This document shows, in pieces, positions 1-64,000 of a stretch of 64,000 bases of DNA; positions within the stretch are counted from its first letter, which is position 1, and each line of letters begins with the position of its first letter. The DNA is from Rhizobium sp. P32RR-XVIII (GTDB taxonomy: Bacteria > Pseudomonadota > Alphaproteobacteria > Rhizobiales > Rhizobiaceae), in assembly GCF_012641395.1 (NCBI RefSeq), contig NZ_JABAIH010000003.1, positions 620,001 to 684,000 on the forward strand, in the 5' to 3' direction. The translations under genes and the position numbers were made by a program. The notes under the pieces were generated by a model. It saw only the letters and a list, made by a program, of their open reading frames with translations. It ran no database searches and had not been told where the DNA came from.

Positions 1-189
1 GCAGAGAGGTTGCTTCTAGGTTGACCGCAACCCTGGAAAGGCTGACACGAGAGTGACGCAGCATTGCACTGGAAAATATGACGCCTGCGGTTCGGATCCT
101 CTCAAAACCCCTTGTTCTAAGCGGCGCATTGAAGAGAAAGAGGGACCGGAGGACGTCGCAGGCCAATTCTGTGGCTGCTGCTGAGCCGG

Positions 190-734
190 AATCAGCGGTG
201 GTTCAACGCGAAACTGCCGTCGCCGTTCTTCGAGATGTCGATGAAGGAGTGGGGTCGGCTCATGGCTGGCATTGCTGCCGTGAAAGCGGCCGGCCATCTG
301 GTGGCGGTGGCGGTTCATACTCATCATTGGGATGCGAACTGGTTGGAGACACCCGAATGGATGCTCGAGCTCTGCCGAGGCCTGATCGATAATGGTGCAG
401 ACATCATCCTCGGAACCGGTGCGCCGGTGATGCAGCCGATATCTTTTCACCGCGGCAAAGCAATCATCCCGGCCTCGGCAACTTCGTCTTCCACACGAAC
501 CGCGCCACGACCTACGATGAGAAGGGTGTCGATGTGTGGAGGAGCGCCGCTTTACGGCTGACACTTGCCGACGATGGCGTCTGCAAGGGCCTGGATATAC
601 TCCCGATTGCGGTCGGCCGGCCGGCGGGCGAGATGTCACCTGCACCAGTTCCCCTGACGGAGGATGACGCGGAAGCAATTCATGCGCGGGCTCTCTCTAA
701 AATGCCTGCGGAAATCGATGAATCGCCTCGATAA
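190..734 (+). pseudogene. CapA-family (poly-gamma-glutamate synthesis type) protein remnant, frameshifted
   Basis: Two adjoining frames together read as the C-terminal half of a CapA-family metallophosphatase-like protein. The first frame (ATG at 235) contains the motif LIDNGADIILGTGAPVMQPI, which matches the family pattern of a GAD(I/V).(I/L)G segment followed by a histidine-poor HP.QP region. After about position 470 the reading moves to the frame carrying GLGNFVFHTNR, the usual next motif (SLGNF.F), and ends at the stop at 734. A 1-2 nt indel near 466-471 explains this. No N-terminal half is visible upstream: the frame is closed by a stop at 130-132. I infer a dead, truncated gene. Family assignment is from motifs only. 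Confidence 0.65.
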
Positions 735-1424
735 ATAGAGGATGTGGCTGCGGTTGGGAGATATCGAGCAAACGGAGGTTTGTTATCCTACTTCGTTGCG
801 GTGGCCGAGGAGCTGAGTCCTGCGGTTCGATTCCGTTCAAGGCGGTCGCAGACGAGGTGGGAGGGGGAAGCGGCGGTGGGCGATTTCGATCCGTTGAAGG
901 CCTATGCTTGCCGGCTTGCCAAGGACCTGTGCGCGTCACAGGCCTCCATCGAGAGTTCCGACCCCATGCTACAGGTGGCACGGGGTTGGCGCATCGCTAA
1001 CTGATATTAACGGAGGCTTCCCATATTCAGACGCTCTGGTCAGGCTGGAGGATTGGTCTGCCGAGATGACTGACAAACACGCCCTCAACGGCGGCAAGTT
1101 CCTTGTCCGGCCTTACATGGCGACGACATTCCAGCCCTGATTGATGATGTAGACTGCCGTCGTCCTTCGCAGCCCACAGCAACAGCCGGTGATGATTACA
1201 ATTTTTTCATCTCGATCCGTCCATTTATGGTGGTTGTAGACGTAATTGCTCGCGATCGGCGCGATTGGAGGTGAATTCCGGCATGCGGGCATGCAAAAAA
1301 CAGGATAATGGAACTATATGAACGAGCGTATTTCAATCGACAGCCGCACGATTCCTCCGCGCGGCCGGCGCGCCCAACCGTGACCACGCAATGTATTAAT
1401 TCATAAAGCGATATTTGACCCGCC
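735..1424. other. Gene-poor stretch between the CapA remnant and the MFS gene
   Basis: Only short open frames without recognisable motifs, start signals or codon structure occur here (about 744-1004 and 904-1140 on plus, 1196-1432 on minus). I see no RNA gene. The stretch is probably decayed coding DNA. Confidence 0.4.
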
Positions 1425-2732
1425 ATGAGCAACAGCAGCTACACCCCGCCTCAGCAAGCAACCTCCAATGTCTCGCAGACCGGCCGCGCGCTTTCCTGGA
1501 ACATTTTCTTATCCACCTACCTGCCGGCGCTGATCTTCGCCCTTGGCGCCGGGATCGCTGTGCCTGCCGTTCCCACCTTGGCGAAATCCTTCGACGTAGA
1601 CTTCAGCGTGGCCAGCGGCGTCGTGACCGCTTTCTTGCTGGGCAACCTTTTCGGTACTATTCCTTCCGGATGGTTGATTGATCGTCTCGGGCGTCGTCCT
1701 GTCATGATCGCAGGGCCTCTGCTGACGTCGCTTATGGCGTTTCTGGCGGCCTTCGCATTTTCGTTTCCGGAACTACTGGTCCTTCGATTCCTTGATGGAA
1801 TTGCAGCGCAGATGTGGTTGATGGCGCGGTTGGCAGGGATTTCTCATCACGCGCCAGCCCAGCAGCGCGGCAAGCAGGTGAGCTGGATGTTCGGAATGAA
1901 CAACACCGGGGCGCTGGCGGGGCCGGTCCTCGGCGGGTTCATAGCAGGCACTTGGGGCCCGAGTGCTCCTTTCCTCGCCTATGGACTTCTTGCATTGATC
2001 GCTTTCGTGCCTGCGTTTTTGTTCGCCGCCGATACGCCGCGCAACAATCCAGACGTCGGATCGAATGGCAAAGACAGCAAAGCACCTCCGTTAACGGCAT
2101 GGGAGATCATCCGGCCACGTCTTCCCTACTTCGGTGTTGCTCTCTTTGCCGGGCTTACCCGTGGCCCGATCATGGCCGACCTTCTGCATCTCTATGCTGC
2201 TTTCACCTATCATCTCGGCCCCCAGCAAATCGGCTATCTGGCAACCGGTGCTGCACTTCTCTCTTTGCCGATCGGCTTTCTGGCAGGCTGGATGATGGAT
2301 CAGTTCGGTCGCAAGCGCACAATGGTGCCGGGCTTCAGCGGTGTCGCGGTCGCGATGGCCGCGCTCGGCCTCTCGACACTGATAGGCCTTGGCTTCGTCT
2401 GGTACACGGTTCTGTTTTTTATCGCTGTAGCGTTACAGGCGCTGACCGGCGGATCCATTCAGACGGTCGGGGCCGATGTTGCTCCGCCACAGGCGCGCGG
2501 ACGTTTCCTCGGCTTGTGGCGCTTCACCGGCCAGGGCGGAACGACGTTGAGCCCGATCATGTTCGTCGCCATGTCCGAATACTTCGGCTATCCGGCCTCA
2601 TTTTCTTTACGGCATTATCGGCGGCGGCTGTGGCCACCTTGCTCATCCGCTATGTCCCGGAAACAGGTGTTGCAAAAGCACGTCAGTGATGTGGCGTATC
2701 GTGACGCGGCATCGAAGCACCGTAAGCTTTAG
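1425..2732 (+). pseudogene. MFS transporter with frameshifted C-terminus
   Basis: The protein begins MSNSSYTPPQ and has the 12-helix layout of the major facilitator superfamily. The inter-helix motif GWLIDRLGRRP sits in the first half and GWMMDQFGRKR in the second, separated by a polar central loop near residues 200-225 (DVGSNGKDSKAP). It is probably an inner-membrane proton-coupled drug or metabolite transporter; the substrate is unknown. After about 2600 the frame turns into Arg/Ser-rich sequence. The other plus frame continues sensibly as LIFFTALSAAAVATLLIRYV and stops at 2689. A single-base indel near 2595-2605 has therefore replaced the last transmembrane helix. It could be a real inactivating mutation or a sequencing error. 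No strong ribosome-binding site precedes the ATG. Confidence 0.8.
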
Positions 2733-3010
2733 AAGCCTAAGACATTGTTGCGACAATTGAGCGTGCAGGATGTAACACGATCTGCGCCAGCGGCTAACCC
2801 GCCAGTCAGGTGCCCGCAGGTGCCTCCTCCGAATATCCCAAAATCGATTCCGGAAAAGCGGGCGTGCAACGCTTTGTATCGATCTTTTCGGCGGTCAGAA
2901 ATTCCCTTCGTCGCACCGCAGCAAAAACGCTCAGCTCTCGCCACCAGTGTCGCGCGCAGGCTCCGCAGAGCCTGCGCAAGCAGTCCAGCGTCTCAACTCA
3001 ACCCACGAAC
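2690..3010. other. Intergenic stretch between the MFS gene and bioZ
   Basis: No convincing gene. The reading MARAERFCCGATKG on the minus strand (2729-2944) and the overlapping plus frames lack family motifs and start signals. A strong inverted repeat that may end the bio operon is listed separately. Confidence 0.4.
2954..2977 (-). terminator. Possible terminator hairpin downstream of bioZ
   Basis: A perfect 10-bp inverted repeat (GCGCAGGCTC / GAGCCTGCGC) with a 4-nt loop lies about 34 nt past the bioZ stop in the direction of transcription. No T-run follows, so this may be a stabilising or Rho-associated hairpin rather than a canonical terminator. Confidence 0.45.
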
Positions 3011-3997
3011 TCACATAGTAAAGAGAGCGGCCCCACCGCTCAGGCCCGCGCCTGCGGCAGTCATCAACAGGTGCTCTCCGGACTTCAGTGGCTTGTGTCG
3101 ATGTTGGATGGAGAGGGACAAAGGAATGGTCGCGGCCGACGAGTTACCAAATTCGGCGATCGTGCTGACGACCTTGCTCTCCTCCAGTCCGAGGTTGTGG
3201 CGAACCGCCTCGCAAAGGCGGACATTGGCCTGGTGCGGAATGAAGCGGTCAACGGTGGAAACTGTTACAGACGCATCGGTCATCGCCTGGCGCGAGGTCT
3301 GCGTCATGAGATCGACAGCCCGGGAAAAAACCTCGCGCCCATCGCGCATGGACATCCGGAACTGGTCCGCTGCGGTGTCCGGAGAGAAAGGCCTGTTGCT
3401 GCCGCCCGAGGGAATGCCAATCAGATCGTAGCCACGTCCATCAGAAGCCAGGACGGCTGCCCTGAGGCCGCTTTGCCCGTTGCTGCAGGGGGCAAGCACC
3501 ACCGCACCCGCGCCGTCCGCGAACAGGACGGCGCTCGCACGTTCCGCAGGGTTGATGCGGCGGCTTAAAATGTTGGCTGCGACGATCAGCACTGCCCGAG
3601 CGTGCGCACGCACGAAGCCGTCAGCGAGCGTCAGCGCGTAGAGGAAGCCCGAACACGCTCCGGCAAGATCGATGGCCCCGGATTTCTCCAGTCCCAGCTT
3701 ATAGGCCAGAAGCGGTGCAGACGGCGGCAGCAGATGATCTGGCGTCGAGGTCGCAAGCAGGGTCATTGCGATCTCGTCTGGTGCAACCCCGGCAGCCTCA
3801 AGGGCCATTTTCCCGGCTTCGGCCGCAAGGCCGCTCAACGTGTCTCCGTCTTTTGCCCAATAGCGGGATCGGATGCCCGTCCGCCTTTCGATCCAGCCCT
3901 CATCGAGACCAAGGCGGGCTTCGATTTCCGCATTGTGGACGATGCGGGATGGAACGGCATGACCGAATCCGGCGAAGCGCGAAGACAGCGGTGTCAA
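3011..3997 (-). CDS. bioZ: Beta-ketoacyl-ACP synthase III-like BioZ
   Basis: This 328-residue FabH-fold thiolase is last in the biotin operon. The catalytic triad is visible: Cys115 in [12 protein letters not shown], His255 in [11 protein letters not shown] and Asn285 in FGNSSAAT. In Agrobacterium, BioZ condenses a glutaryl thioester with malonyl-ACP to start pimeloyl-ACP synthesis, replacing BioC-BioH. The bioBFDAZ order here supports BioZ over the fatty-acid enzyme FabH. Start choice: TTG at 3997, which overlaps the bioA stop as TTGA, matching the translational coupling used throughout the operon. A housekeeping FabH would not normally be coupled to bioA. Confidence in the fold is very high and in the BioZ role high. 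Confidence 0.92.
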
Positions 3998-5265
3998 GAT
4001 GCGGTCTCCTCCAGAACGAGCGAGACGACCTCGTCGATCGCCTCATAGGCCGCCGCGATATCCCCGGCGCTCGTGCAATAAGGCGGCATCAGGTAGATGA
4101 CGTTTCCGAGCGGGCGCAAAAGCATTCCGCGCTCGCGGAACATCCTGCGCATACGGGGTCCCACTTCCGCCAGGTAACCGCCGGAGGGGACTGCGAGATC
4201 GAGGGCGGCGATCGTCCCGCACTGTCTGACGTTTGCAAATCGCTTGTCGTTGTCGAAGCGTTGCAAATGCTGCGTGTGCTGCGCTGCAAGTTCGACGATC
4301 CGGGCTTCTACCGGCTCGTCGCGCCAGACTTGCAGATTGGCGACAGCCGCCGCGCAGGCGATTGGGTTGGCCGTGTAGGAACTCGAATGGAAAAACGTCT
4401 TTCGGCGGTCGTAGGACAGATGGGCCTCGAATATCTCTCCGGTGCACAGAGTTGCCGCGAGCGGCAAGGCACCCCCGGTTAACCCCTTCGACGTACACAG
4501 GATATCCGGCGTCACACCTGCCTGTTCGCAGGCAAAGCGCGTTCCGGTGCGACCCCAACCAGTCATCACTTCGTCGGCAATGAATAGGCAACCGTGTCGG
4601 CCGGCGATGTCCTTCAAGGCGGCGAGGATGGCACTGCTATAGAACTTCATGCCGCCGGCGCCGAGCACCAAAGGTTCGACCAGAATTGCGGCGACCCTGC
4701 CTGAACAGCAGATGGCTTGGAACGCGTCAAGGGTTTCCTGTTCGCAGCCTGGTTCGGGAAAGGGTAGGCGGTCCACGCCGAACAGCAGCGGCTCGAAGGG
4801 CGCATTGAATACACCACGCTCTCCCGCGGACATGGTACCGATGGTGTCGCCATGATAGCCGTGTTCCATCACGACGATACGGTCGCGTGCGACAGCGCGA
4901 TTGTAGAAGGTGCCGAGCGCCATCTTGATCGCCACCTCGACCGCCGTAGATCCGCTATCCGAGTAGAAGACGTGTTGCAATCCCGGAGGGGCGAAGTCGA
5001 GCAGACCTGCGGCAAGGGCTTCTGCGGGCTCGTGGGTGAACTCCGCGAAGATGATCTGATCATAGGCCTCCGTCGCCTCGCGGATTGCCGCCATGATGCC
5101 GGGATGGCGATGACCATGCGTGATCACCCACCACGACGAGATTGCGTCGAGGAAGCGATTGCCATCCTCATCGAACAAATATGCGCCTTCTGTCGCGACG
5201 ATGCGCTTCATCGGCGCTTCGAGGGCATGCTGTGTAAAGGGGTGCCAGACGGGTGAGGGGATCAC
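3994..5265 (-). CDS. bioA: Adenosylmethionine-8-amino-7-oxononanoate aminotransferase
   Basis: A PLP-dependent class III aminotransferase of 423 residues, the usual BioA length. It converts 7-keto-8-aminopelargonate to 7,8-diaminopelargonate with S-adenosylmethionine as amino donor, in the cytoplasm. Visible features are the N-terminal VWHPFTQH motif typical of Bio[14 protein letters not shown] (cofactor phosphate region), HGYHGDTIG, the [14 protein letters not shown] Asp motif and the PLP lysine K260 in CTSKGLTGG. It starts with GTG at 5265, overlapping the bioD stop by four bases (GTGA), and its own stop overlaps the bioZ TTG. It belongs to the bioBFDAZ operon. Confidence 0.96.
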
Positions 5266-5900
5266 GCGCGTGCCTCCATCAGGGATGCAGTATCGAAATT
5301 CTCGCGGAAGGCGCGGCTCAGGTTTTCCCGCGTCAGCCTTTCCACGAACGGCAACCGGCCCAAGACCTTCACTCGCCCGATGGCAGCGATGGTGGCCTGG
5401 GTATCGGCATTTTCCGCGCCAATGAACGCCACGCCGCAGATAGGGATGTCGCGGCTGCGCAGCGCCTCGATGGACAGCAGCGTGTGATTGATAGTGCCGA
5501 GCGATGTTCGGGCGCAGAGGATGACGGGAATGCGCCAGCGCGCGAAAACATCGGCAAAGACGGCCTTTTCGGTGAGCGGGACCAGCAGGCCACCAGCCCC
5601 CTCGATGACCAGCGGATCGGCACAGGTCGGCGGCTCAAGCTTGGCCATGTCGATTTCCACGCCGTCGAGACGCGCCGAAAGGTGCGGCGAGGCTGGAGTA
5701 GCCAGGCGGTAGGCTTCCGGCAGGATGTGCTCTACAGGCAAACCGCTTAGCCTGGAGATCACGTCACTGTCCGTCTCTCCCTCCAGACCGGATTGCACCG
5801 GTTTCCAGTATCGGGCGTTGAGCGCACCGGCCAGCGCTGCGGCGAAGACGGTCTTGCCGATGCCGGTATCGGTACCGGATACCACGAAACGGGCGGTCAT
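5262..5900 (-). CDS. bioD: Dethiobiotin synthetase
   Basis: A 212-residue P-loop ATPase that closes the ureido ring of dethiobiotin from diaminopelargonate, CO2 and ATP. The N-terminus [13 protein letters not shown] is the BioD phosphate-binding loop, YWKPVQSG carries the conserved Lys, and [11 protein letters not shown] is the second family signature. I chose the ATG at 5900, not the upstream in-frame ATG at 5933. It overlaps the bioF stop as ATGA, has a GGAGGAG eight bases upstream, and gives the standard length. Overlapping ends on both sides indicate tight translational coupling. Confidence 0.95.
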
Positions 5901-7042
5901 CTCCTGTGCTCCTCCATGGCGGCGGCGAGGCAATCCAGCATGGACGCAATCTGCTGCGGATTGACGTTGAGGGTGATTGACAGCCTAAGGCGCGCAGTGC
6001 CATCAGGCACGGTCGGCGGCCGGATTGCACGGATATCGAAGCCTTCGGCCTGAAGTATCCCGGCAATTCTCACCGCCCTGGCATTGTCGCCAATCACGAC
6101 GGGCTGGATCTGCGACCGGCTCGGCTCCATGCCGAACCGTCCTGCCAAACCTTTCCCGACAAGTGCAACGAGACGTTCCAGAGCTTCGCGGCGGTGAGGT
6201 TCCTCCTCCGCGATGCGCAGGGCCACTCGCACACCGGCCGCCATGAGAGGCGAGGGTGCGGTGGAATAGATGAAGGCGCGGGCGCGGTTGACGAGATAGT
6301 CTGCAAGGACGCCCGGTACTGCGAGCAGGGCCCCGGATACACCGAGCGCCTTGCCGCAGGTGTGCAGGGCAAGCACGTTTTCCCGGCCCTCCAAACCTGC
6401 GGCAAGGCCTCTGCCGCCTGCGCCGAATACGCCGGTCGCGTGGGCTTCGTCGATCACCAGAAACCCTTCGTGACGGTCGGCGACGTCGACAAGTTCAGCG
6501 AGCGGGGCCTTGTCTCCATCCATGGAGTAGAGGCTCTCGACCGCAATCCAGGGCCGGCCCCTGCCACCGTTCTTGCGCCAGTTTCGGATTGCCTCATCGA
6601 AGGCGTTCGCATCGTTATGGGAAACACTGACACCCGCCGCCTTGCTGGCCGAAATGCCCTCATGGGCGCTGGCATGGATCAGCGTGTCGTACACGATCAG
6701 ATCGTCGCGTTGGGGCAAGGTCGAAAACAGCGCGGAATTGGCGGCGTAGCCGCTGCCGAAATAGAGCGCGCGATCAGCGCCGAAAAATTCGGCGGCTTCC
6801 GTCTCAAGCGCTTCGTGTTCCGGGTGGTTGCCGCGCAGCAGGCGGGAACCGCCTGCACCCGCCGGAACGCCTCTCTCCATTGCGGCTATGATCGCCTCCT
6901 TCAAGCGCGGCGCGCTTGCAAGAGCAAGGAAATCGTTGGAGGTGAAGTCCACGCCTCGTTGCGGCGAAAGACTGCGTAGCCTCGCCTTGCGCTGCAAGCC
7001 CTCAAGTGTGGCTGCATATCCGGACAGCATCGGCGCAGTCAC
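5897..7042 (-). CDS. bioF: 8-amino-7-oxononanoate synthase
   Basis: A 381-residue alpha-oxoamine synthase (PLP enzyme) joining pimeloyl-ACP and L-alanine. The sequence shows [11 protein letters not shown], the Gly-rich [19 protein letters not shown], the cofactor Asp motif [12 protein letters not shown] (about residues 196-207) and the Schiff-base lysine K231 in [11 protein letters not shown]. Length is normal for BioF. The ATG at 7042 overlaps the bioB stop by four bases, and the stop overlaps bioD. Its acyl donor here probably comes from BioZ-initiated fatty-acid-type elongation, inferred from gene content. Confidence 0.96.
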
Positions 7043-8040
7043 TCAGCCGGCTCCAGCATCATCGGAGAGAGCGCGAGGCGGCGGAAGAGTGCTGCGTCGT
7101 GGTCCTCGCCGGGGTTGTCTGCCGTCAAAAGCGTGTCGCCGACGAAGATGGAGTTGGCACCGGCGAAGAAGCAGAGTGCCTGCATCTCGTCGCTCATCTC
7201 GGTGCGTCCGGCCGAAAGGCGCAGATGCGAGGTCGGCATCAGGATGCGCGCCAGCGCGATCGTGCGCACGAAATCGATCGGATCGACAGGCGCTGCATTG
7301 GCCAGCTTAGAGCCAGGAATGGCGATAAGCTGGTTGATCGGCACGCTTTCCGGCGGAACGGGCAAATTTGCCAGCGTCAGCAGCATCGAGATCCGGTCCT
7401 CGGTGGTCTCGCCCATCCCCAGGATACCGCCTGCGCAGACCTTGATCCCGGCTGCTCGTACAGTTTCCAGCGTGTCGAGCCGGTCCTCGAAGCTTCGTGT
7501 GGTGATGATTTCGGGATAGAAGCGCTCGGACGTGTCTATGTTATGGTTGTAGTAATCAAGGCCGGCCTCTGCGAGCCTGTCCGCCTGAGCCTCTGTCAGC
7601 ATGCCGAGCGTCATGCAGGTTTCCATCCCGAGCGCTCTCACGCCTTCGACCATTGCGACCAGCGCATCCATGTCCCGGTCTTTTGGACTGCGCCAAGCCG
7701 CACCCATGCAATACCGTGTTGCGCCTGCATCCTTGGCCTTGCGCGCCTCGGTGAGAACCCTCTCGACCTCCATCAGCTTCGACGCTTTCAGGCCGGTCGG
7801 ATAGTGGGCGGACTGGCTACAGTACCCACAGTCCTCCGCACATCCGCCGGTCTTGATCGATAGGAGCCGGCTCATCTGCACGGTGTTTGGGTCGAAGTGC
7901 ATGCGATGAACGCTCTGCGCGCGGAAGAGAAGATCGTTGAAGGGTAAATTATAGATAATATGAGCCTCATCTAGCGAGAAGCGAGGCGACCGATTGTTGC
8001 TTTCACGAGCACCCTGCGCGTTTTTACCCAATTTTCTCAT
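7039..8040 (-). CDS. bioB: Biotin synthase (radical SAM)
   Basis: A 333-residue radical-SAM enzyme that inserts sulfur into dethiobiotin. The radical-SAM cluster motif CAEDCGYC (Cys67, Cys71, Cys74) follows the BioB signature [22 protein letters not shown] and the C-terminal [13 protein letters not shown] are also typical. It is the first gene of bioBFDAZ. The ATG at 8040 has GGAG ten bases upstream. The region before residue 20 ([14 protein letters not shown]) is a short extension compared with the E. coli protein. Transcription is probably controlled by BioR through the palindromes just upstream. No bioR gene was found in the window. Confidence 0.97.
7949..7958 (-). promoter_or_regulatory. 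Intragenic BioR-like palindrome inside bioB
   Basis: TTATAGATAA (minus strand TTATCTATAA) fits the BioR consensus TTATMKATAA exactly and lies within codons 28-31 of bioB (residues IIYN), about 85 bp inside the gene. It may be a third, downstream operator or a chance match imposed by the codons. Confidence 0.4.
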
Positions 8041-8064
8041 GTCAATAATGCTCCAAATCTCAAA

Positions 8065-8074
8065 TTATCGATAA
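8065..8074 (-). promoter_or_regulatory. BioR-type operator, proximal copy
   Basis: TTATCGATAA is a perfect palindrome matching the GntR-family BioR consensus TTATMKATAA. It lies about 25 bp upstream of the bioB start codon, suited to block transcription of bioBFDAZ when biotin or its adenylate is plentiful. Confidence 0.8.
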
Positions 8075-8083
8075 AACTGCATG

Positions 8084-8093
8084 TTATCGATAA
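8084..8093 (-). promoter_or_regulatory. BioR-type operator, distal copy
   Basis: This is a second identical TTATCGATAA, 19 bp centre to centre from the proximal copy (just under two helical turns). Paired operators before bioB are known in Agrobacterium relatives. The core promoter probably overlaps or flanks these sites. Confidence 0.8.
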
Positions 8094-8139
8094 TTATGCA
8101 AGGCGAAAATCGTCTGGTTCCATCTGACTAGCGCCAGCG

Positions 8140-8731
8140 TGGCAGCTTGTGTGGCAGCCGCCGCGCGAGGCGGGCGCCCACGGTGCACGAGGCCGACCAC
8201 GCATTAGTCTCGCTGCGCGGGCGTATGCGACGAGCGCGACGATCGGAGTCAAGGATACTTTTGACCCCTCGGCAGCCGATATCTTGGCGGGCTGACTTCG
8301 TACGAGTTGATAGAGGACCACTTTCCGACCGGACGAGCTCATACAAATGACCGCGCGCCTCCGCGGTCTCCGCCATACTGGGACAGGACGTGGTCGAGCA
8401 GAACCACACGGGTGACCGAGTTTCGAAGCTCCGCGTCCGCACTGTCGAAGACGTTCTAGGTAGAAGCGATGAGAAGGCCGCGGGCGAGCGCCGACAACGC
8501 TCCAACGATAGCCGTCGCCAGTCGGATCACGTCCTTAGAGGCGGCGTCCGGATGATGCTCAGGCAGGCGGGCACGCAGCGCCATGCTGACAAGTGTGGCG
8601 GCGACCAGGCAGGCGAAGACAGCGACGCATAAATCTGCACGTGACCCGGATCGTCCAGCAACCGAGAATACAGGGGATAGCATTGGCTCAGCAGAGATGC
8701 GGACCCAATCGCCTGCATGGTCAGCAGCCAT
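8140..8731 (-). pseudogene. DUF4239 (bestrophin-like) membrane protein remnant
   Basis: Minus-strand frames join to give the hallmark of DUF4239 proteins: a membrane segment, then RARLPEHHPDAASKDVIRLA and the LGLLIAS-like GALSALARGLLIAS. After a stop near 8456 the next frame reads FDSADAELRNSVTRVVLLDH followed by VLSQYGGD, the normal continuation in the family, and then a stop near 8342. The two pieces need at least one frameshift and the C-terminal half is lost. The function of intact members is not established. I infer a decayed gene. Identification is from memory of the family pattern. Confidence 0.6.
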
Positions 8732-9031
8732 GAATATCCCGCCCGCGTCGCCGCCACAATTGTTTTAGGCTCATTGGTTCGAGTCTACCCAAGGCGGGGG
8801 CAGTTTCAACACCACGGCAAGTGCACTTCTCCTGATCATGTTCGCTCCGTGGCCGACATCTGCGCCTTGCGCAACAGACAATCACCGGCGAGTCCCGTAG
8901 ACCTTGACTTGGGCGCGCGCGAAGAGGTCGAACGATACAGCGTTGATGGACTGTATCTCGATGCTTCCGATGCCGGTTTGATAGCCGAGCGTGGAGCGCG
9001 ACCTAGCAATAGATGCAGACGCCCGTCGCGA
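8732..9031. other. Gene-free stretch before the LysR gene
   Basis: No frame with recognisable motifs. The minus strand at about 8890-9010 reads a short plausible segment (GYQTGIGSIEIQSINAVSFD) ending in a stop, which may be another gene scrap that I cannot name. Confidence 0.3.
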
Positions 9032-10000
9032 TCAATGCTCTTGGTGCAGGCTCAGCAAAGCAGATTTTTCATTTCGTTCAGAGCCCAATTCCCAAGGTAG
9101 AGGCGGAGTGAAGAATGCAACGAGATAATCGATGAATGTCCGGACCTTCGCCGATACGTGATGTGTTGGCGGATAGATTGCGGAAATGGTGTACGGCGGC
9201 TGGGTGAAACTTGGCAGCGCCGGAACCAGTTTACCTTGGCGAAGTGCCTCGGCCGCCAGGAACATCGGCATTGACGTGATCCCCAGGCCGGCAATTGCCA
9301 TATCTCTCTGCGCCGTGCCGTTGTTTACAACGATACGGCTGCGCATCGAGACCGAGATCGGCGGCGCGCCCTTTTCTTTGCCCTCGAATTGCCAGAGCCG
9401 GCTGGCATGAACGTAGGCATAATCGATGACGGTATGTTGAGCGAGTTCGGCGACGGTCTTGGGAAGGCCGTGCGCTTCGGCATAAGCCGGGCTGCAACAG
9501 ACGATTCGAGCGCAATCGCAGAGTTTTCGCGCCCTCAGGTTTGAATCTCGGAGGTTGCCGATGCGGATTCCGAGGTCATATCCTGCGTGCACGAGATCGA
9601 CGAGCCGATCGTCATAGTCGACTGCCAGTTCCAGGCTGGGATGACGGCGAGCGAACTCGGCGATCACCGGGCCGAGATATATGGCACCAAATGCCATCGG
9701 AGTGGTAATGCGGAATTGACCCCGCAGCGATTGTTCGCCCTGCGCTGACAGATTCTCCGCCGTATGATTGATTTCATTTATGAGGGGGATCATCCGCTCG
9801 TAGAATGCGTCACCATGCTCGGTGGGGCGCAACTGGCGGGTGGAACGTTGGGAAAGCTCCACGCCGAGCGCCGCTTCCAGATCGCTTATGCGTTTGCTGA
9901 TCCCCGACTTCGATACATTCATTCGCTCGGCGGCAGACGTGATGCTGCCGCATTCCATGACGCGTACGAACGCCAGGATATCGTCGAAACGCCACTTCAT
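9032..10000 (-). CDS. LysR-family transcriptional regulator
   Basis: A 322-residue LysR protein. Residues 1-60 form the winged helix-turn-helix (FVRVMECGSITSAAERMNVS, then KSGISKRISDLEAALGVEL), followed by the effector-binding domain starting at RGQFRITTPMAFG. It is transcribed away from the YcaC-like hydrolase gene at 10473, with 472 bp between them, the usual geometry for a LysR regulator and its target. The inducer is unknown. The C-terminal tail after PWELGSERNEK is somewhat longer than usual. Confidence 0.92.
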   Translation of the reverse strand: MKWRFDDILAFVRVMECGSITSAAERMNVSKSGISKRISDLEAALGVELSQRSTRQLRPTEHGDAFYERMIPLINEINHTAENLSAQGEQSLRGQFRITTPMAFGAIYLGPVIAEFARRHPSLELAVDYDDRLVDLVHAGYDLGIRIGNLRDSNLRARKLCDCARIVCCSPAYAEAHGLPKTVAELAQHTVIDYAYVHASRLWQFEGKEKGAPPISVSMRSRIVVNNGTAQRDMAIAGLGITSMPMFLAAEALRQGKLVPALPSFTQPPYTISAIYPPTHHVSAKVRTFIDYLVAFFTPPLPWELGSERNEKSALLSLHQEH

Positions 10001-10472
10001 TCTTTGATCACAGCCGACACGAATCCCACTCGGATCATTTGATTTTAAGCACTATCCCAGCTTCGGGCGGAGCGAGCATACAGATCAACAGCGTTAATAA
10101 AAGATTGAAAAGTCTGACGCCATGCTCGACCGTCACCACGATGCACTATCCGAGGGATTTCTACTATCTCGTCCGAGTGGATGTCATGGGATTGTGTAAC
10201 GTCCGGATTGGCCCTCGGAGGCCCAAGCGTCCAAGCTATTCGTCACATTCCTTAAGCTGACCTGCGGTCTGCGTCTGCAGCGGCGGTCTTCGCCAGGACT
10301 GTCTGTTTGTTCGATGAGAGCGAACGCCGGTTTCGCCGGCGGTTGGCTTCCGGCGTCGTTGCAAATGGCTAGCATCGTCGCCGCTCGATGCTTTCCCAAG
10401 CCGAGCAATTTTTGCGCCCCGCATCCTGCGAAGCGTTTTTCCCGCCGCAAATCTAGCCTATGGAGAAAGAAA
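10001..10472. other. Divergent intergenic region, LysR / YcaC-like hydrolase
   Basis: I see no gene here. The region must hold both divergent promoters and the LysR binding site. No single T-N11-A site stands out. A GC-rich hairpin (CGCCGG / CCGGCG) sits near 10328-10344. A GGAGAAAG ribosome-binding site for the hydrolase lies at 10462-10469. Confidence 0.4.
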
Positions 10473-11120
10473 ATGCCTGAGACGAAGAAAGTCGCCTCTG
10501 TTCTCACCCCCGACAATCACGCGGTCATTCTGGTCGATCACCAGTATATTCAGCTTCTGGCGGTCCGTTCGCACCCTGTCGAGACGGTCATCAACAATGT
10601 TACGATGTTGGCGAAAGCGGCCAAGATTTTTAAGGTCCCAACGCTGCTGACGACCGTCTTTGGCGAACGGCAGGAACTCCTTCCGCAGATCCAGGCGGTA
10701 TTTCCCGAACAGAAGCCGATCAACCGCACGGGCCTCAATGCCTGGGTTGAACCGGATGTCTACGACTGGGTTCAGAAGACCGGAAAGAAGAAGCTCGTCA
10801 TGGCCGGTCTCTGGACCGAAGTCTGCCTGAACCTGCCGACTTTGTCGGCACTTGCGGAAGGTTATGAAGTTTATATCGTCACCGATGCATCCGGCGGCAG
10901 CAGCAGCGAGAGCCACGAACGCGGCGTCCAGCGCATGCTGCAAGCGGGCGCACGTCCGCTGACGGTCGCGGCCTATCTCAGCGAGCTTCAGTGGGATTGG
11001 GCGGCTGAGGAAACCGCTGACGAAGTGTCGAAGCTGTTTGCTGAATTGGGCGGCGGCTTCGGTCAGGCTCTGCGTTGGGAGTGGCAGCTTCTGGGGCTCA
11101 CCTCGAGTGGCGGACATTAA
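10473..11120 (+). CDS. Isochorismatase-family cysteine hydrolase, YcaC-like
   Basis: A 215-residue member of the isochorismatase-like hydrolases, which cleave amide-type bonds through an Asp-Lys-Cys site. The Asp is in AVILVDHQY and the nucleophile Cys is in MAGLWTEVCLNL. The middle segment INRTGLNAW resembles the YcaC subgroup, whose physiological substrate is not known. I chose the ATG at 10473 because GGAGAAAG precedes it by a few bases; the upstream in-frame ATG at 10314 would add a basic, low-complexity tail. It is probably controlled by the divergent LysR gene at 9032-10000. Confidence 0.88.
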   Translation: MPETKKVASVLTPDNHAVILVDHQYIQLLAVRSHPVETVINNVTMLAKAAKIFKVPTLLTTVFGERQELLPQIQAVFPEQKPINRTGLNAWVEPDVYDWVQKTGKKKLVMAGLWTEVCLNLPTLSALAEGYEVYIVTDASGGSSSESHERGVQRMLQAGARPLTVAAYLSELQWDWAAEETADEVSKLFAELGGGFGQALRWEWQLLGLTSSGGH

Positions 11121-11394
11121 TCCCCCAGTCTACGATCGCGCGGCGGTGGACGCCGCGCGATCAGGCGAGGTGTCGTTGGCTCCTGCCGAGAACGACGCAA
11201 CCTTGGCCGCGATAGCGCCGAAGGCCATAAGAAGCATGCATATTGAAGAAATCCACGCTTGGAACAAAGGGTGGCGGATCGCACGTCGTACGCCTCTGCG
11301 ACCTTCAGGCATTAACGGTTTCTTGTTCATGCGCTTCTAAAATCCGCACTGAACGGTAAGCGGATGGCGTGCAGAGTTCTGCACAAACGGGTTG

Positions 11395-12579
11395 ATGAAC
11401 GGAGCGGCCTTTTTCCTAGCGGTGAATTTCATCATCGCAATGTCCTTTGCGCTGGCCTTTGCGGTGGTCTCGACCCGCAGCCGCTCGCGGGCCTCAGCTC
11501 TCTGGTTTGCCGCAGCTTTTGCCGTTGCCTCGCTTTCGGCGCTCTGCGAACTGCTGGTCGCATATACGCATCCGGCCAAGTTCTGGGCGATCGGGGCATT
11601 TGCGACCGTGCTTGCCGGCATGATTCTGCTCAGGGTCGGCATCGGCGAGCTTTACGGACGCAAGATCGACCCGCTGAAGGCGGCCTGTTTCCTGTCGGGC
11701 GGCATCTTCCTCGATCTGCTGATCTACGATCTGCCGCGTGGAACTGCCTTGCACGCTTTTTCCTATCAGACCCCTTTCGCGCTCGTCATCTTTGCTAGCG
11801 CGGTTGCCGTCTTATCGTCTACGCGCCGGCTGATGATTGACCGGGCGCTCGGCTGCCTGCTGCTGGTGACCTGTCTACATTTCTTCGCCAAGGCAAGTCT
11901 TGCGATCCTCGTGGGGGCAGGGACGACCGCAAAGGACTATATCCACACGAACTATGGGTTGATCTCGCAAAGCTCGACCGCCGTGCTCGTGGTCGCGGTG
12001 GGATTGACGCTGCTATCCGTGCTCGTTCTGGAGATCATGGCGGATGAGCGCAGCAATGCGGAAAAGGATTCCCTTTCCGGCCTTGCCAATCGTGTCGGCT
12101 TCGAGAACGGCGTAAAGGCCGCCATGGCGCTCGCACCCAACGACCGACATGCGCTGATCCTCTGCGACCTCGACCATTTCAAGAGTATCAACGATACCTT
12201 TGGCCATCATGTTGGCGATCTTGTCATCCAGGCCTTTGGCGACCTCTTGCGGGCGAACACCGAAAACAGTGTCGTGGTCGGCCGTATCGGTGGCGAAGAA
12301 TTTGCGGTTTTCATGCCAAATACAACGTCGGAGATCGCCGCCTTATTTGCGCAGTTACTGCGAGGCGAGGTCACGGAAATTGCCGTGAGCGAGCTGCCGT
12401 CTTCCTTCACTGTGATGGCGAGCTTTGGAGTTGCGGAATTCGCTCCGGGGGAGAAACTTGCCTCTGTCATGCGCGCTGCCGATGCCGCTCTCTATGAAGC
12501 GAAGCGCTCCGGCCGCAACTGTGTTAGGCAGGCGCGGACAAGAGGAACGGAGCCCGCAGCGATCAAGATCATGAAATAA
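11395..12579 (+). CDS. Membrane-bound diguanylate cyclase (GGDEF)
   Basis: The first 215 residues or so hold about six hydrophobic segments acting as a membrane sensor. A C-terminal GGDEF domain follows, starting at AEKDSLSGLANRVGFENGV, with the active-site signature GGEEF at residues 299-303. It should make cyclic di-GMP from GTP at the inner membrane and so influence motility or biofilm. The residues five positions upstream of GGEEF do not form the RxxD inhibitory site, so product feedback may be absent. No EAL domain. I start at the ATG at 11395; a TTG directly precedes it. The gene appears monocistronic. Confidence 0.92.
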   Translation: MNGAAFFLAVNFIIAMSFALAFAVVSTRSRSRASALWFAAAFAVASLSALCELLVAYTHPAKFWAIGAFATVLAGMILLRVGIGELYGRKIDPLKAACFLSGGIFLDLLIYDLPRGTALHAFSYQTPFALVIFASAVAVLSSTRRLMIDRALGCLLLVTCLHFFAKASLAILVGAGTTAKDYIHTNYGLISQSSTAVLVVAVGLTLLSVLVLEIMADERSNAEKDSLSGLANRVGFENGVKAAMALAPNDRHALILCDLDHFKSINDTFGHHVGDLVIQAFGDLLRANTENSVVVGRIGGEEFAVFMPNTTSEIAALFAQLLRGEVTEIAVSELPSSFTVMASFGVAEFAPGEKLASVMRAADAALYEAKRSGRNCVRQARTRGTEPAAIKIMK

Positions 12580-12753
12580 AAACGGCCGCGTAGTAGGCTG
12601 CCTGAGAACTTGGTGACTTGCACTCTTGGCCTACGTCCGCCACGACGGCTAACCATGGCAGGCGTCGCCGAGTGCCGCCATCAGAGCCTGCGCAACGGAA
12701 TCGACGTTACAACCTCAGTCAAGCTAGAGAATATACCTCTTGTACAAACTACA

Positions 12754-12779
12754 TCGACTGCGGTGTGATCCGCAGTCGA
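12754..12779 (-). terminator. Hairpin downstream of the tctC operon
   Basis: A perfect 10-bp inverted repeat (TCGACTGCGG / CCGCAGTCGA, 6-nt loop) begins 19 nt past the stop of the binding-protein gene. No long U-tract follows, so termination efficiency is uncertain. Confidence 0.5.
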
Positions 12780-12798
12780 CAAAAAGCGGTGATGAAGT

Positions 12799-13836
12799 TT
12801 ATTCGGCGTTGCCGGCGATCAGCTTGCGGATTTCGCTGACGACCTCGGGCGAGGTGGCGTAGGCTTCCTTCAGTGTATCAGCCAGCTGCTCGCCGTTGCG
12901 GGGGGAGTCGACCTGAAGGCCAAGCCCTTCTGCGTCCGAAATGAACGACGGATCTTTCATCATATCCTCGAAGCCCTTCCGCAGGGCAGCGACGCGATCG
13001 GCGGGAACTTCCGGCGGAGTAAGATAGGGACGACCGAAGGCGAGCGGAGCGAAGGCGACCTTCATCAAATCCAGCGTCTTCGGATCGGAGACGAGGTCGT
13101 TAGCAAAGGGGGCATCACCAAGTTTCGGTTCCTTTTCCGTACCAAATTGAACCAGCACGCGCACGCTGCCATCCTCAAGCCAGGTCGGCCGTGTCGCGAC
13201 GAGCGAGCTATAGAACAGGCTGGGAGCGCCCTGGACCTCTCCACGTTCCATCGCCAGGAAGACCTCGTTCTGGCCCTTGTAGCCGTTGATGATGTCGAGC
13301 TTCGTGCCGAGCGCGGCGTTCAGCAGGCGGGCATAGAAGCTCGGCGTCGAGTTGGCGCCGGTCACCCCGACGGTGACGGTCTGCGCCTTCGCATCCTCGA
13401 TCGTCTTCGCCGGCGAGGTCTTCCAGACGGTCAGCATGCCGGTTTCGACGCTCGGCGAGCCGAGCCATTCGAACTTGGTCGCGTCATATTGCGCTTCCTT
13501 GGTGCCGTAGAGCGGTTCGAAGGGCGTGTTGTTCTGGACGCCGCCGATGACCGTGCCGTCCTTGGCCGCGATGTTATAGAGGTAGTTCGTGGCGACGATG
13601 CCGCCGGCGCCCGGCATGTTCTGGACGATAAGCGTCGGATTGCCGGGGATGTGATCCCCGAGATGGCGGGCGATCGTGCGGGCCAGCGTATCGTAACCAC
13701 CACCGGCCGAGGAGCTGATGACGACGGTAATCACCTTGCCCTTGTAGAAATCGGCGACGTCGTCCGCGAGTGCCGGGGCGCTGAAACATGCGCCCACGAG
13801 AAGGGCGGCGATATATTTGCTGAAGGCTCTTACCAT
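12799..13836 (-). CDS. Tripartite tricarboxylate transporter (TTT) periplasmic binding protein, TctC-like
   Basis: A 345-residue extracytoplasmic solute receptor of the TctC/BugT family. A signal peptide (FSKYIAALLVGACFSAPALA) is followed by DFYKGKVITVVISSSAGGGY, the conserved first strand and ligand loop. GNPTLIVQNMPGAGG is the family signature. It delivers a carboxylate ligand to the TctA-TctB permease encoded three kilobases upstream in the same operon. I chose the ATG at 13836, with GGAGAT upstream, over the 26-residue-longer frame because the signal peptide then starts correctly. It lies 4 bp from the preceding SDR stop. The ligand cannot be read from sequence. Confidence 0.92.
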   Translation of the reverse strand: MVRAFSKYIAALLVGACFSAPALADDVADFYKGKVITVVISSSAGGGYDTLARTIARHLGDHIPGNPTLIVQNMPGAGGIVATNYLYNIAAKDGTVIGGVQNNTPFEPLYGTKEAQYDATKFEWLGSPSVETGMLTVWKTSPAKTIEDAKAQTVTVGVTGANSTPSFYARLLNAALGTKLDIINGYKGQNEVFLAMERGEVQGAPSLFYSSLVATRPTWLEDGSVRVLVQFGTEKEPKLGDAPFANDLVSDPKTLDLMKVAFAPLAFGRPYLTPPEVPADRVAALRKGFEDMMKDPSFISDAEGLGLQVDSPRNGEQLADTLKEAYATSPEVVSEIRKLIAGNAE

Positions 13837-13840
13837 ATGT

Positions 13841-14656
13841 CTATCTCCGTACGCTTGAGGTTGACGATGCAGTTGCGGATGGTCGGCTGCCCTTGAATGC
13901 GAGGTAGCCGCCATCGATGAGAAGGTCGGTGCCGGTCATGAAGGAGGATTCCTCGGATGCGAGGAAGAGGGCGCCGGCGGCAATCTCTTCGACGCGCCCG
14001 GTGCGCCCGAGAAGGTGGTTGGGGCCGCGTGCGCGGTTGGCCTCGTCGCGGGATCCGTAGCGGCGCATGGTGCGTAAGGTGTCGATCGCGCCCGGCGAAA
14101 GCGTGTTGGCGCGGATGCCGTCGCCGGCGTGATCGACGGCGAGGCATTTGGTGAACTGGATGAGCGCCGCCTTGGTCGTGGAATAGACGGCCCGCCCCGG
14201 CGGTCCGACATAGGCGAGCTGGGAAGCGATGTTAACGATCGTTCCGCCGCCGGCCCGGCGCAGATGCCGGATGGCATATTTGCAGGTCAGGAACGCCCCG
14301 GTCAGATTGACCGCCAGCGCATTGGCCCAGTCGTCGAGATCGAGCATCTCGACGGTGCTGTCGGGCGTGACCGCGGCAGCCGTGTTGACGAGCGAGGTCA
14401 GCTTGCCAAACCGGTCGACGCAGGCATCGATCGCGGCACGCACCGCTGCCGGATCCCTGATGTCGAGGCGGACGGCATGTGCCTGCCCGCCGCGATCCTT
14501 GATGGCCGAGGCGGTGGCGATCGCTGCCTCCTCCCGCATATCGGCGACGACGATTGCGGCTCCCTCGCTGGCGAAGCGGCAGGCGATTGCCCCGCCGATC
14601 TCGCCGCCTCCGCCGGTGACGAGCGCAACGCCTCCTTCAAGTGCGTGTCCGGTCAT
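13841..14656 (-). CDS. Short-chain dehydrogenase/reductase (SDR)
   Basis: A classical SDR of 271 residues with the NAD(P)-binding TGGGGEIGGAIA near residue 14, and D36-like ADMREE suggesting NAD preference. The Asn motif is altered (LVNTAAAVTP in place of NNAG). The catalytic site is YSTTKAALIQF (Tyr-x-x-x-Lys) with an upstream Ser in NIASQLAYVG. The C-terminus after GGYLAFKGSRP is Ser/Thr-rich and unusual. It lies between the TctAB and TctC genes, so it probably oxidises or reduces the imported compound or a product. Confidence 0.9.
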   Translation of the reverse strand: MTGHALEGGVALVTGGGGEIGGAIACRFASEGAAIVVADMREEAAIATASAIKDRGGQAHAVRLDIRDPAAVRAAIDACVDRFGKLTSLVNTAAAVTPDSTVEMLDLDDWANALAVNLTGAFLTCKYAIRHLRRAGGGTIVNIASQLAYVGPPGRAVYSTTKAALIQFTKCLAVDHAGDGIRANTLSPGAIDTLRTMRRYGSRDEANRARGPNHLLGRTGRVEEIAAGALFLASEESSFMTGTDLLIDGGYLAFKGSRPSATASSTSSVRR

Positions 14657-14666
14657 CGCCTCGGCC

Positions 14667-16724
14667 TCACATCGACGGGATCATGGTGTGCAGGACGGGA
14701 ACCCAGGTTCCGAGAACTGTCGGGGGCCAAGGGATGGAGAGCAGCCTGTCGAAGACGACGTAGACGAAGATCGCGATCGAGGCGGCATAGATCGCCGTGA
14801 GGTAAAGCCGCTCGCGCTGTTCGAGCCACATATAGCCGACGACGAAGAGCGGCACCGTCGGGATGAGGCCGATCAGGGCCATGGAGATCATGAAGCCGAC
14901 GATCCAGATGAAGAAGACCGCCGCCCGCAGGAGTACCGTCCTGAGGGGCAGATCACCCGTGTCGGAGCCGAGGTCCATATGGATCTGGTCCCCTTGTTCT
15001 TCCTGCACTGCCTTGAGAGGATCGTTCGACGGCACCTTGGCGTCGAGGAAGACCCGGTTCAACAGGCTGATCACGACGAAGAACAGGGCAGCGACACCGA
15101 CGATCAGCGGAACGATCTTGGCATCGAACGGCCAGGACGAGGCTTCGAAGATCATCGCGCCGAGCAGGCAGATGACCGCCACATAGAAGATATCCGTCGA
15201 CTTCACCTGGGGCTTCAGATCGCGCAGGCCGAAGCGCATGCTGCCGCTTCGGTAGCCGGCGATGACGGGCCTGAGGAGGCTGATCAGCGCAAGGGCGAAG
15301 AGCAGGATGACGACGGGGCGGTAGATCCAATCTGCGCCGTAGACCCTCAGCGATATGAAAAGATTGGATTCGATCGATGCGCCAAGGACGAAGCCGAGAA
15401 TCAGCGGCGGGCGCGGCCAACGCATCTGCTTCATAACCCAACCGACGACACCGAACAGGAGCAGAACATATAGGTCCCCCCAATTCCGCGAACCTTCATA
15501 GGCGCCGATATAGATGATCGACAGGATGCCCGGCAGGATCAGCGTATAGCGCAGCGTGGCAAGCTTGGCGAACTGTGCGCTGAACAGGAAGCAAAGGCCC
15601 GCGCCGACGATGTTGGCAAGAGCAACGCTCCAGACCATCGCATAGGTGATATCGAGATGCTTGGTCAACATATCCGGCCCCGGCACGATGCCGTGAACCA
15701 GGAAGGCGCCCATTAGCACGGCCATGCCGGAGCTGCTCGGCACGCCGAAAGCGATGGTCGGCACCAGCGCGCCGCCTTCGCGGGCATTATTTGCGCTTTC
15801 AGCAGCGATGACACCGCGCACATCGCCCGTTCCGAAGGTTTCCCTGGCGCCGCGTTCGGTGCGCAGCGCATGGGCATACGCGATCCAGTCGATGATCGCC
15901 GCGCCGATGCCGGGGACGGTTGCAAAGCCTGCACCGATCCAGCTGCAGCGTAGCACCAGCCACCAGTTCTTGATGCTGTCGCGAGCTCCTGCAAGCATGC
16001 CGGAGCCGACATTGCCAAGACTGCCACTCGCAATGGCATTGCGGGTGATGGCGAGGTCGCAGAGTTCGGGAAGCGCGAACAGGCCGAGCGTGAGCGGCAC
16101 CAGCGGGATGCCTTCCCAAAGGTAGAGGCTATCGAGCGTCCAACGCATGGTGCCGGTCTGCGGCGAGGAGCCGATCATGGAGAACATGACGCCGATGCCG
16201 GCGGCGGCGAGACCGCGCAAAGGCGTCTTGCCGGAAAGCATGGCTACCATGGAGAGACCGAACACACCGAAGGCGAGCAGCTCCGGCGAACCGATGAAAA
16301 GCATGAAGGGCCTGAGGACCGGAATTGCGACGGCCAGCAGACAGGCACCGAAGACGCCGCCCATGAGGGACGACACATACGAGGCAGCCAGCGCCCGGCC
16401 CGCCAAGCCCTTCTTGGCCATCGCGAAGCCGTCCTGGACGGTCGCGGCCGAGCCGACGCCGCCCGGCACGCCGAAGAGGATTGCCGGGATGGGGTCGCCT
16501 GTTGCCGTGGCGGCTCCAAGTCCCAGCAGGAAGGCGATCGCCGTATAGGAGTCCATGCTGTAGGTGAACGGAAGCAGAAGTGCCGTTCCCGCAAGGCCGC
16601 CAATACCGGGAAGGATGCCGATGATGATGCCGAGAATGACTCCGCCGATCAGAAACAGGAAGCGCATCGGCTCGAGCATCGTGGTGAACGCGTGGCCTGC
16701 CGCCCCGATAATTGTGAAGTCCAT
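14667..16724 (-). CDS. TctA-TctB fusion permease of a tripartite tricarboxylate transporter
   Basis: A 685-residue inner-membrane protein. Residues 1-500 are a TctA large permease (about 12 helices) with GILPGIGGLAGTALLLPFTY and the paired GDPIPAILFGVPG motif. Residues 505-685 form four further helices (beginning about STDIFYVAVICLLGAMIFEA) that match the size and layout of the small subunit TctB. In most systems TctA and TctB are separate genes, and I see no stand-alone tctB here. It works with the TctC-like protein at 12799-13836. The ATG at 16724 has GAGGAG upstream. Confidence 0.88.
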   Translation of the reverse strand: MDFTIIGAAGHAFTTMLEPMRFLFLIGGVILGIIIGILPGIGGLAGTALLLPFTYSMDSYTAIAFLLGLGAATATGDPIPAILFGVPGGVGSAATVQDGFAMAKKGLAGRALAASYVSSLMGGVFGACLLAVAIPVLRPFMLFIGSPELLAFGVFGLSMVAMLSGKTPLRGLAAAGIGVMFSMIGSSPQTGTMRWTLDSLYLWEGIPLVPLTLGLFALPELCDLAITRNAIASGSLGNVGSGMLAGARDSIKNWWLVLRCSWIGAGFATVPGIGAAIIDWIAYAHALRTERGARETFGTGDVRGVIAAESANNAREGGALVPTIAFGVPSSSGMAVLMGAFLVHGIVPGPDMLTKHLDITYAMVWSVALANIVGAGLCFLFSAQFAKLATLRYTLILPGILSIIYIGAYEGSRNWGDLYVLLLFGVVGWVMKQMRWPRPPLILGFVLGASIESNLFISLRVYGADWIYRPVVILLFALALISLLRPVIAGYRSGSMRFGLRDLKPQVKSTDIFYVAVICLLGAMIFEASSWPFDAKIVPLIVGVAALFFVVISLLNRVFLDAKVPSNDPLKAVQEEQGDQIHMDLGSDTGDLPLRTVLLRAAVFFIWIVGFMISMALIGLIPTVPLFVVGYMWLEQRERLYLTAIYAASIAIFVYVVFDRLLSIPWPPTVLGTWVPVLHTMIPSM

Positions 16725-16802
16725 TGTGAGAGCTCCTCTTTGCCAGTCTTGGCCGGGACGGATGCATCCCGGCCAATATTTGCGAAGTGTCAGAGAGGCC
16801 GA

Positions 16803-17609
16803 TCACTCCAGGCGCTTGTTCTTGGTGAAGTCGTAGTCGGCAGCGACGGACGCATTGAAGTTCCAGGTAACGACATTCGGGTCGCGCTCGGGCGAGAGCA
16901 CACGCGTCAGGAAGCGCTGCTGATCGGCCCAGGCGGCTTCCGCCTGGGCCTTGCGATAGCGGCCCGGCATCGTGCTGTTCAACCAGCCATGCGGCGCGCC
17001 GCGATAGATGTTGATGTCGTAGCTCGTATGTTTTTCCTCGAGAATGCCGCGCAGTCGGCGGACATTATCGATCGAGATGATGTGGTCCATGTCGCCGTAA
17101 GCGCCGAAAACCGGGCAGGAAACCTTCGCCACGACGTCCTCGAGGGGACGCGGATGGATCTCGGAGACGTCCCACTCTTTCCGGCCGGCGCCGCCATACC
17201 AGACGACGACGGCCGTTGGCGAGAATTCCGAAGCGTAGACCAGCGGATGGCGGCCCGTCTGGCAATAGCCTGCGACGGCCGTGCGGCTGAGATCGGCTGC
17301 CGGCTCGTCGCCCATTGCATCGAACGCAGACTTGATGAAGCGGACAGCATCGGGATCGGAAAGATCGCAGCGCGCGGTCCCCTTCGCCAGTCCTTCCTGG
17401 TCTGGATGCTCGAAGAAGAAGTTACCGGCGACAACGACAAAACCGTCGCTGGCGCAGCGCTGCGCCAGATGCTCCGTATGCTCGACGAGCCCATATCGCT
17501 CATGCATCAGCACGATGACAGGAAACCGGCCCGGCTTGTCGGGCTTGGCGACGATGGCCGGCATTCCACCGGCGCAGACGATACGGCTTGTCAGGATTTC
17601 TTTAGACAT
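16803..17609 (-). CDS. Dienelactone hydrolase family protein
   Basis: An alpha/beta hydrolase of 268 residues in the DLH family, which opens lactones such as 4-carboxymethylenebut-2-en-4-olide. The nucleophile is the Cys in VAGYCQTGRHP (family GxCxGG), the Asp is in AYGDMDHIIS and the His is in GAPHGWLN. The N-terminal MHERYGL is also typical. Position in a carboxylate-uptake operon with two SDRs and an isochorismatase-fold protein suggests degradation of a ring-opened or lactone intermediate. The GGXGG-type oxyanion segment reads QTGR, so substrate range may differ. The ATG at 17609 follows GGAG. Confidence 0.88.
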   Translation of the reverse strand: MSKEILTSRIVCAGGMPAIVAKPDKPGRFPVIVLMHERYGLVEHTEHLAQRCASDGFVVVAGNFFFEHPDQEGLAKGTARCDLSDPDAVRFIKSAFDAMGDEPAADLSRTAVAGYCQTGRHPLVYASEFSPTAVVVWYGGAGRKEWDVSEIHPRPLEDVVAKVSCPVFGAYGDMDHIISIDNVRRLRGILEEKHTSYDINIYRGAPHGWLNSTMPGRYRKAQAEAAWADQQRFLTRVLSPERDPNVVTWNFNASVAADYDFTKNKRLE

Positions 17610-17621
17610 GGCGGGCTCCGT

Positions 17622-18260
17622 TCAGGCAGTCATCAATGCAACGGCTTCATCGACATTCATCACCCGGCCCATCCGAGGGAAGACGCGATCCATGAAGAAG
17701 TCATGATTGTTTCCGCGGGCGGAAAAGCAGGCATCGCGAACGACGACGATGCCATAGTCGAGATCACGCGCCGCAAACATCGTGCTGGCGATGCCGACAT
17801 CCGTCGAGCCGCCGGCGAGAACGATGGTGTCGATGCCGCGCACCCTGAGCTGCATGTCGAGATTGGTCTGGAAGAAGGAGCTCCAACGGTTCTTCGGAAC
17901 GATGACGTCCGTTTCCAGTGGGCTGACCTCTTCGGCGATCTGCGCATCCGTCGATCCCTTGTGGAAACGCGGCGTGATCGGCGCCTTCGGGCCGGGTGTC
18001 AGGTCCATATCCGTATCCGTCAGACGCTCGACGCTGTCGACGTTGTTCGGTCCGTGCTGGCCAATCGGATAAAAGGTCGTCATACCCACCTTGCGGGCAC
18101 CGCCCTGCAGGCGCGCGAGGTTCGGCAGGATATTGCGTTCGGCAAGGAACTGGACTTTCCCGGCCTCCGGCGGATGCAGATATCCGTTCAGGGAGTCGAA
18201 GAGCACAAGTCCGACATGCTGTGCCGATAGTTCCTTTTGAAGGCGTGAAATCTTTGCCAC
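17622..18260 (-). CDS. Isochorismatase-fold hydrolase lacking the catalytic cysteine
   Basis: A 212-residue isochorismatase-like protein. The first Asp (GLVLFDSLNGYLHPP) and the Lys (VIVPKNRWSSFF) are present. The position normally holding the nucleophile Cys in T-x-x-C-V reads GGSTDVGIASTMFAARD, so Cys is replaced by Gly. True isochorismatases (EntB, PhzD) also lack this Cys and hydrolyse a vinyl ether rather than an amide. I therefore infer either that kind of chemistry or a non-catalytic role. The GTG start at 18260 has AGGAAA upstream. It lies 12 bp before the DLH gene, in the same operon. Confidence 0.85.
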   Translation of the reverse strand: MAKISRLQKELSAQHVGLVLFDSLNGYLHPPEAGKVQFLAERNILPNLARLQGGARKVGMTTFYPIGQHGPNNVDSVERLTDTDMDLTPGPKAPITPRFHKGSTDAQIAEEVSPLETDVIVPKNRWSSFFQTNLDMQLRVRGIDTIVLAGGSTDVGIASTMFAARDLDYGIVVVRDACFSARGNNHDFFMDRVFPRMGRVMNVDEAVALMTA

Positions 18261-18301
18261 GAGTGTTTCCTTTCTTTGCTATGATTTTTTGAAACCGGCG
18301 C

Positions 18302-19063
18302 TCAGTGCATGATTAAGCGGCCGTTGACGCAGAGGCTTTGTCCGGTCACGTAAGACGCGTCGGTGGAGAGGAAGAAGCAGACGGCTTTCGCCACATCCTC
18401 GGGCTGGCCGATCCGCCCAAGGGGTATTTTTTGTCCGCGGGCGTAAAGCGCTTTCTCGTCGGGATTGCCTTCCCGGGGCTGGTCGGTGTCCGTGACGCCT
18501 GGGATGACCGCATTGACGCGAAGGGTGGGTGCCCACTCGAGCGCAAGCGACCGGGTGAGCGACAAAAGTCCGGCTTTGGAGGCCGCATAGTGGCTTCCGC
18601 CCGCAGCACCTTGCAGCGCGCGGCCGGAGGCCACGTTCACGATGACGCCGTTGCCCCGCTGCAGCATGAAGGGCGCGATGGTCCGGCTACAGAGGAAGGC
18701 TCCGCCGAGATTGACGGCGAGCACGTGCTGCCAGAGTTCATAGGGCATTTCGGCGGCACTGTGCCGGGGATAGATGCCGGCATTGTTGACGAGCACGTGC
18801 GGTTCGCCGAGCTGGGCGCGGACCTTGTCCACCATAGCAACGACGGACTGTTCGTCGGCCACGTCCGTCCGGACATATTTGCAATCGGCACCGAGGGCCG
18901 AGGCTTCTTCCGCCGTCTCACATCCCCGTTCATCAAGAATATCGACGACCGCGACATTGTATCCGCGTTCGGCAAGGGCCAGCACGATCGCCCGGCCAAT
19001 GCCTTTCGCTCCGCCTGTCACGACGGCGGTCGGTCTCATCGGCTGGGCTGCGTCAATGTTCAT
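18302..19063 (-). CDS. Short-chain dehydrogenase/reductase (SDR), FabG-like
   Basis: A 253-residue classical SDR, first gene of the tct operon. Motifs are TGGAKGIGRAI (cofactor), D64-type RTDVAD, LVNNAGIYPRH, the Ser in NVASGRALQG, YAASKAGLLSLTRSLA (Tyr-x-x-x-Lys) and the closing SYVTGQSLCVNGRLIMH, in which GG is replaced by NG. The Asp at the end of beta-2 (VVDILDE) favours NAD. Its substrate is unknown; context implies a hydroxy or keto intermediate of the transported carboxylate. The ribosome-binding site before the ATG at 19063 is weak. Confidence 0.9.
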   Translation of the reverse strand: MNIDAAQPMRPTAVVTGGAKGIGRAIVLALAERGYNVAVVDILDERGCETAEEASALGADCKYVRTDVADEQSVVAMVDKVRAQLGEPHVLVNNAGIYPRHSAAEMPYELWQHVLAVNLGGAFLCSRTIAPFMLQRGNGVIVNVASGRALQGAAGGSHYAASKAGLLSLTRSLALEWAPTLRVNAVIPGVTDTDQPREGNPDEKALYARGQKIPLGRIGQPEDVAKAVCFFLSTDASYVTGQSLCVNGRLIMH

Positions 19064-19991
19064 TCTGCTTTTCCATGATCGGACAGTCCTGAATCGATAT
19101 CAGGCCACGTCCTATGCCGAGGTTGCCGCCGGCCGCGCAAAGACCTTGTCGGTCCCCAAGGGAACCGAGGTCGGCCGCATTGGCGGCATGACGGATGGAT
19201 CGGATTTGCGCCTGGCCGCACGGCACCTTCAAAAGCAGATGGCAAAACCATGCGCCTTCGGGCGCTTCAAAAGTGAAGCCGACGGATTTCTGCCGTCAGA
19301 GGCGGCTGATAAGGCTGCGGATATGCATTGCTCTGATGTCCTAGTTCAGTTCCCATTGATTGATCGCAATGCTTTGACACCGCGATATTGGAGCTCTTTG
19401 ACTCCTGATTTCGATCATAGTGACACCCGCATTGATCCAAGTCATCAAGCAGATGCGAAAAACGTCTTTTCCGAAACGAAAGTACCGTTTGTGAAAGAGG
19501 CTCCCATAATGGCGTCCTTTCTTCACAAAGGACGGTTGCCGAAATGGCGGAAAACAGTAACGCCGCTTCCAATTCCGAAGCATCGAAATTCGTTGTCGCA
19601 ACCAGCCGGCCCGCTACGTCGCCTGCTCGCTCGGCAGCCGCCACTATCCGTTCATCTGGCTGTGCCGCAAGAGTGCCGAAGGCGGCGGGGCGACATCGGT
19701 CAAGGACGGCGGCCGCCAGATCGAATAGGTGGATCCGGATCCGCGCGTCCATCGCAAGTTCCTCGAGGAACTGCAGAAGACCGGTGTACTGTCGGCCATG
19801 GGTGACATCTTCGAGCCGGCAGTCCTGGCGCTCCCGAAGGAAAGCCTGACCGGCGTCATCCAGAGACCGATCCTCAAGGGACCGGCAAGCTGAGCCCATC
19901 AGAGAACGTACCCATTTCGCGAGCGCATCATGAAATGGGGGCGCGTGAGAATTCGGCGTGCCTGCGCAACCGAATTGCCGAGCGCTCCAAT
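19064..19991. other. Gene-poor 0.9-kb stretch with possible coding remnants
   Basis: No intact gene fits. On the plus strand about 19590-19890 one frame reads QPARYVACSLGSRHYPFIWL then CRKSAEGGGATSVKDGGRQIE and a stop, followed in frame by HRKFLEELQKTGVLSAMGDI. These look like coding scraps rather than random sequence, but I do not recognise a family. The promoter of the minus-strand tct operon should lie just above 19063. Confidence 0.35.
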
Positions 19992-20975
19992 ATGTGCCAG
20001 CTTTTGTTAATGATGCAGACGCCTCCTATCGCTCGCTCCAGCTTCGAAGGCTTGGACCTTAACGACATCGTAATTTTCGCGCGGGTGGTCCAGCACGGAA
20101 GTTTCACGATCGCTGCAAAGCATTTCGGCAAATCGCCGTCCTATATGAGCAAACATATAACTCAGCTCGAACATGCCCTTGCCTTGACCCTGCTTCACAG
20201 ATCGACCCACCGGGTCTTTCTGACTGATGTCGGCAATGTGTTCTTCGAACATTGCGTACGGATCTTGGGAGAGCTCGACGCCGCTAAGGCCAATGCCAAT
20301 GCCGTCAGCCGCGAACTGATCGGCACGCTGCGGGTCCACAGCACACCGGGCGTCGGCCAGGCGCTCGTCCTGCCGGCCATCGGTGATTTCAATGTTCAGT
20401 TTCCTACGGTGAAGGTGGAGCTGACCTTCAGCGTTTATTCAGCCAGCCTAATGGAACGTGGCGTGGATGTCTTGATCGGCAGCAGGGACTTCGATGACGA
20501 CAGTTTCTTTCAAAGCGGTCTGTTCGAGAGGAAGCTCGGCACCGTGCCCTATGTCGTATGCGCCTCGGCGGATTATCTCAGTCGACATGCCAGACCGACC
20601 AAGCCGCAGGAACTCAGCGCGCACAACTGTCTAATCCACATGAAGCAGCGGGGCAACCCTCGACAATGGAAAGTCAGCAGCGGCGGCGAGGAGTTTGTCA
20701 TTTCAGTCGACGGCACGTTTCAGACTAATATCGAGAGCGCGATCCGGATTGCAGTTCTGCAGGGGAGCGGAATTGCGCGCTTGCCGTTCTACAGCGTCGC
20801 CGATGAGCTCAAGTCAGGAGCGTTGGTCTCGCTGTTCGGGGGCGGGATAACATTGGATCGGAGCATCAAGGCCTTTTATCCCCGCAGCCGCTATGTCCCG
20901 AAGAAGGTCTATGAATTCCTATCGATTCTGGAAAGGCGGCTGGACATTGCATCCCAATGGCAGGCGCCGGCCTAA
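19992..20975 (+). CDS. LysR-family transcriptional regulator
   Basis: A 327-residue LysR protein with an N-terminal helix-turn-helix (DIVIFARVVQHGSFTIAAKH, then SPSYMSKHITQLEHALAL) and an effector domain from LIGTLRVHSTPGVGQ. I start at the ATG at 19992 (MCQLLLMMQTPP). A later Met at 20013 is possible, and the upstream ATG at 19935 gives an implausible leader. It reads away from the tct operon, but 0.9 kb of decayed DNA lies between them, so control of that operon is only a guess. Confidence 0.9.
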   Translation: MCQLLLMMQTPPIARSSFEGLDLNDIVIFARVVQHGSFTIAAKHFGKSPSYMSKHITQLEHALALTLLHRSTHRVFLTDVGNVFFEHCVRILGELDAAKANANAVSRELIGTLRVHSTPGVGQALVLPAIGDFNVQFPTVKVELTFSVYSASLMERGVDVLIGSRDFDDDSFFQSGLFERKLGTVPYVVCASADYLSRHARPTKPQELSAHNCLIHMKQRGNPRQWKVSSGGEEFVISVDGTFQTNIESAIRIAVLQGSGIARLPFYSVADELKSGALVSLFGGGITLDRSIKAFYPRSRYVPKKVYEFLSILERRLDIASQWQAPA

Positions 20976-21069
20976 GCGTTCATCGAGCTTCTGTGCGTGA
21001 GATAACGCTGGATCTGGAAGAGGTGGCGGGTTCTCGCTGCCAGCGAGGTCGGATGGCTCGAATTGCCGT

Positions 21070-21224
21070 CGTCGCCGAATGCATGTTTCTCCCTTTCGAC
21101 CATCGCCAACGCTGTCTGGCTCTATTTTCTGTTTCCGCTCAGCCTGCGACTGGTTGAGGAAGTACTGTTGGAGCGTGGGATTGTCGTCTCGTATAAGGAT
21201 TGGATCATCCGCTATCTTCGATAG
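21070..21224 (+). pseudogene. IS6-family transposase N-terminal scrap
   Basis: The plus-strand frame through 21088-21200 reads TIANAVWLYFLFPLSLRLVE and then EVLLERGIVVSYKDW. This is the N-terminal region of IS6/IS26-type transposases (typically HAVWLYFRFPLSLRLVEEMLLERGI, then VSYETIRRW). The match ends abruptly at SYK, and the frame closes at 21222-21224, inside the 3' end of the IclR gene. No DDE residues or terminal repeats remain. The fragment marks a former insertion between the LysR and IclR genes. Confidence 0.75.
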
Positions 21225-21991
21225 CCCAAGGCGCGGCTGATCTGATCGGCAGTCGAGCGTAATTTCAGCAACAGTTCCTCGCGCCGCTCGACATATCGGC
21301 TTGTCAGCGTTCCGAGATTGAGCGCTGCAATCACATTGCCTTCCGCGCCAAAAAGGGGGGCGGCGATCCCAGTCGAGCCAGTGACAAATTCTTGGTCGTT
21401 GATCGCATAGCCGTCACGGCGGACCTTTGCGAGGACCTCGCGGATCTGTTTGACATCCGTGATCGTGTAGCGGGTGTAGGACAGAAAGCGGACGCGCGAG
21501 AGATAGTCTTCCAGCGCTTCCGCGGGAGCATGAGCAAGAAGCACGCGGCCAGTTGCCGTGCAATGCGCGGTGATTGCGGCGTCCATATTGACGTCATAGC
21601 GGACAGGATGATGGCTAACGCATTTTGCCAGTCGGCGCAGGTCGCAATGCGCATTCATCGTGCCAAGCAGAACCGTTTCGCCGGACTCGTCCCTCAGCCG
21701 TTCCATGAAGGGCATTGCCGTGACGACCAGCGGCTCCTCATGGCGACGGAAAGGGAAGCCGTGGCGGCTTGCCTCCACCAGCATGTAGTGTCCTGCAGCG
21801 TCCTGAACGACATGACCGCGGGCCGCCAGTGTCTGGATCAGACCATGCGCGCTACTCTTCGGCAGCTTGAGATCGCGGATGATCTGCGAGAGCGAGGCCG
21901 GTTCGCGCAGCACCGACAGATATTCCAGAAGATCAAGGATGCGACCCGCGCTCTTCACTTCAGAGTTCATATATGTGAACAAAACCCCCAT
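21212..21991 (-). CDS. IclR-family transcriptional regulator
   Basis: A 259-residue IclR protein. The N-terminal winged helix reads SAGRILDLLEYLSVLREPAS with LPKSSAHGLIQTLAARGHVV. The effector domain contains AITAHCTATGRVLLAHAP and GSTGIAAPLFGAEGN. It is divergent from the 12-kb importer/hydrolase operon starting at 22080 and is the obvious candidate regulator. The ATG at 21991 has GAGGAA about 11 bases upstream. An internal ATG at 21970 (MNSEVKSAG) is an alternative that fits the family N-terminus better. Its last codons meet the transposase scrap, so the extreme C-terminus may be altered. Confidence 0.92.
   Translation of the reverse strand: MGVLFTYMNSEVKSAGRILDLLEYLSVLREPASLSQIIRDLKLPKSSAHGLIQTLAARGHVVQDAAGHYMLVEASRHGFPFRRHEEPLVVTAMPFMERLRDESGETVLLGTMNAHCDLRRLAKCVSHHPVRYDVNMDAAITAHCTATGRVLLAHAPAEALEDYLSRVRFLSYTRYTITDVKQIREVLAKVRRDGYAINDQEFVTGSTGIAAPLFGAEGNVIAALNLGTLTSRYVERREELLLKLRSTADQISRALGYRR
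21965..21980. promoter_or_regulatory. Imperfect palindrome at the IclR start
   Basis: GTTCATATATGTGAAC is a 16-bp palindrome with one mismatched pair. It covers the alternative start codon of the IclR gene and is compatible with autoregulation. Its distance from the 22080 gene leaves room for a shared divergent promoter region (21992-22079). Confidence 0.35.
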
Positions 21992-22079
21992 TGATGGCTA
22001 TTTCCTCGGCTTATAAAAAATTTGCCTAGAAAAAATACAAGGGCAAGGAGCCCCCGGCATCGCCGAATGAAAGAATATC

Positions 22080-23003
22080 ATGAGCGCAGCAGAACAGCAT
22101 GACAAAAACCAGCCCTGGCTCTGGGCAGACGATGTCTGGCAGAGGAGCGTCAACAAGGTCCGGGCGGGTCGCTCATTGAAGCCGGCGCAGTGGAAGAACG
22201 GCGCCCGCATGGCTGTCGCTCTCTCATTCGATGCCGATCACGAGACGATGGAACTGCGCAACGGCGGCATCTCCATCAGTCGCCTGAGCCAGGGCCAGTA
22301 TGGCGCACGCTCCGGCATGCCACGCATCCTTAAGCTGCTCGATAAATACGCGGTGCCGGCATCGATCTACATGCCCGCCGTCTCGGCTATGATCAATGCC
22401 GACGAGGCGCGTGCCGTCGTTGCTTCCGGCCATGAGATCGGCATTCATAGCTGGATCCACGAATTCAATTCGCGCCTGGACGAGGCAACCGAGCGCGATC
22501 TCGCGCTACGGGCGGCCGATGTTCTCGAACGCGTCTGCGGCATCCGGCCTGTGGGCATGCGCACCGCATCCTGGGATTTTAGCCCCCATACGCTGAAGAT
22601 CGCTCGTGAAATGGGTCTGCTTTATGACTCCTCGTTGATGGCCGATGACGAGCCTTACGAGTTGCTGGAAGACGGCGAGCCGACCGGCATCGTGGAAATT
22701 CCGGTGGAATGGATCCGCGACGATGCTCCCTACGTCGCGATGGACCGGATGACAGGCGCACGGCCCTATGGCGACCCGGCTATGGTTCTCGAGATCTTCC
22801 AGCGCGAGCTGGAGCTTGCTTATGACGAAGGTGGGCTTTTCCAACTGACGATGCATCCGCATCATGTCGGGCATCGCTCCCGCATCTTCATCCTGGAGGA
22901 GATCATCCGCCAGGCGCAGGCGAAGGGCGATGTCTGGTTCACGACCCATGCTGAACTTGCTGCCTATTGCGCCAAGGAGGCTGGTATCGGTCGGGCCGCA
23001 TAA
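22080..23003 (+). CDS. Polysaccharide deacetylase family protein (NodB/PuuE-like fold)
   Basis: A 307-residue carbohydrate-esterase-4 fold enzyme without a signal peptide. The metal motif begins at ALSFDADHE (the catalytic/metal Asp pair), followed by GHEIGIHSWIHEF, which carries the two metal-binding His residues (H-x3-5-H). RTASWDFSPHTLKIARE and the C-terminal TMHPHHVGHRSRIF complete the site. Cytoplasmic members hydrolyse small amides such as allantoin or cyclic imides rather than chitin. It is the first gene of the operon and precedes an ABC importer, so deacylation or imide cleavage of the imported compound is plausible. Confidence 0.88.
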   Translation: MSAAEQHDKNQPWLWADDVWQRSVNKVRAGRSLKPAQWKNGARMAVALSFDADHETMELRNGGISISRLSQGQYGARSGMPRILKLLDKYAVPASIYMPAVSAMINADEARAVVASGHEIGIHSWIHEFNSRLDEATERDLALRAADVLERVCGIRPVGMRTASWDFSPHTLKIAREMGLLYDSSLMADDEPYELLEDGEPTGIVEIPVEWIRDDAPYVAMDRMTGARPYGDPAMVLEIFQRELELAYDEGGLFQLTMHPHHVGHRSRIFILEEIIRQAQAKGDVWFTTHAELAAYCAKEAGIGRAA

Positions 23004-23060
23004 CGTTCTCGCCTTGGAATAACTGGAAGAATAAGCTGACATAAGAAGAGAGGAACACAG

Positions 23061-24554
23061 ATGTCTTTGAGATTTGCTACCGCTGCCGCATTCGTGATGG
23101 CTCTCATGGCCTCGACCGCCATGGCTCAGTCGCCCAAGGATATGCTGACCATCGATCTGCCGAACGATGCCGCGACACTCGATCCGCATCTACAGTGGAA
23201 CACTGACAGCTATTCGATCTACCGCAACATCTTCGACAACCTGCTGACCCGTGATGCCAAGGGCGAGATCGTGCCGCAGATTGCCAAGTCGTGGAAATAT
23301 CTCGACGACAAGACGATCGAGTTCCAGATCCGCGACGACGTTACCTTCCAGGACGGCTCGAAGCTGACCGCCGAAGACGTCGCCTTCTCGATCAACCGCA
23401 TCATCGATCCAAAGCTGAAGAGCCCGCAGCTCTCGCAGTTCGACCAGATCGACAAGGCGGAAGCCACCAGCCCGACCGTCGTCAAGATGACCACCAAGTC
23501 CGCCTATCCGGCGCTGCTCGCCCAGCTCGTCAAGCTGTCGATCGTGCCGAAGGCCTATGTCGAGAAGGTCGGTGACCAGGAATTCAACCTGAAGCCGCTT
23601 GGTTCCGGCCCCTATAAGATGGTCAACTGGCAGAAAGGCGTCCAGACCGAGCTTGAGGCCTATTCGAGCTACTGGCGCGCCAAGCCGCCATTCCAGCATG
23701 TCGTCTTCCGCACCGTGCCTGATGTCTCAACCCGCATCGCCGACCTCAAGACCGGCAAGGCCGACCTCATCCGCGAAGTGCCGCCGGATCAGGCCGAAAG
23801 CATCAAGAGCGACTCGAACTCGCAGGTTCTGTCGGTTCCGACCGAGCGCATCGGCTATCTCTTCATCAACGCCCAGGCCGGCGCCACCAAGGACGTCCGC
23901 GTCCGCGAGGCGATCGCCTATGCGATCGACCGCCAGGCGCTGGTCGATGCGCTGCTCGAAGGTTACGGCAAGGCGGTGGAAGTGCTCGGTGCCGAGCCGG
24001 TCTTCGGCTACACCGACAAGGTCAAGGGTTACGAGTACAATCTCGACAAGGCCAAGCAACTGGTGAAGGAGGCCGGCGCGGAAGGTGCCACCGTCGAATT
24101 CCTCACCTCTCCGGCCTATAGCCGCGCCACCGTTGAGGCCATCCAGCAGATGGTCAATGAGGCAGGTCTCAACGTCACCATCTCCTCCAGCGACCAGGCG
24201 ACCTTCCTGAAGCGCCGCCAGGGCGATCCAGCCAATGCTGGCGGCCTTGCCTTCGGCGCATGGTCCTGCGCCTGCCAGGACGTCGACGGCGTGATCTTCC
24301 CGCTGTTCCGCACCGGCAGCATCTGGGCGAAATATTCGAACCCGAAGTTCGATGAGGCCGTCGACAAGGCGCGCGCCATCCTCGACCAGAACGAGCGGCT
24401 GAAGCTCTACGAGCAGGCCTACCAGATCATCAAGGACGACGTTCCGGGCCTTGGCCTTTATCAGGCCTATGCGATCTATGGCGCAAACAAGCAGCTGAAG
24501 TGGCAGCCGACCGCCAACGAAGCGATGTTCGTCATGGACATGAGCTGGCAGTAA
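23061..24554 (+). CDS. ABC transporter substrate-binding protein, dipeptide/oligopeptide type
   Basis: A 497-residue SBP family 5 (DppA/OppA-like) protein. The signal peptide is SLRFATAAAFVMALMASTAMA, cleaved before QSPKDM. Mature landmarks are NDAATLDPHLQWNTDSYSIY, LTRDAKGEIVPQIAKSW, FQIRDDVTFQDGSKLTAEDV and GSGPYKMVNWQ. In the periplasm it should hand a peptide-like or opine-like ligand to the permeases encoded next. GAGAGGAA precedes the ATG. A Cys-containing segment (AWSCACQDVDG) near the C-terminus is unusual and might shape the binding pocket. Confidence 0.95.
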   Translation: MSLRFATAAAFVMALMASTAMAQSPKDMLTIDLPNDAATLDPHLQWNTDSYSIYRNIFDNLLTRDAKGEIVPQIAKSWKYLDDKTIEFQIRDDVTFQDGSKLTAEDVAFSINRIIDPKLKSPQLSQFDQIDKAEATSPTVVKMTTKSAYPALLAQLVKLSIVPKAYVEKVGDQEFNLKPLGSGPYKMVNWQKGVQTELEAYSSYWRAKPPFQHVVFRTVPDVSTRIADLKTGKADLIREVPPDQAESIKSDSNSQVLSVPTERIGYLFINAQAGATKDVRVREAIAYAIDRQALVDALLEGYGKAVEVLGAEPVFGYTDKVKGYEYNLDKAKQLVKEAGAEGATVEFLTSPAYSRATVEAIQQMVNEAGLNVTISSSDQATFLKRRQGDPANAGGLAFGAWSCACQDVDGVIFPLFRTGSIWAKYSNPKFDEAVDKARAILDQNERLKLYEQAYQIIKDDVPGLGLYQAYAIYGANKQLKWQPTANEAMFVMDMSWQ

Positions 24555-24570
24555 GACAGGTAGCACGACC

Positions 24571-25491
24571 ATGTTGACATACGCCGTCGAGCGTTTGATA
24601 CAGGCGATCATTGCGATCTTCGGCGTTCTCACCATCGTGTTCGTCGTGATGCATCTCTCGGGCGATCCGACCCTGCTGCTCGTGCCGCAGGACGCATCGG
24701 CCCAGATGATCGCGGATCTCCGCCACCAGCTCGGTTTCGACCGGCCGATCTCGGTGCAGTACCTGGATTACCTTCAGGGGCTCGCCCGGTTCGATTTCGG
24801 TGTTTCCGTCGTGCAACGCGTGCCGGCATTCGATATTGTCATGTCACGCGTGCCCTATACGATGATGCTCGCCGCCGGCGCGCTGGTGGTGGCGATCGGC
24901 ATGGGCATCCCGGCCGGCATTCTGATGGCGACGAACCGCGGCGGCTGGCTGGAACGGCTCTTGACCGCGATCGTCGTCACCGGCCAGAGCGTGCCGACCT
25001 TCCTGTCCGGCATCGTATTGATCTTCGTCTTCGGCGTGACGCTGCGCTGGCTGCCGACCTCCGGCTCCGGCGACTTCGCGTCGCTGATCATGCCTTCGAT
25101 CGCGCTGGGCGCCGTATCCATGTCGACCTTCGCGCGCATGACCCGCATCTCGATCATCGACGAGCTCGGCAAGGATTATGTCCGGGCCGGTCGCGCCCGC
25201 GGCCTGTCGATGGGGTCGGTTGTGGTGCACCATGTGCTGCGGAACGCGGCGATCCCGGTCATCACCATCGCGGCGCTCGAAATCGGCAACCTGCTGGCCG
25301 GCGCGGTCATCATCGAGACGGTCTTTGCCTGGCCGGGCATCGGCCAGCTCGCCATCCAGTCCATCCAGTCGCGCGACTTCCTGGTCGTCCAGGTCATCGT
25401 GCTGCTGATCTCCTTCGTTTACGTGTTGACCAGCGTACTTGCGGATTTCGTCTATGCGCTCGTCGATCCGCGTATCCGCCTGGTCCGCTGA
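24571..25491 (+). CDS. ABC transporter permease, DppB-like
   Basis: A 306-residue inner-membrane permease with six predicted helices. The N-terminus YAVERLIQAIIAIFGVLTIV and the periplasmic loop following it are typical of DppB/OppB. The EAA coupling loop reads RARGLSMGSVVVHHVLRNAA (contact with the ATPases). FAWPGIGQLAIQSIQSRDF is the usual closing motif. It lies 16 bp after the binding-protein gene and pairs with the DppC-like permease at 25502. Confidence 0.95.
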   Translation: MLTYAVERLIQAIIAIFGVLTIVFVVMHLSGDPTLLLVPQDASAQMIADLRHQLGFDRPISVQYLDYLQGLARFDFGVSVVQRVPAFDIVMSRVPYTMMLAAGALVVAIGMGIPAGILMATNRGGWLERLLTAIVVTGQSVPTFLSGIVLIFVFGVTLRWLPTSGSGDFASLIMPSIALGAVSMSTFARMTRISIIDELGKDYVRAGRARGLSMGSVVVHHVLRNAAIPVITIAALEIGNLLAGAVIIETVFAWPGIGQLAIQSIQSRDFLVVQVIVLLISFVYVLTSVLADFVYALVDPRIRLVR

Positions 25492-25501
25492 GGAGGCATT
25501 C

Positions 25502-26365
25502 ATGAACACCGCCGTCCTCGCCCTCGGTCAACGCATTCGCCGGGTGCCCCTGTCAGTCATCATCGTCTCGATCATCTTCCTGGTGATCGTGACCCTCGCG
25601 ATCCTTGCCCCCTGGGTCGCGCCGGCCGATCCGGACAAGCAGACCCTGCTTGCCCGCCTGAAGCCGCCGGGCTTCGAACTGCGCGGCTTCACCTACTGGC
25701 TCGGCACCGACGACCTCGGTCGCGACCTGCTCTCGCGCACCATCTACGGCGCCGGCGTCTCGCTTTCGGTCGCGGTCCTCTCCGTCGTCGTCTCGACGCT
25801 GGTCGGCGTCACCCTCGGCATGGTCGCCGGCTGGTTCCGCGGCAAGATCGAGATCCTCATCATGCGCCTCGTCGACATCATGATGTCGATCCCGGCGATC
25901 CTGCTTGCGGTGCTGACGGTCGCCGTGCTCGGCCCGGGCTTCCTGAAGCTCGTCCTGGTGCTCGGCCTGACCCGCTGGCCGCGTTACACCCGCGTAGCCT
26001 ACGCCCAGACGCTGCAGGTTTCCAACCTGCCGTTTATCAAGGCTTCGGAACTCGCCGGTGCCGGCGCGGCGCGCATCCTCTTCCACCACATCCTGCCGAA
26101 CATCGCCGGGCCGCTGCTGATCGTCGCGACTGCCGAATTCGGCCTGATGATTCTAATGGAAGCCGGCCTTTCCTTCCTCGGCCTCGGCATCCAGCCGCCA
26201 GCTGCAAGCTGGGGCTCGATCATGAGCGTCGGCCGCCAGTATCTCGAGCGGGCCTGGTGGATCGTCGCCTTCCCCGGCGCCTGTCTCTTCCTACTCGTCT
26301 TTTCCGTCAACGTGCTTGGCGACTGGCTGCGTGACCAGATCGACCCGCGTTCGCGTTCTCGCTGA
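25502..26365 (+). CDS. ABC transporter permease, DppC-like
   Basis: A 287-residue permease with the DppC/OppC N-terminal extension ending in WLGTDDLGRDLLSRTIYGAG, a strong family signature. The EAA loop (KASELAGAGAARILFHHILPN) and FGLMILMEAGLSFLGLGIQP follow. I chose the ATG at 25502, just after the DppB stop. The frame extends upstream to 25439 only as a shadow inside dppB. It forms the heterodimeric channel with the preceding permease. Confidence 0.95.
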   Translation: MNTAVLALGQRIRRVPLSVIIVSIIFLVIVTLAILAPWVAPADPDKQTLLARLKPPGFELRGFTYWLGTDDLGRDLLSRTIYGAGVSLSVAVLSVVVSTLVGVTLGMVAGWFRGKIEILIMRLVDIMMSIPAILLAVLTVAVLGPGFLKLVLVLGLTRWPRYTRVAYAQTLQVSNLPFIKASELAGAGAARILFHHILPNIAGPLLIVATAEFGLMILMEAGLSFLGLGIQPPAASWGSIMSVGRQYLERAWWIVAFPGACLFLLVFSVNVLGDWLRDQIDPRSRSR

Positions 26366-26375
26366 GGTTTTACCC

Positions 26376-27161
26376 ATGGAATTCGAAAACAAGACCATTG
26401 TCATCACCGGCGCCGCCGGCGTCTTCGGCCGCTGGATCGCCGCCTATTTCGCGCAGGAAGGCGCAAGGCTCTGCCTGAGCGACATCCGCATGGACGGGCT
26501 GGAAAAGGCGGTCAGGGAACTTGGCCTCGACCGGTCGAAGGTGCTGCTGCACGCGACCGAACTGACGAGCGACGCCTCCATGCTGGACCTCGTCGATCTC
26601 GTGCGCCGCGAATGGAAGGCGCCGGACATCCTGGTCAACAATGCCGGCATCTATACCCGCTTCAGCCTGCTTGACATGGAATTTTCCGACTGGGACCGCG
26701 TCTTCGGTGTTAACCTGCGTGCCCCCTTCGTGCTGTCGCGCGAGATGGCCAAGCTGATGATAGCAGAAGGCAAGCAGGGCTCGATCGTCAACATCTCGTC
26801 TGGGGCCGCCCGCAAGATGAACCAGAATTCGGTGCCTTACTGCACTTCGAAGACGGCGATCGAACGCCTTTCGAAGGGTTTTGCGATGGAACTCGCGGAA
26901 TACGGCATCCGCGTCAACATCGTGGAGCCGGGTTTCGCGCCGGGCAGCGAGGTGAGCGAGCTTTCCGACGAATATGTCACCAACATGCTGAAGAACATTC
27001 CGCTCGGCCGCGCGAGCGGCCCGCAGGATGCGCCGGGCGCGATCGCCTATCTCTGCTCCGAAAAGGCCGCCTTCATCACCGGTGCTGTGCTCTCCGTCGA
27101 CGGTGGCAATTCGATCGGCAACTACAAGCGGCCCGAGCGGGCCAAGACCGGAGGGGCTTAA
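26376..27161 (+). CDS. Short-chain dehydrogenase/reductase within the importer operon
   Basis: A 261-residue SDR. Motifs are ITGAAGVFGRWIAAYFAQEG (a variant of TGxxxGxG), LSDIRMDG, ILVNNAGIYTRF, the Ser in NISSGAARKM, YCTSKTAIERLSKGFA (Tyr-x-x-x-Lys) and ITGAVLSVDGGNSI. The catalytic tetrad looks complete. It is unusual to find an SDR inserted between permease and ATPase genes of an ABC operon, which implies that the enzyme acts on the imported compound. The ATG at 26376 follows the dppC stop by 10 bp. Confidence 0.9.
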   Translation: MEFENKTIVITGAAGVFGRWIAAYFAQEGARLCLSDIRMDGLEKAVRELGLDRSKVLLHATELTSDASMLDLVDLVRREWKAPDILVNNAGIYTRFSLLDMEFSDWDRVFGVNLRAPFVLSREMAKLMIAEGKQGSIVNISSGAARKMNQNSVPYCTSKTAIERLSKGFAMELAEYGIRVNIVEPGFAPGSEVSELSDEYVTNMLKNIPLGRASGPQDAPGAIAYLCSEKAAFITGAVLSVDGGNSIGNYKRPERAKTGGA

Positions 27162-27165
27162 GGGA

Positions 27166-28161
27166 ATGGATGCTGCCGCAACCCCGCTGCTTGCCGTCGA
27201 CAGGCTCACCATTGACATCGGTGGCGCCAATGTCGTCGACGACGTCTCCTTCGCCGTGGCGCCCGGCAAGGTCATGGCGCTGGTGGGCGAATCCGGCTGC
27301 GGCAAATCGCTGACCTCCTATGCCATGCTCGGCCTTCTGCCGCCGGCAGCCCGCCGTACCGGTGGCCGGATCATGCTCGAAAACACCGATCTTGCCGCAA
27401 TGTCGGAGCGGCAGTTCCGCAAGGCCCGCGGCAAAGATATTTCCATCATCTTTCAGGAGCCTAGCGCCTCGCTCGACCCACTGACGACGGTCGGCGCGCA
27501 GATCGCCGAAGCGTACCGCGTGCATCACGGCGTCTCGAAGGCCGAAGCTTACCAGAAGGCGCGGCAGATGCTCGCCGATGTCGGCATTCCCGATCCCGAC
27601 CGGCGGCTGCATCAATATCCGTTCGAACTTTCGGGCGGCATGTGTCAGCGCATCATGATCTCGATCGCGCTGATCTGCGGTCCGCGCGTGCTGGTCGCAG
27701 ACGAGCCGACCACGGCACTCGACGTGACGATCCAGGCGCAGATCCTCGATCTCATGAAGAAGCTGGTAGCCGAGCGCGGCACCGCAATCGTCCTCATCAC
27801 CCATGACATGGGCGTGGTCGCCGATATCGCTGACGAGGTAGCGGTCATGTATGCCGGCCGCATCGCCGAGATCGCCCCGGTTCACGCGCTCTTTCGCGAA
27901 CCGAAGCACCCCTATACGGCCCTGCTTTTGGCTAGCGTACCGAAACTCGATGACGCTCCCAAGGCGGATCTGGCGACCATCGAGGGCACAGTGCCGACGC
28001 CGAACGAATTTGGCGTCGGTTGCCGTTTCGCGGACCGCTGTCCCCTCGTGACATACAAGTGTCGCAACGAGCAGCCGCCGCTGATGGATTGTGGCGGGGA
28101 CCATCGCTCGGCCTGCTGGCATATCGATCGCATGAGCGAAATCCGCGAGGTTGCGGCATGA
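27166..28161 (+). CDS. ABC transporter ATP-binding protein, DppD-like
   Basis: A 331-residue ATPase. Walker A is GESGCGKSLTS, the Q-loop IIFQEPSASLDP, the signature motif ELSGGMCQRIMIS (altered from LSGGQ to LSGGM), Walker B VLVADEPTTALD and the switch His VLITHDMG. The C-terminal oligopeptide-transporter domain carries the Cys-rich CRFADRCPLVTYKCRNEQPP motif expected in DppD. GGAGGGGCTTAAGGG precedes the ATG at 27166. Its stop overlaps the next ATPase start (ATGA). Confidence 0.94.
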   Translation: MDAAATPLLAVDRLTIDIGGANVVDDVSFAVAPGKVMALVGESGCGKSLTSYAMLGLLPPAARRTGGRIMLENTDLAAMSERQFRKARGKDISIIFQEPSASLDPLTTVGAQIAEAYRVHHGVSKAEAYQKARQMLADVGIPDPDRRLHQYPFELSGGMCQRIMISIALICGPRVLVADEPTTALDVTIQAQILDLMKKLVAERGTAIVLITHDMGVVADIADEVAVMYAGRIAEIAPVHALFREPKHPYTALLLASVPKLDDAPKADLATIEGTVPTPNEFGVGCRFADRCPLVTYKCRNEQPPLMDCGGDHRSACWHIDRMSEIREVAA

Positions 28162-29129
28162 ACGACAAGGTTCTCGAAATCCGCGACGTCGCGGTGCATT
28201 TCGGCGGCCACAGCGGCTTGCTCGGCAAGGCCGGACCGGTTGTGAAGGCGGTCAACGGCGTGGATCTCACGATCGGCCGCGCCGAGACAGTTGCGCTGGT
28301 CGGCGAATCCGGCTGCGGCAAGTCCACGCTCTCCAACACGATCGTCGGCCTGCAGGCGCCGGTTTCCGGCAGCGTCAAGATCAGCGGCGAAGAAGTGGTG
28401 GGCGCCGACAAAAAGAAGCTCAACGATATCCGACGCAAGGTGCAGATGATCTTCCAGGACCCGGCGCTATCGCTCGACCCGCGCTCGACGGTGGGTGCCA
28501 CGATCGCCGAACCGCTGATCGTGCGCGGCGTCGCTCGTGGCAAGCAGCTCAAGGCGCGCGTCGCGACGCTCCTGCAACAGGTGGGCCTGAGACCCGAACA
28601 TGCGGACCGTTATCCGCACCAGTTTTCCGGCGGCCAGCGCCAACGCGTTGTGATTGCCCGCGCGCTCGCGCTCGAACCGGACCTCGTCATCTGCGACGAG
28701 CCGGTCTCGGCGCTCGACGTGTCGGTACGGGCGCAGATACTCAACCTGCTGGTGGCGCTACAGAAGCGCACCGGCGTTTCCTATCTCTTCGTCTCGCATG
28801 ACCTCGGCGTGGTTCGTCACATTTGCGACCGCGTTGTGGTCATGTATCTCGGCCGGTTCGTTGAAATGGCCGACCGCGACACCTTCTTTGCCAATCCGAA
28901 ACATCCCTATACCAAGGCGCTGATGTCGGCGGTGCCCGAAGCCGATCCCGTTGTGCAGCGTTCCAAGGAACGGCTCATTCTGGGCGGTGAACTGCCGAGC
29001 CCGGCCAACATCCCCTCCGGCTGCGCCTTCAACACGCGATGCCCGCTTGCGACCGAGATTTGTTCCAGGGAACGGCCGGAACTGACCCCGCGCGCCGATG
29101 GCGCTCGCGTCGCCTGCCATCACGCATAA
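28158..29129 (+). CDS. ABC transporter ATP-binding protein, DppF-like
   Basis: A 323-residue ATPase partner of the preceding gene. Walker A is GESGCGKSTLSN, the Q-loop MIFQDPALSLDPRST, the signature FSGGQRQRVVIARALA, Walker B LVICDEPVSALD and the switch FVSHDLGVV. The C-terminal GCAFNTRCPLATEICSRERP motif is typical of DppF. The ATG overlaps the previous stop by four bases, so the two ATPases are translationally coupled and form the heterodimer driving import. Confidence 0.95.
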   Translation: MNDKVLEIRDVAVHFGGHSGLLGKAGPVVKAVNGVDLTIGRAETVALVGESGCGKSTLSNTIVGLQAPVSGSVKISGEEVVGADKKKLNDIRRKVQMIFQDPALSLDPRSTVGATIAEPLIVRGVARGKQLKARVATLLQQVGLRPEHADRYPHQFSGGQRQRVVIARALALEPDLVICDEPVSALDVSVRAQILNLLVALQKRTGVSYLFVSHDLGVVRHICDRVVVMYLGRFVEMADRDTFFANPKHPYTKALMSAVPEADPVVQRSKERLILGGELPSPANIPSGCAFNTRCPLATEICSRERPELTPRADGARVACHHA

Positions 29130-29139
29130 GAGTACTGCC

Positions 29140-31494
29140 ATGACAGATGCCCCGACGAACGAAACCCTCCGACTGACCGGCCTCGAGGCCGAGGCGGAGA
29201 TCCGCATCGACCGCTGGGGCATTCCGCATATCAAGGCGGCGAGCGAGAAGGACCTGTTCTTCGTGCAGGGCTTCAACGCCGCACGCGACCGGCTGTGGCA
29301 ACTGGACCTGTGGCGCAAGCGCGGCCTCGGTCTCCTGGCGGCGGATTTCGGCCCCGGTTATCTGGCGCAGGACCATGCGGCCCGGCATTTCCTCTATCGC
29401 GGCGACATGGCGGCGGAATGGAGAGCTTACGCGGCGGATACGGAGGCGATCTGCACCGCCTTCGCCGCCGGTATCGATGCCTATATCGCGCTCTGCGCGG
29501 CTGAGCCTTCCCGCCTGCCGCCGGAATTTGCCGTCTTCGGCACGAAGCCGGCGTTTTGGCAGCCCTCCGACGTTGTGCGCGTCCGCAGCCATGCGCTGAC
29601 CCGCAACGGACTCTCGGAAATCCTGCGCGCCAACATCATGGCGCTGGCCGATGCCGAGACCGACCTGCTGCGTTACGAGATCGATCCGCCGGTTGAACCG
29701 AAGCCGGCCGAAGGCATCGTGCTCGCCGACATCCCGCTTGAAGCGACCCGCCTGTTCAAGCTCGCCACCGCGCCGGTCACCTTCGACAAAGCCCGGCTTG
29801 CCGCCACGCTCGATGATGTCTGGAAATGGACCGAGGTGACCGATCTCGGCGACGTCATCCAGGCAACCGTGGAGGAGGGCTCTAACAACTGGGCCGTCCA
29901 CGGTTCCCGCACCGAAACCGGCCGGCCGATCCTCGCGAGCGACCCGCACCGGGCGCATGCGGTACCGTCGCTGCGTTATCTCGTGCATCTCGAAGCGCCA
30001 AGCCTCAACGCCATCGGCACCGGCGAACCGACCGCTCCGGGCATCTCGCTCGGCCACAACGAGAAGACCGCTTTTGGACTGACCATTTTCGGCGCCGACC
30101 AGGAAGACATCTATGTCTACGAAACGAAGGACGGCGACCCGGAGCAGTATCGTTATGGCGACGGCTGGGAGGCGATTACCCGCCTTGAGGAGCGGTTCGT
30201 GGTCAAGGGCTTCCCTGACCAGACCCTGACGCTCTGCTTCACCCGTCACGGCCCGATTCTGCACGAGAATCCGAAGAAGCGGCAGGCGATCGCCATGCGC
30301 TCCGTCTGGCTCTCGCCGGGCTCGGCCGCCTATCTCGGCAGCCTATCCTATATGCGCAGCAGCTCGGTGAAGGCATTTTCCGAAACGCTTTCGCGCTGGG
30401 GCACGCCCTCGGTCAACCACGTCAGCGCCGACGTGGAGGGCAATATCGGCTGGTTCACTGCCGGCTTCACGCCGATCCGGCATAACTGGGAGGGCCTCCT
30501 GCCGGTACCGGGTCACGGCTCCCATGAATGGGACGGTTTCCTGCCCGCTGACCAATTGCCGCGCAAATACAATCCGGCTGAAGGTTTCGTGGCCTCCGCT
30601 AACGAGATGAACCTGCCGGCGGTCCGCGATTCGAAAGCGCCGTCGATCGGTCATGAATGGGCGGAAGTCAGCCGCGCCCAGCGCATCAAGTCCGTGCTCG
30701 CCGCCGACGCGAAGCATACGCTGAAGGGCTCGACCACGCTGCAGACGGATACCTATTCCCGCCCGGCCGCGACGATCTGTGGCCTGCTGGACAGGGTTAC
30801 CGGCCAATATCCGGTCGATGAAACCCAGAAACAGGCGCTCGCTCTCTTCAACGGCTGGGATCACCAGCTGGACGCCACAAGCGCCCCGGCCGCCCTCTTC
30901 GAAGTCTGGTGGATGAAGCATCTGCGGCCTGCGCTGCTCGCGAAATTCGCGCCGAATCCGACCGTCCGGCAATTGCTACTGCCGGGCGATGTCGACCGCA
31001 TGCTGACCCTGCTCTCGGAACCCGGTTCTCATTGGGGGGAGGCCGAGCGCGACACCATGCTGCTATCGACGCTGTCCGCCGGTTTTGCCGATTGCGAAAG
31101 ACGCTTCCGCGCCGATCCGGCCGCCTGGCAATGGGGCGGTCTGCACAAAGCGCTCTTCGAGCATGCCACCAGCCGCATTGAGGCCGAAGGTGCAATCACC
31201 TGGAATGTCGGTCCCTTGCCAACCGGCGGCAGCCGCTCCACGCCCATGCATGCCGGCTACCGGATGAGCGATTTCGGCGTCAGCGCCGGCGCGTCGGTGC
31301 GCCTCGTCATGGATGTCGGTGACTGGGACAACAGCGTCTGCATCAACACGCCCGGCCAGTCCGGCGATCCGCGTTCGCCGCATTATGCGGATTTGGCCGA
31401 GGGCTGGGCAAAGGGGCGATATGTGCCACTGCTCTACAGCGGCGAGAAGATTGCCGCCGAAACCGAACACCACATTCTTCTTCTGCCGGCCTGA
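29140..31494 (+). CDS. Penicillin acylase family Ntn-hydrolase without signal peptide
   Basis: A 784-residue penicillin-amidase (peptidase S45) family protein. Such enzymes self-cleave before a Ser that becomes the N-terminal nucleophile of the beta chain. Here it is Ser248 in VEEGSNNWAVHGSRTETGRP. Other landmarks are IDRWGIPHIKA and FFVQGFNAARDRLWQLDL in the alpha chain, and SLGHNEKTAFGLTIFGADQED, TRHGPI and NEMNLP in the beta chain. Most family members are exported, but this one begins MTDAPTNETLRL with no signal peptide, so it probably works in the cytoplasm on an N-acyl compound brought in by the ABC system. Relatives also cleave acyl-homoserine lactones; the substrate is unknown here. 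Confidence 0.93.
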   Translation: MTDAPTNETLRLTGLEAEAEIRIDRWGIPHIKAASEKDLFFVQGFNAARDRLWQLDLWRKRGLGLLAADFGPGYLAQDHAARHFLYRGDMAAEWRAYAADTEAICTAFAAGIDAYIALCAAEPSRLPPEFAVFGTKPAFWQPSDVVRVRSHALTRNGLSEILRANIMALADAETDLLRYEIDPPVEPKPAEGIVLADIPLEATRLFKLATAPVTFDKARLAATLDDVWKWTEVTDLGDVIQATVEEGSNNWAVHGSRTETGRPILASDPHRAHAVPSLRYLVHLEAPSLNAIGTGEPTAPGISLGHNEKTAFGLTIFGADQEDIYVYETKDGDPEQYRYGDGWEAITRLEERFVVKGFPDQTLTLCFTRHGPILHENPKKRQAIAMRSVWLSPGSAAYLGSLSYMRSSSVKAFSETLSRWGTPSVNHVSADVEGNIGWFTAGFTPIRHNWEGLLPVPGHGSHEWDGFLPADQLPRKYNPAEGFVASANEMNLPAVRDSKAPSIGHEWAEVSRAQRIKSVLAADAKHTLKGSTTLQTDTYSRPAATICGLLDRVTGQYPVDETQKQALALFNGWDHQLDATSAPAALFEVWWMKHLRPALLAKFAPNPTVRQLLLPGDVDRMLTLLSEPGSHWGEAERDTMLLSTLSAGFADCERRFRADPAAWQWGGLHKALFEHATSRIEAEGAITWNVGPLPTGGSRSTPMHAGYRMSDFGVSAGASVRLVMDVGDWDNSVCINTPGQSGDPRSPHYADLAEGWAKGRYVPLLYSGEKIAAETEHHILLLPA

Positions 31495-31517
31495 AAACCC
31501 TTTTTGAAAGATCTCCC

Positions 31518-32669
31518 ATGCCCTGCACCATTTCTGCCGCAGATATCGATGAAGCAGTGCTTCTCTCCGAGTTGAATCATTGGGTGGAGATCGAAACGCC
31601 GACACGTGACTCCGCGGCCGTCAACCGGCTTGCCGACCGTGTGGAAGCGATCGCGAGGGAGGCCGGACTCGCGACGGAGCGTACGCCGGGAGCGCTGGGT
31701 TTCGGCGATATTCTCGCCGTGCGGTCGCCCCGCCCGGCCGGTAGCAATGAAAGGGGCGTGCTGATCCTAGCGCATCTCGACACGGTGCATCCGATGGGCA
31801 CCATCAAGGAAAATCTGCCCCTGCGGCAAGAGGGCGACAGGCTCTATGGTCCCGGTATCTACGACATGAAATCGGGAGCATTGATGGCGCTGGAAGCGAT
31901 GAAAATTGCTGCGCGCGACGGGACGCATTTACCTGTCGATCTGCTTTTCATCCCGGATGAGGAAATGGGAAGCACAAGCTCGCGTGGCGTGATCGAGAAT
32001 TATGCCCGCAATGCGTCTTACGCCCTTGTGGTCGAGCCGGCACGGGACGGTGGCAAGATCGTGGTCGCCCGTAAAGGCGTCGCCATGTATGACATCCTCG
32101 TGCGCGGGCGCGCTTCTCACGCCGGCACGAGGCCGCAGGATGGGCGCAGCGCGATCCGCGCCGCCGCCCGACTGGTACTCGAACTCGAAAGCCTGAACGA
32201 CGCGCAACGCGGCATCACCGTCACCGTCGGCACAATCCATGGTGGAACCGGGCGTAACATCGTGCCGGCTGAATGCCACATGCAAGTCGATCTGCGTCTT
32301 CCCGACGATGAGACGGCTGCCGAAATCCTGAAGAAGGTCGAAAGCCTGACGCCGGTCGATCCCGATATCACCATCGAGATCAAGGGAGGCGTCAACCGCC
32401 CGCCCTTTGCCCAGTCGGAGGCGGGCGAGCGGCTTTTCGATCATGCTGCCAGGCTTGCCGCCGACCTCGGCATCACTCTAGAGGGCGTCAGCACCGGTGG
32501 CGGCTCCGACGGAAACTTCACCGCGGCGCTTGGAGTGCCGACCCTCGATGGTCTCGGCGCCGACGGAGCCGGCGCCCATACATTCGACGAATATATATTC
32601 GTCAGCAGCCTTGCAGTTCGCACCGCGCTTCTTGCCAATCTGATGCTAACCCTGAATGGCGATCTCTGA
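31518..32669 (+). CDS. M20-family metallo-amidohydrolase (carboxypeptidase G2-like)
   Basis: A 383-residue two-zinc exopeptidase or deacylase. The metal ligands are visible in LILAHLDTVHPMG (His-x-Asp), YGPGIYDMKSGALMA (bridging Asp), IPDEEMGSTSS (catalytic Glu-Glu) and the C-terminal GLGADGAGAHTFDEY (His). The dimerisation domain spans about residues 185-290, with RGRASHAGTRPQDGRSAIRA. It follows the acylase by 23 bp, so it may hydrolyse the amide or peptide released by that enzyme. Its annotation as glutamate carboxypeptidase-like is by similarity, and the substrate is uncertain. Confidence 0.92.
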   Translation: MPCTISAADIDEAVLLSELNHWVEIETPTRDSAAVNRLADRVEAIAREAGLATERTPGALGFGDILAVRSPRPAGSNERGVLILAHLDTVHPMGTIKENLPLRQEGDRLYGPGIYDMKSGALMALEAMKIAARDGTHLPVDLLFIPDEEMGSTSSRGVIENYARNASYALVVEPARDGGKIVVARKGVAMYDILVRGRASHAGTRPQDGRSAIRAAARLVLELESLNDAQRGITVTVGTIHGGTGRNIVPAECHMQVDLRLPDDETAAEILKKVESLTPVDPDITIEIKGGVNRPPFAQSEAGERLFDHAARLAADLGITLEGVSTGGGSDGNFTAALGVPTLDGLGADGAGAHTFDEYIFVSSLAVRTALLANLMLTLNGDL

Positions 32670-32712
32670 TGTCTAGCAACGGCTCGACACGTCTTTCCAG
32701 GTTCGCCGCATT

Positions 32713-33480
32713 ATGACGCCTTCTGAGATCATCGGTTTCGTGCTGATGGCCGGCGTTGCGGCCTATGTGCAGACTTTGACCGGCTTCGCCTTCGGGCTGC
32801 TGCTGATGGGCGCGGTCGGGCTGACAGCCGTCATGCCGCTGCGCGATGCTGCGGTCGTTACCGGCGTGCTGACGCTCGTCAATGCTGCCATCATGATGAT
32901 AAGGGGCTGGCGCGACGTGTTGCGCACCGAACTGGTGCTTGTGCTCTGCGCCAGCCTGCCGACGCTCGTCGCCGGCTATTTCCTGCTCGATCATCTCGCC
33001 TCGACCGGGCTCATCTACCTGCGCATCATCCTCGGCCTCGTGATCATCGTCTCGGCCTTGCAACTCGTCATGCCGCCCAGGAAAGAGGAAAAGGAGGCAA
33101 CAAAGTCGTCCTTCGTTTTCTTCGGTGCCTTTTCGGGCATCATGAGCGGCCTTTTTTCGACAAGCGGCCCGCCGCTCGTCTATCATTTCTACCGTCAGCC
33201 TCTGCCGATCGCCGCAATCCGCGAGACGCTGGTGGCAATCTTCAGCATCAACGCGCTGATACGCCTTTTCGTCGTCATTGCGGACGGTACCTTTCCGAAG
33301 CCAGTTTACTGGCCGGCCTTTTTCGCCATCATCACCGTCTCCCTCGGTACGCACATGGCGCGGCGCATGCCGTTGCCTCTGTCGCCGAAGACGTTGAGAC
33401 TGATTGTCTTCGTGTTGCTTTGTGCCTCCGGCGCCTCACTGGCACTGCCGGCCATTCCGAAAGCCCTTGCCTGGAGTTAA
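32713..33480 (+). CDS. TauE/SafE family membrane transporter
   Basis: A 255-residue protein with about eight hydrophobic segments in two repeats. Repeat one contains AAYVQTLTGFAFGLLLMGAV and repeat two FSGIMSGLFSTSGPPLVYHF, the TauE/SafE signature. Members export sulfite or sulfoacetate or move other small organic anions. In this operon it may export a by-product of the imported compound. The ATG at 32713 lies 43 bp after the M20 gene. Confidence 0.9.
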   Translation: MTPSEIIGFVLMAGVAAYVQTLTGFAFGLLLMGAVGLTAVMPLRDAAVVTGVLTLVNAAIMMIRGWRDVLRTELVLVLCASLPTLVAGYFLLDHLASTGLIYLRIILGLVIIVSALQLVMPPRKEEKEATKSSFVFFGAFSGIMSGLFSTSGPPLVYHFYRQPLPIAAIRETLVAIFSINALIRLFVVIADGTFPKPVYWPAFFAIITVSLGTHMARRMPLPLSPKTLRLIVFVLLCASGASLALPAIPKALAWS

Positions 33481-33485
33481 TTGCA

Positions 33486-34472
33486 ATGCTGCTGTCCATC
33501 ACCGAAGCCGAGCGCCTTGTCGCACAGATGCTGGAGAGACACAGCGTCAGCCCCGAAAATGCGAAATCGGTCGCGGTCGCTCTCGTTGCGGCCGAGACCG
33601 CCGGGCAAAGCGGTCATGGCCTGCGGCGTCTTGCTGCATATGCCGCCCAGGCCAAGGCGGGAAAGGTCGATGGTTTCGCCACGCCGGTTGCTTGGTCGAG
33701 TGCGCCGGCAGTGCTCAGGATCGATGCTGGCTGCGGCTTTGCCTATCCGGCGCTCGATCTCGCCGTTCAAAAGCTTCCGGCTCTCGCCTCGAAATCCGGC
33801 ATTGCGGTCGCTGCCATTCATCGCTCGCATCATGCCGGCGTCATGGGGTTGACGGTCGAGCGCTTCGCTGAGCGCGGACTCGTGGCGCTGATGTTTGCCA
33901 ATACGCCGGCAGCCATGGCGCCCTGGGGTGGAAAGACCGCCGTCTACGGCACCAATCCGATCGCCTTTGCGGCGCCACTTCCGCATGATGAGCCGATCGT
34001 CATCGATCTTGCAATGTCCAAGGTCGCGCGTGGCAGGATCATGGCGGCGCACCAGAAGGGCACCGACATTCCGGATGACTGGGCGCTCGACATAGAGGGG
34101 AAACCAACCACGAATCCGAGCGAAGCCCTGAAAGGAACGATGATGCCTCTCGGCGACGCGAAGGGCGCGGCATTGGCGCTCATGGTCGAGATACTCGCGG
34201 CGAGCCTCACCGGCACCAATTATTCCTTTGAAGCCACCTCCCTCTTCGATGACCGCGGCAACCCGCCCAAGCTCGGGCAGATGATCATCGCGATCGATCC
34301 CGAGGCAACGGGCGGCGCCGGGACGGCCTCGCGCCTTGCACTGCTTGCGTCGACGATGACGGCCGACCCGAATGTGCGCCTGCCGGGCCGACGCAGCCAG
34401 GGCCGACGGCGGGATGCACTCACGACCGGAGTGGAAATCGACGACGAATTGGCGGCACTCATCAACCCGTGA
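33486..34472 (+). CDS. Malate/L-lactate dehydrogenase family oxidoreductase (Ldh type 2)
   Basis: A 328-residue NAD(P)-dependent oxidoreductase of the Ldh_2 (MDH/ureidoglycolate/delta1-piperideine reductase) family. Visible features are ETAGQSGHGLRRLAAYA, the catalytic His in AAIHRSHHAGVMGLTVE, PWGGKTAVYGTNPIAFAAP and IDLAMSKVARGRI. It is the last gene of the operon and should reduce a keto or imine acid formed downstream of the acylase or M20 hydrolase. I took the ATG at 33486, 5 bp after the TauE stop. The longer frame from 33420 overlaps TauE. The C-terminus (about LPGRRSQGRRRDALT) is Arg-rich and may deviate from the family. Confidence 0.9.
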   Translation: MLLSITEAERLVAQMLERHSVSPENAKSVAVALVAAETAGQSGHGLRRLAAYAAQAKAGKVDGFATPVAWSSAPAVLRIDAGCGFAYPALDLAVQKLPALASKSGIAVAAIHRSHHAGVMGLTVERFAERGLVALMFANTPAAMAPWGGKTAVYGTNPIAFAAPLPHDEPIVIDLAMSKVARGRIMAAHQKGTDIPDDWALDIEGKPTTNPSEALKGTMMPLGDAKGAALALMVEILAASLTGTNYSFEATSLFDDRGNPPKLGQMIIAIDPEATGGAGTASRLALLASTMTADPNVRLPGRRSQGRRRDALTTGVEIDDELAALINP

Positions 34473-34758
34473 TGGTGCGTAAGCCAGACGGAAGGCGAGC
34501 GCCCGCGAAATCTCCCGAAATCTATCGATATCCGGATGCCGACCCACCGACCAGGTACCTGACCGCATTCGATCGGTTCAGGGCTTGAGCGGCTGCGATT
34601 TGGGCACTCCACAGCAGAGTGCCGCGTCTGGCGCATAACTGGCCTGATGCATTGTTCATGTCATGAGGCGGGCAAAACAACTATATACGTGACATCGAAC
34701 GACGCCGGAGCCAACTACGGTCGCTGACGTCAAACGGACCTCAGGAAAGGGGATCATC

Positions 34759-34905
34759 ATGAACGTCGCACGCTCCTTGAACAACTGGCGCAAGTATCGT
34801 CAGACTGTAGCCGAACTGGGTCGCATGACCAATCGCGAGTTGAGCGATCTAGGTATTGACCGCAGCGAAATTCGCAACGTTGCTCGCGCTGCCACTTCTC
34901 TCTGA
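34759..34905 (+). CDS. DUF1127 small protein
   Basis: A 48-residue protein: MNVARSLNNWRKYRQTVAEL, then GRMTNRELSDLGIDRSEIRN. The RELSDLGIDRSEI core is the DUF1127 (YjiS-like) signature, and the protein is Arg-rich. GGAAAGGGGAT upstream of the ATG at 34759 is a good ribosome-binding site. In Rhodobacter a DUF1127 protein (CcaF1) binds RNA and is co-expressed with CcsR RNAs. Here too a CCUCCUCCC hairpin RNA lies downstream (35075-35224), which makes an RNA-related role likely. It is followed directly by an intrinsic terminator. Confidence 0.9.
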   Translation: MNVARSLNNWRKYRQTVAELGRMTNRELSDLGIDRSEIRNVARAATSL

Positions 34906-34928
34906 GAGTGGTGTAAAGCATTTTGAGG

Positions 34929-34956
34929 CGCCCGCTCTTTAGCGGGCGTTTTGCGT
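34929..34956 (+). terminator. Intrinsic terminator after the DUF1127 gene
   Basis: The perfect 8-bp stem CGCCCGCT / AGCGGGCG with a 4-nt loop (CTTT) is followed by TTTTGCGTTT. This is a canonical Rho-independent terminator 24 nt past the DUF1127 stop. Read-through into the hairpin RNA downstream remains possible. Confidence 0.85.
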
Positions 34957-35005
34957 TTCAGTGGTAGAAGAAGTCCGCGCATCTGTCGCCGTCGCGAGAT
35001 GCATG

Positions 35006-35034
35006 TTTTGTGCATAGCTGCACTGCAGCATAAT
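35006..35034 (+). promoter_or_regulatory. Possible promoter of the hairpin RNA
   Basis: TTTTGT (35006-35011) and CATAAT (35029-35034) are separated by 17 bp and would place a transcript start near 35041, just ahead of the first hairpin. The match is weak at the -35 side. Confidence 0.3.
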
Positions 35035-35040
35035 CTCTTT

Positions 35041-35230
35041 CCAATGATCAGTATCAGCGTATGCTCGCGTACATCGAAGCCATGCACCTCCTCCCGCAGG
35101 GCTTCGTGGTTCAGACGCCCACTCCTCCTTCCAAGGGCGTCTGTCGGAACAGCGACACTCCTCCTCCCAGTCGCTGTTCGGTTCTTTTCGAAAGCCTGCC
35201 GCACCTCCTTCCGCGGCAGGCTTTCTCGTT
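35041..35230 (+). ncRNA. Four-hairpin anti-Shine-Dalgarno RNA (cuckoo / CcsR / alpha-r14-like)
   Basis: Four consecutive stem-loops each present a pyrimidine-rich anti-SD loop. Hairpin 1 has stem 35075-35081/35100-35106 with CCTCCTCCC at 35087-35095. Hairpin 2 has stem 35112-35120/35135-35143 with loop CTCCTCCTTCC. Hairpin 3 has stem 35149-35156/35170-35177 with CCTCCTCCC at 35160-35168. Hairpin 4 has a perfect 12-bp stem 35191-35202/35213-35224 with CCTCCTTCC at 35204-35212, and probably acts as terminator. Stems differ in sequence while loops are conserved, the sign of selection on the loops. Known relatives follow DUF1127 genes and tune carbon and stress metabolism by pairing with ribosome-binding sites or sequestering regulators. 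Transcript ends are inferred. Confidence 0.85.
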
Positions 35231-35284
35231 TCCGGAGGTCGCTTTCTATGGTCCGAGATCGAGTTGCGCCGGGCTCTTTCGCCG

Positions 35285-36139
35285 CTAGCGCGCGCTGTCA
35301 TTCTTGCCGATGATCTTACCGCGCAGCCAGGCGGAGGAAAGATCGATAACATAAACGACGGCAACGATCAGGAAGATGATCGTCCAGGCTTCCGGCCAGC
35401 GATAGGCAGCGATGCGATCCGCCAGCAGAAAGCCAATGCCGCCGGCGCCGACAATGCCGAGGACGGTGCCGGAGCGGGTGTTGGACTCGAAGTTATAGAG
35501 CATGATCGACAGGATCACCGGCATGGCCTGTGGCATGATGGCAAGCCGGATGGTCTGCAGCGGCCCGCCGCCCGAGGCCAGGACGCCATCGACGGGTTTG
35601 CGGGAGGTATTTTCGATCGCTTCCGAAAAGAGCTTGGCAAAGGTACCGATTTCGGAAACGGCAATGGCGAAGACGCCCGGAAGCGGGCCGAGGCCGAAGG
35701 CGCGGATGAAGATGAGCGCGAGTACGATCTGTTCGACAGCGCGTAGCGCATCGAACCCCCGGCGGGTCGATAGCCGCACCCAGCCGAGCGGCATGATGTT
35801 CTTGGCGCCAAGGAAGGCGAGCGGAAAGGCGACGATCGCGCCAAGCAGCGTTCCGAGGAAAGCCATCGAAATCGTCTGTCCCAGGCCGACAAGCACATCG
35901 CTCCATTCCTGCCAGGTCGTCCAGATATACGGCGGGAACATGAAGGAGAAGATCATGCCGAGCCGTGACAGGCCGTTCAGGATGCGCGCTGGTGAAATGT
36001 CGAAGAGATAGAGGCCGGCAATGAGCGGCAGGATAAGCGCCACCGCGCAGGCATAGCGCATCAGCCGCACGCGCGGCTCCACCGAGAAGGCGCCTGGAAC
36101 GCGCTGCCGCAGCTCGGAAAAGGAAGAGCTATCTATCAT
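35285..36139 (-). CDS. phnE2: Phosphonate ABC transporter permease (second PhnE)
   Basis: A 284-residue inner-membrane permease with about six helices. The coupling loop is GVLASGGGPLQTIRLAIMPQ, and the PhnE signature NFESNTRSGTVLGIVGAGGIG comes near the C-terminus. With PhnE1, PhnD and PhnC it imports phosphonates. It is the last gene of the locus, starting 4 bp after the phnE1 stop. It converges on the anti-SD RNA, whose fourth hairpin (35191-35224) may also terminate this transcript. Confidence 0.93.
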   Translation of the reverse strand: MIDSSSFSELRQRVPGAFSVEPRVRLMRYACAVALILPLIAGLYLFDISPARILNGLSRLGMIFSFMFPPYIWTTWQEWSDVLVGLGQTISMAFLGTLLGAIVAFPLAFLGAKNIMPLGWVRLSTRRGFDALRAVEQIVLALIFIRAFGLGPLPGVFAIAVSEIGTFAKLFSEAIENTSRKPVDGVLASGGGPLQTIRLAIMPQAMPVILSIMLYNFESNTRSGTVLGIVGAGGIGFLLADRIAAYRWPEAWTIIFLIVAVVYVIDLSSAWLRGKIIGKNDSAR

Positions 36140-36142
36140 GTC

Positions 36143-37063
36143 TCAGATACTCCGGCTTTCGATGCCGATGATGCGGTGGCGCAGCTTCTCGCTCAGGAAA
36201 TCGATGATCACCACCGTGACGAGGATGATGACGAACAGCGCCGAGAGATCGGTATACTCCTGAAGGGACATGGCGGTGCGGATCTCCTGACCGAGACCGC
36301 CGGCTCCGACATAGCCGATGATCGAGGAGGAGCGCACGTTGATCTCGAAGCGCAGCAGCGTGTAGCTGATGATATTCGGGATGACCTGCGGCACGACGCC
36401 ATAACGCATCTGATGAAACCAGGTGCCGCCCGAAGCCTTGACGCCTTCCAGCGGCCGCATGTCGATATTCTCATTCACCTCGGAATAGAGCTTGCCGAGT
36501 GAACCCGTCGCATGGGTGGCGATCGCCAGCACACCGGCAAGTGGCCCGACGCCGAAGCAGAAGACATATATAAGCGCCCAGACGATATCGGGGACCGTGC
36601 GGATGACCTCCAGATAGCGGCGGGAGGCGATCAGCAGAAAGCTGTTAGGGCTGAGGTTGCGGGCGGCCGGGAAGCTGAGGACGAAGGCGCCAACGACGCC
36701 GAAGAACGTTGCGACATAGGCGATCAGGATCGTTTCGCCGAGCAGTTCGAGCCAGACCGGCCAGCGCCAGAACCACTCGGCAAGGTCCGATCCGAGCGAT
36801 TCAATACGCAAGTGCGGCAGCGTCTTGTAGAGATATTCGCCGAGGCGGGGCAGGGAGGCCCATAATTTCCAGGTGGCGATGCGCTCACCTGAGGGCAGAT
36901 TGACCTCGGTCATGTCGAAGAAGCCGCCCGTCCAGGCCGTCAGCAGAACAGCGGCAGCAACGAGCGTGAGCGAAACAAGTTGCACGGTTTTGGCACGGCT
37001 GCGGACAAGGCGGTATTCGGCCTCGAACCGGCGGATGGTGATGGAGGGTGTCGCTGTCGTCAT
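36143..37063 (-). CDS. phnE1: Phosphonate ABC transporter permease (first PhnE)
   Basis: A 306-residue permease with an N-terminal cytoplasmic segment (ITIRRFEAEYRLVRSRAKTV), then a first helix (LVAAAVLLTAWTGGFFDMTE). The coupling loop is GVKASGGTWFHQMRYGVVPQ and the PhnE signature FEINVRSSSIIGYVGAGGLG. Having two PhnE paralogues is usual in rhizobia. It lies between phnD and phnE2. Confidence 0.93.
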   Translation of the reverse strand: MTTATPSITIRRFEAEYRLVRSRAKTVQLVSLTLVAAAVLLTAWTGGFFDMTEVNLPSGERIATWKLWASLPRLGEYLYKTLPHLRIESLGSDLAEWFWRWPVWLELLGETILIAYVATFFGVVGAFVLSFPAARNLSPNSFLLIASRRYLEVIRTVPDIVWALIYVFCFGVGPLAGVLAIATHATGSLGKLYSEVNENIDMRPLEGVKASGGTWFHQMRYGVVPQVIPNIISYTLLRFEINVRSSSIIGYVGAGGLGQEIRTAMSLQEYTDLSALFVIILVTVVIIDFLSEKLRHRIIGIESRSI

Positions 37064-37129
37064 ATCGGATCCTGGTCGTGGGAGCGCCGGATGGAACGGC
37101 GCTCCCGTGCATGACGTGGATGAGGGATG

Positions 37130-38044
37130 TCAGCCGTTGCGACGCTGCTTCTTCAGCCAGTCGCGCATGTCGACGATCCACTGGTACCGCTGGTGATCGA
37201 CGTCGACATAACCCTTGGAAGTGGAGTTGTCGCCACCGCTCATTTCCTTGAAAGCGTCAGGCGCCTTTTCCGGCGTTGCCTTTACCGCCGCCTTGACCTC
37301 AGCAATCATGTCGGCGGGCAGGTTGGTGCGGGTGGTGAACGGGCCATTGGTGATTTCCGGCGACTGCCAGATACGGCAGATCTCGCCCTTCGGGATCATG
37401 CCCTTGGATTCCATGCGCTGCGGGATGCCGCTGACCTCGTTGTTGACATAGGTCGCGGCGGCGTCGAACTGCTTGTTGGCGACGGCCATGACGCCGGTTT
37501 CGTGGGCGCCGGAGAAGGGAATGGCCGAGAAAAAGGTTTTCGGATCGTAGCCTTGTTTGACGAGGTTGTAGAAGGGCACGGCATAGCCGGACGTCGAATC
37601 CGGATCGGCAAACGCCAGAACCTTTCCCTTCAGGTCGTCGACCGACTTGTAGCCGGAATCGCAACGAACGGTGATGACCGAATAGTAGCCGGTCGAGCCG
37701 TCCTGTTCCTGGTTTGCGAGCAGCGGTTCGACGCCGCCATTCGTCTCGGTATAGGCGGCGGCATAGGCCGAGGAGCCTAGGAAGGCGAATTCGATCTGGT
37801 CGGAGGCGAGCGCTTGGATGACGCCGTCATAATTGCCGGCGGTGAAGATCTCGACCTTCACGCCGAGTTCCTTTTCCAAATATTGCTGGAAGCCGACGCG
37901 GCGTGCGATGCGGTCTTTTTCGTTTTCGCCTGAGAGAACGCCGAGGCGGATCGTCTTGTACTGGTCTTTCCAACCGTCGGCATGGGCCTGGCTGGAAAGG
38001 GCAAGTGCAGCCGTTACGGCCGCAAGCATGAGGACGTTTTTCAT
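37130..38044 (-). CDS. phnD: Phosphonate ABC transporter substrate-binding protein
   Basis: A 304-residue periplasmic receptor. The signal peptide is KNVLMLAAVTAALALSSQAHA. The mature part has RLGVLSGENEKDRIARRVGF, FTAGNYDGVIQALASDQIEF and GKVLAFADPDSTSGYAVP, which hold the Tyr/Ser residues typical of phosphonate binding. CAGGAG precedes the ATG. It delivers phosphonates to PhnE1/E2 for degradation by the C-P lyase encoded upstream. Confidence 0.94.
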   Translation of the reverse strand: MKNVLMLAAVTAALALSSQAHADGWKDQYKTIRLGVLSGENEKDRIARRVGFQQYLEKELGVKVEIFTAGNYDGVIQALASDQIEFAFLGSSAYAAAYTETNGGVEPLLANQEQDGSTGYYSVITVRCDSGYKSVDDLKGKVLAFADPDSTSGYAVPFYNLVKQGYDPKTFFSAIPFSGAHETGVMAVANKQFDAAATYVNNEVSGIPQRMESKGMIPKGEICRIWQSPEITNGPFTTRTNLPADMIAEVKAAVKATPEKAPDAFKEMSGGDNSTSKGYVDVDHQRYQWIVDMRDWLKKQRRNG

Positions 38045-38101
38045 TCCAACTCTCCTGTTGCAAAAGGAAAGCCAGCGGCCTAACGGAGCCGCGGGCGAAA
38101 C

Positions 38102-38923
38102 TCATACCGCCTGGTAGACCTTCTCTTTTACGGTTCGACCTGCGTTGAATGAGGTGGATGTCACGGCCTCGTCGATTTCTGCGTCGAAATCGTCCGTACC
38201 GTAGATTTCGCGGACCCGTTCCTGAGTCAGATCCGCCGGTGCGCCGTCAAAGCGCACCCGCCCGGCCCGCATGGCTATGATGCGTTCGCAATAGTTGCGA
38301 GCAGTATCGAGCGTATGAAGATTGACGAGAACGGTAATGCCGTCCTCGCGGTTGACCTTGCGCAGCGCCTCCATGACGCGCGTCGCATTGGCCGGGTCGA
38401 GCGACGCGATCGGCTCGTCGGCAAGCATGATCTTCGGGCTCTGGACCAGCGCCTTGGCGATAGCGACGCGCTGTTGCTGTCCGCCTGATAACGTGCCCGC
38501 CCGCTGCAGCGCCTGTGGCACGAGGTCGAGCCGGTCGAGCGCACGGATCGCCATTTCCTTTTCCTCATCCGTGAAGCGGCGCAGCATGGAAGAGACGAAC
38601 CCGTGTTGGGCGACGCGGCCGATCAGCACGTTGGTCAGGACATCCATGCGCTCGATCAGATTGAACTGCTGGAACACCATGGCGCAGGAGGCGCGCCAAA
38701 GGCGCAGCTCTCGGCCGCGCAACTTGGTGATGTCCTTGCCGTCGAACATGACGGTGCCGGATGTCGGATCGATCAGGCGGTTGATCAGCCGGAGCAACGT
38801 CGATTTGCCCGCCCCGCTGCGTCCGATGATGCCGACCATCTGTCCGGCATCGATCGACAGATTTACGTCGTCGACCGCGTGTGTTTGACCGAATTTCTTC
38901 TTGAGGGAGTGAAGTTCAAGCAC
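38102..38923 (-). CDS. phnC: Phosphonate ABC transporter ATP-binding protein
   Basis: A 273-residue ATPase. Walker A is IIGRSGAGKSTLLRLINRL, the Q-loop MVFQQFNLIERMDVLTNVLI, the signature LSGGQQQRVAIAKAL, Walker B IMLADEPIASLDP and the switch region LVNLHTLDTA. I chose GTG at 38923 with AGAGG eight bases upstream. It gives the usual PhnC N-terminus (LELHSLKKKFGQTHAVDDV); a TTG at 38953 would add ten residues. First gene of the phnCDE1E2 part, 216 bp after phnM. Confidence 0.94.
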   Translation of the reverse strand: MLELHSLKKKFGQTHAVDDVNLSIDAGQMVGIIGRSGAGKSTLLRLINRLIDPTSGTVMFDGKDITKLRGRELRLWRASCAMVFQQFNLIERMDVLTNVLIGRVAQHGFVSSMLRRFTDEEKEMAIRALDRLDLVPQALQRAGTLSGGQQQRVAIAKALVQSPKIMLADEPIASLDPANATRVMEALRKVNREDGITVLVNLHTLDTARNYCERIIAMRAGRVRFDGAPADLTQERVREIYGTDDFDAEIDEAVTSTSFNAGRTVKEKVYQAV

Positions 38924-39072
38924 CGGAAGACCTCTGCTTGTCAGAAACGTCAAAGACGCAACTGAATTATACTTAAATGCCAGCCTATGAAATGGAATAT
39001 AGCATTCCCATATGATAGTTTTATTAAGTAATTTCTCAATATTTGCCGGTAGTTACGCTGTTTTTATCAAGT

Positions 39073-39099
39073 AATACATCCGAACTTTCCGGATGTATT
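39073..39099 (-). promoter_or_regulatory. Hairpin between phnM and phnC
   Basis: AATACATCCG / CGGATGTATT form a 10-bp stem with a 7-nt loop, 41 nt after the phnM stop. It may be an attenuator or processing site separating the lyase and transporter parts. The left arm contains CATCCGAA, part of the PhnF operator repeat found upstream of phnF (45665-45697), so regulator binding is another possibility. Confidence 0.45.
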
Positions 39100-39139
39100 T
39101 GTCAGGGGGAGTTTACACGGCCCTTCGGCATCAGGCCGC

Positions 39140-40312
39140 TTACGCAGCCTGTTGGAATCGCGAAACAATTCCGTCCGAATAGACCTGTTTGCCCCGGCAG
39201 AAGGTTGCCCGTACCCGCGGAAGGCGGCCGTGTTCGGCGATGACGAGATCGGCACGCAGTCCGATCTCGATCATGCCGCGGTCTGTAAGCCCGAGCGCCC
39301 TGGCGGGGTTGGCACTGACCAGTGCAACAGAAGCCGGCAATCCGCCCGATCCGGCATCCGCAAGCGCGATGGCCGCCGGAAGCATTGCTGAGGGATGGTA
39401 GTCGCTCGCCAGGATGTCGAGAACGCCGCGTTCATAGGCTTCGCGGGCGGAAAGATTGCCCGAATAGGACAGTCCGCGAAGTGCGTTCGGCGCGCCCATC
39501 GCGGTCGCAAGTCCGAGCTTGCGGGCCTCCTGAGCGGCGGCCATCGTTACCGGAAACTCGCTGATGCGCGCGCCCAGCCCCTCGACGATTGCGACCTTCT
39601 CGATGCTGTCATCGTCGTGGGAGGCGATGATGACGCCATGGTCGCGCGCCGTCGCGGCAATGCCCTGCAGATTGTCGACCGCGTCATTGTTCTGGGCGCG
39701 GTTTTCCATGCGTTCGCGCACGCGCTGGGCAGCCTGCTCAAGGGTGATCTTGTTGTTGCGCGCGATCGTTTCGATATGCCGTTCGACATCGCGATACTGG
39801 CCCTGACCTGGCGTATGGTCCATCAGCGATATGAGATCGAGGGCGCCGGCTCGCAGCAGATCTTCGATCACGACGCGGGCGTGGGTGAAGGTGATTTCGA
39901 AGCGCGCATGAACCCTATGGTCGATCAGAAGATCGTTTTTTCGGAGATCAACGAGGGTCTGGATGATCGAGCGTGAATGTTCTTCCGAGCGAATATGGCC
40001 GTAGCTGCTGTTGGCATGGAAGGACAGGGCCGCATAGGCGGTGGTGATGCCGTTGCCGGCGAGCTTCTTGTCGAGTTCGAAAATGCCGAGCTCCAGCGGA
40101 AAGCGCACATTCGGCCGCGGCTCGATCTCGCGCTCGATCATGTCGCCATGCATGTCGATAAAGCCGGGAAGCAGAAGCCTGCCATCGCCGAAAATATCGG
40201 CCGAAGCCACCGGCTCCTCTCTGATGTCAGCGATCATGCCATCTTCGATCCTAATTGCGCCGCGCGGTATGGTCCTATCGCGCAACACGATTTCGAAATC
40301 ACTCAGCCACAT
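39140..40312 (-). CDS. phnM: Alpha-D-ribose 1-methylphosphonate 5-triphosphate diphosphatase
   Basis: A 390-residue amidohydrolase-fold enzyme of the C-P lyase pathway that removes diphosphate from the ribose triphosphate intermediate. Metal ligands are in LLPGFIDMHGDMIERE, VIIASHDDDSIEK and ILASDYHPSAMLPA. The ATG at 40312 has GGAG six bases upstream and overlaps the phnL stop by 14 bp; an ATG at 40324 is an alternative. The partner genes phnN and phnP/phnO-type functions are not next to it. Confidence 0.94.
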   Translation of the reverse strand: MWLSDFEIVLRDRTIPRGAIRIEDGMIADIREEPVASADIFGDGRLLLPGFIDMHGDMIEREIEPRPNVRFPLELGIFELDKKLAGNGITTAYAALSFHANSSYGHIRSEEHSRSIIQTLVDLRKNDLLIDHRVHARFEITFTHARVVIEDLLRAGALDLISLMDHTPGQGQYRDVERHIETIARNNKITLEQAAQRVRERMENRAQNNDAVDNLQGIAATARDHGVIIASHDDDSIEKVAIVEGLGARISEFPVTMAAAQEARKLGLATAMGAPNALRGLSYSGNLSAREAYERGVLDILASDYHPSAMLPAAIALADAGSGGLPASVALVSANPARALGLTDRGMIEIGLRADLVIAEHGRLPRVRATFCRGKQVYSDGIVSRFQQAA

Positions 40313-41045
40313 TCTCTGCTCCATCGTGGATCTGTTTGGTTTGAAGGCTGATTTCGCGGTCGATGAGATCCGCGACATCGTTGGGGTGATGAAAGACGCC
40401 GATCATCGCGACACCCGCGGCTTTCAGCTCGGCTAGACGGGCAACAAGTGCGCGGCGCGCGTTTTTATCGAGCGAGGCGGTCGGCTCGTCGAGGAACAGG
40501 AGCCGCTGTGGCAGGATGAGCGCACGCGCCAGATTGACCTTCTGCTGCTCGCCGCCGGAAAAGGTGGAGGGGTAGGCGGCCCACAGTCCAGGCTTGACGC
40601 CGAAGGCGGAGAGCCAGCGGCGGGCCTCCTCGATCGCTTCGCTATAAGGTCGGCCGGCAAGGCGCAGCGGTTCGGCAACCAATTCTTCGGCCGCTACGCG
40701 CGGTCGCGCCTGCAGGAACTGCGTCACGAAGCCGATCTCCCGATGCCGCAGGAGAGCGATATCGACATCGGCTGCTACCGTCAGGTCGATGACGCCTTCG
40801 CGCGTGTGGTAATAGGCATGGCCTGATCGCGGCAGATAGGAACGGTAAAGTGTGCGCAGCAGGGTTGATTTGCCGGCGCCGTTTTCTCCCGTCAGCAGGA
40901 TGAATTCGCCTTCGCGCAGCTCGAAATCGACCTTGTCGAAGGCGTGCAACGTGCGTTTGAGATGATGCATCTCGAAATGCTTGGCCAGTCCCTGGACAGA
41001 GAGGATCGTTTGCGCGGAAGCGGCGGGATGTGTGTGCATGTTCAC
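40299..41045 (-). CDS. phnL: C-P lyase complex ABC-type protein PhnL
   Basis: A 248-residue ATPase-like subunit. Walker A is LLTGENGAGKSTLLRTLYRS, the signature TFSGGEQQKVNLARALI, Walker B LLFLDEPTASLD. The PhnL-specific N-terminus KHFEMHHLKRTLHAFDKVDF is clear. PhnL is needed for in vivo C-P lyase activity and stacks on PhnK in the PhnGHIJKL complex. The GTG start at 41045 has AGGAGG eight bases upstream, better than the ATG two codons later. Confidence 0.94.
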   Translation of the reverse strand: MNMHTHPAASAQTILSVQGLAKHFEMHHLKRTLHAFDKVDFELREGEFILLTGENGAGKSTLLRTLYRSYLPRSGHAYYHTREGVIDLTVAADVDIALLRHREIGFVTQFLQARPRVAAEELVAEPLRLAGRPYSEAIEEARRWLSAFGVKPGLWAAYPSTFSGGEQQKVNLARALILPQRLLFLDEPTASLDKNARRALVARLAELKAAGVAMIGVFHHPNDVADLIDREISLQTKQIHDGAENVAE

Positions 41046-41060
41046 CGGGTCAGCCTCCTG

Positions 41061-41879
41061 TCAAAGCTTCGCATGCACGAGCTGTTGCGTGTATTCATGC
41101 TGCGGATCCTGAAAGATCTGGTCGGCGAGGCCCTCTTCGACGGCTTCGCCGTTGCGCATCACCATGACACGGTCCGCCATGGTGCGGATAACACCGAGAT
41201 CATGCGAAACGATGACGATAGTGATGCGGCGCTCGCGCTGCAGCCGCTTCAGCGTGTCGAGCACCAGCGCCTGGACGCTCACATCGAGCCCCGTCGTCGG
41301 CTCGTCGAGCAGAAGTAGGGCCGGTTCGAGCGCGATCGCCTTGGCAAGCTGCACGCGCTGCTGCATGCCGCCAGACAGTTCTGCCGGGCGGGCATCCATG
41401 CGCGCTACCGGAAATTCCGAGGCATCGAGCGCGCCTTTCGCGCGGGCGCGAAGCACAGCAAAATTCCGCTCGCCGGCAATCAGCAGCCGCTCGGCGACAT
41501 TGCCGCTACTCGTATGGTTCATTCGAAGACCAAGATGCGGGTTCTGGTAAACGATGCCGATATGGCGCGCCCGCAGCATCCGCCGTTCGAAACGGTCGAG
41601 CGTGAAGAGATTGAGGTCTTCACGGCCCGGAAGCGCCAGCCTGTATTCGCCGTTATCGGGCCTGTCTTCGAGGTTCATCATCCTAAGCAGCGTCGATTTG
41701 CCGGAGCCGGATTCGCCGACGATGCCCAGCACTTCGCCGGGATAGACGGTGACGTCGACGCCGCGCAGCGCCTGCACGTCACCGAAGTTCTTGCGGATGC
41801 CGTTCATCGTCAGGATGGGCGAGGACAGCATCAGCCGCGGCGGCTGGCGCCCGGAGGCGGAAAGATTTGCGGCGGTCAT
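41061..41879 (-). CDS. phnK: C-P lyase complex ABC-type protein PhnK
   Basis: A 272-residue ATPase-like subunit. Walker A is IVGESGSGKSTLLRMMNLED, followed by IVYQNPHLGLRMNHTSSGN, the signature ELSGGMQQRVQLAKAIALEP, Walker B LLLLDEPTTGLD and VSHDLGVIRT. It binds the PhnGHIJ core at PhnJ. Its start overlaps the phnJ stop (ATGA). The first 20 residues or so (TAANLSASGRQPPRLMLSS) are an extension relative to the E. coli protein. Confidence 0.94.
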   Translation of the reverse strand: MTAANLSASGRQPPRLMLSSPILTMNGIRKNFGDVQALRGVDVTVYPGEVLGIVGESGSGKSTLLRMMNLEDRPDNGEYRLALPGREDLNLFTLDRFERRMLRARHIGIVYQNPHLGLRMNHTSSGNVAERLLIAGERNFAVLRARAKGALDASEFPVARMDARPAELSGGMQQRVQLAKAIALEPALLLLDEPTTGLDVSVQALVLDTLKRLQRERRITIVIVSHDLGVIRTMADRVMVMRNGEAVEEGLADQIFQDPQHEYTQQLVHAKL

Positions 41880-42790
41880 TGCTCGATCCTGCCTTGCTTG
41901 TAATAGGTTTCGCCAATGGCGACGGTCTCGCCGTTCCGTTTGCGGATATGCTTGACGCCGTACTGGCTGTCGGAGACCTCAAAGCTCGAGGAGCCGTCGT
42001 CCTGCGGCAGTTCGTTCATGAAGTAGCCTGTTACGCCGCTGCGATGACAAATCTTGTCGGCATGATCTTCGATCCGATAGGGCACGTCGTCGAAAACGAG
42101 CGGTTCGACGCGCGTATAGGGCGGCACGGCATGGATACGCTTTTCGCGACCGGCGGAGAGGATGGTGAGGTTCGCCGCCTGGTTCATCTTCGGCACGTCC
42201 CAGCGCGGGATCGGCGAAGGGGTCATCACATGGCGCCCGTTGACCATGCTCGGATAGCTGGAACCCTGCATGATGCGGCCGGAGCGCACGAGCTGTTCGT
42301 AGAGTGTCAGCCAGAGCTGACCATAATCGGCGTCACCATGCATGATGCGCGCTTCGGACATATCCGGCTGGACCGGACGCAGCGGCTCCGGATTGGGAAC
42401 CTGCAGCACGAGGATCTGGTCTTCGCGCAGTTTCTCCTCCGGAATGCGATGGCGCGACTGGATGATATCGGCCTCCAGCGTATCCAGGGTCTCCCTGGCC
42501 GAGCTGACGCGGCGCAGGAACTTGCGGATGCTGCTGGCATTGACGGAATCGTCGGCGCCCTGGTCGATGACCTTGACGACGGAGGTGGGTTTCAAGAGCG
42601 TCAGCGTCACCTGCAGACCGCCGGTTCCCCAGCCTCGGGCGATCGGCACTTCGCGGCTGGCATAGGGCACCTGATAGCCGGGAATGGCAATGGCTTTCAG
42701 GATACGGCGGCGCATCTCCCGCTTGGCGGATTCATCCAGGAAGCCATAGCTGAAGGCCGCCCAAGGTTTGGTCAATTGATCGAGTTTCAC
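41876..42790 (-). CDS. phnJ: C-P lyase core PhnJ with missing iron-sulfur cysteines
   Basis: A 304-residue homologue of PhnJ, the catalytic subunit that breaks the carbon-phosphorus bond. Family sequence is strong throughout: FSYGFLDE, AIPGYQVPYASREVP (G38 matches the glycyl-radical Gly32 of E. coli), GWGTGGLQVT, IDQGADDSVN, QSRHRIPE and SAGREKRIHAVPPY. The E. coli enzyme needs Cys241, Cys244, Cys266 and Cys272. Here the C-terminal region reads ADKICHRSGVTGYFMNEL and later SFEVSDSQYGVKHI, so only one Cys (C248) exists in the whole protein. The others align with Ser, Val and Gly. The reading frame is intact and coupled to phnI and phnK, so decay is not evident. It may be an altered enzyme or a lineage variant I do not know. 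Confidence 0.92.
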   Translation of the reverse strand: MKLDQLTKPWAAFSYGFLDESAKREMRRRILKAIAIPGYQVPYASREVPIARGWGTGGLQVTLTLLKPTSVVKVIDQGADDSVNASSIRKFLRRVSSARETLDTLEADIIQSRHRIPEEKLREDQILVLQVPNPEPLRPVQPDMSEARIMHGDADYGQLWLTLYEQLVRSGRIMQGSSYPSMVNGRHVMTPSPIPRWDVPKMNQAANLTILSAGREKRIHAVPPYTRVEPLVFDDVPYRIEDHADKICHRSGVTGYFMNELPQDDGSSSFEVSDSQYGVKHIRKRNGETVAIGETYYKQGRIEQ

Positions 42791-43884
42791 GGCATTGCCT
42801 TTTCGAGTTCGGCCTGCTTTGCCGCGCCATCTTGGGGCGCGCTGGTTTCATTGGCAGCCTTATCGGCCTTGACGCGCCGCAGCGCATCGAGGCTCGACTG
42901 GAAGGTCACATAGTGCGGCAGCTTGAAGTGGATGCAGAAGCCCGAGCTTTCGACGGGCTCTGTATGGTAGAGGATGAACTCCTCGTTCGAGGCCGGATGC
43001 GGATTGGGCTGGTTGGAGGCGAGATCGAGCGAGGCGGCGGCGATGACCTTCACCTCGTTCCAGCCGAAGGTGGCGGAAAAGCCGAGCTCCAGGCTCTTGC
43101 TCTTGGAGATGACTTCGCTCTGGCTGACGCGGGCGCGTCCGGCGCTGAAGAGCGTACCGCGCGGATGGCGGATGCGCACTTCGGCTTCGCCGAGCCGCAG
43201 CTCGTTGACGGTCGGGTGGACGCTGCCATAACCACGCATGGTGGAGTAGCCGAGCGCCAGCGTGCCGCCGGTATCGGCACGCGCAAGGCTCTGCAGCTTG
43301 TGGGCGCGGCTTGCCGGGAACAGCAGCGGTTCGCGGGTGACGTCGGGAATCTCGTCGAGCCGCATATCCTCGGCCGGCGTCTCGGCGATCAGGCCCTGCG
43401 CCTTCTGCCAGACCGTCAGCGACGGCTGTGTGGCGGGTGCCGGCTGGTCTGCCGCTTCCACCGACTCGGGAACGAAAGCCGTGCCGTTCAGCACGTCGAC
43501 ATTCAGCAGACGATGCGAATAGTCGAGCGTCGGCCCGAGGATCTGGCCGCCCGGAATATCCTTGAAAGCAGCCGAAATACGTCTGACGGTAAAGAGCTCC
43601 TGCTGGCGAACCGGCTCTGCAATCGTCAAGCGCGGCTGGGTCGTGCGGTAGGCGCGCAGCAGCAGTACTGCCTCGTAGAGGTCGCCGCCGGACTGAGCGA
43701 GCGCCAGCGCCGCTAGCTCGGGCGCGTAGAGCGAAGCCTCGCCCATGACACGGTCGACGAGGTAGGGCAGGCTCTCGCCGATCGCCTCGACGCGGGCCTT
43801 GTCGATCTGTCCAAGCTCTTCGCGGTAGAGACGCTCGGACTGTTCAATAGCGTGTTCGCCGCCGCGCGTTGCAACATAGGCCAT
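42787..43884 (-). CDS. phnI: C-P lyase complex subunit PhnI
   Basis: A 365-residue subunit that, with PhnG, H and L, transfers the phosphonate to the 1' carbon of ATP ribose, displacing adenine. The N-terminus AYVATRGGEHAIEQSERLYR and LPYLVDRVMGEASLYAPELA are characteristic, as is YSHRLLNVDVLNG. PHYVTFQSSLDALR lies near the C-terminus. The ATG shares a base with the phnH stop and the stop overlaps the phnJ start. Confidence 0.95.
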   Translation of the reverse strand: MAYVATRGGEHAIEQSERLYREELGQIDKARVEAIGESLPYLVDRVMGEASLYAPELAALALAQSGGDLYEAVLLLRAYRTTQPRLTIAEPVRQQELFTVRRISAAFKDIPGGQILGPTLDYSHRLLNVDVLNGTAFVPESVEAADQPAPATQPSLTVWQKAQGLIAETPAEDMRLDEIPDVTREPLLFPASRAHKLQSLARADTGGTLALGYSTMRGYGSVHPTVNELRLGEAEVRIRHPRGTLFSAGRARVSQSEVISKSKSLELGFSATFGWNEVKVIAAASLDLASNQPNPHPASNEEFILYHTEPVESSGFCIHFKLPHYVTFQSSLDALRRVKADKAANETSAPQDGAAKQAELEKAMP

Positions 43885-44429
43885 CAGAGCACCTCTATCT
43901 TCGTGGAGCGGGGAATACCGATCAGGCTTTCGCCATCGGCGAGGTAGATGTCCCAGCCTAGGGGATAACGGATGGCCTCGGCGCGCAGCGCCCAGAAATC
44001 CGGATGCACACCATCGATGGAGATATCGATGGAACCGTTGACGCCGGGGCCGGTAAGGCGAAGCCTCGTTCCAGAACCGATCTGTGCCTGTGCGAAAATC
44101 GTCGCCGAGGCATCAGGATAGAGCAAGTTGCCCGAAAGCATCGCCGAAAGCGCGGACACTTCCGCGTGGTCACCGATCGATGCGAAGACATATTCAGCCT
44201 GCGGCAGGGCCACGGCGTGGGCACCGATCCTGGCAATGTCGGATTTCAGCCCCTCATCGGAGCAGAAGAAGCTGCATTCGCGGTCGAGCAGGCTTTCCGC
44301 CAGCGCGAGCAGGCCTGGAAAGGGCAGGGGCTGGACACGGCCGGGGCGGGCTAGCGCCCACATCAGCGCATCGAAAGTGACGTTGGAACGCACGTCCTCA
44401 TCAGTCGGAAGGAGCAAGGTCTGGCTCAT
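43884..44429 (-). CDS. phnH: C-P lyase complex subunit PhnH
   Basis: A 181-residue PLP-enzyme-like fold without cofactor, part of the PhnGHIJ core. Recognisable parts are SNVTFDALMWALARPGRVQP, GTRLRLTGPGVNGS and the C-terminal GWDIYLADGESLIGIPRSTK, typical of PhnH. It is slightly shorter than the E. coli protein (194 residues). Stop and start codons overlap with phnI and phnG (TGATG). Confidence 0.94.
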   Translation of the reverse strand: MSQTLLLPTDEDVRSNVTFDALMWALARPGRVQPLPFPGLLALAESLLDRECSFFCSDEGLKSDIARIGAHAVALPQAEYVFASIGDHAEVSALSAMLSGNLLYPDASATIFAQAQIGSGTRLRLTGPGVNGSIDISIDGVHPDFWALRAEAIRYPLGWDIYLADGESLIGIPRSTKIEVL

Positions 44430-44887
44430 CAGAAGGTCTCCATCCGTACGCGCGTCGCCTCGACCTTGCGCAGCCTAATGTCGTCGTCTTGCGCCTGACG
44501 GCGTTCTTCATTTGCCAGAAAGGTCACGATACCGGTCTTGCCGATATCGCCTGTGAAGCTCGCATCGATGACGGCCATTGCCATCGCATGTTCGAGATCA
44601 CGCCCGATGACGGCGCCATAGCCTTCCACGCCCTGGTCCGGCAGGCGGATATGGGCTTCGGCCATCAGTACCTCGCCGAGATGGAAGGCCGTGTTCTGTA
44701 CAGTGTCGATATAGGGCAGCATCGCAAGGCCGGTGCGGTTCACGAGAACCTCCACCGGTCCCAGCTCATCGAGTAAATCCTCCGCAACAGCCTTGATTCC
44801 TTTGGCATCGGCCCTGGCAAGAATGTCGAGCATGCTTGCATGGCTGAAGCTGGCAGGGGGCGCGCCGGCTTCCATGGTTTCATTCAT
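44429..44887 (-). CDS. phnG: C-P lyase complex subunit PhnG
   Basis: A 152-residue core subunit. The motifs are MLDILARADAKGIKAVAEDL, then LVNRTGLAMLPYIDTVQNTA and FHLGEVLMAEAHIRL, with GYGAVIGRDLEHAMAMAVID. I chose the ATG at 44887, which overlaps the phnF stop by 8 bp. The longer frame reaching 45070 is a shadow within phnF. It works with PhnH and PhnI in the nucleosidase step. Confidence 0.94.
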   Translation of the reverse strand: MNETMEAGAPPASFSHASMLDILARADAKGIKAVAEDLLDELGPVEVLVNRTGLAMLPYIDTVQNTAFHLGEVLMAEAHIRLPDQGVEGYGAVIGRDLEHAMAMAVIDASFTGDIGKTGIVTFLANEERRQAQDDDIRLRKVEATRVRMETF

Positions 44888-45668
44888 CGTCCTGTCCTTT
44901 CGCCGGGGTCGCGACGTGATCCTCCGGCTCGTTGTCAATGCTGAATTGCACGCGTTCTCCGGCCCAGACCGTCTCGGAATAGGCGATCGGCCGGCCTTCC
45001 ATGTCGACGTCGGTCTTCTGGACGACGAGCACCGGCTGCTGGCGCGATTGTGCGAGAAGCTGCGCTTCATCGCCGATCGCCCGGCGGGTGAGGATCATGG
45101 TGCTCTGCCGGACATAGTCAGGAATGCCGAAGGCAGCGTAGATGCTGGTGACCGACTCACCCGCGCGGCGGCGCAGATGCATATTCGGGAACCGCTCCAC
45201 CGGATGGTAGGAATGGCTGAGGCTGATCGGTACGTCGTCGGCAAAGCCGCGCCGGGCGATCATGTAGACCTTGGCGCCTTCGAGGAGCTTCAGCGCCGCA
45301 GCGACGCCGGGTGGCGCTGCGATCTCGGATTCTGAGACCGGCTGGCCGGAGGGGACGCGCCCCTGTTCCAGCAGGTTTTTGCGAAAGCGCGTTCGCCGGG
45401 CGATATTGTAGGTGATGACGGACTGCTCTTCCACGAAGGTGCCGCGGCCTTGTTCAACCCGCACCTTACCGGCAGAAGCCAATTCGGCGATCGCCCGCCG
45501 TACGCTGTGCCGGCCGACCTTGAACTGATCCATGATCTCGGTTTCCGTCGGCAGACGGCTTCCGGGCGCAAGAGCACCCGAGGCGATATCCCTGTTGATT
45601 TGTTTTTCAACGATCTGCCACTGGCCGGACCGCGATCTCGCTTCGATCGAACGTTGTTCATAAATCAT
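44880..45668 (-). CDS. phnF: GntR/HutC-family regulator PhnF
   Basis: A 262-residue repressor. The N-terminal winged helix is SGALAPGSRLPTETEIMDQF followed by VGRHSVRRAIAELASAGKVR. The C-terminal UTRA domain (about 95-245) has YMIARRGFADDVPISLSHSY. It heads the phn locus and overlaps phnG, so it probably autoregulates the operon. I chose the ATG at 45668 (MIYEQRS), with AGGA nine bases upstream; the ATG at 45689 has no ribosome-binding site. An operator repeat covers the chosen start codon. Confidence 0.93.
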   Translation of the reverse strand: MIYEQRSIEARSRSGQWQIVEKQINRDIASGALAPGSRLPTETEIMDQFKVGRHSVRRAIAELASAGKVRVEQGRGTFVEEQSVITYNIARRTRFRKNLLEQGRVPSGQPVSESEIAAPPGVAAALKLLEGAKVYMIARRGFADDVPISLSHSYHPVERFPNMHLRRRAGESVTSIYAAFGIPDYVRQSTMILTRRAIGDEAQLLAQSRQQPVLVVQKTDVDMEGRPIAYSETVWAGERVQFSIDNEPEDHVATPAKGQDDE

Positions 45669-45676
45669 TCGGATGA
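45665..45676 (-). promoter_or_regulatory. Putative PhnF operator, copy 1
   Basis: TCATTCGGATGA (minus TCATCCGAATGA) has TCAT/ATGA dyad ends around a 4-bp centre and includes the phnF start codon. An identical 12-mer lies 21 bp upstream (two helical turns), as expected for cooperative dimers of a GntR regulator. Confidence 0.65.
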
Positions 45677-45685
45677 ATCCTAAAT

Positions 45686-45697
45686 TCATTCGGATGA
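45686..45697 (-). promoter_or_regulatory. Putative PhnF operator, copy 2
   Basis: This is the exact second copy of TCATTCGGATGA, upstream of the phnF ribosome-binding site. The 12/12 identity at two-turn spacing is unlikely by chance in this GC-rich region. Confidence 0.65.
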
Positions 45698-46231
45698 CTT
45701 AACATAGCGGCTGCCGGTGACGCTTTTGTGTAAGCGGCGGAAGATTTGCGACATCGACAGCTACGCGGACAAACGACCATGGGAACGAGACCCGTCAACT
45801 GGGTCTTTTTCAATCTCGCGAAACGGGTGGCGGCGGCGCTGGGCGATCATGAGCGACCGAACCGGACAAAGCTCGCTACGCTCAACCTCGCCTTAAGACA
45901 CGATAGCCGCGCTGATCCGTGCGGCAATCGTGTCGCTAAACCCGGCGAGAGGCTAGCATGAGGTTGCTTCCCGGATGATGGCCTTGGTCGACCTCTCCGC
46001 ATTTCGATAGAATGTCGTCGACAACGGACGCGCGCGAACGACGCCGCCGTTCGGGCATCGCGTAATCGCGAGAAGGCTCATCGTCAATCATAGCGCTTCT
46101 TAATCACGCGGCGGAAGGTGGTTGGTGCTTTCGCGGGTATCCTCCAGTGTTGTCTACTAATGGTCGCAATGTGAAAATCGCGGGGCTAACGTTCGATCTC
46201 CGTCAAGACAGCATTTCAGCCCTGTCGAAAT
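45698..46231. other. Gene-poor stretch upstream of phnF
   Basis: The phn promoter must lie just above 45697. The short plus frame at 45746-45961 has no recognisable motif. I did not find a clear Pho box (CTGTCAT-N4-CTGTCAT). Confidence 0.35.
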
Positions 46232-46487
46232 TGGACCCTTGACACGCTCGCGGACATTGGTGGCCCGTCCCGGGCAACCCTCGTTCGCGCGCTTCAGAGG
46301 ATTTGTGGAATAGCGCTGCTGACATATCTTGCCGAGGTTCGGTTTGACGCTGCAAGGCGGCGGCTGGTCGACTCGGCAGATTCCATCGCCCAAGTTGCCG
46401 CCGAAGTCGGATACCAGTCCGAAGCGGGCCCTGAGCCGTGCTTTCCACCGTAGATTTGGCATTAGACCGCGTTACGCGATAATTATG
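46232..46487 (+). pseudogene. AraC-family regulator, C-terminal DNA-binding remnant
   Basis: From 46232 the plus frame reads WTLDTLADIGGPSRATLVRA, then FQRICGIALLTYLAEVRFD, then AARRRLVDSADSIAQVAAEV and GYQSEA: two helix-turn-helix units of an AraC/XylS protein. After a frame change near 46430 the sequence continues in another frame as ALSRAFHRRFGIRPR, the usual end of the family. The N-terminal sensing half is absent. I infer a truncated, frameshifted pseudogene. Confidence 0.75.
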
Positions 46488-46494
46488 AACAACG

Positions 46495-46509
46495 GGTTCT
46501 GTCGCAAAG
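46495..46509 (+). repeat. IS6-family-like terminal inverted repeat, solitary
   Basis: GGTTCTGTCGCAAAG differs by one base from the terminal repeat of IS257/IS431-type IS6 elements (GGTTCTGTTGCAAAG). No transposase or second end lies nearby. It sits directly after the AraC remnant and before uspA. Confidence 0.4.
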
Positions 46510-46579
46510 CGGCCGTCGATAGACTCTACCTTCGACTGTGGTTTATGTTCGGTTCGCGCAAGCGAACAGGAGTACGACG

Positions 46580-47011
46580 ATGTTCAAGCACATCCTTGTC
46601 GCAACAGACGGGTCTGATCTTGCGACGAATGCAGTGAAGCAGGCTTCCGAGCTAGCTCAAATACTCAAGGCAAAAATCACGATCGTAACAGTAAGTTCGA
46701 TCCCCTCAATGTTCTTCGCACCAGACGTTTGGTCGCCCCTCATGTACGAAGACATCGCGAAGGGCAATGCGGAGCAAAGCAAGAAGACACTCCAAGCGGC
46801 TGCGAAGCTATGCACGGGTGACGTCGATACGGTCGCGGTCGAGAGCGCGAGCCCTGCCGATGGTATCGTGGATACCGCAGAGCGGATTGGCAGTGACCTC
46901 ATTATGATGGGATCGCATGGATACCGTGGGATCAATCGGCTGATCCTCGGGAGCCAAGCATCAAAGGTTTTGAGCCTCGCCAAGGGGACCGTCTTAATCG
47001 TCAAAGGATGA
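46580..47011 (+). CDS. Universal stress protein, UspA family
   Basis: A 143-residue single-domain Usp protein. MFKHILVATDGSDLATNAVK opens it, and the ATP-binding motif G-x2-G-x9-G-S appears as GSHGYRGINRLILGSQA, with the closing VLSLAKGTVLIVKG. ATP-binding members act as stress-response regulators in the cytoplasm. The ATG at 46580 follows AGGAG. The gene is intact although its neighbours on both sides are remnants. Confidence 0.93.
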   Translation: MFKHILVATDGSDLATNAVKQASELAQILKAKITIVTVSSIPSMFFAPDVWSPLMYEDIAKGNAEQSKKTLQAAAKLCTGDVDTVAVESASPADGIVDTAERIGSDLIMMGSHGYRGINRLILGSQASKVLSLAKGTVLIVKG

Positions 47012-47054
47012 TCGCCAGCCGCGCAGGCGCGGCGTCCGGTCCCCGCAAGCCTGG

Positions 47055-47195
47055 TCACTGCGTCGCTGGTGCCGCGGTCACGCGCCAGATCGTGTTGCCG
47101 ACATCGTCGGCGATCAGCAGACCGCCGGCCTTGTCGACCGCAAGTCCGACGGGACGGCCATGGGTGTCGTCCCGGTCGCGCAACGACTCCGCCAT
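47055..47195 (-). pseudogene. C-terminal scrap of a PQQ-dependent sugar (sorbosone-type) dehydrogenase
   Basis: The minus strand reads [20 protein letters not shown] followed by [20 protein letters not shown] and a stop at 47055. GRPVGLAVD and LL(I/V)[11 protein letters not shown] are the end of soluble PQQ glucose/sorbosone dehydrogenase-like beta-propellers. Only about 45 codons remain before the pca promoter region. Confidence 0.65.
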
Positions 47196-47208
47196 TTTGG
47201 TCTCTCAG

Positions 47209-47229
47209 TTTGTGCGATATACGAACAAA
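47209..47229 (-). promoter_or_regulatory. PcaR-like operator upstream of pcaIJF
   Basis: The 21-bp imperfect palindrome has the form TTTGT-N-CG-N5-CG-N-ACAAA. On the minus strand it contains GTTCGTATATCGCAC, which matches 12 of 15 bases of the Pseudomonas PcaR site GTTCGATAATCGCAC. The 8-mer TTTGTGCG recurs inverted as CGCACAAA at 47240-47247. PcaR (IclR family) activates pcaIJ in rhizobia and pseudomonads. No pcaR gene was identified nearby. Confidence 0.7.
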
Positions 47230-47335
47230 TATCAAATAACGCACAAATCTCTTGCTGGTCCTGCCATCTCGTTTTATCCATTGGTCCAGAGGCGGGGAGG
47301 AGCATCCCGCCGAACCGGGCAAGGAGTGATCCAGC

Positions 47336-48043
47336 ATGGACAAAACTATCGGGAACACGGCGGAGGCCGTTTCCGAAATCGGTGACGGGGCGACCGTCAT
47401 GATCGGTGGCTTCGGCGGGTCGGGCGCGCCGATCGAGCTGATCCACGCCCTGATCGACAAGCGGCCGAAGAACCTCACGGTGATCAACAACAATGCCGGC
47501 AACGGCCGCATCGGCATTGCCGCAATGATCGACGCGGGCATGGTGCGGAAGATGATCTGCTCCTTCCCGCGGTCGTCGGACCCGCGCGCCTTCACGGAGA
47601 AATATCTGGCCGGTCAGATAGAGCTGGAACTGGTGCCTCAGGGAACGCTCGCCGAGCGGATCCGCGCCGGTGGCGCCGGCATCCCGGCCTTCTACACGCC
47701 GACCGGCTACGGCACCGAGCTTGCGCAAGGCAAGGTCATCGCCGAATTCGACGGCAGGCATTACGTGCAGGAGCGCTGGCTGAAGGCCGATTTCGCCATC
47801 GTCAAGGCGCATGTCGGCGACACCCACGGTAACCTCATCTACAACAAGGCCGGACGCAACTTCAATCCGCTGATGTGCATGGCGGCGGCGAAGACCATCG
47901 TCCAGGTCTCCAAAATCGTTCCCGCCGGCGGCATCGAACCCGAGCATGTCGTCACCCCCGGCATCTTCGTCGACCGCGTCGTCGAGGTCGCCAATCCCGC
48001 CCAGGAAGAAGAGCTCGTTCGAGCCGGAGTGGCTTATCAATGA
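47336..48043 (+). CDS. pcaI: 3-oxoadipate CoA-transferase subunit A
   Basis: A 235-residue alpha subunit of the succinyl-CoA:3-oxoadipate CoA-transferase, which activates beta-ketoadipate with CoA. GGFGGSGAPIELIHALIDK (CoA-binding GxGGxG/S region) and GTLAERIRAGGAGIPAFYTP are the class I signatures. It is the first gene of pcaIJF and its stop overlaps the pcaJ start (ATGA). It funnels products of aromatic degradation such as protocatechuate to the citric acid cycle. Confidence 0.96.
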   Translation: MDKTIGNTAEAVSEIGDGATVMIGGFGGSGAPIELIHALIDKRPKNLTVINNNAGNGRIGIAAMIDAGMVRKMICSFPRSSDPRAFTEKYLAGQIELELVPQGTLAERIRAGGAGIPAFYTPTGYGTELAQGKVIAEFDGRHYVQERWLKADFAIVKAHVGDTHGNLIYNKAGRNFNPLMCMAAAKTIVQVSKIVPAGGIEPEHVVTPGIFVDRVVEVANPAQEEELVRAGVAYQ

Positions 48044-48744
48044 CCATCGATATCAGCCCCATCAACACTCGCGAAGACATCAAGCTTTCCAATGCCAGCA
48101 TCGCATGGCGCGCCGCTCAGGACATCGCCGACGGCGCCTATGTGAACCTCGGCATCGGCTTTCCGGAAATGGTGGCGCGCTACCAGCCGCCCGGCCGCCA
48201 GGCGATCTTCCATACGGAAAACGGCATCCTCGATTTCGGCGAGGCACCGCCCGCCGGTGAAGAGGACTGGGATCTCATCAATGCCGGCAAGCGGCCGGTG
48301 ACGCTGAAGCCCGGCTCGGCCTTCTTCCACCATGCCGACAGCTTCGCCATGGTGCGTGGCGGCCATCTCGACGTCGCGATTCTCGGCGCTTACCAGGTCG
48401 CCCAGAACGGCGACCTCGCCAACTGGCGGGTCGGCGCCAAGGGCGTGCCGGCTGTCGGCGGCGCCATGGACCTCGTGCACGGCGCCAAACAGGTCTGCGT
48501 CATCACCGAGCACGTCACCAAGAACGGCGAGCCGAAGCTGGTCGACAAATGCACCTTCCCGCTGACGGGCGTCGCCTGCATCACCCGCGTCTATACCAGC
48601 CACGCCGTCATCGATATCGTGAAGGGCCGTTTCGTGCTGCGCGAGAAGCTCGCTGCGATGACGGTCGAGGAATTGCAGGCGATGACCGGCGCACCGCTCC
48701 ATATCGATGGCCCGGTCGCCGATCTCGTCGTTCCGGAACTCTGA
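48040..48744 (+). CDS. pcaJ: 3-oxoadipate CoA-transferase subunit B
   Basis: A 234-residue beta subunit. The catalytic Glu lies in FHTENGILDFGEAP, preceded by YVNLGIGFPEMVARYQP. GGHLDVAILGAYQVAQNGDL and KAVGGAMDL-type sequence follow. The ATG at 48040 overlaps the pcaI stop, ensuring equal synthesis. Together with PcaI it makes 3-oxoadipyl-CoA, the substrate of PcaF encoded 11 bp downstream. Confidence 0.96.
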   Translation: MTIDISPINTREDIKLSNASIAWRAAQDIADGAYVNLGIGFPEMVARYQPPGRQAIFHTENGILDFGEAPPAGEEDWDLINAGKRPVTLKPGSAFFHHADSFAMVRGGHLDVAILGAYQVAQNGDLANWRVGAKGVPAVGGAMDLVHGAKQVCVITEHVTKNGEPKLVDKCTFPLTGVACITRVYTSHAVIDIVKGRFVLREKLAAMTVEELQAMTGAPLHIDGPVADLVVPEL

Positions 48745-48755
48745 GGAGAAGCCTA

Positions 48756-49961
<1,206 letters not shown>

Positions 49962-49976
49962 GGACCGAGCCTACGG

Positions 49977-51362
49977 CTAACCCTCGCGCATCTTGCGGTT
50001 CACAAGATCGTCGCCTGCGTTTCGCGGCAAACGCCAGAAAGTGATGACGCTCGACGCGGAAATGAGGCCGACGACGACGAAGGCGATCTGGAAATCGATG
50101 TTCTCCAACGTGCCGCCGTGCAGGCTGCTGGATATATCGAGGGACGCCCCGGCAACTGCGACGCCAGTCGCCATGGAAAGGCGCTGCGCGACGGCATTGA
50201 TTGCCGTCGCCTGCCCGCTGTCGGCGTCATCGACATCCCCGAACGCCATGGCATTGACCCCGGAAAAGGCCATTGAGCGCAGCACGCCGCCGACGAGCAG
50301 GCATGCCATGATCAGCGAGAGCGGCGTGCCCGGGTGGAAAAGTCCGTTGATGCCTAGAAGAATTGCGGACAGTATGGTCGTGACAATGAGGACGCGGCGG
50401 AAGCCGAAAGCGCCGAACATGCGCGCAGCTCCGAATTTCGAGCTCAGCGAGCCGATTGCCGTGACGAAGGTCACCATGCCGGACTGAAACGGCGACAGGC
50501 CAAATCCCAATTGCAGCATCAGTGGCATCAGGAAAGGCAACGCGCCCAAGCCCATGCGGAAATTGGAAGCCCCGACAATCGCAGCGCGAAACATCGGATA
50601 GCGGAACATCCTCGGATCGAGAAGCGGATGCGCCACACGTCGCGCCCGAAGCAGATAGATTATGCCGGACAGGGCTCCCACCGCGACCGTCGCATAGCCG
50701 TAGTATCTGGGCACAGCCGGCAGGCTGACGATGGAAATACCAAGGATAAGGGCGCCGAAGCTTATTGCGGAGAGGAAAAAACCCGGAAAGTCGAGCGGCT
50801 TCGGGACACGCGTTTCGACGGGCGGAAGAAGTCTCGTGACGAGGATGATGCCGACAATACCGATCGGAACATTGATCCAAAAGATCCAGTGCCAGCTGAG
50901 ATAGGTCGTGAGGAACCCGCCGACCGGCGGCCCGAGGATCGGGCCGATGAGGGCAGGGATCGTCAGCCATGCCAGTGCATCGACCAACTGGTTGCGGGGG
51001 GTGCCGCGCACCAGAAGGAGCCTGCTCACCGGCGTCATCATCGATCCGCCCGCGCCCTGAATGAGGCGTGCGAAGACGAAGGCCTCGATGGAATTGGAGA
51101 ACGCGCAGCCGATGGAGCCGATCATGAAAACCCCGATCGCCAGCCGGAAGACGTTCAGCGCGCCGAAACGATCGGACATCCAGCCGCTTATGGGGATAAA
51201 GACCGCAAGCGCCACCAGATAGCTGGTCACCGCGAGTTTCAGGGCGATAGGCGACGTGCCGATATCGGCTGCAATCGCGGGCAGGCTGGTTGCGATGATT
51301 GTCGAGTCCATCCGTTCCATGAACAGAGCGACTGCGAGGATGATTGGTGTAAGGCGTGACAC
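49977..51362 (-). CDS. MFS drug-type transporter, DHA2 (EmrB/QacA-like)
   Basis: A 461-residue, 14-helix type MFS protein. Motifs are MERMDSTIIATSLPAIAADI (helix 1, motif D1), SGWMSDRFGALNVFR (motif A), GGSMMTPVSRLLLV and GPPVGGFLTTYLSWHWIFWI (motif C). Likely an exporter of aromatic or toxic compounds driven by protons. I chose GTG at 51362 (SRLTPIILAV). The longer frame up to 51464 runs through the hairpin after the amidohydrolase gene and gives a polar leader. It may share transcription with the genes upstream. Confidence 0.9.
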   Translation of the reverse strand: MSRLTPIILAVALFMERMDSTIIATSLPAIAADIGTSPIALKLAVTSYLVALAVFIPISGWMSDRFGALNVFRLAIGVFMIGSIGCAFSNSIEAFVFARLIQGAGGSMMTPVSRLLLVRGTPRNQLVDALAWLTIPALIGPILGPPVGGFLTTYLSWHWIFWINVPIGIVGIILVTRLLPPVETRVPKPLDFPGFFLSAISFGALILGISIVSLPAVPRYYGYATVAVGALSGIIYLLRARRVAHPLLDPRMFRYPMFRAAIVGASNFRMGLGALPFLMPLMLQLGFGLSPFQSGMVTFVTAIGSLSSKFGAARMFGAFGFRRVLIVTTILSAILLGINGLFHPGTPLSLIMACLLVGGVLRSMAFSGVNAMAFGDVDDADSGQATAINAVAQRLSMATGVAVAGASLDISSSLHGGTLENIDFQIAFVVVGLISASSVITFWRLPRNAGDDLVNRKMREG

Positions 51363-51430
51363 GAGGGAGTCCTGACAGGAATACGCGCTTGCTTTAGAGC
51401 GCGTTTCGGCTGCGCGCCAGCCGTATATTT

Positions 51431-51462
51431 GTCGCGGAGACGGAAGAAGCCGCCTCCGCGAC
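51431..51462 (-). terminator. Strong hairpin after the amidohydrolase gene
   Basis: GTCGCGGAG and CTCCGCGAC pair over 9 bp, with a further CGG/CCG pair inside. The hairpin begins 9 nt past the amidohydrolase stop in its direction of transcription, then AT-rich AAATATAC follows. It is a likely partial terminator between the aromatic operon and the MFS gene. Confidence 0.55.
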
Positions 51463-51470
51463 AAAGCTGA

Positions 51471-52484
51471 TCATTTTTTGAGGCCGAAAAGCGCCTCGGC
51501 GTTACGGAAGCAGATCTTCTCCATGTCTTCCTTCGGCAGATCGAGCGAATTCAGGATCTTCAGCGTATCGCGGATGTAGCCCGGACCCTTCTCCGGATCG
51601 AAGGGCGAATCGGATGCAAAGAGAATACGGTCGCTGCCATAGAAATCCAGGCCGCACAGCGTCGCTGAGCGCGAGCCGAAGACTGCGGTGTCGGCGTAGA
51701 AGTCCTTGAAATAGTCGAGCGGACGCTTCTTCAGGCGCTTCAGCACCAGCGACAGATCCTCATCCGAGGTGCGCTTGCCAAGCTGGTCCCAGCCGGGGCC
51801 GACGCGGCCCTCGAAGAAGGGCACCATGGCGCCCATGTGGTGGGCGAGAACCTTGAGGTTCGGCAGGCGGTCCATGAAGCCGGAGAAGACGAGGCGGGCC
51901 ATGGCGGCGCTGGTCTCATAAGGCCAGCCGAAGGTCCACCAGATCTCGTACTTGGATTTGTCTTCGGTCGCGTAGTCGGTCATCGAAGAGTTGCGCGATG
52001 GATGCAGCAGCACCGGCCTGTTGTACTTCGCCGCCATCTCGAAGATCGGGAAGAAACGCTCCTCGTCGAGAGGCGCGCCGTTGACGTTGGTGTGGATCTG
52101 CAGGCCGTTCGCACCGAGCTCCGTGAAGGCGCGCTCGGCTTCCCTCGCGGCCGCCTCGGGGGCGTTCATCGGCAGCGCTGCGACGAAACCGGCGAAGCGG
52201 TCGGGATGATTGCGCACGAGCTCGGCCTGGCCGTCATTGCCGATCTTCGCGAATTCCGTCGAAAGCTCCGGTCCGCCCATGGCTTCCAGTGGCGGCATGC
52301 CGAGCGAGATGATCTGCCTGTAGTCGGAAAATTCATCCATCACCCGGAAACGGGTTTCGAGATCGTAGATGCAGGGGATGCCCTGCATGCGGCGGCCGAT
52401 ATCCTTGCCGGCGCCGTCGAGCTTCTGGATGCGCTCCCAGAGCGCCTTCGGAAAGAAATGATTGAACGCGTCAATATAGTGCAT
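51471..52484 (-). CDS. Amidohydrolase-2 family decarboxylase/hydrolase (ACMSD-like)
   Basis: A 337-residue TIM-barrel metalloenzyme of the Amidohydro_2 family, which includes ACMSD and 5-carboxyvanillate decarboxylase. The first metal-binding position is DAFNHFFPK, where HxH of hydrolases is replaced by Asn-His. Later ligands are HPSRNSSM, VLAHHMGAMVPFFEGRV and the Asp of LFASDSPFDPEKG. AGGAGGAG precedes the ATG. It is the third gene of a minus operon after a dihydroxyphthalate-decarboxylase-like protein and a class II aldolase, so aromatic decarboxylation is the likeliest reaction. Substrate unknown. Confidence 0.88.
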   Translation of the reverse strand: MHYIDAFNHFFPKALWERIQKLDGAGKDIGRRMQGIPCIYDLETRFRVMDEFSDYRQIISLGMPPLEAMGGPELSTEFAKIGNDGQAELVRNHPDRFAGFVAALPMNAPEAAAREAERAFTELGANGLQIHTNVNGAPLDEERFFPIFEMAAKYNRPVLLHPSRNSSMTDYATEDKSKYEIWWTFGWPYETSAAMARLVFSGFMDRLPNLKVLAHHMGAMVPFFEGRVGPGWDQLGKRTSDEDLSLVLKRLKKRPLDYFKDFYADTAVFGSRSATLCGLDFYGSDRILFASDSPFDPEKGPGYIRDTLKILNSLDLPKEDMEKICFRNAEALFGLKK

Positions 52485-52520
52485 GGTACTCCTCCTGAAC
52501 GAATTTTGGTCGGGATCGTC

Positions 52521-53213
52521 TCAGCCGCGCTTCAGGCGGCGGACGAGATAGGCGAAGGTCGCCTTGAACATTTCTTCACGGAACATGTGCTTGCGCTTGG
52601 CCTTGATGTCTTCCGGCTTGCCGAGCGCCTTTGCGCCGCCTGCCGCCTCGACCCAGAGCTGCATCATGCAGGCGTTTTCGAGCGAGAGCGCCAGATAGAT
52701 CGCCTGCTCGATGGTCGGAGCGGCGGTGACGAGGCCGTGGTTCTGCAAAAGCATCGCACCATGGCTGCCGAGGGTGGCGGCAACCGCCTTGCCGCGCTCG
52801 GTCGTGGTGATGAGTTCGGTGGTTTCGGAAAAGACCGGCAGGCCTTCGGCGAAGATCGAGCCGGGATGACCGATCGGCTGCAGCGGCTTGCCGAGGGCCG
52901 AAAAGCTGACGGCATAGGGCGCGTGAGTATGCACGACCGCATTGATGTCTGGACGGGCTCGCAACACCTCTGAATGAATGTAGACCTCGTTGTGCCGGCC
53001 ATGATCGCCGTCGATCTTCTCGCCGTCGAGGCCGACGGTGATCAGGTTGTCGAGGGTGATTTCTTCAAGACCGATCTTCGAGGCCTTCATGTAGAAGCGG
53101 TCCGGCTGATCGGGAACGCGGACGGAAATATGGCCGCGCGTCCAGTCGCCCTGACCGGCCTGTTCGAGGATGCGGCCGGCCTCAATCATTCTCTGCTTCA
53201 GATCTTCATGCAT
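52521..53213 (-). CDS. Class II aldolase/adducin-family protein, possible aromatic decarboxylase
   Basis: A 230-residue zinc enzyme fold. Zinc ligands are in VVHTHAPYAVSFSA (His-x-His) and QNHGLVTAA (His), and the acid region is HNEVYIHSEVLRARPD (Glu near IH). Members include fuculose-phosphate aldolases and aromatic decarboxylases such as 3,4-dihydroxyphthalate decarboxylase. Its position between a dihydroxyphthalate-decarboxylase-like gene and an amidohydrolase favours decarboxylation. GGAG precedes the ATG at 53213; the extended frame to 53378 is not supported. Confidence 0.88.
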   Translation of the reverse strand: MHEDLKQRMIEAGRILEQAGQGDWTRGHISVRVPDQPDRFYMKASKIGLEEITLDNLITVGLDGEKIDGDHGRHNEVYIHSEVLRARPDINAVVHTHAPYAVSFSALGKPLQPIGHPGSIFAEGLPVFSETTELITTTERGKAVAATLGSHGAMLLQNHGLVTAAPTIEQAIYLALSLENACMMQLWVEAAGGAKALGKPEDIKAKRKHMFREEMFKATFAYLVRRLKRG

Positions 53214-53304
53214 AGTTTTCGTCTCCGCCAGGCCGTCACAACGGAAACTCGATCCGCTCCAGGCCGGTTGAAATTCGCTGTTCGCGGGGGAACCGTCGCA
53301 GGCA

Positions 53305-54294
53305 CTACACACGGTGCTTGTCGCCTCGTTTGCGGCCCTGTGAAACGTCGAGGAAAAGCTCGGAAAGCTCCACTTCACGGTCGATCAGACCCTGCTGATG
53401 GGCGTAGCCGATCACTGTCTCCAGCGTCTTGCGGTTCTGCCCGTCGAGCCCGTAGGCCCAGGGGTCGCCCCCCATGATCTCCTGCTGCTCTTCCCAGGCT
53501 TCGCGATACCAGGCGAGCGGCACGATGCGTGGATCCTCCATGCGCTTCATGGCAATGCGCTTTGACTCGTTGAAGGCCTGGTAGAGATTGACCGCTACCC
53601 AGGGATGGCGCTCGATGATTTCCGGGCGGATACCGAGCACATGCATGATCGGGAAGATGCCGGTGCGCTTGTAGTAGGCGATCTCTTCGCTCTTGTAGTC
53701 AGGGAATAGCCGGCCGACGCGCGGATCGCGATCGGTGATCGGATCGATCAGATCGGGGTGCAGCAGCGCATCGATTTCGCCGTCGACCAGCATCTGCTCG
53801 ATGGACTTGTCATTGCTGATCTTGTGAAGCGTCAGGCCTTCCGGCAGCTTGAAATCGACGTCCTCGTCGAGTTCGGAATACCATTCGATCGACTTGTGCG
53901 GAACGCCATATTCGCTTTCCAGTATTCCGCGCAGCCAGAGCGACGCCGTCACCAGATAGGCTTTTACCCCGACCTTCTTGCCGATCAGGTCCTTCGGTTC
54001 GCGAATGCCGCTTGCGGTATTGGTGAAGATGAAGCCGTGCCGGAAGCGCCGGTGCAGGAACACGGGAATAGCCTCGAACGGAAGCCCGCGCGTCTTGGCC
54101 GCCATGTAGGAAGAGAGCGAAACCTCCGCCACGTCAAATTCGCCGTTGCGCAGAAAGCGCCAGTGACGCGTGGTCGAATCCATCTTCGTCACGATCGTCA
54201 GTTCGATGCCGTCGGGCGAGACGATGCCTTCCTTCAAGGGCCGCACGATCTCGTAATCGCCGCAAGCGAGCGTCAGCTCAAGCTTCTTTACCAC
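53305..54294 (-). CDS. 4,5-dihydroxyphthalate decarboxylase-like protein
   Basis: A 329-residue protein with the periplasmic-binding-protein fold but no signal peptide. TLACGDYEIVRPLKEGIVSP and DGIELT, then FDVAEVSLSSYMAAKTRGLP and AIPVFLHRRFRHGFIFTN, are hallmarks of the Pht5-type 4,5-dihydroxyphthalate decarboxylase. The GTG start at 54294 has AGGAGGAG six bases upstream. A second homologue begins at 63344 at the end of the window. Related proteins are also annotated as ABC binding proteins, so an enzymatic role is inferred from lack of a leader and from context. Confidence 0.87.
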   Translation of the reverse strand: MVKKLELTLACGDYEIVRPLKEGIVSPDGIELTIVTKMDSTTRHWRFLRNGEFDVAEVSLSSYMAAKTRGLPFEAIPVFLHRRFRHGFIFTNTASGIREPKDLIGKKVGVKAYLVTASLWLRGILESEYGVPHKSIEWYSELDEDVDFKLPEGLTLHKISNDKSIEQMLVDGEIDALLHPDLIDPITDRDPRVGRLFPDYKSEEIAYYKRTGIFPIMHVLGIRPEIIERHPWVAVNLYQAFNESKRIAMKRMEDPRIVPLAWYREAWEEQQEIMGGDPWAYGLDGQNRKTLETVIGYAHQQGLIDREVELSELFLDVSQGRKRGDKHRV

Positions 54295-54537
54295 TTTCTC
54301 CTCCTAGAGCCCGCGGCCGAAGCGACCGCCGCTTTATCTAGCGCCACCATGCGCTGAACGGCAATTACTTGTCCAGCGTTTTTTCAATTTATCCTGCATT
54401 GTGAGATTTTTTTGATTTTGAATTGACGGCAAAACCGATCTCGCGTTAGACATTGTTCGAAATTGCCGCGCGACCGCAGTCTACCCACGCGGTCCGGTGC
54501 CGTCTTCGAGGAGGTGAAGCGGGCCGGCGGCCAACCA

Positions 54538-56163
54538 ATGGATATGACCATGAACCAAACGGATGTTCTCATTGTCGGAGCAGGCCCAGTCGGGCTGACG
54601 CTCGCTATCGATCTCGGCCAGAAGGGTGTGCGCTGCACCCTTATCGAGAAGAAGCAGGCGCCCGAATTTTTGCCGAAGATGGAGCGCTGCAACGCCCGTA
54701 CAATGGAGATCTTCCGGCGCATGGGCATTTCGGAGAAGATCAGGAAGGCCGGTCTCGACGGCTCCATCCCGATGGATGTCTATGTCGTGCTGGCGATGAA
54801 TGAGCCGCCGCTGCTGCGTCTGCCCTATGCCTCGGTGTCAGAGGCGCTGGCGGAGGTAAAAGCCTGCAATGATGCGACGCAGCCGCTCGAGGCCTACCAG
54901 CTCATCTCCCAGTATACGCTTGAGCCTCTCCTGAAGTCGGTGGCCGAGGCTCTGCCGACCGTTACGGTCCTCTACGACCGCGAATTCATTTCTTTCGAAC
55001 AGGATGCCGAAGGCGTCACGGCGCGCACGATCGACGGAAAGGGCGCGGATCATATGTTCCGGGCCAAATATCTCGTCGGCTGCGATGGCGGTGCGAGCCC
55101 GGTGCGCAAGCAGCTCGGCATCAAGCTGCGCGGCGAGGGCAATCTCCTGCATCTGCGCCAGGCGCTCTATTACAGCGAAGACCTCTACAGCCGCATTCCG
55201 CTCGGCGATGGGCCTGGGCGCGGCCGCCATTATCACGTTGCCGATGGACAGGCGACGTTTCTCATCATGCAGGATTCGACAAAGCACTGGACGCTGCATG
55301 CGGTCGTCGAGAAGGACGAGGACATGGCGGCACAATTCGAAAAGGCCGTCGGCGTACCGGTCGACTACAAGATGCTCTATGTCGGTCAGTGGAAGCAGAA
55401 TCTCCTGCTGGCGGACAATTATGGCGCCGGGCGCGTTTTCCTGGCCGGCGATGCTGCTCATCTTGTCATCCCAACGGGCGGGCTCGGCATGAATACCGGT
55501 GTCGGCGATGCCGTCGATCTCGGCTGGAAGCTTGCCGCCGTCCTGCAAGGTTGGGGCGGGCCGAACCTGCTACGCTCCTATGAGATCGAGCGGCGGCAGG
55601 TTGGCGACCGCAATGTCGGCGCCTCGCGCTATGCCTCGCTCGGCCGGCGCAAGTGGCGTTCGCAGTACCGGCCGAACATCCGCGACAACACGCCGGAAGG
55701 CCAGGCGACGCGCGACAACCTTACTCGTGTCGCCGATGTCGAGCAGCGCAAGACGAACGAGATGATCGGCGCCGAACTCGGCTACCGCTATGTCGGCTCA
55801 CCGGTGATCACCGACGAACCCGGCGGACCGGAGCATCTCTTCCGCGAATATCATCCGACGACCTGGCCGGGCGCCCGCCTGCCGCATCTCTGGCTGGGCG
55901 ACAACGATCCGGTGCAGGATCATATCGGGCCGGGCTATACGCTGCTGCGCCTCGGCGGCACGACGATCGATACGAGCAAGCTGGAAGAAGCTTTCCGCGC
56001 CCGGCGTACGCCATACCAGACGCTGGACATCGACGCCCCGCATGTGCGCGACATCTATGGTTACGATCTCGTGCTGGTGCGCCCGGACATGCATGTCGTC
56101 TGGCGCGGCAAGAGCGCGCCGGAGGATGCCGAAGCGCTTGCCGCCATGGTGACAGGGCACTAA
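54538..56163 (+). CDS. FAD-dependent aromatic monooxygenase (PheA/TfdB type)
   Basis: A 541-residue class A flavin hydroxylase. The FAD GxGxxG is in VLIVGAGPVGLTLAIDLGQK, the DG motif in LVGCDGGASPVRKQLG and the second FAD motif in VFLAGDAAHLVIPTGGLGMN. The C-terminal thioredoxin-like domain (about 420-541) is typical of phenol or 2,4-dichlorophenol hydroxylases. It should ortho-hydroxylate a phenolic acid with NAD(P)H and O2. It diverges from the decarboxylase operon at 54294. I take the ATG at 54538; another at 54550 is possible. Confidence 0.9.
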   Translation: MDMTMNQTDVLIVGAGPVGLTLAIDLGQKGVRCTLIEKKQAPEFLPKMERCNARTMEIFRRMGISEKIRKAGLDGSIPMDVYVVLAMNEPPLLRLPYASVSEALAEVKACNDATQPLEAYQLISQYTLEPLLKSVAEALPTVTVLYDREFISFEQDAEGVTARTIDGKGADHMFRAKYLVGCDGGASPVRKQLGIKLRGEGNLLHLRQALYYSEDLYSRIPLGDGPGRGRHYHVADGQATFLIMQDSTKHWTLHAVVEKDEDMAAQFEKAVGVPVDYKMLYVGQWKQNLLLADNYGAGRVFLAGDAAHLVIPTGGLGMNTGVGDAVDLGWKLAAVLQGWGGPNLLRSYEIERRQVGDRNVGASRYASLGRRKWRSQYRPNIRDNTPEGQATRDNLTRVADVEQRKTNEMIGAELGYRYVGSPVITDEPGGPEHLFREYHPTTWPGARLPHLWLGDNDPVQDHIGPGYTLLRLGGTTIDTSKLEEAFRARRTPYQTLDIDAPHVRDIYGYDLVLVRPDMHVVWRGKSAPEDAEALAAMVTGH

Positions 56164-56167
56164 GCCG

Positions 56168-56962
56168 TCAACTGCGCGCCAGGCTCTTTGAAAGGATCCC
56201 GGCGCAAAAGACGACGCGTTCAGCGACCTCTTCCTCAGCCTTGGCGCTTATGCGCGTGTCCTTGAGCGTCAGGCTGAGACTGCCGACAATTTCCGAGCGT
56301 GCATCGAAGACGGGCGCTGCGATGCCGACGACGCCGGGGGTGACGTCACCCGTCGTGCTCACCCAGCCGCGCTCCCGATGACCCTTCAGCGTCGCCTTGA
56401 CTTCTGCAAGCGAGGCGCCGAAGCCGGCGGACGTGAACTCGTCCTTCGCCATGCTGAAAAGCTTCTTGAGTTGATGATCAGGCAGGTAGGCGAGGATCGC
56501 AATCGAGGCAGCGCCATGCAGCAAGGATCGCATGCGCCCGCGCTCGTAGTTGCTGTGGATGGCATCCGTGCCGGTTTCCTGATGCACGCAGAGCACTTCG
56601 AATTTGAAGCGCCGGCAGAGCAGGGCAATGCCCTTGAAGCGGGTGGACAGCTCCTCCATCACCGGGAGGGCGGCGCGAATCAGCACGTCGCCGGTTCGTA
56701 TCTTGTAGTCGAGTTCGACGATCCGCGGTCCCAGCATGTAACCGACGCCAGGGAGCGAGCTCAGCAGGCCGGCGTCGGTCAACGTCTTGAGATAGCGGTA
56801 CATTGTCGAGCGCGTATAGCCGAGCGACTCGCAAAGCTCCTCGAAGGTAACCGTCACCGCATCATCGCCGGCATCGAAAAGATCCAGGATACCGATCATC
56901 TTTTCGAGACTGTTCAAGCGCTTTTCCTCGCCGGAACGGAAGCAGTTGGAAACATCTGGCAT
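56168..56962 (-). CDS. IclR-family transcriptional regulator
   Basis: A 264-residue IclR regulator. SLEKMIGILDLFDAGDDAVT with LGYTRSTMYRYLKTLTDAGL forms the DNA-binding domain, and the effector domain has RSLLHGAASIAILAYLPDH and GVVGIAAPVFDARSEIVGSL. It converges with the monooxygenase gene (4 bp apart) and is a candidate regulator of the aromatic island. The usual acidic C-terminal region is intact. Confidence 0.92.
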   Translation of the reverse strand: MPDVSNCFRSGEEKRLNSLEKMIGILDLFDAGDDAVTVTFEELCESLGYTRSTMYRYLKTLTDAGLLSSLPGVGYMLGPRIVELDYKIRTGDVLIRAALPVMEELSTRFKGIALLCRRFKFEVLCVHQETGTDAIHSNYERGRMRSLLHGAASIAILAYLPDHQLKKLFSMAKDEFTSAGFGASLAEVKATLKGHRERGWVSTTGDVTPGVVGIAAPVFDARSEIVGSLSLTLKDTRISAKAEEEVAERVVFCAGILSKSLARS

Positions 56963-57057
56963 GGGATAGAACTAGCGGAAGGCACCATGGAATCTCTGCA
57001 GCAGCGGTGACGATGACGCACTATAGGGCGAGCAGAGGAACGCATGCAATTGCAAGC

Positions 57058-57090
57058 GCATGCCGTGGCCGTTTCCCGGCCACGGCATGC
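57058..57090 (-). terminator. Terminator-like hairpin after the class II aldolase gene
   Basis: A perfect 14-bp inverted repeat (GCATGCCGTGGCCG / CGGCCACGGCATGC) with a 5-nt loop begins 9 nt past the stop of the gene at 57099. It lacks a long U-tract but is very stable, and separates this transcript from the IclR gene. Confidence 0.6.
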
Positions 57091-57098
57091 TTGGTATT

Positions 57099-57863
57099 TC
57101 AGACAGCTGCGTTCCAAGCTTCCGGGAAAAGGCCATCGCGGATTGCGCCGCCGGCGTAGTATTTCCAGAGCTTGCGGATGTGGTGGCCGCGGCGGAAGCT
57201 GTGGGCGAAGGATTCCATTTCCTCTTCCGTCAGCGGCTTGATCTTACCGAGCGAGGCGGCGCGATAGGCAGCTTCGGCATTCTCGACCAGGTGCACGGCA
57301 TCGATGAAGACGGCGCGGACGGTCTCGGCGGTGACGATCTGGCCGTGGGCGCGGATTTGCATCGCATGGCAATCGCCGAGCGTCGCGACAATGCCGCGGC
57401 CGCGCTCGGGAGTGTCGACATGGGCAGGGTCGGAATGAACGGGAATGCCGTTGCGCCAGCGGATCGCGTGGTTCTTCACCGGCGGCAGCGGCACGTCCTC
57501 GACCAGCGTGAAGACGTTGGTGACGTCATGGTGGAAATGCGCCACCGAATTCACGTCCGGGCGTGATCTGTAAATCTCACAATGAAGGAAAGTTTCGGAC
57601 GGCGGCTTCGAGCCCTCGGGTCCCGAAATAACCTTGCCGTCGAGATCGCAGACGAACAGATCCGAGGGCGCCACATCGGCGCGGCTCTTGTCCTGCGGCT
57701 GAATCAAAAAGGTCGTTACGCCCGGCAAACGCGCGCTGACATGGCCGCTATATTCCAGTATTTTGAGACTGTTCAGCAGCCGCGTCGCCATTGAGACATC
57801 GTGGCGCAGCGCGTTTTCCGAGGGCTCGGCCTGAGCCTCTGGTTCGTGTTTATGAGATTGCAT
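57099..57863 (-). CDS. Class II aldolase/adducin-family protein, second copy
   Basis: A 254-residue protein of the same fold as the 52521 gene but clearly divergent. The Glu/His region is SETFLHCEIYRSRPDVNSVA, followed by HFHHDVTNVFTL (the first two zinc His) and IRAHGQIVTA (third His). The HFHH version differs from the HTHA of fuculose aldolases. The ATG at 57863 has GGAGGA six bases upstream, while that at 57869 touches it. It follows the Rieske ferredoxin gene in the same operon, so decarboxylation or hydration in the same pathway is suggested. Confidence 0.87.
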   Translation of the reverse strand: MQSHKHEPEAQAEPSENALRHDVSMATRLLNSLKILEYSGHVSARLPGVTTFLIQPQDKSRADVAPSDLFVCDLDGKVISGPEGSKPPSETFLHCEIYRSRPDVNSVAHFHHDVTNVFTLVEDVPLPPVKNHAIRWRNGIPVHSDPAHVDTPERGRGIVATLGDCHAMQIRAHGQIVTAETVRAVFIDAVHLVENAEAAYRAASLGKIKPLTEEEMESFAHSFRRGHHIRKLWKYYAGGAIRDGLFPEAWNAAV

Positions 57864-57930
57864 GGGCATTCCTCCAAAGAAACAAATCCCATATTATACG
57901 ACTTTGTGAGGCAAGCAAGCGATGGCGCAA

Positions 57931-58248
57931 TCAGATTTCGATCATCACTTCGTTGTTCTCGACCACGACCTTATATGTCTTGATCGGGAGCATGCAGGGC
58001 GGTGCAGTGACCTCGCCGGTGCGGACGTCGAACTTGCCATTGTGGAAATCGCATTCGACTTCATGGCCTTCCAGATAGCCGTCAGCCAGCGAGCCCGGGC
58101 CGTGGGTGCACAGATCGTCGGTCACGTAAAAAGTGCCGTTGATATTGAAAACCGCGAGCACAAGATCGCCTTCCTCGACCCTGATGGCGCTGTCCCAATC
58201 GACATCGTCGGTGGAACACAGCCTGATCCGCGAGCATGTATCAGACAT
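57931..58248 (-). CDS. Rieske [2Fe-2S] ferredoxin of an aromatic oxygenase
   Basis: A 105-residue Rieske protein. The cluster ligands are Cys47 and His49 in DDLCTHGPGSLADG and Cys66 and His69 in VECDFHNGKFD. It lacks a signal peptide and matches NDO/BPH-type ferredoxins that carry electrons from reductase to oxygenase. AAGGAG sits nine bases before the ATG at 58248. It is divergent from the oxygenase gene at 58448, with 199 bp between. Confidence 0.93.
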   Translation of the reverse strand: MSDTCSRIRLCSTDDVDWDSAIRVEEGDLVLAVFNINGTFYVTDDLCTHGPGSLADGYLEGHEVECDFHNGKFDVRTGEVTAPPCMLPIKTYKVVVENNEVMIEI

Positions 58249-58324
58249 TTTAAGCATCTCCTTCGTAGCGCTGTCTCCGCTTGACTAGGCGGTCGTCAGC
58301 ATGTACCTTCTAAAAACGAAACGA

Positions 58325-58343
58325 TGTTCTGCATAACGGAACA
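58325..58343. promoter_or_regulatory. Putative IclR-type operator in the divergent oxygenase/ferredoxin promoter
   Basis: TGTTCTGCATAACGGAACA is a 19-bp dyad of form TGTTC-N-G-N5-C-N-GAACA placed midway between the two divergent genes. IclR-type sites often have GTTC/GAAC arms. Either IclR gene of the island could bind here. Confidence 0.5.
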
Positions 58344-58447
58344 CTTTAAAAATACCCGATCGGGCGCGAACGTCAACCGTAAAAAGACGCCCGTTTTAAA
58401 GCAACGAGAGAGACCCGGCGGGGTCTGCTACCTTGAGGAGGATTGCG

Positions 58448-59734
58448 ATGCTGAGAAAAGAACAGAACGATCTGCTGACCCAGACAGGCCCCGAAACGCC
58501 GATGGGCGACATGTTCCGCTGTTACTGGATTCCGGCGCTTCTCGCTGAGGAGCTGCCGGACAATGATTGTGCGCCTGTGCGAATCAAGCTCCTCAACGAA
58601 AGGCTGCTCGCCTTCCGCGATAGCGAGGGCCGCTATGGTCTGATCGACGAATTCTGCGCCCATCGCGGTGTTTCGCTCTGGTTCGGCCGCAACGAACAGG
58701 GCGGTCTGCGCTGCCCCTATCACGGCTGGAAATACGACCATACCGGCCAGTGCATCGAAGTGCCTTCGGAGCCTAAGGAAAGCGGCTACTGCAGCAAGAT
58801 CAAGCTGAAGTCCTATCCGTTGATCAAGATCGGCGACATCCTCTGGACCTACATGGGCCCGGCCGACAAGCAGCCGCCGCATCCGGAATGGGAGTTCGCG
58901 CTCGTGCCTGCCGAGCAGACCTTCACCTCCAAGCGCTGGCAGGAGTGCAACTGGCTGCAGGCCATGGAAGGCGGCATCGATTCCAGCCACGTCTCCTGGC
59001 TCCACAGCGGCAATCTGAACAGCGACCCGCTCTTCAAGGGCGCCCGCGGCAACAAGTACAATATGTCGGATGCCAAGCCATTCTTCGAAGTTACCGACAG
59101 CGAGGGCGGCCTTTACATCGGCGCTCGCCGTAATGCCGAAGAAGGTCATTACTACTGGCGCATCACGCCCTGGATCATGCCGTCGTTCACCATGGTTCCG
59201 CCGCGCGGCGACCATCCGGTCCACGGCCATTTCTGGATCCCGATCGACGACGAGAACTGCTGGGCCTGGAGCTTCGACTACCATCCTGTCCGCGCGCTGA
59301 CGACGGAAGAGCGCCAGGCGATGAAGGACGGCAAGGGCATCCATGTTGCTTATGTCCCCGGCACCTTCCGCCCGGCAGCCAACAAGGACAACGACTACTT
59401 GATGGACCGTGAGGCGCAGCGGAAGGGCATCACCTATTCCGGCGTCGAGGGCATTGCCATGCAAGATGCATCGCTGCAGGAAAGCATGGGCCCCATCGTC
59501 GACCGCAGCAAGGAAAACCTGGTGTCGACCGATAACGGCATCATCATGGCTCGTCACCGGCTGCTGAAGGCTGCACGCGCGCTGAAGGACAAGGGCACGA
59601 TCCCTCCGGGCGTCGATCCGGCCCATCATCGTGTTCGTTCGGCAGCGATCGTACTGCCGGTCGACAAGTCCTATACCGATATCAAGGACGAAGCGCTGAC
59701 CGTCATCGCCGGCAAGGCGCAGACGTCGGTCTGA
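58448..59734 (+). CDS. Rieske non-heme iron oxygenase alpha subunit, phthalate 4,5-dioxygenase-like
   Basis: A 428-residue oxygenase. The Rieske ligands are Cys70/His72 (EFCAHRGVSLW) and Cys89/His92 (RCPYHGWKY). The mononuclear iron site is GGIDSSHVSWLHSG, with bridging Asp178 and His181/His186. The N-terminus LLTQTGPETPMGDMFRCYWI is typical of the Pht3/phthalate-dioxygenase group, which are alpha-only trimers; no beta subunit gene is present. AGGAGG lies just upstream of the ATG at 58448. It probably dihydroxylates or demethylates an aromatic acid. Confidence 0.93.
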   Translation: MLRKEQNDLLTQTGPETPMGDMFRCYWIPALLAEELPDNDCAPVRIKLLNERLLAFRDSEGRYGLIDEFCAHRGVSLWFGRNEQGGLRCPYHGWKYDHTGQCIEVPSEPKESGYCSKIKLKSYPLIKIGDILWTYMGPADKQPPHPEWEFALVPAEQTFTSKRWQECNWLQAMEGGIDSSHVSWLHSGNLNSDPLFKGARGNKYNMSDAKPFFEVTDSEGGLYIGARRNAEEGHYYWRITPWIMPSFTMVPPRGDHPVHGHFWIPIDDENCWAWSFDYHPVRALTTEERQAMKDGKGIHVAYVPGTFRPAANKDNDYLMDREAQRKGITYSGVEGIAMQDASLQESMGPIVDRSKENLVSTDNGIIMARHRLLKAARALKDKGTIPPGVDPAHHRVRSAAIVLPVDKSYTDIKDEALTVIAGKAQTSV

Positions 59735-59750
59735 CGAAGGAGATGACGTC

Positions 59751-60275
59751 ATGCAACTCGGATTGAGCGAGAGCGCACGGGCGACGACTGCGGAAGAGGC
59801 ACGCTTCCGCGTCAACTATCCCAACTCGAAGCCGCGCAAATCGCGCATCATCGCGCTCGACGCGGAAGGGCTTGAGGCGCTGGAAAAGTTGACCAGCGCA
59901 AGCAGCTGGCCCGGCGCGCATTTTCTTCGTTACGTCGAAGCGAAGGGAGCGAGCGATTCGCTGCACATGTTGCCGGTCGACGCCGTGCTGGAGGATCGTG
60001 ACGGCAAGCGGGTCAACCTTGCCGACGAAATCGCCGACGCCGATGTCATCGTCATGGTGACAACGGCCGGCGCCTCGGCGGAAGCGGCGGAAGTGATCGG
60101 CAATGCCTGCTTCGTGCGCAGCAAGATGACCACCGGCCTCGTCCTGAATTCGACGGATGTCCCGGCGGAGGATCTTGCCCGCACGCTGACGGCGATGCGC
60201 CCCTTTGCCGCGATGCTCGTCATCTCCAAGGGGGACGAATACGTCCCCGAGATGCTGAGTGCGCTAAGGGTTTAA
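59751..60275 (+). CDS. Unrecognised 174-residue protein coupled to the oxygenase
   Basis: I do not recognise a family. The protein is soluble, with an N-terminal basic segment (NYPNSKPRKSRIIALDAEGL), a predicted alpha/beta central part ending in the hydrophobic strand DADVIVMVTTAGASAEAAEV, and KMTTGLVLNSTDVPAEDLAR. A strong AAGGAG precedes the ATG, and it lies 16 bp after the oxygenase stop, so it is translated with it. The strand-turn with TTAGAS is reminiscent of a nucleotide- or cofactor-binding loop, but this is only an impression. Possible roles are an accessory, coenzyme-binding or regulatory part of the oxygenase system. Confidence 0.8.
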   Translation: MQLGLSESARATTAEEARFRVNYPNSKPRKSRIIALDAEGLEALEKLTSASSWPGAHFLRYVEAKGASDSLHMLPVDAVLEDRDGKRVNLADEIADADVIVMVTTAGASAEAAEVIGNACFVRSKMTTGLVLNSTDVPAEDLARTLTAMRPFAAMLVISKGDEYVPEMLSALRV

Positions 60276-60317
60276 GATGGCAGTAACGTTGACGTGAGTA
60301 TTCGCGGGAGCTGTGTT

Positions 60318-61184
60318 ATGGACGATCACTTACTCCCGGGGAAGAAACGGAAAACGCAAGCCATGAATGCATCTGTGAAAGAAATGACACGCGCGAAGAA
60401 GACGGCTCCTGCCAAGCGCAACCGCCTCTCGTCCGTGACGACCGCCATTCGTCTTCTGAAAGCATTTTCAGAAGACGAGGTCGAAATCGGCGTCAGCGCC
60501 CTGGCGCAGAAGCTGAAGGTCGCAAAAAGCACGGTGCATCGCCTGGCTGTCACGCTGGTAGCAGAGGGATTGCTGGAGCAGAATCCGGAGACCGAGCGCT
60601 ACCGTCTTGGGATCGGCCTGTTCGGTCTCGGCACGCTCGTTCGCCGACGCATGGACCTGTCGAATGAGGCGAGACCCTATCTCTTCGATCTGCGCAAGCA
60701 TACCGGCGAGACGATTATCCTCGGCATTCCGAGCGATACGGAAGTGATGCACGTTTATGACCTCGAGAGCCCGCAGGCGCTCGGCATCAAATCGGATCTC
60801 GGCGCCCGCAAGCCGGCTTATTGCACGGCGGTCGGCCGCGCAATCTTCGCCTTTGCGCCCGAGGAGATGATCGACCGCGTGCTTACGCCGCCGCTCACGA
60901 AGCGGACCGCGCATACGATCACCGATGTAGCGCGCCTGCGCGAGGTCTTTGCGGAAGTGCGCCAGCGCGGTTTCGCAGTCGAGGACGAGGAAAGCGAGCC
61001 CGGCATCCGCGTCATTGCGGCTCCGGTCAGGGATTCGAGCGGCTCGGTCGTGGGTGCGGTCGGGGTCGCCGGTCCGTCGCAGCGCTTGTCTCTCGACGCG
61101 GTCGAAAGCTTTGCAAGGCCACTGCTCGATACCGTGGCAACCATTTCATCCCGCCTCGGATACGGGGCGGTCTACCGGAGATAA
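60318..61184 (+). CDS. IclR-family transcriptional regulator
   Basis: A 288-residue IclR protein with a basic N-terminal extension (NASVKEMTRAKKTAPAKRNR). The DNA-binding domain is VTTAIRLLKAFSEDEVEIGV followed by LKVAKSTVHRLAVTLVAEGL. The effector domain has KPAYCTAVGRAIFAFAPEEM and GIRVIAAPVRDSSGSVVGAV. GGGAG precedes the ATG at 60318. It lies inside the oxygenase operon, between the unknown protein and the reductase, and is a likely local activator or repressor. Confidence 0.92.
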   Translation: MDDHLLPGKKRKTQAMNASVKEMTRAKKTAPAKRNRLSSVTTAIRLLKAFSEDEVEIGVSALAQKLKVAKSTVHRLAVTLVAEGLLEQNPETERYRLGIGLFGLGTLVRRRMDLSNEARPYLFDLRKHTGETIILGIPSDTEVMHVYDLESPQALGIKSDLGARKPAYCTAVGRAIFAFAPEEMIDRVLTPPLTKRTAHTITDVARLREVFAEVRQRGFAVEDEESEPGIRVIAAPVRDSSGSVVGAVGVAGPSQRLSLDAVESFARPLLDTVATISSRLGYGAVYRR

Positions 61185-61202
61185 GGCAATGAGGAGGACT
61201 GC

Positions 61203-62213
61203 ATGAGCGTGATAACATTGAGTGGGACCGGCGTGAGCTGGCCCTGCGACGACGGAGACACGATCATGCGGTCCGCCCTTCGGGCCGGCCTCGGCTTTCC
61301 CTACGAATGCAATGTCGGCTCGTGCGGCAATTGTCGTTTCGATCTGCTGGAAGGGGAGATCGAGGAACTGAGAACTGACGCTCCCGGCCTCAGCGAACGC
61401 GATCGCGGCCGCGGCCGTCGCCTCGGCTGTCAGGCCCGACCGCTCTCCGACTGTGCCGTCAAGCTGCGCCTGATGCCGCATTATGAGAGCCGATTCCGCC
61501 CGGTGCGCCAGGCCGCCACGCTCACGGCTACCCGCGATATCACCCACGACATCCGGGAATTCCGTTTCAAGCTTGAGACGCCCGCGCCGTTCCTCTCCGG
61601 GCAATATGCGCTTCTGACGCTGCCGGGCGTTGAGGGAAGCCGCGCCTACTCCATGGCGAGTACAGGCGATCAGGCTGACGAGTGGCATTTCCAGATTCGC
61701 CGCGTCCCGAACGGTGCTGCAACCACCAAGCTCTTCGATGGCCTGAAGGCAGGCGATCACATCGAAATCGACGGGCCGTACGGAATGGCCTATCTGCGGG
61801 AAGATGCGCCGCGGGATATCATCTGCCTTGCGGGTGGATCCGGTCTGTCGCCGATGATCTCGATCACCCGCGCGGCCGCTGTCTCGCCTGCACTGGCTGG
61901 ACGCCGCATCGACTTTATCTATGGTGGACGCGCCGCGCGCGATATCGGTGGCAAGGAGATGCTGGAGGAACTTCCAGGTTTCGGCAGCACGATCCATTAT
62001 CATCCTGTCGTCTCCGGCATGCCGGAAGAGGAGGATGGCTGGAATGGCTACCGCGGCTTCGCGCATGAGGTCGCCGCCAAGCTCTTTGCCGAGCGGCTGC
62101 CGGAGTGCGAAATCTACTTCGCAGGTCCCCCGATGATGGGGCAGGCGATACAGAAGATGCTGATTGATCTCGGCGTGCCACCTGCCCAGGTTCACTTTGA
62201 CCAGTTTTATTGA
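61203..62213 (+). CDS. Oxygenase reductase: plant-type [2Fe-2S] ferredoxin + FAD/NAD(P) domains
   Basis: A 336-residue BenC/NdoR-type electron-transfer protein. The N-terminal ferredoxin has Cys36, Cys41, Cys44 (FPYECNVGSCGNC) and Cys76 (RRLGCQAR). The FAD domain has GSRAYSMAST and the NAD(P) domain IICLAGGSGLSPMISI, with the C-terminal EIYFAGPPMMGQAI. It takes electrons from NAD(P)H and passes them, here probably through the Rieske ferredoxin, to the oxygenase. GAGGAGG precedes the ATG. Phthalate dioxygenase normally uses a differently ordered FMN reductase, so this pairing is unusual. Confidence 0.93.
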   Translation: MSVITLSGTGVSWPCDDGDTIMRSALRAGLGFPYECNVGSCGNCRFDLLEGEIEELRTDAPGLSERDRGRGRRLGCQARPLSDCAVKLRLMPHYESRFRPVRQAATLTATRDITHDIREFRFKLETPAPFLSGQYALLTLPGVEGSRAYSMASTGDQADEWHFQIRRVPNGAATTKLFDGLKAGDHIEIDGPYGMAYLREDAPRDIICLAGGSGLSPMISITRAAAVSPALAGRRIDFIYGGRAARDIGGKEMLEELPGFGSTIHYHPVVSGMPEEEDGWNGYRGFAHEVAAKLFAERLPECEIYFAGPPMMGQAIQKMLIDLGVPPAQVHFDQFY

Positions 62214-62216
62214 CCG

Positions 62217-63149
62217 ATGAAACTCCGCCAGCTCGCATACTTCGTCAAGGTCGTCGAAGTCGGCAACATCACGAAAGCCGCCGAGCAACTGAATCTTGCC
62301 CAAACGGCACTTGGAATCCAGATCCGCAACCTGGAGGATTCGCTGCAGATCCAGCTGCTCGAGCGGCACTCGCGTGGCGTCAGCGCGACACCCGCCGGGA
62401 AGCTGCTTTATGAGCGCGCGCTGGAGATCCTCCAGCGCATCGAAGACACACGCCGCGACCTGATTTCGCTCGGCGGCGAGCGCGTGCGGGTGCGTCTCGG
62501 CGCAACGCCGAGCATATTGAAGCTGATCGGCACCGACGTTCTGGTCGCGGCCAATGAGCAACTGCCGGGCATCTCGCTGCATCTCGTCGAAGAGCTGAGC
62601 TTCGTGCTGTCGGATGCGCTCGAGCGTGGCGAGCTCGACTATGTGCTTGCCTATGATATCGAGGATAGTCCCGGCGTGCGTCGCATAGCGCTCATGGAAG
62701 AGGATCTGCTGCTGGTTTCAGCACCGGATGGGAAGGCGGTTGAGCCGAATGTCTCCTTCCGGCAGGCGGTCGCTGGCGACCTCGCACTCGTTTCCAATCG
62801 CGATATCATATGGCGGCGCGTGCATGAAACGGCGTCGCGCTTGTCGCTCGACGTAAAGATCACCTATCAGGTGCAATCCATGGAGGCGATCAAGGCCCTG
62901 ATCCTGCACGGCGTCGCCCATAGCATCATGCCTTATGGCATCGTTTCGGAAGAAATAGAGGCGGGCGAACTCATCGCCCAGCGGATAGAGCGGCCGGACG
63001 TCAAGCTGACGCTGTACCTTGCGCATGCCTCGAACAAAGGCCTTGCGGACGAAGGCCAGTTCCACGCCTTCATCGACAGTATGGTCGGAAAGCTTGCGAA
63101 GGCGATCGGTGCCTACGCTCATCCGATAGACCGGATAGTGGAAAGCTGA
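62217..63149 (+). CDS. LysR-family transcriptional regulator
   Basis: A 310-residue LysR regulator. KLRQLAYFVKVVEVGNITKA and LNLAQTALGIQIRNLEDSLQ form the helix-turn-helix; the subgroup resembles Nac/CysB-like short-N-terminal LysR proteins. The effector domain starts near VRVRLGATPSILKLIG. It begins 3 bp after the reductase stop, so it is co-transcribed with the oxygenase operon, and could control the downstream decarboxylase-like gene as well. Confidence 0.93.
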   Translation: MKLRQLAYFVKVVEVGNITKAAEQLNLAQTALGIQIRNLEDSLQIQLLERHSRGVSATPAGKLLYERALEILQRIEDTRRDLISLGGERVRVRLGATPSILKLIGTDVLVAANEQLPGISLHLVEELSFVLSDALERGELDYVLAYDIEDSPGVRRIALMEEDLLLVSAPDGKAVEPNVSFRQAVAGDLALVSNRDIIWRRVHETASRLSLDVKITYQVQSMEAIKALILHGVAHSIMPYGIVSEEIEAGELIAQRIERPDVKLTLYLAHASNKGLADEGQFHAFIDSMVGKLAKAIGAYAHPIDRIVES

Positions 63150-63343
63150 TCCACAATTTATCTTTGATCTAGGCAATATGATTTGCCTTGGACATTTGCT
63201 GCGACGCACTTGATGATCACGGCGAATTGAGAGGTTCCCGGCGCCGAAAATCGGCGAATGAGCAGCATTGATCAAACGTGATTCAATGGGTGGCCAAAGG
63301 TTGCCAAAGGCTCGTTTTGCCGGGTTGTTGGGGAGAGAGAATC

Positions 63344-64000
63344 CTGAGATCTTCGCTTCGTTTGTCCTTCGGCTGCTGGAATTATGACCGGACGCGGGCA
63401 ATCATGGACAGAACGGTCGTGCCCGATGGTATCGACCTTATTTATCTGAACATGCCGGTGGAGGAGACCTTCTTCCGCATGCTGCGCCATCGTGAATTCG
63501 ATGTTGCCGAGATGTCGCTGTCATCCTACGTGATGTCCCATTTCACGGAAGACCGCCCTTTCGTGGCGATCCCGGTCTTTCCCTCGCGCTATTTCCGGCA
63601 TTCGTCGATCTACGTGAATGCAGCGGCAGGCATCCGCGAACCGGCCGACCTTGTCGGCAAACGCGTCGGCAGTCCCGAGTATCAGATGACCGCGCCTGTT
63701 TGGATCCGCGGCATCCTTTCTGACGAATACGGCGTCAAGGTCGATGACGTGACGCATTATACGGGCGGTGAGGAGGAGCCGAACCGTCCGGAAAAGCTTG
63801 CTCTCGACCTGCCGGAAAATATCCGTGTCAAGCGGATTGGCCCGACCCAGACACTGTCCGCAATGATCCGCGACGGGGAGATCGATGCGCTCTTCACCGC
63901 CCGCAAGCCTTCTTCCTATGCCGGTCCAAACGGCGGGGTACGGCGGCTTTTCGAAGATTTTGTCGATGTGGAACGAGCCTATTTCCGCAAGACGAACATC
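63344..64000 (+). CDS. 4,5-dihydroxyphthalate decarboxylase-like protein, partial at window end
   Basis: The first 219 codons of a protein in the same family as the 53305 gene. Motifs are RLSFGCWNYDRTRAIMDRTV, PDGIDLIYLNMPVEETFFRM, EFDVAEMSLSSYVMS and the AIPVFPSRYFRHSSIYVN hallmark. No ATG or GTG precedes the family N-terminus in frame. CTG at 63344 has GGGGAG eight bases upstream and is my start; TTG at 63362 is an alternative. The gene runs past 64000. No signal peptide is visible. Confidence 0.82.
   Translation, partial: MRSSLRLSFGCWNYDRTRAIMDRTVVPDGIDLIYLNMPVEETFFRMLRHREFDVAEMSLSSYVMSHFTEDRPFVAIPVFPSRYFRHSSIYVNAAAGIREPADLVGKRVGSPEYQMTAPVWIRGILSDEYGVKVDDVTHYTGGEEEPNRPEKLALDLPENIRVKRIGPTQTLSAMIRDGEIDALFTARKPSSYAGPNGGVRRLFEDFVDVERAYFRKTNI

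Follow-up and report, generated by a model that had tools for sequence, protein, structure and literature searches.

Reinkensmeier and Giegerich are said to have described the cuckoo RNAs and the CIN1 locus in 2015. As summarised in a citing passage, the CIN1 locus consists of a short DUF1127 gene beside CcsR-like RNAs and is frequent in alphaproteobacteria (PMC10253847). The same source describes CcaF1-CcsR1-4 of Rhodobacter sphaeroides as one precursor, transcribed from an RpoHI/RpoHII promoter (PMC10253847). SmelA099, published in 2011, is described as a four-hairpin RNA with variable stems and anti-Shine–Dalgarno (aSD) loops reading CCUCCUCCC; genomes are said to carry several copies of it, in fragmented synteny (PMC3927594). 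Of six αr14 copies in S. meliloti, one was reported to be reliably detected by Northern blot (PMC7143759). Each loop of the αr14 RNA NfeR1 can seed on a Shine–Dalgarno sequence, and the loops are redundant (PMC10746234, PMC7143759). Reported targets of NfeR1 are ABC-transporter mRNAs and ntrB, and its aSD loops silence the latter (PMC10746234).

NfeR1 is activated in S. meliloti by LsrB (PMC10746234). In A. tumefaciens, VtlR directly activates abcR1, vrsA and atu1667, and the published consensus is GCAT-N3-TG-N3-T (PMC7486931, also PMC8844928). The gene atu1667 has been called orthologous to Brucella genes (PMC7486931) that are listed elsewhere as DUF1127 genes under VtlR (PMC12595884). The Brucella VtlR targets are given as three DUF1127 genes and AbcR2, with the same binding consensus. 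A DUF1127 protein has also been reported to act on the kinase PhoR in Agrobacterium (PMC12501420). In the portions of the literature consulted, no locus joining a DUF1127 gene and an NfeR1-type RNA was found, and the 2015 cuckoo and 2021 CcaF1 papers may describe one. A search for VrsA as an ar14 RNA likewise found no such paper.

The locus compared here with these systems lies in a 64,000-nt stretch of DNA (the window) from the 7.19-Mb genome of Rhizobium sp. P32RR-XVIII (contig C33). Very probably, the window holds a copy of a DUF1127–αr14 unit that encodes a trans-acting small RNA and in which gene and RNA each have a terminator and, probably, a promoter of their own. The sequence supports the structure of the RNA, its family, the covariation of its stems, the conservation of the loops in relatives, the presence of a regulator consensus at both promoters and the change of neighbourhood between relatives.

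The protein-coding half is an ORF of 48 amino acids at 34759–34905 (+ strand), whose arginine-rich product matches PF06568 at 60.3 bits (Pfam gathering cut-off 23.3). Rhizobium miluonense, R. freirei and R. lusitanum are among its best protein matches (among the matches listed). Comparison with 11 relatives gave dN/dS ratios of 0.04–0.135 at dS values of 0.88–1.53, and, judged from these ratios, the protein is under strong constraint; the gene is intact. An intrinsic terminator with an 8-bp stem and a T-rich tail follows at 34929–34958 (+ strand). By our own criterion, DUF1127 has a terminator-like hairpin and a T-rich tail on its 3′ side in all 29 aligned cassettes, comprising the window and 28 relatives from the best 80 of at least 332 DUF1127 relatives; the terminator proposed in the initial annotation is thus borne out. 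In some relatives, the terminator loop is C/T-rich: it reads CCTCCTCCC at L016:4180, CTTCCTCCC in five loci and CTTCTCCC in L039, and such loops occur at aligned places in L017, L019, L020, L086, L091 and L039. It looks as though the DUF1127 terminator had been made from an RNA hairpin module.

Downstream of this terminator, four hairpins lie between 35075 and 35225 on the + strand. Hairpin 1 (35075–35106; 10 pairs) carries the loop ACCTCCTCCC, hairpin 2 (35112–35143; nine pairs) the loop ACTCCTCCTTCCAA, hairpin 3 (35147–35179; 10 pairs) the loop ACTCCTCCTCCCA and hairpin 4 (35190–35225; 13 pairs), which is probably also the terminator of the RNA, the loop ACCTCCTTCC. The motif CCTCCTYCC occurs in every loop, as CCTCCTCCC in hairpins 1 and 3 and as CCTCCTTCC in hairpins 2 and 4, in agreement with the initial description of four stem-loops with CCTCC-rich loops and an exact motif in the first and third. 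Across the whole window, hairpins of at least seven pairs with a CCTCCTYCC loop number four on the + strand and none on the − strand; in 200 dinucleotide-preserving shuffles of the + strand, there were 0.11 on average and never more than two. Similarly, four CCTCC-loop hairpins fall within 160 nt in the window, compared with at most two in any of 200 shuffles. The four-hairpin cluster is far above chance. The 190-nt fold has a z-score of −8.36, and none of 200 shuffles was as stable. A repeat search around the DUF1127–RNA unit returned nothing but the hairpins. Immediately 3′ of hairpin 4, the sequence is GCTTTTT in 27 of 27 relatives and GCTTTCT in the window, where the T-run is interrupted.

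A scan with the Rfam covariance models places the RNA in a known family. Positions 35106–35228 (+ strand) match the ar14 model (RF02344) at 100.1 bits, against a gathering cut-off of 58.8, over model positions 1–123 of 123; hairpin 1 lies outside this match except for its last base. Together with the PF06568 match, this upholds the earlier identification of a cuckoo/αr14-type aSD RNA adjoining a DUF1127 gene. Judged by model and motif, the RNA is a member of the αr14 (cuckoo) family of the four-hairpin, SmelA099 type. The αr14 loop motif CCUCCUCCC is exact in hairpins 1 and 3 and reads CCUCCUUCC in hairpins 2 and 4. With αr14 RNAs such as NfeR1/Smr14C2 of S. meliloti, the locus shares tandem hairpins with loops of the CCUCCUCCC type, variable stems, multicopy occurrence and a predicted LsrB-type site in front; it differs in having four hairpins rather than the three of the Rfam model, in its two U-variant loops and in lacking the TGCA-N6-GCAT spacing of NfeR1. 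The likeness to SmelA099, as far as its published description goes (PMC3927594), extends to four consecutive hairpins, aSD loops, variable stems (hairpin 4 hardly varies), the presence of several copies in one genome and a fragmented synteny, and no difference in kind was found. The trait known for CIN1/cuckoo loci from the citing passage (PMC10253847), a short DUF1127 gene adjoining a hairpin RNA of the CcsR-like kind, is present in the window.

The likeness to CcaF1-CcsR1-4 that the initial annotation had drawn holds in part. Both loci have a DUF1127 gene followed by hairpin RNAs, which in Rhodobacter are four small RNAs bearing CCUCCUCCC. However, the CcsR1 model (RF02791) scored 32.9 bits, below its gathering cut-off of 65.3, and the Rhodobacter RNAs are described as part of one precursor, whereas a terminator intervenes in the window. 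The proteins also differ in length (48 amino acids in the window, 71 for CcaF1). Of 199 family genomes, 184 carry ar14 over the cut-off (among the matches listed), and the Rhizobium genome itself has nine ar14 loci and six DUF1127 genes over the cut-offs; at three places, ar14 and a DUF1127 match are no more than 300 nt apart. At one place in this genome (G000:C22:797606-798532), an ar14 RNA lies upstream of two tandem DUF1127 genes, and a weak ar14-like match (28.6 bits) falls in between.

The stems of the RNA vary while pairing is kept, as had been claimed. Covariation was scored in an alignment of 27 relatives and the window; of the 28 relatives (from the best 80 of at least 332), L062, whose contig stops within the RNA, was omitted. 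In these 28 aligned cassettes, 17 of 42 pairs changed on both sides, compared with a mean of 8.0 in shuffled controls, and none of 500 shuffles scored as high. When the window structure was applied to the alignment, 93.4% of cells paired, and pairing fell to 38–52% when partners were slid by one to three columns; since the structure was taken from the window itself, this slid control favours the window structure. The covarying pairs are concentrated in hairpins 2 and 3 (13 of 17), and hairpin 4 shows hardly any variation. Two pairs of hairpin 1 fail, in 11 and 14 rows. One pair of hairpin 2 fails in 15 rows; the window row is gapped beside it, and RNAalifold pairs neighbouring columns.

Loop conservation, which the initial annotation had expected among relatives, was found in the relatives themselves, and the window deviates from it. 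All 108 loops of 27 relatives (from the best 80 of at least 332) read CTCCTCCC, as do 264 of 265 in a wider tally that takes in only clustered loops matching CTCCYYCC. Loops 2 and 4 of the window read CTCCTTCC, unlike those of the relatives. These variants lie at 35121–35134 and 35203–35212, and one other was seen among the 265 tallied loops, in L165.

The DUF1127 gene and the RNA seem, from the genomic comparisons, to stay together while their neighbours change. The 80 relatives examined, the best 80 of at least 332, were picked by DUF1127 likeness; the loop hairpins are downstream of the gene in 28 and upstream in 27, while 25 have them on neither side. In the downstream class, the hairpins lie 250–650 nt downstream of the DUF1127 start. 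By their upstream flanks, these 28 cassettes fall into 12 groups, none of which includes the window, or into 11 groups if L037 and L078, which have a common downstream flank, are merged; grouping used nucleotide similarity over ~3.3 kb on each side (less at contig ends) and may split diverged related sites. L034, L041, L043 and 24 other loci have aSD hairpins about 230–580 nt upstream of the DUF1127 gene, and all 27 of this upstream class belong to one conserved neighbourhood, a group of 31 among the best 80. Over the unit, no other copy exceeded 74% identity in 148 genomes of the genus, including its own (among the matches listed). The origin of the RNA from a stand-alone array apart from DUF1127 was considered and rejected, RNA identity being no lower to DUF1127-bearing loci: loci with a DUF1127 match in the stretch (n = 55) had a median identity of 87.6 and a maximum of 92.0, and those without (n = 20) a median of 86.7 and a maximum of 90.7, counts that include twice-counted places and short stretches that may miss an outlying DUF1127 gene.

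The window's own neighbours were not found beside the unit elsewhere. When six of its flanking proteins were searched, with flanks of up to 4 kb, they lay beside none of the 80 DUF1127 relatives (best 80 of at least 332). The phn genes of the window comprise two phnE genes, phnD, phnC and phnM. Among the matches listed, six genomes have this phn side, five at 88–90% identity and the sixth at 79%; the cassette is absent from all six phn loci, with no such hairpin in 18–19 kb on that side. Homology in these loci ends just past phnE, and they have no match to the left side of the window. In the window itself, this homology ends within 35229–35308, just 3′ of the RNA terminator. One of the six loci, L137, is neighboured by a PfkB-family kinase and by a trypsin/PDZ protein. 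The left neighbour has a homologue in 56 of 120 genomes of the genus (among the matches listed), and no hairpins were found beside the closest of them (G035, 84%; among the matches listed). Since the unit is preserved in changing neighbourhoods, its action is most likely exerted in trans rather than on the phn operon next to it.

Both halves of the cassette seem, from pattern matches, to carry the same regulator consensus. A predicted LsrB/VtlR-type site (GCAT-N3-TG-N3-T) lies before DUF1127 at 34633–34645 (+ strand) and another before the RNA at 35012–35024 (+ strand). The position of the first, about −126 relative to the start codon, is shared by 29 of 29 cassettes, and that of the second, about −63 relative to hairpin 1, by 24 of 29; the consensus is absent at the RNA in five of the 28 relatives (from the best 80 of at least 332). 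These loci have a background frequency of 0.047 per 160 nt. In the whole window, the consensus occurs 14 times compared with 9.6 expected, no more commonly than by chance, so that little can be read into any one match; it is the constancy of position among relatives that carries the argument. The site is found at 27 of 27 DUF1127 relatives with upstream hairpins and 18 of 25 without hairpins (best 80 of at least 332), and therefore goes with DUF1127 genes at large rather than being special to the cassette. A wider motif, TGCR-N6-GCAT, is absent from both window promoters. In relatives, it is found at 28 of 28 DUF1127 promoters, lies upstream of DUF1127 in 24 of 24 pattern-caught loci (of 25; L124 was missed), and occurs at 12 of 28 RNA promoters, or 16 of 28 with GYAT. 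The missing wider motif might imply that the window promoters have lost the LsrB site, but the published GCAT-N3-TG-N3-T is intact in both.

A probable −10 element of DUF1127, CTATAT, lies at 34681–34686 (+ strand), in a column where TATAT is conserved; CTATAT is described as an alphaproteobacterial −10 element (PMC10746234, PMC8844928). A possible −10 of the RNA, TATGCT, lies at 35060–35065 (+ strand), where a conserved TAT column stands 13–15 nt 5′ of hairpin 1, and the RNA would be expected to start near 35071. A plain sigma-70 scan of the window promoters gave no match. The aligned cassettes contain a conserved block, which includes the LsrB/VtlR consensus, between the DUF1127 terminator and hairpin 1. 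Given this block and the terminator present in all 29 cassettes, the RNA is very likely transcribed from a promoter of its own, and the earlier proposal of a separately promoted RNA gains support. The genome also has a candidate regulator locus, in which a disulphide-oxidoreductase gene is followed by a LysR gene, a tandem pair of AbcR-type RNAs (suhB model) and an ArsR-type gene, the order published for trxB-vtlR-abcR1-abcR2-arsR, with an LsrB/VtlR consensus before the RNA pair. The likeness to atu1667, abcR1 and vrsA of A. tumefaciens lies in the same consensus before a DUF1127-type gene and a small RNA; the difference is that protein and RNA are described there as separate loci and form one cassette in the window.

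By analogy, the RNA would most likely act like NfeR1, in trans. The LysR-type regulator LsrB/VtlR would activate both promoters, with LsrB binding predicted in the window, and the exposed C/U-rich loops would pair redundantly with the Shine–Dalgarno regions of many mRNAs, blocking translation. The DUF1127 protein, under the same regulator, would act either in RNA maturation or turnover, as CcaF1 does, or on a sensor kinase, as in Agrobacterium. When 14 gene starts in the window were compared with 3000 random 36-mers per loop, those of DUF1127 and the gene at 23061 alone reached the best 5%, and did so with loop 2 only. No phn start was in the best 5% of random stretches, the phnC and phnM starts having been placed by eye. 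A more specific reading, which we consider unlikely, makes the locus a portable protein–RNA module of the LsrB/VtlR regulon in which the U changes of window loops 2 and 4 direct part of the RNA to the GGAAAGGGG site of DUF1127, giving a self-limiting loop. It derives from one duplex calculation, in which pairing with the DUF1127 ribosome site was stronger for the U-variant loops: loops 2 and 4 gave −12.4 and −10.7 kcal/mol, and loops 1 and 3 gave −8.1 and −9.2 kcal/mol.

Three other explanations have to be weighed against a DUF1127–αr14 unit acting in trans. DUF1127 and the RNA might be co-transcribed, with RNase E freeing the RNA, and both the identical gene order and domain and the known CcaF1-CcsR precursor (PMC10253847) speak for such an arrangement. 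It is nevertheless quite improbable, given the terminator-like hairpin 3′ of DUF1127 in 29 of 29 cassettes, the conserved block with its own LsrB/VtlR consensus before hairpin 1, the sub-threshold CcsR1 score and the six of nine ar14 loci in the same genome that have no nearby DUF1127 match. The initial annotation had also suggested nearby operons as targets. Regulation of the flanking phn or acyl-compound operons has in its favour an adjacency seen in this genome only; since none of the 80 DUF1127 loci (best 80 of at least 332) shares the window's neighbours and the six phn loci elsewhere (among the matches listed) are without the cassette, local targeting is unsupported. With no phn start in the best 5%, counting the phnC and phnM starts placed by eye, it can hardly be right.

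More serious is the possibility that the window copy, as one of nine ar14 loci, is redundant and decaying, with its promoter, its terminator and the identity of its loops being lost. Changes are seen in two of the four loops, the wider LsrB motif is missing at both promoters, the T-run after hairpin 4 that is intact in 27 of 27 relatives is interrupted, identity over the unit is at most 74% for any other copy in the 148 genus genomes (among the matches listed), and the S. meliloti family offers a precedent in which one of six copies was reliably detected (PMC7143759). On the other hand, all four stems pair, both promoters retain the core LsrB/VtlR consensus and DUF1127 is intact at dN/dS 0.04–0.135, although the distances are too large to reveal recent relaxation. 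On balance, decay is possible but rather doubtful, an estimate that overlaps with the preferred explanation, which concerns what the unit is. To judge from these sequence changes, the window copy of the DUF1127–αr14 unit may be weakly expressed or decaying.

The family, the loop mechanism and the association with DUF1127 are already published, and the pair in the window is one more copy; the locus itself is therefore ordinary. What is newly added seems, from the comparisons made here, to be the LsrB/VtlR consensus common to both halves and the keeping of the pair through many neighbourhoods. The common consensus may matter, as it would join the work on VtlR and DUF1127/AbcR in Brucella and Agrobacterium with that on LsrB and NfeR1 in Sinorhizobium. 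A cassette with such a common consensus also bears on whether DUF1127 proteins act on RNA, as CcaF1 does, or on proteins, as with PhoR.
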